In this document: positions 1 through 13,544 of the stretch, one piece after another
Numbering within the stretch: position 1 is the stretch's first letter
How the letters are laid out: the number at the start of each line of letters is the position of its first letter
From: Oscillospiraceae bacterium
GTDB lineage: Bacteria; Bacillota; Clostridia; Oscillospirales; Oscillospiraceae
Length of the DNA: 13,544 nucleotides
Reading direction: 5' to 3'
Assembly: GCA_029065305.1 (NCBI GenBank)
Contig: JAIEIQ010000312.1
Span: 1 to 13,544, forward strand
Made by a program: the position numbers and the translations under genes
Notes under the pieces: model-generated
Database searches by the model: none
What the model saw: the letters and a program-made list of their open reading frames with translations, nothing else
What the model was told of the DNA's origin: nothing

Positions 1-12
1 CCCATTGCAAAG

Positions 13-42
13 CACAAAATACAACGTCTGTTGTATTTTGTG
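13..42. promoter_or_regulatory. Perfect 13-bp inverted repeat, candidate operator of the downstream XRE regulator
   Basis: Arms 13-25 and 30-42 are perfect reverse complements (CACAAAATACAAC and its complement) around a 4-base centre. Part of the right arm, TGTTGTA (29-35), recurs at 52-58, 23 bases on, giving a third half-site. It lies about 60 bases before a small HTH gene, which is the usual place for an autoregulatory operator. It could also form an RNA hairpin, but there is no T-run after it, so a terminator for an unseen upstream gene is less likely. The binding role is inferred. Confidence 0.5.
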
Positions 43-70
43 AACCACATATGTTGTACTGTGGCATCCT

Positions 71-97
71 AGTACCACCTGAATATCTGGAGGTACT
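71..97 (+). promoter_or_regulatory. Ribosome binding site inside a short hairpin
   Basis: GGAGG at 89-93 sits 7 bases before the ATG at 101 and fixes this start. AGTACC (71-76) is complementary to GGTACT (92-97), and CC (78-79) can pair with GG (89-90), so the Shine-Dalgarno sequence would be partly buried in a small stem. Lowered or regulated translation is an inference from this pairing. Confidence 0.5.
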
Positions 98-100
98 GAA

Positions 101-331
101 ATGTCCTACTATCCAAGGCTGCGGGATCTGCGGGAGGACGCGGACCTGACCCAGGCCGGTCTGGTGGAAAAACTGGGGATACCCAAGACAACCTATACAA
201 ATTACGAGCAGGGGAAGCGGGAACCGCCGTTTTCTCTGATTATTCGTCTGGCGGTGCTGTACAATGTTTCTATTGATTACATCGCCGGGCTGACCAACAC
301 GCCCGCACCGCTGAGGAAAGGCAGAAAATGA
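101..331 (+). CDS. Small XRE-family HTH transcriptional regulator
   Basis: The product is a 76-residue protein that is almost entirely one Cro/C1-type helix-turn-helix domain (about residues 5-64). The segment LTQAGLVEKLGIPKTTYTNY carries the typical turn and recognition helix, followed by the EQGKREP and 'YNVSIDYIAGLT' signatures of this family. There is no effector or membrane domain, and the tail is basic (PLRKGRK). It should bind DNA as a dimer in the cytoplasm. The perfect inverted repeat at 13-42, just upstream, suggests that it controls its own gene. It is monocistronic here: a terminator-like hairpin follows about 45 bases after the stop, and the next gene is convergent. Its targets are unknown. 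A free-standing chromosomal regulator or a remnant of a mobile element are both possible. The domain call is firm; the role is not. Confidence 0.85.
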   Translation: MSYYPRLRDLREDADLTQAGLVEKLGIPKTTYTNYEQGKREPPFSLIIRLAVLYNVSIDYIAGLTNTPAPLRKGRK

Positions 332-374
332 ACAGATCTGTAACGGGTGCTTTCAAAAGAAACAGCCATAACAG

Positions 375-409
375 GAGAGAGGGGGACGCGTCCGCGCCCC
401 CCTCTTTTT
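375..409. terminator. Intrinsic terminator between convergent genes
   Basis: AGAGGGGG (378-385) pairs with CCCCCTCT (398-405). After one mismatch, three more pairs close a 4-base loop at 390-393. On the plus strand the stem runs into a T-rich tail (405-409), which fits termination of the small XRE gene. It starts just past the threonine-synthase-like gene's stop, so it can serve that gene as well from the other strand. Confidence 0.75.
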
Positions 410-1651
410 CTATTCTACCACAATGCCCTTCTCTTCAAAAGCCCTCAGCAAGTGGTCCATATCCCCGGGAATGGAGATGGGCTCGCCGCAGGCCGCGATA
501 GCGTTGGCGACATCCTTCAGCCCGTTGCCGGTGACGACGCTGACCACCGAGGCGTCCTTCTCGATCCGCCCCGCCTCGCAGAGCTTTTTGAGCCCCGCCG
601 CGCCGGTGACGCCGGCGGGCTCCCCGAACACGCCGCAGGTCCGTCCCAGCAGCTTCTGCGCCGCCATAATCTCCTCGTCGGTGACGTTCACCACCAGGCC
701 ATTGCTCTCCCGGACAGCCATAAGGGCCTTGTCCGCGTTCCGGGGCACGCCCACGGCGATGGAGTCCGCCAGGGTGTTCTCCTCCATGGGGCGCCAGGGC
801 TCCCCGGTCTCGATGGCCCGGTTGAGGGGGCAGCAGCCCGCCGCCTGGGCGGAGATGAGCCGGGGGAGGCGGTCGATAAAGCCGATGGCGTGCAGGTCCT
901 TGAGCCCCTTCCAGAGCCCGGCGATGGTACAGCCGTCGCCCACAGAGATGGCGATATAGTCGGGGACCTCCCAGTTCAGCTGCTCCATGATCTCCAGAGC
1001 GACGGTCTTCTTGCCCTCGGAGAGGTAGGGGTTGATGGCGGCGTTGCGGTTGTACCAGCCCCACTTCTCAATCGCGGCCTTGCTCAGCTCGAAGGTCTCC
1101 TCGTAGCTGCCCTGGACGGAGATCACCGTGGCCCCGAAGGTCATCAGCTGGGCCACCTTGCCCTTGGGGGCCCGGGAGGGGACGAAGATATAGGTCTTAA
1201 GCCCCGCCGCCGCCGCGTTCCCCGCCAGGGAGGAGGCCGCGTTGCCGGTGGAGGAGCAGGCGATGACCTTGGCTCCGGCCTCCCGCGCCTTGGCCACCGC
1301 CATGGCGCTGGCCCGGTCCTTCAGGGAGGCGGTGGGGTTGATGCCGTCGTCCTTGACATAGAGCCGGGCGATGCCCAGTTGTCCGGCCAGAGCGTCCGCC
1401 CGGTACAGGGGGCTCCAGCCCACCCGCAGGGGGGTGTTCTCCGTGCTCTCCTCCACCGGCAGCAGCTCCCGGTAGCGCCACATGGAGTTGTCCCGCCGCG
1501 CCGCCAGCTTCTCCTTGGTCAGAACGGTTTTGATGTAGTCGTAGTCGTAGACGATGTCCAGAATCCCCCCGCAGGAGCAGTTGGTCAGATTGGGGGTGGC
1601 TTCGTAGATTTTTCCGCATTTGACGCATTTCGCGTGTTTGACGTTTTTCAT
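410..1651 (-). CDS. thrC: Threonine synthase-type PLP-dependent enzyme
   Basis: The product has 413 residues and belongs to the fold-type II PLP family. A zinc-ribbon-like N-terminus (Cys9, Cys12, Cys25, Cys27) precedes the catalytic domain, as in the shorter, archaeal-like threonine synthases. NPTASLKDRAS (105-115) contains the likely Schiff-base lysine, Lys111. SSTGNAASS (133-141) is the substrate/phosphate-binding loop and SVGDGCTIAG is the glycine-rich PLP-phosphate site. Threonine synthase converts O-phosphohomoserine and water to threonine and phosphate. The start is set by AGGAG six bases before the ATG (minus-strand positions 1662-1658). No hom or thrB neighbour is present, so the gene is not in a threonine operon here. 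Given the PLP enzyme and amino-acid-type catabolic genes nearby, a related beta-/gamma-elimination substrate cannot be excluded. The family assignment is strong and the exact substrate moderate. Confidence 0.8.
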   Translation of the reverse strand: MKNVKHAKCVKCGKIYEATPNLTNCSCGGILDIVYDYDYIKTVLTKEKLAARRDNSMWRYRELLPVEESTENTPLRVGWSPLYRADALAGQLGIARLYVKDDGINPTASLKDRASAMAVAKAREAGAKVIACSSTGNAASSLAGNAAAAGLKTYIFVPSRAPKGKVAQLMTFGATVISVQGSYEETFELSKAAIEKWGWYNRNAAINPYLSEGKKTVALEIMEQLNWEVPDYIAISVGDGCTIAGLWKGLKDLHAIGFIDRLPRLISAQAAGCCPLNRAIETGEPWRPMEENTLADSIAVGVPRNADKALMAVRESNGLVVNVTDEEIMAAQKLLGRTCGVFGEPAGVTGAAGLKKLCEAGRIEKDASVVSVVTGNGLKDVANAIAACGEPISIPGDMDHLLRAFEEKGIVVE

Positions 1652-1742
1652 GGTGTTCTCCTATCAAAAAGGTGTTTTTCGGCCACGCAACCAATAGTTG
1701 ACAAGATTTTTCCGCCGGTTGGTGGTATTCGGGGGCGATTTT

Positions 1743-1751
1743 TGCTATCAT
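1743..1751 (+). promoter_or_regulatory. Possible extended -10 promoter for the membrane XRE gene
   Basis: TGCTATCAT matches an extended -10 element (TG-N-TATCAT) and lies 28 bases before the chosen ATG at 1780. No convincing -35 hexamer is found at normal spacing; TTGACA at 1698-1703 is too far away. This is the only promoter-like signal I can name in the 128-base divergent gap 1652-1779, and it supports 1780 rather than 1750 as the start, because 1750 lies inside this element. Confidence 0.35.
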
Positions 1752-1779
1752 GGAGCCATCACAGACACGGAGGTGCCCC

Positions 1780-3474
1780 ATGGAGGATGGGATCGGAAGG
1801 AAGATCAAAGCGGCCCGGGAGGGTGCGGGGCTCACCCAGGAGGACCTGGCTGAGCACATGGAGGTCAGCCGCCAGGCGGTGAGCAAGTGGGAGGCGGATC
1901 TCAGCCGCCCCAGCTCGGAAAACCTCCTGCGGCTGTGCAGGCTGCTGGGCCTGGACTGGGAGGAGTTGGCCGGGGAGACGGAGGAGATTGTGCCGCCGGA
2001 GGAGGAGAGACAGGGGCCGGAGATCAGCCGCGAGAAAAAGGACGCGAATATGGCGCTGCTCCTGCCGTTTCTGATCCTCGGCGGGGGACTGTTCACCCTT
2101 TTGGTCCTCTTTTTCTTCAACGCCGGTCCCCCCAGAAACACGATTGACAGCGCCCCGCCGCCGGGGGGTGTTCCGGCCGCCCCAATCACCACGGTGCATT
2201 CCTTCCCGGAGGCCATTGCGCTGACGGCCAAGGAGGTTCGGGACTTCGGAAACACCCGGAACGGCGGGGAGAAGGTCCCTGCCGCCGAGGTGGAGAAAAA
2301 TCAACTGTACGTCTACTGGTTCCCAGGGCCGTACATGGAGCTCGCCTTCTATCTGCGCCAGGATTGGGCAAATGACAAGCCCTACTATGTGCTATTCGCG
2401 GTCTATACCAACAGCCCGGAGGGCGGAAAGGATTATACCGTCATTACCTCCCTGGCGGAGGGGCCGGAAGCCGAAACGCCGGAGTTCACGGACTTTGAAG
2501 CCCTGGGCTATTCCGGCTGCAAGGTCACGGTTCAAAGCGAATTCGGCCCGTTTACCTACTATTTCGCGCTGGACAGGAACGGCGTGCCGGAGCTGTATTT
2601 TGTGGTGGACGGGGAAACCTATGAGCAGGACATTGACGCCGACGGAGAGAATGAGATTATCTCTCCCGATTCCCAGTACATTTTCTACGACCGGGGCATG
2701 GAGGACTACTGGGCCTACCAGATAGACGGGGAATTGCCGGAGGGCTTCGTTCTGGACTTCACCTACTGTCAGGAGGAGGACGGGACCATCCCGGACACCC
2801 CCGCCTTCTGCCTGCAAAGCGCGGACGGAGAATGGAAATCCTACCGCCATCTCTTTGGGGACAAGCTGATACCGGGAGAGGCAGCTTGCAGCAAGAACGC
2901 CCTGACGGACCTGCTGTGTCCGGACGTAAAGGACACGGTGTTCACCTTCACCTACACCGGGGAGATGTACGACAGCGAGACGGACCCGGACCTGCCCTTC
3001 GAGAACCCGGACTACCCCACCCACCGCCAGCTGGCCTATATGGCCATGCAGACCCTCTATGACCTCACCGGCGTAAAGCTGGAGCGGTGCTACGCCCACG
3101 CCACGGACTACAGCGTGTACCTCTCCACGGACCGGCGGCACGACTTCGGCACATTCTTCACCTTCGACCGGGACCCCCGGTGGCAGTCCTATGAGAAGAG
3201 TGTCGGCGGGTTTATGCTCACATGGAAGGGCGAGCACGCGGAGGATTCCCCCATCGACCCGGCCCTCTTCCGGATCCCCGGCGGGACCGAGGAGGAGCAG
3301 TGCCTCTGGCTCTACGAACACGCCCGGCTCTTCCAGTGCGGAGAGATTGTGGATATTGGGTGGGATATCGTCACCCGGCTGTTTTTGGAGGATGGAAGCT
3401 TCTTTGAAGCCTCCTCCAATATAAACGGCTATGCCGAGCTGCGGGGGCCGTATCCGGAGGGATTTTCCCACTGA
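1780..3474 (+). CDS. Membrane-anchored XRE-type HTH protein with large outer domain
   Basis: The product has 564 residues. Residues 5-60 form an XRE helix-turn-helix (LTQEDLAEHMEVSRQAVSKW, followed by EADLSRPS and 'LLGLDWEELAG'). An acidic linker and a short basic patch (REKK, 84-87) lead to one hydrophobic segment at about 91-113 (ALLLPFLIL... LLVLFFF). The basic residues before it predict that the HTH is cytoplasmic and the roughly 450-residue, aromatic- and acid-rich remainder is outside. I do not recognise that outer part as a known enzyme or binding domain. This plan (DNA-binding head, membrane anchor, outer sensor-like domain) suggests one-component signalling across the membrane, by inference. 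An upstream in-frame ATG at 1750 lacks a ribosome site; GGAGG at 1769-1773, six bases before 1780, decides the start. The gene is divergent from the threonine-synthase-like gene and followed by a strong terminator. Confidence 0.75.
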   Translation: MEDGIGRKIKAAREGAGLTQEDLAEHMEVSRQAVSKWEADLSRPSSENLLRLCRLLGLDWEELAGETEEIVPPEEERQGPEISREKKDANMALLLPFLILGGGLFTLLVLFFFNAGPPRNTIDSAPPPGGVPAAPITTVHSFPEAIALTAKEVRDFGNTRNGGEKVPAAEVEKNQLYVYWFPGPYMELAFYLRQDWANDKPYYVLFAVYTNSPEGGKDYTVITSLAEGPEAETPEFTDFEALGYSGCKVTVQSEFGPFTYYFALDRNGVPELYFVVDGETYEQDIDADGENEIISPDSQYIFYDRGMEDYWAYQIDGELPEGFVLDFTYCQEEDGTIPDTPAFCLQSADGEWKSYRHLFGDKLIPGEAACSKNALTDLLCPDVKDTVFTFTYTGEMYDSETDPDLPFENPDYPTHRQLAYMAMQTLYDLTGVKLERCYAHATDYSVYLSTDRRHDFGTFFTFDRDPRWQSYEKSVGGFMLTWKGEHAEDSPIDPALFRIPGGTEEEQCLWLYEHARLFQCGEIVDIGWDIVTRLFLEDGSFFEASSNINGYAELRGPYPEGFSH

Positions 3475-3480
3475 ATAAAG

Positions 3481-3514
3481 AAGGGAGGGCGGGGCGGTCA
3501 GCCCCGCCCTCCTT
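3481..3514. terminator. Bidirectional GC-rich terminator hairpin
   Basis: A perfect 12-bp stem, 3484-3495 (GGAGGGCGGGGC) with 3501-3512, closes a 5-base loop. It sits exactly between the stop of the plus-strand membrane XRE gene (3474) and the stop of the minus-strand PLP gene (3523), so it probably ends both transcripts. The plus-strand tail is only moderately T-rich (TTGCGGTTTCTT). Confidence 0.75.
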
Positions 3515-3522
3515 GCGGTTTC

Positions 3523-5004
3523 TTACAGGTTTTTCAGCAGGCCGGTAGCCTCGTTGAACTCGTTGATCAGCTCATCCAGCTCCTTGGCCTGGGCGTGGAC
3601 GGCGTCCCAGGTGCCCTTGGTGTCGTACCACAGATCGTTGAGGTCGTGGACATCCCGCGCCTGCTGCTCCACCCAGGTGTAGTACTTGAGGTTGTGGACC
3701 CGCTTGCGCTCGGTGTAGGTCAGCTCCAGCAGGTTGTCGGTCTTGAGCCCCAGCATGTGCAGGTGGTGGTCCAGAGAGGCCTCGTGGACGTTGTAGGCCC
3801 CGTGCATCTCGTTGAGCTCCTCGATGCGGCTCTGGTACATGGCGGCGGAGTCGGTGAGGACGGTGCCCACCACGTCGTGCTCGGTGAGCTCGTAGTATTT
3901 CGCCAGCTTGATGCAGCAGAGGATGTTGGCAATGCCGGAGATGCCCAGCCAGGACAGCTTCTCGATAAGAGCCTCGTCCAGATGCAGCTCCTCCCGGAGG
4001 TATTTCTTCCCGTCCTCGGTGTTGAACAGCCGCAGCAGCCGCTGGGAGTCCTCGTCGTCAATGGCGATAGCCATGTCGGTGTTCTTCACGTTGTGGATCC
4101 AGGGGATGTGCTTGTCGCCGATGCCCTCGATCCGGTGTCCGCCGAAGCCGTTGTTGACAATGGTGGGGCACTGCAGGGCCTCGCCCACCGCCAGCTTGAG
4201 GTGGGGATAGCGCTCCTTGAGCAGATCGCCGGCGCTCATGGTTCCGGCGGAGCCGCTGGTAAAGCAGGCGCCCGCGAAGCTGTCGCCGGGGCGCTTCACG
4301 GCCTCAAACAGATCCGCCAGGGCATAGCCGGTGACGTTGTAGTGCCACAGGGGGTTGCCCATCTCCTCAAACTGGTTGAAGATCATGTACTGGGGATCCT
4401 GCTTGAGCTCCCAGGTCTTGTCGAAGATCTCCTTGACGTTGCTCTCGCAGCCCGGGGTGGCGATGACCTCGCCGGCGATGGTCTTGAGCCAGTTGAACCG
4501 CTCCTGGCTCATCTCGGCGGGCAGAATCGCGACGCTCTCGCAGGCCAGCAGCTTGGAGTTGAAGGCGCCGCCCCGGCAGTAGTTGCCGGTGGAGGGCCAG
4601 ACGGCCTTGTGCCAGGTGGCGTCGAACTGCCCCGTCACCAGCCGGGGGGCCAGGCAGCCGAAGGACGCGCCGACTTTATGGCACCCGGTGGGGAACCACT
4701 TGCCGGCCATGGCGATGATCCGGCAGGGCACGCCGGAGAGGCTGGAGGGGATCTCCACGTAGTTGGGCACCGCCTGGAACAGACCGCCGGACTCCTTGGC
4801 CTCGTTCTTCCAGGTGATGCGGAACAGGTTCAGGGGGTTCACGTCCCACAGGCCCACGGTTTTCAGCTTCTCCTGAATCGCGCCGGGGATGGTCTCGGGG
4901 TTCTGCATCTGGGCGATGGTGGGGATGATGACGCTGTTCTCCTTGGCCTTGGCCACGTTCTTGGCCAGGACTTCTTTGTTGATGGTCAGATCGATCTTGC
5001 TCAT
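3523..5004 (-). CDS. Uncharacterised fold-type II PLP-dependent enzyme (cysteine synthase/lyase-like)
   Basis: The product has 493 residues and is a distant member of the tryptophan-synthase-beta superfamily. PTGCHKVGASFG (105-116) holds the probable PLP lysine, Lys110. PSTGNYCRGGA (137-147) matches the carboxylate-binding loop, and SGSAGTMSAGDLLKE (250-264) resembles the glycine-rich PLP-phosphate loop. It is far longer than cysteine synthases (about 310 residues) and than YgeX (about 400), with an extra 130-residue helical tail rich in His, Glu and Tyr. Its ATG overlaps the stop of the upstream regulator gene (ATGA, 5001-5004), and AGGAGG lies about ten bases ahead, so the two are co-transcribed and translationally coupled. 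Next to ygeY/ygeW, it may cleave an amino-acid product of that pathway, such as 2,3-diaminopropionate; this is inference from context. The superfamily call is firm and the substrate unknown. Confidence 0.8.
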   Translation of the reverse strand: MSKIDLTINKEVLAKNVAKAKENSVIIPTIAQMQNPETIPGAIQEKLKTVGLWDVNPLNLFRITWKNEAKESGGLFQAVPNYVEIPSSLSGVPCRIIAMAGKWFPTGCHKVGASFGCLAPRLVTGQFDATWHKAVWPSTGNYCRGGAFNSKLLACESVAILPAEMSQERFNWLKTIAGEVIATPGCESNVKEIFDKTWELKQDPQYMIFNQFEEMGNPLWHYNVTGYALADLFEAVKRPGDSFAGACFTSGSAGTMSAGDLLKERYPHLKLAVGEALQCPTIVNNGFGGHRIEGIGDKHIPWIHNVKNTDMAIAIDDEDSQRLLRLFNTEDGKKYLREELHLDEALIEKLSWLGISGIANILCCIKLAKYYELTEHDVVGTVLTDSAAMYQSRIEELNEMHGAYNVHEASLDHHLHMLGLKTDNLLELTYTERKRVHNLKYYTWVEQQARDVHDLNDLWYDTKGTWDAVHAQAKELDELINEFNEATGLLKNL

Positions 5005-5690
5005 GGCTTGTTTTCCTCCTGTTTCATATCAATGTACGAATATAGGGTATACTTGGAGATGCCGAAGTGCTTGGCGATCTTGTCGCCGCTCTTGGTGACA
5101 AGGAACGCGCCGTGCTGGCTGAGAAACTGAATGGCCCGAACCTTGTCGTCCTTGTTCATCAGGGCCACCGGCTTGCCCACCAGGGCCACGCTCTGCTCAA
5201 TGAGGCCGTCCAGCAGGTCGCTGACGTTGACCACGGCCACGCTCTGCTCCTTCTTGTCCGGCTCTGTCCGAATCAGCCCGCCGATGGCCTGCTCCGCCAT
5301 CAGCAGGGCCGAGATATCGAGGTTGATGGAGAGAATCCCGGACACCGCCCCCTCCGGGGAGCGGATGTAGATGGTGGAGGACTTGAGGACCTTCCCCCCC
5401 TCGGTGCGGCAGAGGTAGGCCAGGCTGTCCTGGGGGTCCGCGTCGCCCCCCAGAAGCTGCTCGAGCACCACGTTGGAGGGGCCGTCCCCCACCTTCCGCC
5501 CGGTGACATGGCCGTTCTCAATGTGGACGATGGAGTGGGCCGGGTCCTCTGCGGACAGATCGTGGACCACCACCTCGCAGCTGGGCCCGAACTGGGCCGC
5601 CAGAGCCGCGGCAATCTGCTGGAGCGTCGCCAGCTGATGGGTATCCAAAGCGTTATCACCCTCCCTACCCGTTGTTTTCAAATCCATCAT
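5001..5690 (-). CDS. YheO/DauR-like transcriptional regulator (PAS-like sensor plus HTH)
   Basis: The product has 229 residues. Residues about 22-135 match the YheO-type PAS-like sensor domain (EVVVHDLS, 'SIVHIENGHVTGRKVGD', 'GILSINLDIS'). Residues about 178-222 form the C-terminal helix-turn-helix (MNKDDKVRAIQFLSQHGAFL, then 'IAKHFGISKYTLYSYI') as in E. coli YheO and the D-arginine utilisation repressor DauR. It is a cytoplasmic one-component regulator that probably senses a pathway metabolite. I chose the ATG at 5690, with GGAG about nine bases upstream. A longer reading to 5768 would run through the AT-rich promoter of ygeY and lacks a ribosome site. The gene is divergent from ygeY, sharing 161 bases of control region, and its stop overlaps the start of the PLP-enzyme gene. 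Control of both arms of the locus is therefore likely (inference). Confidence 0.85.
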   Translation of the reverse strand: MMDLKTTGREGDNALDTHQLATLQQIAAALAAQFGPSCEVVVHDLSAEDPAHSIVHIENGHVTGRKVGDGPSNVVLEQLLGGDADPQDSLAYLCRTEGGKVLKSSTIYIRSPEGAVSGILSINLDISALLMAEQAIGGLIRTEPDKKEQSVAVVNVSDLLDGLIEQSVALVGKPVALMNKDDKVRAIQFLSQHGAFLVTKSGDKIAKHFGISKYTLYSYIDMKQEENKP

Positions 5691-5716
5691 ACCAGCATCT
5701 CCACAAGATTGCAATG

Positions 5717-5754
5717 GGTTTTTCAGAAAAATTTTTAGGTTTTCAAAAATTTTG
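5717..5754. repeat. AT-rich direct repeats 21 bp apart, candidate operator
   Basis: GGTTTTTCAGAAAAATTTT starting at 5717 recurs as GGTTTTCAAAAATTTT starting at 5738. The copies begin exactly 21 bp apart (two helical turns). Within the first, TTTTTCAGAAAAA (5719-5731) is a perfect dyad around one base. The A- and T-tracts come in rough helical phase, so intrinsic bending is also possible. The repeats end right before the -35 of the ygeY promoter. A role as binding site for the YheO/DauR-like regulator, or as an UP-element, is inferred. Confidence 0.5.
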
Positions 5755-5755
5755 T

Positions 5756-5783
5756 TTGACAACTGCATTTTCTATGATATGAT
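5756..5783 (+). promoter_or_regulatory. Sigma-A promoter of the ygeY operon
   Basis: A perfect -35 TTGACA (5756-5761) and a -10 TATGAT (5778-5783, five of six bases) are separated by 16 bases. Transcription would start near 5790, giving an untranslated leader of about 60 bases before ygeY. This is the best promoter in the window. No equally clear promoter for the opposite regulator gene could be assigned, although TTGTCA on the other strand (5762-5757) overlaps this -35. Confidence 0.75.
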
Positions 5784-5820
5784 AGGAGTCAAGAGGGCCG
5801 CGGAGGGCCCAGAGAACCAA

Positions 5821-5863
5821 ATGGATTTTGAAATTGATGGAGGGTGCGACCATGGATTTTGAA
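5821..5863 (+). repeat. 12-base direct repeat duplicating the start of ygeY
   Basis: ATGGATTTTGAA occurs at 5821-5832 and again at 5852-5863, where it is the true start of ygeY. The first copy opens a 13-codon frame ([13 protein letters not shown]) that contains the ygeY ribosome site and stops at 5862, just inside ygeY. Its own nearest GGAGG (5802-5806) is 14 bases away, which is poor spacing. It could be a leader peptide or a relic of a local 31-bp duplication. Confidence 0.45.
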
Positions 5864-7219
5864 GCGATCAAGAAGGCGGCGGAGGGCTACCGGGAGGACA
5901 TGAGCAGGTTCCTGCGGGACCTCATCGCCATCCCCAGCGAGAGCTGCGAGGAGGAGGGCGTCATCAAGCGGACCATCGTGGAGATGGAGCGGCTGGGCTT
6001 CGACAAGGCGGAGATCGATCCCGAGGGCAACGCCCTGGGCTGGATGGGCCAGGGGGAGAAGATCATCGCCTTCGACGGCCACATCGACACCGTGGGCATC
6101 GGCAACATCGACAACTGGGAGCAGGACCCCTACAAGGGCTACGAGACCGAGGACGTCATCTACGGCCGGGGCGGCTCCGACCAGGAGGGCGGCGTGGTCT
6201 CCGCCGTGTACGGGGCGAAGATCATGAAGGACCTGGGCCTCATTCCCGAGGGCTACCGGATCCTCGTCACCGCCACGGTCCAGGAGGAGGACTGCGACGG
6301 CCTGTGCTGGCAGTACATCCACAACGAGGACGGCATCACCCCGGAGTTCGTGGTGTCCACCGAGCCCACCGACGGCGGCATCTACCGGGGCCACCGGGGC
6401 CGCATGGAGATCCGGGTGGACGTAAAGGGCATCTCCTGCCACGGCAGCGCCCCCGAGCGGGGGGACAACGCCATCTATAAAATGGCCGACATCGTCCGGG
6501 AGGTCCGGGCTCTCAACGAGAACGACGACGCGGAGGGCACCGAGATCAAGGGCCTGGTGAAGATGCTCAACCCCCAGTACAACCCGGAGCACTACGAGGA
6601 CGCCCGGTTCCTGGGCCGGGGCACCTGCACGGTTTCCCAGATCTTCTACACCTCCCCCAGCCGCTGCGCTGTGGCGGACAGCTGCGCCGTCTCCATCGAC
6701 CGGCGCATGACCGCCGGGGAGACCTGGGACAGCTGCCTGGACGAGATCCGGGCCCTGCCCAGCGTGAAAAAGTACGGCGAGGACGTGAAGGTCAGTATGT
6801 ATATGTACGACCGCCCCGCCTGGACCGGCCTGAAGTACGAGACGGAGTGCTACTTCCCCACCTGGATCAACAAGGAGAGCGCCCCCCATGTCCAGGCCCT
6901 GGCCGACGCCCACAAGGCGCTCTACGGCGAGAAGCGCGTCGGCCACCCCGACGCCATGAAGCTGCGGGACCGGCCCCTGATTGACAAGTGGACCTTCTCC
7001 ACCAACGGCGTGTCCATCCAGGGCCGGTACGGCATCCCCTGCGTGGGCTTCGGCCCCGGCGCGGAGAGCCAGGCCCACGCTCCCAACGAGATCACCTGGA
7101 AGCAGGATCTGGTGACCTGCGCCGCCGTGTACGCCGCCTGCGTGGGCCTCTACAAGGGCAAGGGCGACGAGGACGTGTGCGTCTACCGGGGCGGCAAAAC
7201 CGGCAACGATATCAAGTAA
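5852..7219 (+). CDS. ygeY: YgeY-family M20 metallohydrolase
   Basis: The product has 455 residues. It is a cytoplasmic, probably di-zinc hydrolase of the M20 (ArgE/DapE) fold and closely follows E. coli YgeY as I recall it ('[13 protein letters not shown]', '[12 protein letters not shown]', '[15 protein letters not shown]', '[13 protein letters not shown]'). Likely metal and catalytic residues are His77, Asp79, Asp110, Glu145/Glu146, Glu171 and His409. E. coli YgeY is about 403 residues; the extra length here lies at about 222-255, 363-377 and in the tail after 432. GGAGG at 5839-5843, eight bases before the ATG at 5852, decides the start over TTG 5828 and ATG 5837. It is the first gene after the promoter and lies 50 bases before ygeW. 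The family is linked genomically to selenium-dependent molybdenum hydroxylases and anaerobic purine breakdown; the exact bond cleaved is not established. Confidence 0.92.
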
Positions 7220-7269
7220 GGAAGTAAGGTACATCGCATAAATTGACTTAATAAAGGAGAAGATACGCT

Positions 7270-8463
7270 ATGAGCAAGACAGAAAAGCTGGCCCAGCACC
7301 TGGAGAAGCTGAAGATCAACGGCATGTACAGGGACGACTTCTACTGGACCTGGGACAAGACGGACGACGAGCTGGACGCCATCTTCACCGTGGCCGACGC
7401 TCTGCGGGATCTGCGGGAGCGGAACATCTCCACCAAGGTTTTCGACTCCGGCCTGGGCATCTCCATCTTCCGGGACAACTCCACCCGCACCCGGTTCTCC
7501 TTCGCCAGCGCCTGCAACCTGCTGGGCCTGGAGGTCCAGGACCTGGACGAGAAGAAGAGCCAGATCGCCCACGGCGAGACCGTCCGGGAAACCGCCAACA
7601 TGGTCTCCTTCATGGCCGATGTCATCGGCATCCGGGACGACATGTTCATCGAGGAGGGCCACAAATACCAGAAGACCTTCATGGACGCCCTGGACGAGGG
7701 CTATGAGAAGGGCATCCTGGAGCAGCGGCCCACCCTGGTCAACCTCCAGTGCGACGTGGACCACCCCACCCAGTCCATGGCGGACCTGCTGCACGTCATT
7801 CATGAGCTGGGCGGCGTGGAGAACCTGAAGGGTAAGAAGGTGGCCATGACCTGGGCCTACTCCCCCAGCTACGGCAAGCCCCTGAGCGTGCCCCAGGGCA
7901 TCATCGGTCTGTTCACCCGATTCGGCATGGACGTGGTCCTGGCCCATCCCGAGGGCTATGAGGTCATGCCGGAGATCGAGGAGATCGCCAAGAAAAACGC
8001 CCAGGCCAGCGGCGGGTCCTATACGAAGGTCAACTCCATGGAGGAGGCGTTCAAGGACGCGGATATTGTGTATCCCAAGTCCTGGGCGCCCTTCAAGGCC
8101 ATGGAGAAGCGGACCCAGCTCTACCGGGAGGGCGACAAGGCCGGCATCGACACCCTGGAGCAGGAGCTGCTGGCCCAGAACGCCCAGCATAAGGACTGGA
8201 CCTGCTCCGAGGAAATGATGAAGCTGACGAAGGACGGCAAGGCCCTGTATATGCACTGCCTGCCCGCCGATATCTCCGGGCTGAGCTGCGCGGAGGGCGA
8301 GGTGGACAACAGCGTCTTTGACCGCTATATCGAGCCCCTGTACAAGGAGGCGTCCTTCAAGCCCTATATCATCGCGGCCATGATCTTCCTGAGCAAGGTC
8401 AAGGACCCCGTGGCCGCTCTGCGGGAGCTGGAGAAGAACGGCGAGAAGCGGAAGGCGCTCTAA
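7270..8463 (+). CDS. ygeW: Knotted carbamoyltransferase YgeW
   Basis: The product has 397 residues, essentially the length of E. coli YgeW (396), a catabolic transcarbamylase with a deep trefoil knot. STRTR (71-75) binds carbamoyl phosphate; HPTQSMADLL (165-174) and MHCLPAD (328-334) are the other hallmark motifs of the aspartate/ornithine carbamoyltransferase fold. Family knowledge: it is thought to act in the degradative direction, turning a ureido compound plus phosphate into an amine and carbamoyl phosphate, with 2,3-ureidopropionate proposed as substrate. It uses neither ornithine nor aspartate in the E. coli case. GGAG at 7256-7259 lies ten bases before the ATG. It sits between ygeY (50-base gap) and the SLH gene (33-base gap) with no terminator on either side, so it is in one operon with them. 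The downstream carbamate kinase would consume its carbamoyl phosphate. Confidence 0.95.
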   Translation: MSKTEKLAQHLEKLKINGMYRDDFYWTWDKTDDELDAIFTVADALRDLRERNISTKVFDSGLGISIFRDNSTRTRFSFASACNLLGLEVQDLDEKKSQIAHGETVRETANMVSFMADVIGIRDDMFIEEGHKYQKTFMDALDEGYEKGILEQRPTLVNLQCDVDHPTQSMADLLHVIHELGGVENLKGKKVAMTWAYSPSYGKPLSVPQGIIGLFTRFGMDVVLAHPEGYEVMPEIEEIAKKNAQASGGSYTKVNSMEEAFKDADIVYPKSWAPFKAMEKRTQLYREGDKAGIDTLEQELLAQNAQHKDWTCSEEMMKLTKDGKALYMHCLPADISGLSCAEGEVDNSVFDRYIEPLYKEASFKPYIIAAMIFLSKVKDPVAALRELEKNGEKRKAL

Positions 8464-8496
8464 CCATCAAACAAAATACGAGAGAGGAGCATCTTC

Positions 8497-10473
8497 ATGA
8501 AAAAAGCGGTACTGCGCAGTCTGACCTCCGCCCTGTGCGCCCTCGTGCTGGTGCTGGGCCTTATTCCCTCCGCCCAGGCGGCGGGGACCCCGGCGGTGTC
8601 CGACAACGCGCTGGATAATTGCTATGGCTTTAACGCAAATGCTGTAAAATCTTATCTGTACATCAATGCCTCCGGCGGTCTGACCCGGGTGGAGGCCCTT
8701 ACCAACAAGGAGATCGTGGTGGAGGACTACAGCCCCTCCTTCGCCCTGCTCTCCCAGCGGACGATTCCCGGGGAGCTGGAGTATTACGCCGGCTTCTTCC
8801 CCGGCCAGAGCTACAACTTCTTCGTCTTCGTCCAGCGCAACAATAGCGAGAGCGACAGCGTGGAGGTCGTCCGGGTGGTCAAGTACGACAAGAGCTGGAA
8901 CCGCCTGGGCCATGCCAGCGTATACGGGGCCAACACCAGGATGGCCCTCTCCAACAGCACCCTCCGCTGCGCGGAGGCCGGCGGGATGCTGTATGTCCAC
9001 ACCGGCCATCAGATGTACAAGTCCAGCGACGGCTACAACCATCAGGCCAATATGAACATCGTCGTCCGGCAGAACGACATGCAGGTGACGGAGACCGGCT
9101 ACGGCGTGGGCGGCTACAACAACTACGTCTCCCACTCCTTTAACCAGTTTATCATGGCGGACTCCCTTGGCAACCTTCTCACCCTGAATCAGGGAGACGG
9201 CCACCCCCGCGCCCTGGTCATCCACAAGCTGTCCGGCAAGGCCGGCAGCGAGAGTATGATCTGCACCCCGTCCAACCCGGCGGCAAGCGTCCAGACCGAG
9301 CGCTTTGACGGCCCTGACGGCGAAAACCAGACCAACGTCTGGACCGGCGGCATGGCGGAGACCTCCACGGGATACCTGATGGCCTACGCCCAGCGCAAGC
9401 TGGAGGGCCAGTATGTCCCCCTTCCGCTGACCCAGATGAAGCTGGCCTACATCTCCAAGGCGGACTTCAAAACCGGCGCAACCTTTCAGATCCGGCAGTT
9501 GACCGCCAACACCAAGACGAGCCAGGTGGAGGGTACGCCCTTCCTGGTGCCCACGGGCCCCGACGGCGGCTGGATTTTGTGGAACAGCGTAAGCAATCCT
9601 GCGCCCGACTATACGGAGGTCAATGAGGGCCTGCGCTATGCAACCTACTCCGCCGACGGCTCCGTGGGCCCTGTGCAGAAGCTGAACAAGGCCGCGCCCC
9701 TGTCCGACTGCCAGCCCATCTACTACAACGGCAAGGTGGTCTGGTATGTCACCAGCAGCTCCGCCCCGGTCTTCTACTGCCTGGACGCCTCCGGCGTCAC
9801 CGCCACCCCGGCCAACGGCTTCGCTTCTCAGGTCGTGGGTGAGGCGGGTTCGGTCCCTCCCACCCGGCTTGAGGGGAACGGCGTGAGCTTCTCCGATGTG
9901 CCCGCCAGCCACCCGGCTTACAATGATATTGCAAGCTGCGTGGCTATGGGCGCGGTGTCCGGCTACACGGACGGCACCTTCCATCCGGACGAGCAGGTCA
10001 CCTATGCCCAGATAGCCGCCATGGCGGGGAAGCTTTTCTACCAGAAGGACCTGGAGAAGTTCCAGGCGGACCCCCAGTACGCTGGAAAGCCCTGGTATGT
10101 CCCCGTTATGGAGATGGCCACCGGGTTTCAATCCAGCAGCGTCATGTACAACCTGTACTACGTCCGTGGTTACACCGAGGAGTATGCCAATAAGCCCCTG
10201 CCGCGCGGTGACCTGGCTACCATAATCAGCCGGATCGCCAGCGACAAGAAGGGCTACGGCTACTACAAGGATATCGAATATCTCAAGAGCCAGGTAACGG
10301 ACTACACAGAAGGGCCCAGTGTAAAAGGAGAACACTGGGGTGAAGCCCTCGCCTGCGTCCACACAGGCCTCCTGAATCTGAAATCTGACGGCTCCTTCGG
10401 CATGTTTGACACCGTGACCCGAGCCGAGGCCTGCACAGCCCTTGTCCGGGTGTTCGACTTTGTGTACGGCTGA
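8497..10473 (+). CDS. Secreted SLH-domain protein, probably cell-wall anchored
   Basis: The product has 658 residues. A classic signal peptide (basic MKKAVLR, hydrophobic core, cleavage after SAQA at about residue 28) sends it out of the cell. Residues about 35-455 are rich in Tyr, Asn, Ser and Gly with recurring beta-strand-like stretches ('VVKYDKSWNRLG', 'YVSHSFNQFI', 'GGWILWNSVSN'), suggesting a beta-propeller-like fold, but I recognise no enzyme motif. Three SLH repeats follow: a good one at about 465-515 (SFSDVPASHPAY, 'VSGYTDGTFHPDE'), a degenerate one at about 525-590, and a third at about 612-655 ('SFGMFDTVTRAEACTAL'). SLH repeats bind secondary cell-wall polymers. AGGAG at 8485-8489, seven bases before the ATG, fixes the start. 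It lies 33 bases after ygeW on the same strand, so it is probably co-transcribed. Its presence inside a cytoplasmic catabolic operon is odd; substrate capture or a chance insertion are both open. Confidence 0.85.
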   Translation: MKKAVLRSLTSALCALVLVLGLIPSAQAAGTPAVSDNALDNCYGFNANAVKSYLYINASGGLTRVEALTNKEIVVEDYSPSFALLSQRTIPGELEYYAGFFPGQSYNFFVFVQRNNSESDSVEVVRVVKYDKSWNRLGHASVYGANTRMALSNSTLRCAEAGGMLYVHTGHQMYKSSDGYNHQANMNIVVRQNDMQVTETGYGVGGYNNYVSHSFNQFIMADSLGNLLTLNQGDGHPRALVIHKLSGKAGSESMICTPSNPAASVQTERFDGPDGENQTNVWTGGMAETSTGYLMAYAQRKLEGQYVPLPLTQMKLAYISKADFKTGATFQIRQLTANTKTSQVEGTPFLVPTGPDGGWILWNSVSNPAPDYTEVNEGLRYATYSADGSVGPVQKLNKAAPLSDCQPIYYNGKVVWYVTSSSAPVFYCLDASGVTATPANGFASQVVGEAGSVPPTRLEGNGVSFSDVPASHPAYNDIASCVAMGAVSGYTDGTFHPDEQVTYAQIAAMAGKLFYQKDLEKFQADPQYAGKPWYVPVMEMATGFQSSSVMYNLYYVRGYTEEYANKPLPRGDLATIISRIASDKKGYGYYKDIEYLKSQVTDYTEGPSVKGEHWGEALACVHTGLLNLKSDGSFGMFDTVTRAEACTALVRVFDFVYG

Positions 10474-10476
10474 TCC

Positions 10477-10540
10477 ATCGAAGAAAGGGAGTACCCCAGG
10501 GTACTCCCTTTCCGCAGAGATTCAGAGGAATTTCTTCGAT
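10477..10540 (+). terminator. Strong hairpin with overlapping outer inverted repeat, terminator-like but no U-tract
   Basis: A perfect 13-bp stem (10483-10495 with 10500-10512, 4-base loop) begins ten bases after the SLH gene stop. It is followed by CCGCAG, not by a T-run, so it is not a standard intrinsic terminator; it could stabilise the 3' end of the upstream mRNA or reduce read-through. A second perfect inverted repeat, ATCGAAGAAA (10477-10486) with TTTCTTCGAT (10531-10540), shares four bases with the inner stem, so the two full structures compete. The function is inferred. Confidence 0.45.
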
Positions 10541-10631
10541 AAAATCCCCACATATTATAGGTACCAGAAGAGAGGCGTCCGGTTTTATCTGCCGCAACAT
10601 TTTTGGGAAATTGAAAACGAGGTAATACGCT

Positions 10632-11585
10632 ATGAGTAAACGCATCGTCATCGCCCTGGGCGGCAACGCCCTGGGCAGCACCCTCCCGGAGCAGGCCGCA
10701 GCCGTGAAGATCACCGCCCGGGCCATTGTAGACCTCATCGAGGACGGCAACCAGGTAGTGGTGGCCCACGGCAACGGCCCCCAGGTGGGCATCATCAACA
10801 ACGCCATGGCCGCCCTCCAAAAGGAGGACCCCCACCAGGGCTTCACCCCCCTGTCGGTGTGCGGCGCCATGAGCCAGGCCTATATCGGCTACGATCTGCA
10901 AAACGCCTTTCGGGAGGAGCTGCTGGACCGGGGCATCTGCAATATGCCCGTGTGCTCCATCGTCACCCAGGTGGAGGTGGACCCCGCCGACCCGGCCTTT
11001 GACAACCCCACCAAGCCCATCGGCAAGTTCATGACCGAGGCGGAGGCCCAGGATTATCAGACCAAAACCGGCAATCCGGTGAAGGAGGACGCGGGCCGGG
11101 GGTGGCGGCGGTACGTGGCCTCCCCCAAGCCCAAGCACATCATCGAGGCCGGGGCTATCCGTGCCCTGACCGAGGACGGCCATCTGGTCATCTGCTGCGG
11201 CGGGGGCGGCATCCCCGTCTACCGCACGGAGAAGAACCACCTCAAGGGCGCGGCGGCGGTCATCGACAAGGACTTCGCCTCCGAGCTGCTGGCGGAGCAG
11301 CTGGACGCGGATATGCTGATCATCCTCACCGCCGTGGAGAAGGTGGCTGTCAACTTCCGGAAGGACAACGAGCAGTGGCTGAGTGCCATGACCCCGGCAG
11401 AGGCCAGGGAGTACGCCGCGCAGGGCCAGTTCGCCCCCGGCTCCATGCTGCCCAAGGTGGAGGCGGCAGTCAAATTCGCGGAGTCCAAGCCGGGCCGGGA
11501 GGCCCTGATCACCCTGCTGGAGAAGGCCCGGGACGGCATTGCCGGCAGGACCGGCACCATCATCCGGGCACCAGAAACCCATTGA
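10632..11585 (+). CDS. arcC: Carbamate kinase
   Basis: The product has 317 residues, normal for the family (about 300-315). Signature motifs in order are IALGGNAL (7-14), HGNGPQVG (46-53), CGGGGIPV (189-196), VIDKDFAS (210-217) and APGSMLPKVEAA (268-279), covering the nucleotide and carbamoyl-phosphate sites. The cytoplasmic reaction is carbamoyl phosphate plus ADP to ATP plus carbamate, which decays to CO2 and ammonia. GAGG at 10619-10622 lies nine bases ahead of the ATG. There is no arcA (arginine deiminase) or ornithine carbamoyltransferase gene nearby, so this is not an arginine-deiminase operon; the partner is YgeW, as with E. coli yqeA. The 158-base gap after the SLH gene contains a strong hairpin, so arcC may rely partly on its own promoter or on read-through. 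It is followed by a terminator and convergent genes. Confidence 0.95.
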   Translation: MSKRIVIALGGNALGSTLPEQAAAVKITARAIVDLIEDGNQVVVAHGNGPQVGIINNAMAALQKEDPHQGFTPLSVCGAMSQAYIGYDLQNAFREELLDRGICNMPVCSIVTQVEVDPADPAFDNPTKPIGKFMTEAEAQDYQTKTGNPVKEDAGRGWRRYVASPKPKHIIEAGAIRALTEDGHLVICCGGGGIPVYRTEKNHLKGAAAVIDKDFASELLAEQLDADMLIILTAVEKVAVNFRKDNEQWLSAMTPAEAREYAAQGQFAPGSMLPKVEAAVKFAESKPGREALITLLEKARDGIAGRTGTIIRAPETH

Positions 11586-11588
11586 CAA

Positions 11589-11621
11589 AAGAGCCGCAGC
11601 CCTGTCAGGGCCGCGGCTCTT
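11589..11621. terminator. Bidirectional intrinsic terminator
   Basis: AAGAGCCGC (11589-11597) pairs with GCGGCTCTT (11613-11621); after one mismatch, GCCC (11599-11602) pairs with GGGC (11608-11611) around a short loop. It lies between the stops of arcC (11585) and of the minus-strand hydrolase (11631). The minus-strand side ends in CTCTTTTGTC, the better T-tract, and the plus-strand side in CTTCTGTTGT, so both transcripts can end here. Confidence 0.85.
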
Positions 11622-11630
11622 CTGTTGTCA

Positions 11631-12806
11631 CTACCGCAGGACCTCCCGCAGAATCCCCTGGAACCCCCGGCAGGAGTCCTCCAGCTGGGCAATCTCAATG
11701 TACTCGTCCACCACATGGGCCAGGCTCTCCAGAGACGGCCCGAACCCCACGGTGGGAATCCCGCGCTCCCCGCAGAAGCTGCTGCCGTTGGTGCAGAAGG
11801 CGAAGTGGGAGAGCTCCGCCTCAATCCCGGCCCCGCGCAGGCCCGCCAGGGCCTTCTGCACCAGCGGGTGGTCCTCCTCCAGGGTCCAGGCGGGGAAGAA
11901 CCGCACCGCCTCAATGGCCTCTCCCGTCCAGCAGGGGGCGCTGTCCCGGGCCAGATACGCCCGGGCGTCCAGCTCCGGAAGCCGCGCCTTCACGCGGGCA
12001 ATGGCCTCCCGCACGGGGGCGAGCACGCTCTCCCTCGTCTCCCCCGCCAGGGTCCGGCGGTCGAAGGTCGCCCGGCACAGGCTGGGCACCACGCTGGCCC
12101 CAGGGTAGGGCCAGGAGTGGATATCCGTCAGCTCCAGGATCCCCTTCCCCAGCATGGGATGCTCCGGCGGGACAATTTTCCGGATCTCCTCCACCAGGGC
12201 CATCATGTGGTAGACCGCGTTGATCCCCTTGTCCGGGTTGGAGGAGTGGCAGCTGACCCCCTTCGACTCCACCACCACCTCCGCCCGGCCCCGCTGGCCG
12301 ATTTTCAGGGTGGTGGAGGTGGCCTCGCCGATGATCACAAAGTCCGGCTTCACCCGGTCCGCCGCCTCCCGGCAGGAGATCCCCTCAAAGCACTCCTCGT
12401 GGACCGAGCAGGACACCGCCGCCGTGCCGGCGAAATCCCGCCCTACACTGGCGGCAAACCGCGCCGCCGCCAGCACCATGGACGCCACGCTGCCCTTCAT
12501 GTCCGAGGCGCCCCGGCCATAGATCCGCCCGTTCTCAATCTGGGCGGCAAAGGGGTCGTGCCTCCAGGCGCCGGGGTCCTCCACCGGCACCGTGTCGATG
12601 TGCCCGTCCATGAGCACCGTGGGGCCGGGGCGCTTCCCGTGGATGCGGCCCAGAACGCTGCCGTAGCGGTCGATCTCCACCTGATCATACCCCAGCTTCT
12701 CCATGGTGTCCCTCAAAAATTCCGCCGCCGCCCGCTCCTCGCCGGAGACGCTGGGCCGGCGGATGAGCTCCCGGCAGAGCTCCACCAGCTGCATGTCCAT
12801 ACTCAT
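11631..12806 (-). CDS. M20 metallohydrolase, YgeY-like paralogue
   Basis: The product has 391 residues and an M20 fold (ArgE/DapE/YgeY group). Likely zinc and catalytic residues are His69 and Asp71 (DGHIDTVPV), Asp102 (YGRGASDMKGS), Glu137/Glu138 (VHEEC), Glu161 (IGEAT) and His364 (LAHVVDEY). The lid-domain signature (GRAEVVVESKGVSCHSS) and the C-terminal FFPAW, FCTNGSSFCGERGIP and VGFGPSLE parallel YgeY more than ArgE, yet it is clearly diverged from the ygeY gene at 5852. The ATG at 12806 overlaps the stop of the hydantoinase gene (ATGA), with GGGAGG eight bases ahead, so translation is coupled. This hydantoinase-M20 pairing matches hyuA next to ygeY in E. coli. It probably hydrolyses the carbamoyl- or acyl-amino-acid made by the hydantoinase; that substrate link is inference. 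Upstream in-frame extensions into the hydantoinase gene are not real. Confidence 0.88.
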   Translation of the reverse strand: MSMDMQLVELCRELIRRPSVSGEERAAAEFLRDTMEKLGYDQVEIDRYGSVLGRIHGKRPGPTVLMDGHIDTVPVEDPGAWRHDPFAAQIENGRIYGRGASDMKGSVASMVLAAARFAASVGRDFAGTAAVSCSVHEECFEGISCREAADRVKPDFVIIGEATSTTLKIGQRGRAEVVVESKGVSCHSSNPDKGINAVYHMMALVEEIRKIVPPEHPMLGKGILELTDIHSWPYPGASVVPSLCRATFDRRTLAGETRESVLAPVREAIARVKARLPELDARAYLARDSAPCWTGEAIEAVRFFPAWTLEEDHPLVQKALAGLRGAGIEAELSHFAFCTNGSSFCGERGIPTVGFGPSLESLAHVVDEYIEIAQLEDSCRGFQGILREVLR

Positions 12807-13544
12807 AGCTGATTCCTCCCTCTCTTGATAAACTGTCCTCTGTTTTCCGCCAGAACCGTCCCCCGGTCCACCGCCAGGCTCCCCCGGAGATAGACCTGCT
12901 CCGCAGCCCCCCGGACCGCCCAGCCCTCGTAGGGGGTGTAGTCCACGTTCTGGACCTGGTCCGCCGCCGTGATCACCCCCCGGGCCTCCGGATCCCAGAC
13001 CACGATGTCCCCGTCGCTCCCCGGGGCGATGACGCCCTTCCGGGGCCAGCAGCCGTAGAGCCTGGCGGGATTCTCGCACAGCACCCGGCACATGTCCTCC
13101 GCGCCGATGCGCCCCGCCGCCACACCGTAGGTGTACAGCAGCTGCCCCCGGTGCTCCACCCCCGGCAGTCCCCCGGGGATTTTGGTGAAGTCGTAGCGCC
13201 CCGCCCGCTTCTGGGCGGTGGTGAAGGGGCAGTGGTCCGTGGCCACGGTGTGGATCTCCCCGGACCGGAGGGCCTCCCACAGGGCCTCCTGGTCCTCCCG
13301 CCGCCGGATGGGCGGCGCGCACACGTACTTCGCCGCCTCCGTGAAGTCCGGGCTGTCGTAGACGCTGTCCTCCAGCAGCAGATAGTGGGGACAGGTCTCC
13401 ACGTACACCGTCTGCCCCCGCCGCCGGGCGGCGCGGACCTCCTCCAGCGACTCCCGGGCGGACAGGTGGACGATGATCACCGGCGCGGCCGTCAGCTGGG
13501 CCAGCCGCAGAAGGTGGGCCACCGCCTCCGCCTCCAGAGGGGCG
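12803..13544 (-). CDS. hyuA: Hydantoinase/dihydropyrimidinase-family amidohydrolase (C-terminal part, cut by window edge)
   Basis: The 3' part of a gene, about 247 residues; the frame stays open to the window end, so the N-terminal metal-binding motif lies outside. The visible part reads like D-hydantoinase/dihydropyrimidinase: an 'EAEAVAHLLRLA' helix, 'PVIIVHLSARESLEEV' with a metal-ligand-type histidine, 'GQTVYVETCPHYLLL', and ATDHCPFT, whose aspartate is the catalytic base position of cyclic amidohydrolases. Near the C-terminus come 'GSDGDIVVWDPEA' and the typical small beta-sandwich. The enzyme opens cyclic ureides (hydantoins, dihydropyrimidines or similar). Its stop overlaps the start of the M20 gene by four bases, so they form one operon read toward 11631. 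The name hyuA rests on context with ygeY/ygeW homologues; phenylhydantoinase, dihydropyrimidinase or allantoinase-like activity cannot be separated from this fragment. Confidence 0.88.
   Translation of the reverse strand, partial: APLEAEAVAHLLRLAQLTAAPVIIVHLSARESLEEVRAARRRGQTVYVETCPHYLLLEDSVYDSPDFTEAAKYVCAPPIRRREDQEALWEALRSGEIHTVATDHCPFTTAQKRAGRYDFTKIPGGLPGVEHRGQLLYTYGVAAGRIGAEDMCRVLCENPARLYGCWPRKGVIAPGSDGDIVVWDPEARGVITAADQVQNVDYTPYEGWAVRGAAEQVYLRGSLAVDRGTVLAENRGQFIKRGRNQL

Follow-up and report, generated by a model that had tools for sequence, protein, structure and literature searches.

A reductive uric-acid locus in an Oscillospiraceae bacterium with two PLP enzymes as candidate substitutes for YgeX

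Gene content and layout of the locus

The window (the whole stretch of DNA that was analysed) is an entire 13.5-kb contig, ending at position 13544, from an Oscillospiraceae genome bin with a completeness of 70%. Its named genes are genuine long open reading frames according to the ORF list and to profile searches, and all family calls are profile matches judged, in bits, against NCBIfam or Pfam cut-offs. Three enzymes of the reductive uric-acid pathway are co-located on the plus strand: the ureido hydrolase YgeY (5852..7219; TIGR03526, 619.6 bits, cut-off 321.5), whose ATG at 5852 is conserved in the alignment, the knotted carbamoyltransferase YgeW (7270..8463; TIGR03316, 773.2 bits, cut-off 500) and the carbamate kinase ArcC/YqeA (10632..11585; TIGR00746, 371.6 bits, cut-off 358.25). 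Within this operon, between ygeW and arcC, lies the gene of a secreted SLH-domain protein (8497..10473, plus strand; PF00395). The minus strand beyond arcC encodes YgeY2, a second YgeY-like M20 hydrolase (11631..12815) that scores 453.9 against NF009555 (cut-off 321) and 276.9 against TIGR03526, under the 321.5 of that family, as well as the C-terminal 246 amino acids of a HyuA-type D-hydantoinase (12803..13543). The contig ends inside the latter gene, so its 306.5 bits against TIGR02033 (model positions 215-454) are those of a fragment, measured against a cut-off of 393.25 that is meant for the whole protein; a full-length relative in genome G107 scores 526.6, above the cut-off.

Upstream of ygeY, and pointing away from it, are the genes of a DauR/YheO-type regulator with PAS_6 and HTH_22 domains (5001..5648, minus strand; PF08348 120.6 bits, PF13309 69.8 bits) and of its operon partner, a PLP enzyme of 493 amino acids which we call PLP493 (3523..5004, minus strand). 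The two genes overlap by 4 bases; the start of the regulator at 5648 was picked by codon score in a frame that is open to 5768. The unit ends in a terminator-like hairpin readable on both strands (3482..3514; 14 pairs on the plus and 12 on the minus strand). Further along, a ThrC-like PLP enzyme of 413 amino acids, a paralogue of threonine synthase, is encoded on the minus strand (410..1651; NF006050 320.6 bits, cut-off 303; TIGR00260 228.3 bits, cut-off 167.1). A hidden YgeX was considered and rejected, as nothing in the window matches TIGR03528 over its cut-off. The original prediction had listed ygeY, ygeW, arcC, a second M20 hydrolase and a hyuA-like gene together with a YheO/DauR-like regulator, a secreted protein and no ygeX, all of which the open reading frames and family matches bear out; its gene description lacked the identity of 3523-5004, and the ThrC-like gene lay outside its range.

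The same prediction had described a rearranged version of the E. coli gene order, but the arrangement turns out to be widespread in this bacterial group rather than an oddity. In Oscillibacter valericigenes Sjm18-20 (locus L072), for example, the PLP493 and ThrC-like genes are likewise accompanied by DauR, ygeY, ygeW and arcC. Fourteen examined contigs, the window counted, carry both PLP493 and ygeY, and ygeW adjoins in 13 of them and arcC in 12, the exceptions being contig ends (G024 for both genes, where the contig ends within ygeY, and G019 for arcC). This comparison leaves out the contig of G032, whose PLP493 is 67% identical, and two loci (L170 and L179) were left out of locus annotation. 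Because ygeW and arcC recur beside PLP493 and ygeY and are missed only at contig ends, the YgeY-YgeW-ArcC core with PLP493 cannot be put down to chance. In the close relative G002, whose DNA is about 96.6% identical, neither the SLH gene nor the ygeY2-hyuA pair occupies this position: the match reaches 8463, restarts at 10631 and ends at 11619. YgeY2 adjoins hyuA in two other genomes too (G003:C45 and G016:C142).

The suggestion that this is an anaerobic uric-acid type locus came with a proposal to search beyond the contig for xdh, ssnA and ygfK, and the search was positive, on other contigs of the genome. The ssnA gene (G000:C259; 543.9 bits, cut-off 455.5) is preceded by the ssnA RNA RF03031 (60 bits, cut-off 37.3), and the same contig ends in the start of ygfK (model positions 1-100 only). 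A selenium-dependent xanthine dehydrogenase (G000:C134; TIGR03311, 1291 bits, cut-off 830.45) is 59% identical to the XDH within a ygfK-xdh-ygeX-ygeY-ygeW-arcC cluster of a relative; the E. coli-type XDH family TIGR03313 is over cut-off in none of the 25 genomes of the genus. Across these 25 genomes ssnA is over cut-off in 20, ygfK in 19 and YgeW in 19 (any YgeW match, 21), and an XDH relative above 500 bits occurs in 23. In addition, 10 of 80 PLP493 loci hold ssnA, ygfK, hyuA, ygeW and PLP493 in one piece. The one-piece clusters, defined by ssnA, ygfK and ygeW, contain hyuA and a thrC-like gene in 10 of 10 cases, and neither ygeX nor any other known enzyme consuming 2,3-diaminopropionate (DAP) was seen in these ten stretches. 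In G107 a single locus reads ssnA-ygfK-hyuA-thrC-like-PLP493-DauR/ygeY-ygeW. Membership of the locus in the uric-acid pathway is thus well supported, by ssnA, the ygfK start and the XDH of its own genome and by the ten one-piece loci.

Two PLP enzymes in a cluster without YgeX

The original prediction had correctly noted that ygeX is absent, yet this is more than a detail, since a further two PLP enzymes are encoded in the locus. PLP493, a candidate DAP lyase, has in the predicted model the core of a fold-type-II PLP enzyme of the CysK/CBS branch, with additional N- and C-terminal parts, and its identity to CysK/CBS-fold enzymes is 16-26% in the rows compared. It has eight NCBIfam matches, each under its cut-off, and the YgeX family TIGR03528 is not among them; against the cysteine synthase (CysK) family it reaches 76.5 bits at a cut-off of 350.95. 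The lysine K110, the S-T-G-N loop and the G-S-A-G-T and T-D-S motifs are kept in 34 of 34 alignment rows. Judged from the model, the fold alone does not separate a lyase from a beta-replacement enzyme.

PLP493 is present above 200 bits in 22 of the 25 genus genomes, four of which have no YgeW match (G004, G007, G013 and G024, all less than 90% complete). Its absence from G003, G016 and G018 looks like an assembly gap rather than a true loss, because all three have ygeW at, or adjacent to, the end of a contig and two of them, G003 and G016, also have a thrC-like gene that runs to a contig end; no clear thrC-like gene was found in G018. In a sample of 197 genomes of the order, eight carry PLP493, and all eight belong to the 16 that have YgeW or YgeX (hypergeometric 2.6e-10, without correction for kinship). 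Of the 44 PLP493 loci flanked on both sides by 5 kb or more, 11 have no ygeW, ygeX, ssnA or ygfK.

The ThrC-like protein, a candidate for the YgeX step whose gene is found in 62 of 80 PLP493 loci, reaches the family score of threonine synthase and obtains 254 bits on PF00291 but 19.6 on TIGR03528 (cut-off 532.25). Residues T88, S155 and R160 of the Thermus thermophilus ThrC, its substrate-phosphate contacts, are replaced in the ThrC-like protein by A138, A205 and L210. A138 and L210 are invariant and A205 nearly invariant in a 28-row alignment, and the three solved ThrCs aligned have T, S and R. The gene is not the sole threonine synthase of the cell: a separate ThrC of about 500 amino acids is encoded in 24 of the 25 genus genomes, including the window's own (at C59), and was not seen in G023.

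Divergent promoters and an operator-like element

The two transcription units diverge from an intergenic region. The promoter-like site of the regulator-PLP493 unit (5686..5714, minus strand; TTGCAA, 17, TATGAT; 9 of 12) lies in a region conserved in 11 aligned sites of the genus, with the -35 hexamer altered in some, and that of ygeY-ygeW (5756..5783, plus strand; TTGACA, 16, TATGAT; 11 of 12) keeps both hexamers across the 11 sites. Between the -35 hexamers of the two promoters is a 42-bp operator-like element with two A/T-rich boxes (5714..5755, no strand assigned). A scan of 87 other loci returned 41 matches above 18 bits, compared with none in five Markov shuffles, and all 41 are situated at most 400 bp upstream of DauR, ygeY, ygeX, PLP493 or ssnA. 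The element stands upstream of ygeX in four loci (L175, L176, L177 and L180) and between ygeX and PLP493 in L141; in L140, a stretch without ygeW, it is upstream of PLP493 (18.7 bits). No match was obtained in 46 of the 87 loci, including L139, which is near-identical to L140, nor in the stretches around ssnA and XDH that were scanned, those of the own genome included. Rfam gave no riboswitch in the window at gathering scores or at E values up to 0.5.

The DauR-type regulator is probably what binds the 42-bp element, and binding between the divergent promoters would therefore switch PLP493 and ygeY-ygeW jointly. The element also offers a way to recognise from sequence which genes take part in the response.

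A proposed end of the pathway and its relation to known systems

Gene content, conservation, genomic association, the shared element and the predicted fold lead us to favour, with a fair measure of confidence, a reading in which the locus encodes the second half of the reductive uric-acid pathway and PLP493, the ThrC-like enzyme or both stand in for YgeX. The first half would be supplied by the selenium-dependent XDH, YgfK and SsnA encoded elsewhere in the genome. HyuA would open ureidomethyl-hydantoin to 2,3-diureidopropionate, YgeW would remove one ureido group by phosphorolysis, ArcC would turn the resulting carbamoyl phosphate into ATP and YgeY would remove the other ureido group to leave DAP. 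YgeX normally converts DAP to pyruvate and ammonia; here DAP may be cleaved by PLP493, expressed from the regulator's operon, by the ThrC-like paralogue, or by both. We infer this replacement, and with it the substrate and reaction of the two enzymes, from their setting.

It is rather unlikely that the pathway is the ordinary one, with a YgeX that is encoded elsewhere but fell into an assembly gap and with side roles for the two PLP enzymes. The bin, in which TIGR03528 is not over cut-off, is incomplete enough to allow for this, and two of the 25 genus genomes do have YgeX over cut-off, beside uacT in G023 and beside an xdh gene in G017. PLP493 and YgeX moreover occur together in both of these genomes, in 5 of the 11 genomes of the order sample with YgeW and YgeX, and in 5 of 80 loci, which refutes strict mutual exclusion; in G091, G121, G209 and G220 the PLP493-thrC-like-hyuA locus is separate from the ygeX locus. 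However, among the nine genus genomes that are at least 90% complete, YgeW is found in nine and PLP493 in eight, and YgeX over cut-off is missing in eight. G107, with a rounded completeness of 100% and a one-piece cluster, has no YgeX match at E 1e-80. Each of the 13 YgeW-bearing genomes of the order sample has YgeX or PLP493, and the two without YgeX both have PLP493. The place of PLP493 in the regulator's operon, under the shared element, likewise argues against a side role.

That both PLP enzymes act beside YgeX, PLP493 routing the DAP or albizziin skeleton to serine, phosphoserine or cysteine or racemising DAP, is improbable. Many enzymes of the CysK/CBS fold, which is the one predicted for PLP493, carry out replacements at the beta carbon. 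In some Lachnospiraceae serC is the neighbour of PLP493, usually accompanied by a serA-like gene and DUF1015, a neighbourhood that hints at serine chemistry; a ygeX copy follows the group in L098, L106 and L114, and in G035 PLP493 adjoins a gene resembling, by eye, a class-IV aminotransferase. Yet neighbourhood clustering places just 8 of 80 loci in the serC group, and the ten one-piece clusters lack another known DAP-consuming enzyme in the stretch. A more specific version is a long shot: PLP493 could put phosphate (alternatively water or sulfide) in the place of the beta-amino group of DAP, and a pair of enzymes of the SerC/SerA type could then take O-phosphoserine to 3-phosphoglycerate, a second exit from uric acid. 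If so, glycolysis would receive the final C3 unit of uric acid, with an extra ATP, where otherwise that unit is deaminated directly to pyruvate, and the fullest form of this route would be the PLP493-serC-serA-DUF1015 operons found in some Lachnospiraceae. Finally, it is very improbable that the locus degrades a different ureido compound and that the purine genes elsewhere are unrelated. In favour of this reading, no further purine gene was found on the window contig, and the SLH gene and ygeY2-hyuA pair are placed differently from G002. Against it stand the ten one-piece clusters, where hyuA accompanies ssnA and ygfK, the operator-like element common to ygeX, and a PnrA-like ABC importer encoded close to the cluster in about 33 of 80 loci (the Pfam check covered L174 and L139).

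Gut-bacterial uric-acid breakdown is a current target in gout. Should either PLP493 or the ThrC-like enzyme complete the pathway, a number of Oscillospiraceae would be predicted to degrade uric acid via a different last step and would offer new parts for engineered strains, which could alter the criteria for spotting uric-acid degraders in the gut and the ways of engineering them. A published neighbourhood survey (PMC12507026) took PF00291 as its YgeX marker. Given the score of the ThrC-like protein on that family, clusters of the one-piece type could therefore count as YgeX-bearing though none is in the stretch. PMC12507026 makes no mention of Oscillibacter, threonine or a regulator, and a literature search found, among the papers listed, no description of PLP493, of a non-YgeX PLP enzyme or of a DauR/YheO regulator for the uric-acid pathway; any novelty is provisional.

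The closest known system is the reductive uric-acid cluster of E. coli, as described in PMC12507026. YgeW, YgeY and carbamate kinase are the same, as HyuA probably is, SsnA and at least the start of YgfK are encoded in the same genome, and the predicted gain of ATP from YgeW and ArcC on a ureido compound agrees with the YgeW and carbamate kinase reported there. In contrast to E. coli, no YgeX was found in the window genome, which has PLP493 and the ThrC-like paralogue instead; the window adds a DauR-type regulator, the operator-like element and a second YgeY-like hydrolase, the XDH is the selenium-dependent type of TIGR03311, and the genes are spread over several contigs. With YgeX itself (TIGR03528) the locus shares a fold-type-II PLP enzyme in the cluster and, in relatives, the same operator-like element at ygeX, but neither PLP493 nor the ThrC-like protein reaches the family cut-off. 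The UacX/UacY variant of C. difficile has pathway enzymes swapped as well (PMC12507026): there YgfK and YgeW are exchanged and YgeX is kept, whereas the window genome keeps YgeW and probably YgfK, and no YgeX was found in it.

Gene content of the window and its conservation in the genus

The window, contig C238 of a bin of 1.88 Mb in 377 contigs (70% complete), carries a locus that very probably forms part of the reductive uric-acid pathway. Its reverse strand encodes a 493-residue PLP enzyme with a predicted CysK/CBS fold (PLP493, 3523-5004), a DauR/YheO-type regulator overlapping it by 4 bases (5001-5648) and a threonine-synthase paralogue (ThrC-like, 410-1651). The forward strand carries YgeY (5852-7219), YgeW (7270-8463), an SLH-domain protein (8497-10473) and ArcC (10632-11585), followed on the reverse strand by a second YgeY-like hydrolase (YgeY2, 11631-12815) that overlaps a hydantoinase gene (hyuA), itself truncated by the contig end at the downstream end of the window. 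Between thrC-like and PLP493 lies a forward-strand gene (1750-3474), retained in the close relative G002; its 574-residue product has an HTH_3 domain at the N-terminus and a long C-terminal region that is uncharacterised.

PLP493 and ygeY share a contig in 14 of the contigs examined, window included; Thirteen of these have a DauR call (the exception is genome G005), 13 have ygeW and 12 have arcC; each missing ygeW or arcC coincides with a contig end. PLP493 scores above 200 bits in 22 of the 25 genus genomes (nearly full length in 16, fragmentary in six), and the three genomes without it have ygeW at a contig end or adjacent to one. A YgeW match is absent from four of the 22 PLP493 genomes (G004, G007, G013 and G024), all less than 90% complete.

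Neither the SLH gene nor the ygeY2-hyuA pair occupies the corresponding place in G002, and both are either accessory in the window or an assembly effect. The 2.2-kb segment (8464-10630) that encodes the secreted SLH-domain protein and separates ygeW from arcC is missing from G002, which is ~96.6% identical. The ygeY2-hyuA stretch (11620-13544), joined to arcC in the window, is not beside arcC in G002, a placement that may reflect either variation or an artefact of binning; the pair is found again in G003 and G016, on contigs carrying thrC-like.

A 42-bp operator-like element

In 11 genus members the gap between DauR and ygeY holds a nearly invariant block. Divergent sigma-70-like sites for ygeY (5756-5783, forward, 11/12 match) and for DauR-PLP493 (5714-5686, reverse, 9/12 match) are separated, between their -35 hexamers, by 42 bp with two A/T-rich boxes. 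A weight matrix built from the 11 genus sites was run at a threshold of 18 bits on 87 loci (1.46 Mb), namely 91 annotated loci after removal of two that are duplicates and two from known members of the genus; further genus members are possibly among the remainder. It returned 41 matches, one per locus, not all independent since some loci are near-duplicates (e.g. L078 and L079), and none in five Markov-shuffled sets; 46 loci had no match above threshold. All 41 have DauR, ygeY, ygeX, PLP493 or ssnA no more than 400 bp downstream, and 35 of them lie upstream of DauR, the putative binding protein of the element.

The element also precedes ygeX in four loci (L175, L176, L177 and L180, the last from the PLP493-negative genome G160), separates the divergent genes ygeX and PLP493 in L141, and reaches 27.6 bits upstream of uacT-ygeX in genus member G023 (L166). 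In L140, a stretch without ygeW, it lies 112 bp 5' of PLP493; its near-twin L139 has no match. Locus L071 (G014) has two copies, near 8565 and 9235 (~670 bp apart), and an extra ORF between DauR and ygeY. No comparable element turned up when ssnA stretches from genus members and the XDH stretch of the window's own genome were scanned.

PLP493 and the YgeX step

The known last step of the pathway is taken by the diaminopropionate ammonia-lyase YgeX, which passes the cut-off in two of the 25 genus genomes (G017 and G023) and was not found in the own, 70% complete bin. Among 197 genomes sampled across the order, ygeW occurs in 13, ygeX in 14 (13 over the cut-off) and PLP493 in eight. All eight fall within the 16 genomes having ygeW or ygeX (P 2.6e-10, kinship ignored), and each of the 13 ygeW genomes has ygeX or PLP493. 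Both ygeW genomes without ygeX (own and G107) carry PLP493, yet so do five of the 11 with ygeW and ygeX; PLP493 therefore accompanies the pathway but is no strict substitute for YgeX. Four genomes (G091, G121, G209 and G220) hold PLP493-thrC-like-hyuA with a MocA-like gene (by eye) and yqeC-yqeB nearby, separate from their ygeX genes. Stretches L168, L169, L171 and L173 show these genes near yqeC-yqeB, in genomes that are YgeX-positive too.

A contig scan gave at least 592 stretches, at least 582 encoding a PLP493 relative, from which the best 80 were analysed, so that the sample leans to close kin. Stretches span up to 10 kb per side, many less, with genes labelled by best match to window or E. 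coli proteins. These 80 loci contain thrC-like (62), ygeY-type (55), ygeW (53), DauR (51), arcC-type (42), hyuA (15), guaD (15), ssnA (11), ygfK (11) and ygeX (5) genes. In 44 loci each flank measures 5 kb or more; one or more of ygeW, ygeX, ssnA and ygfK occur in 33 of these, and the other 11 lack all four. Of the 62 loci with thrC-like, 61 have it on the strand of PLP493, and in 38 the two open frames lie no more than 200 bp apart. Ten of the 80 combine ssnA, ygfK and ygeW; all ten include hyuA and thrC-like, seven an arcC-type gene and none ygeX within the stretch, and a whole-genome search of one (G107, locus L091) at E 1e-80 detected no YgeX. An ABC importer with a lipoprotein like PnrA, a purine-nucleoside receptor, occurs in ~33 of the 80 by clustering (PF02608, Pfam-checked in L174 and L139).

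Where YgeX is missing, the chances are about even, or slightly better, that its step is catalysed by PLP493, by the ThrC-like enzyme or by both. PLP493 is the somewhat stronger candidate, being the only one to share operon and operator with the regulator in the window. A serine or phosphoserine exit is kept in play as a possible role by serC neighbours in several Lachnospiraceae. A serC-like gene lies 3' of PLP493 in L095, L098, L099, L102, L106, L114 and L130, followed by serA-like and DUF1015-like genes in L098 (Pfam-checked only here), L099, L102, L106 and L114, and by DUF1015-like without serA-like in L130. A ygeX copy comes next after this run in L098, L106 and L114. L098 has two copies (TIGR03528, 581.5 and 566.3 bits), one before ygeY-ygeW-arcC-PLP493-serC and one after DUF1015. 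In G035 (contig C28, L047) a PLP493 relative (60%) sits beside aminotransferase-like and ABC-transporter-like genes (by eye), in a stretch with no labelled uric-acid gene except weak carbamoyltransferase/kinase matches in an arginine-type gene run.

The remainder of the uric-acid pathway

Over their cut-offs, ssnA is present in 20 of the 25 genus genomes (own copy on C259, 543.9 bits), ygfK in 19 and YgeW in 19 (any match in 21); the own ygfK is a partial gene at the end of C259, matching no more than model positions 1-100. The ssnA RNA (RF03031, a cis-regulatory family) was detected in seven of nine stretches scanned, the exceptions being one ygeX and one XDH stretch. It lies 5' of the own ssnA (C259:1750-1797, L148) and likewise in G107. 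None of the 25 passes the E. coli-type XdhD model, and 23 have XDH relatives above 500 bits to a query from a relative's ygfK-xdh-ygeX-ygeY-ygeW-arcC cluster. The own XDH matches that query with 1064.5 bits (59% identity) and is a selenium-dependent xanthine dehydrogenase by NCBIfam (TIGR03311, 1291 bits). In the reductive route of PMC12507026 it is a matter of dispute which ureido cleavage comes first, according to the commentary PMC12990295. Given ssnA, the start of ygfK, XDH and the ssnA RNA, the genome looks like that of a uric-acid degrader by this route, its genes spread over three or more contigs.
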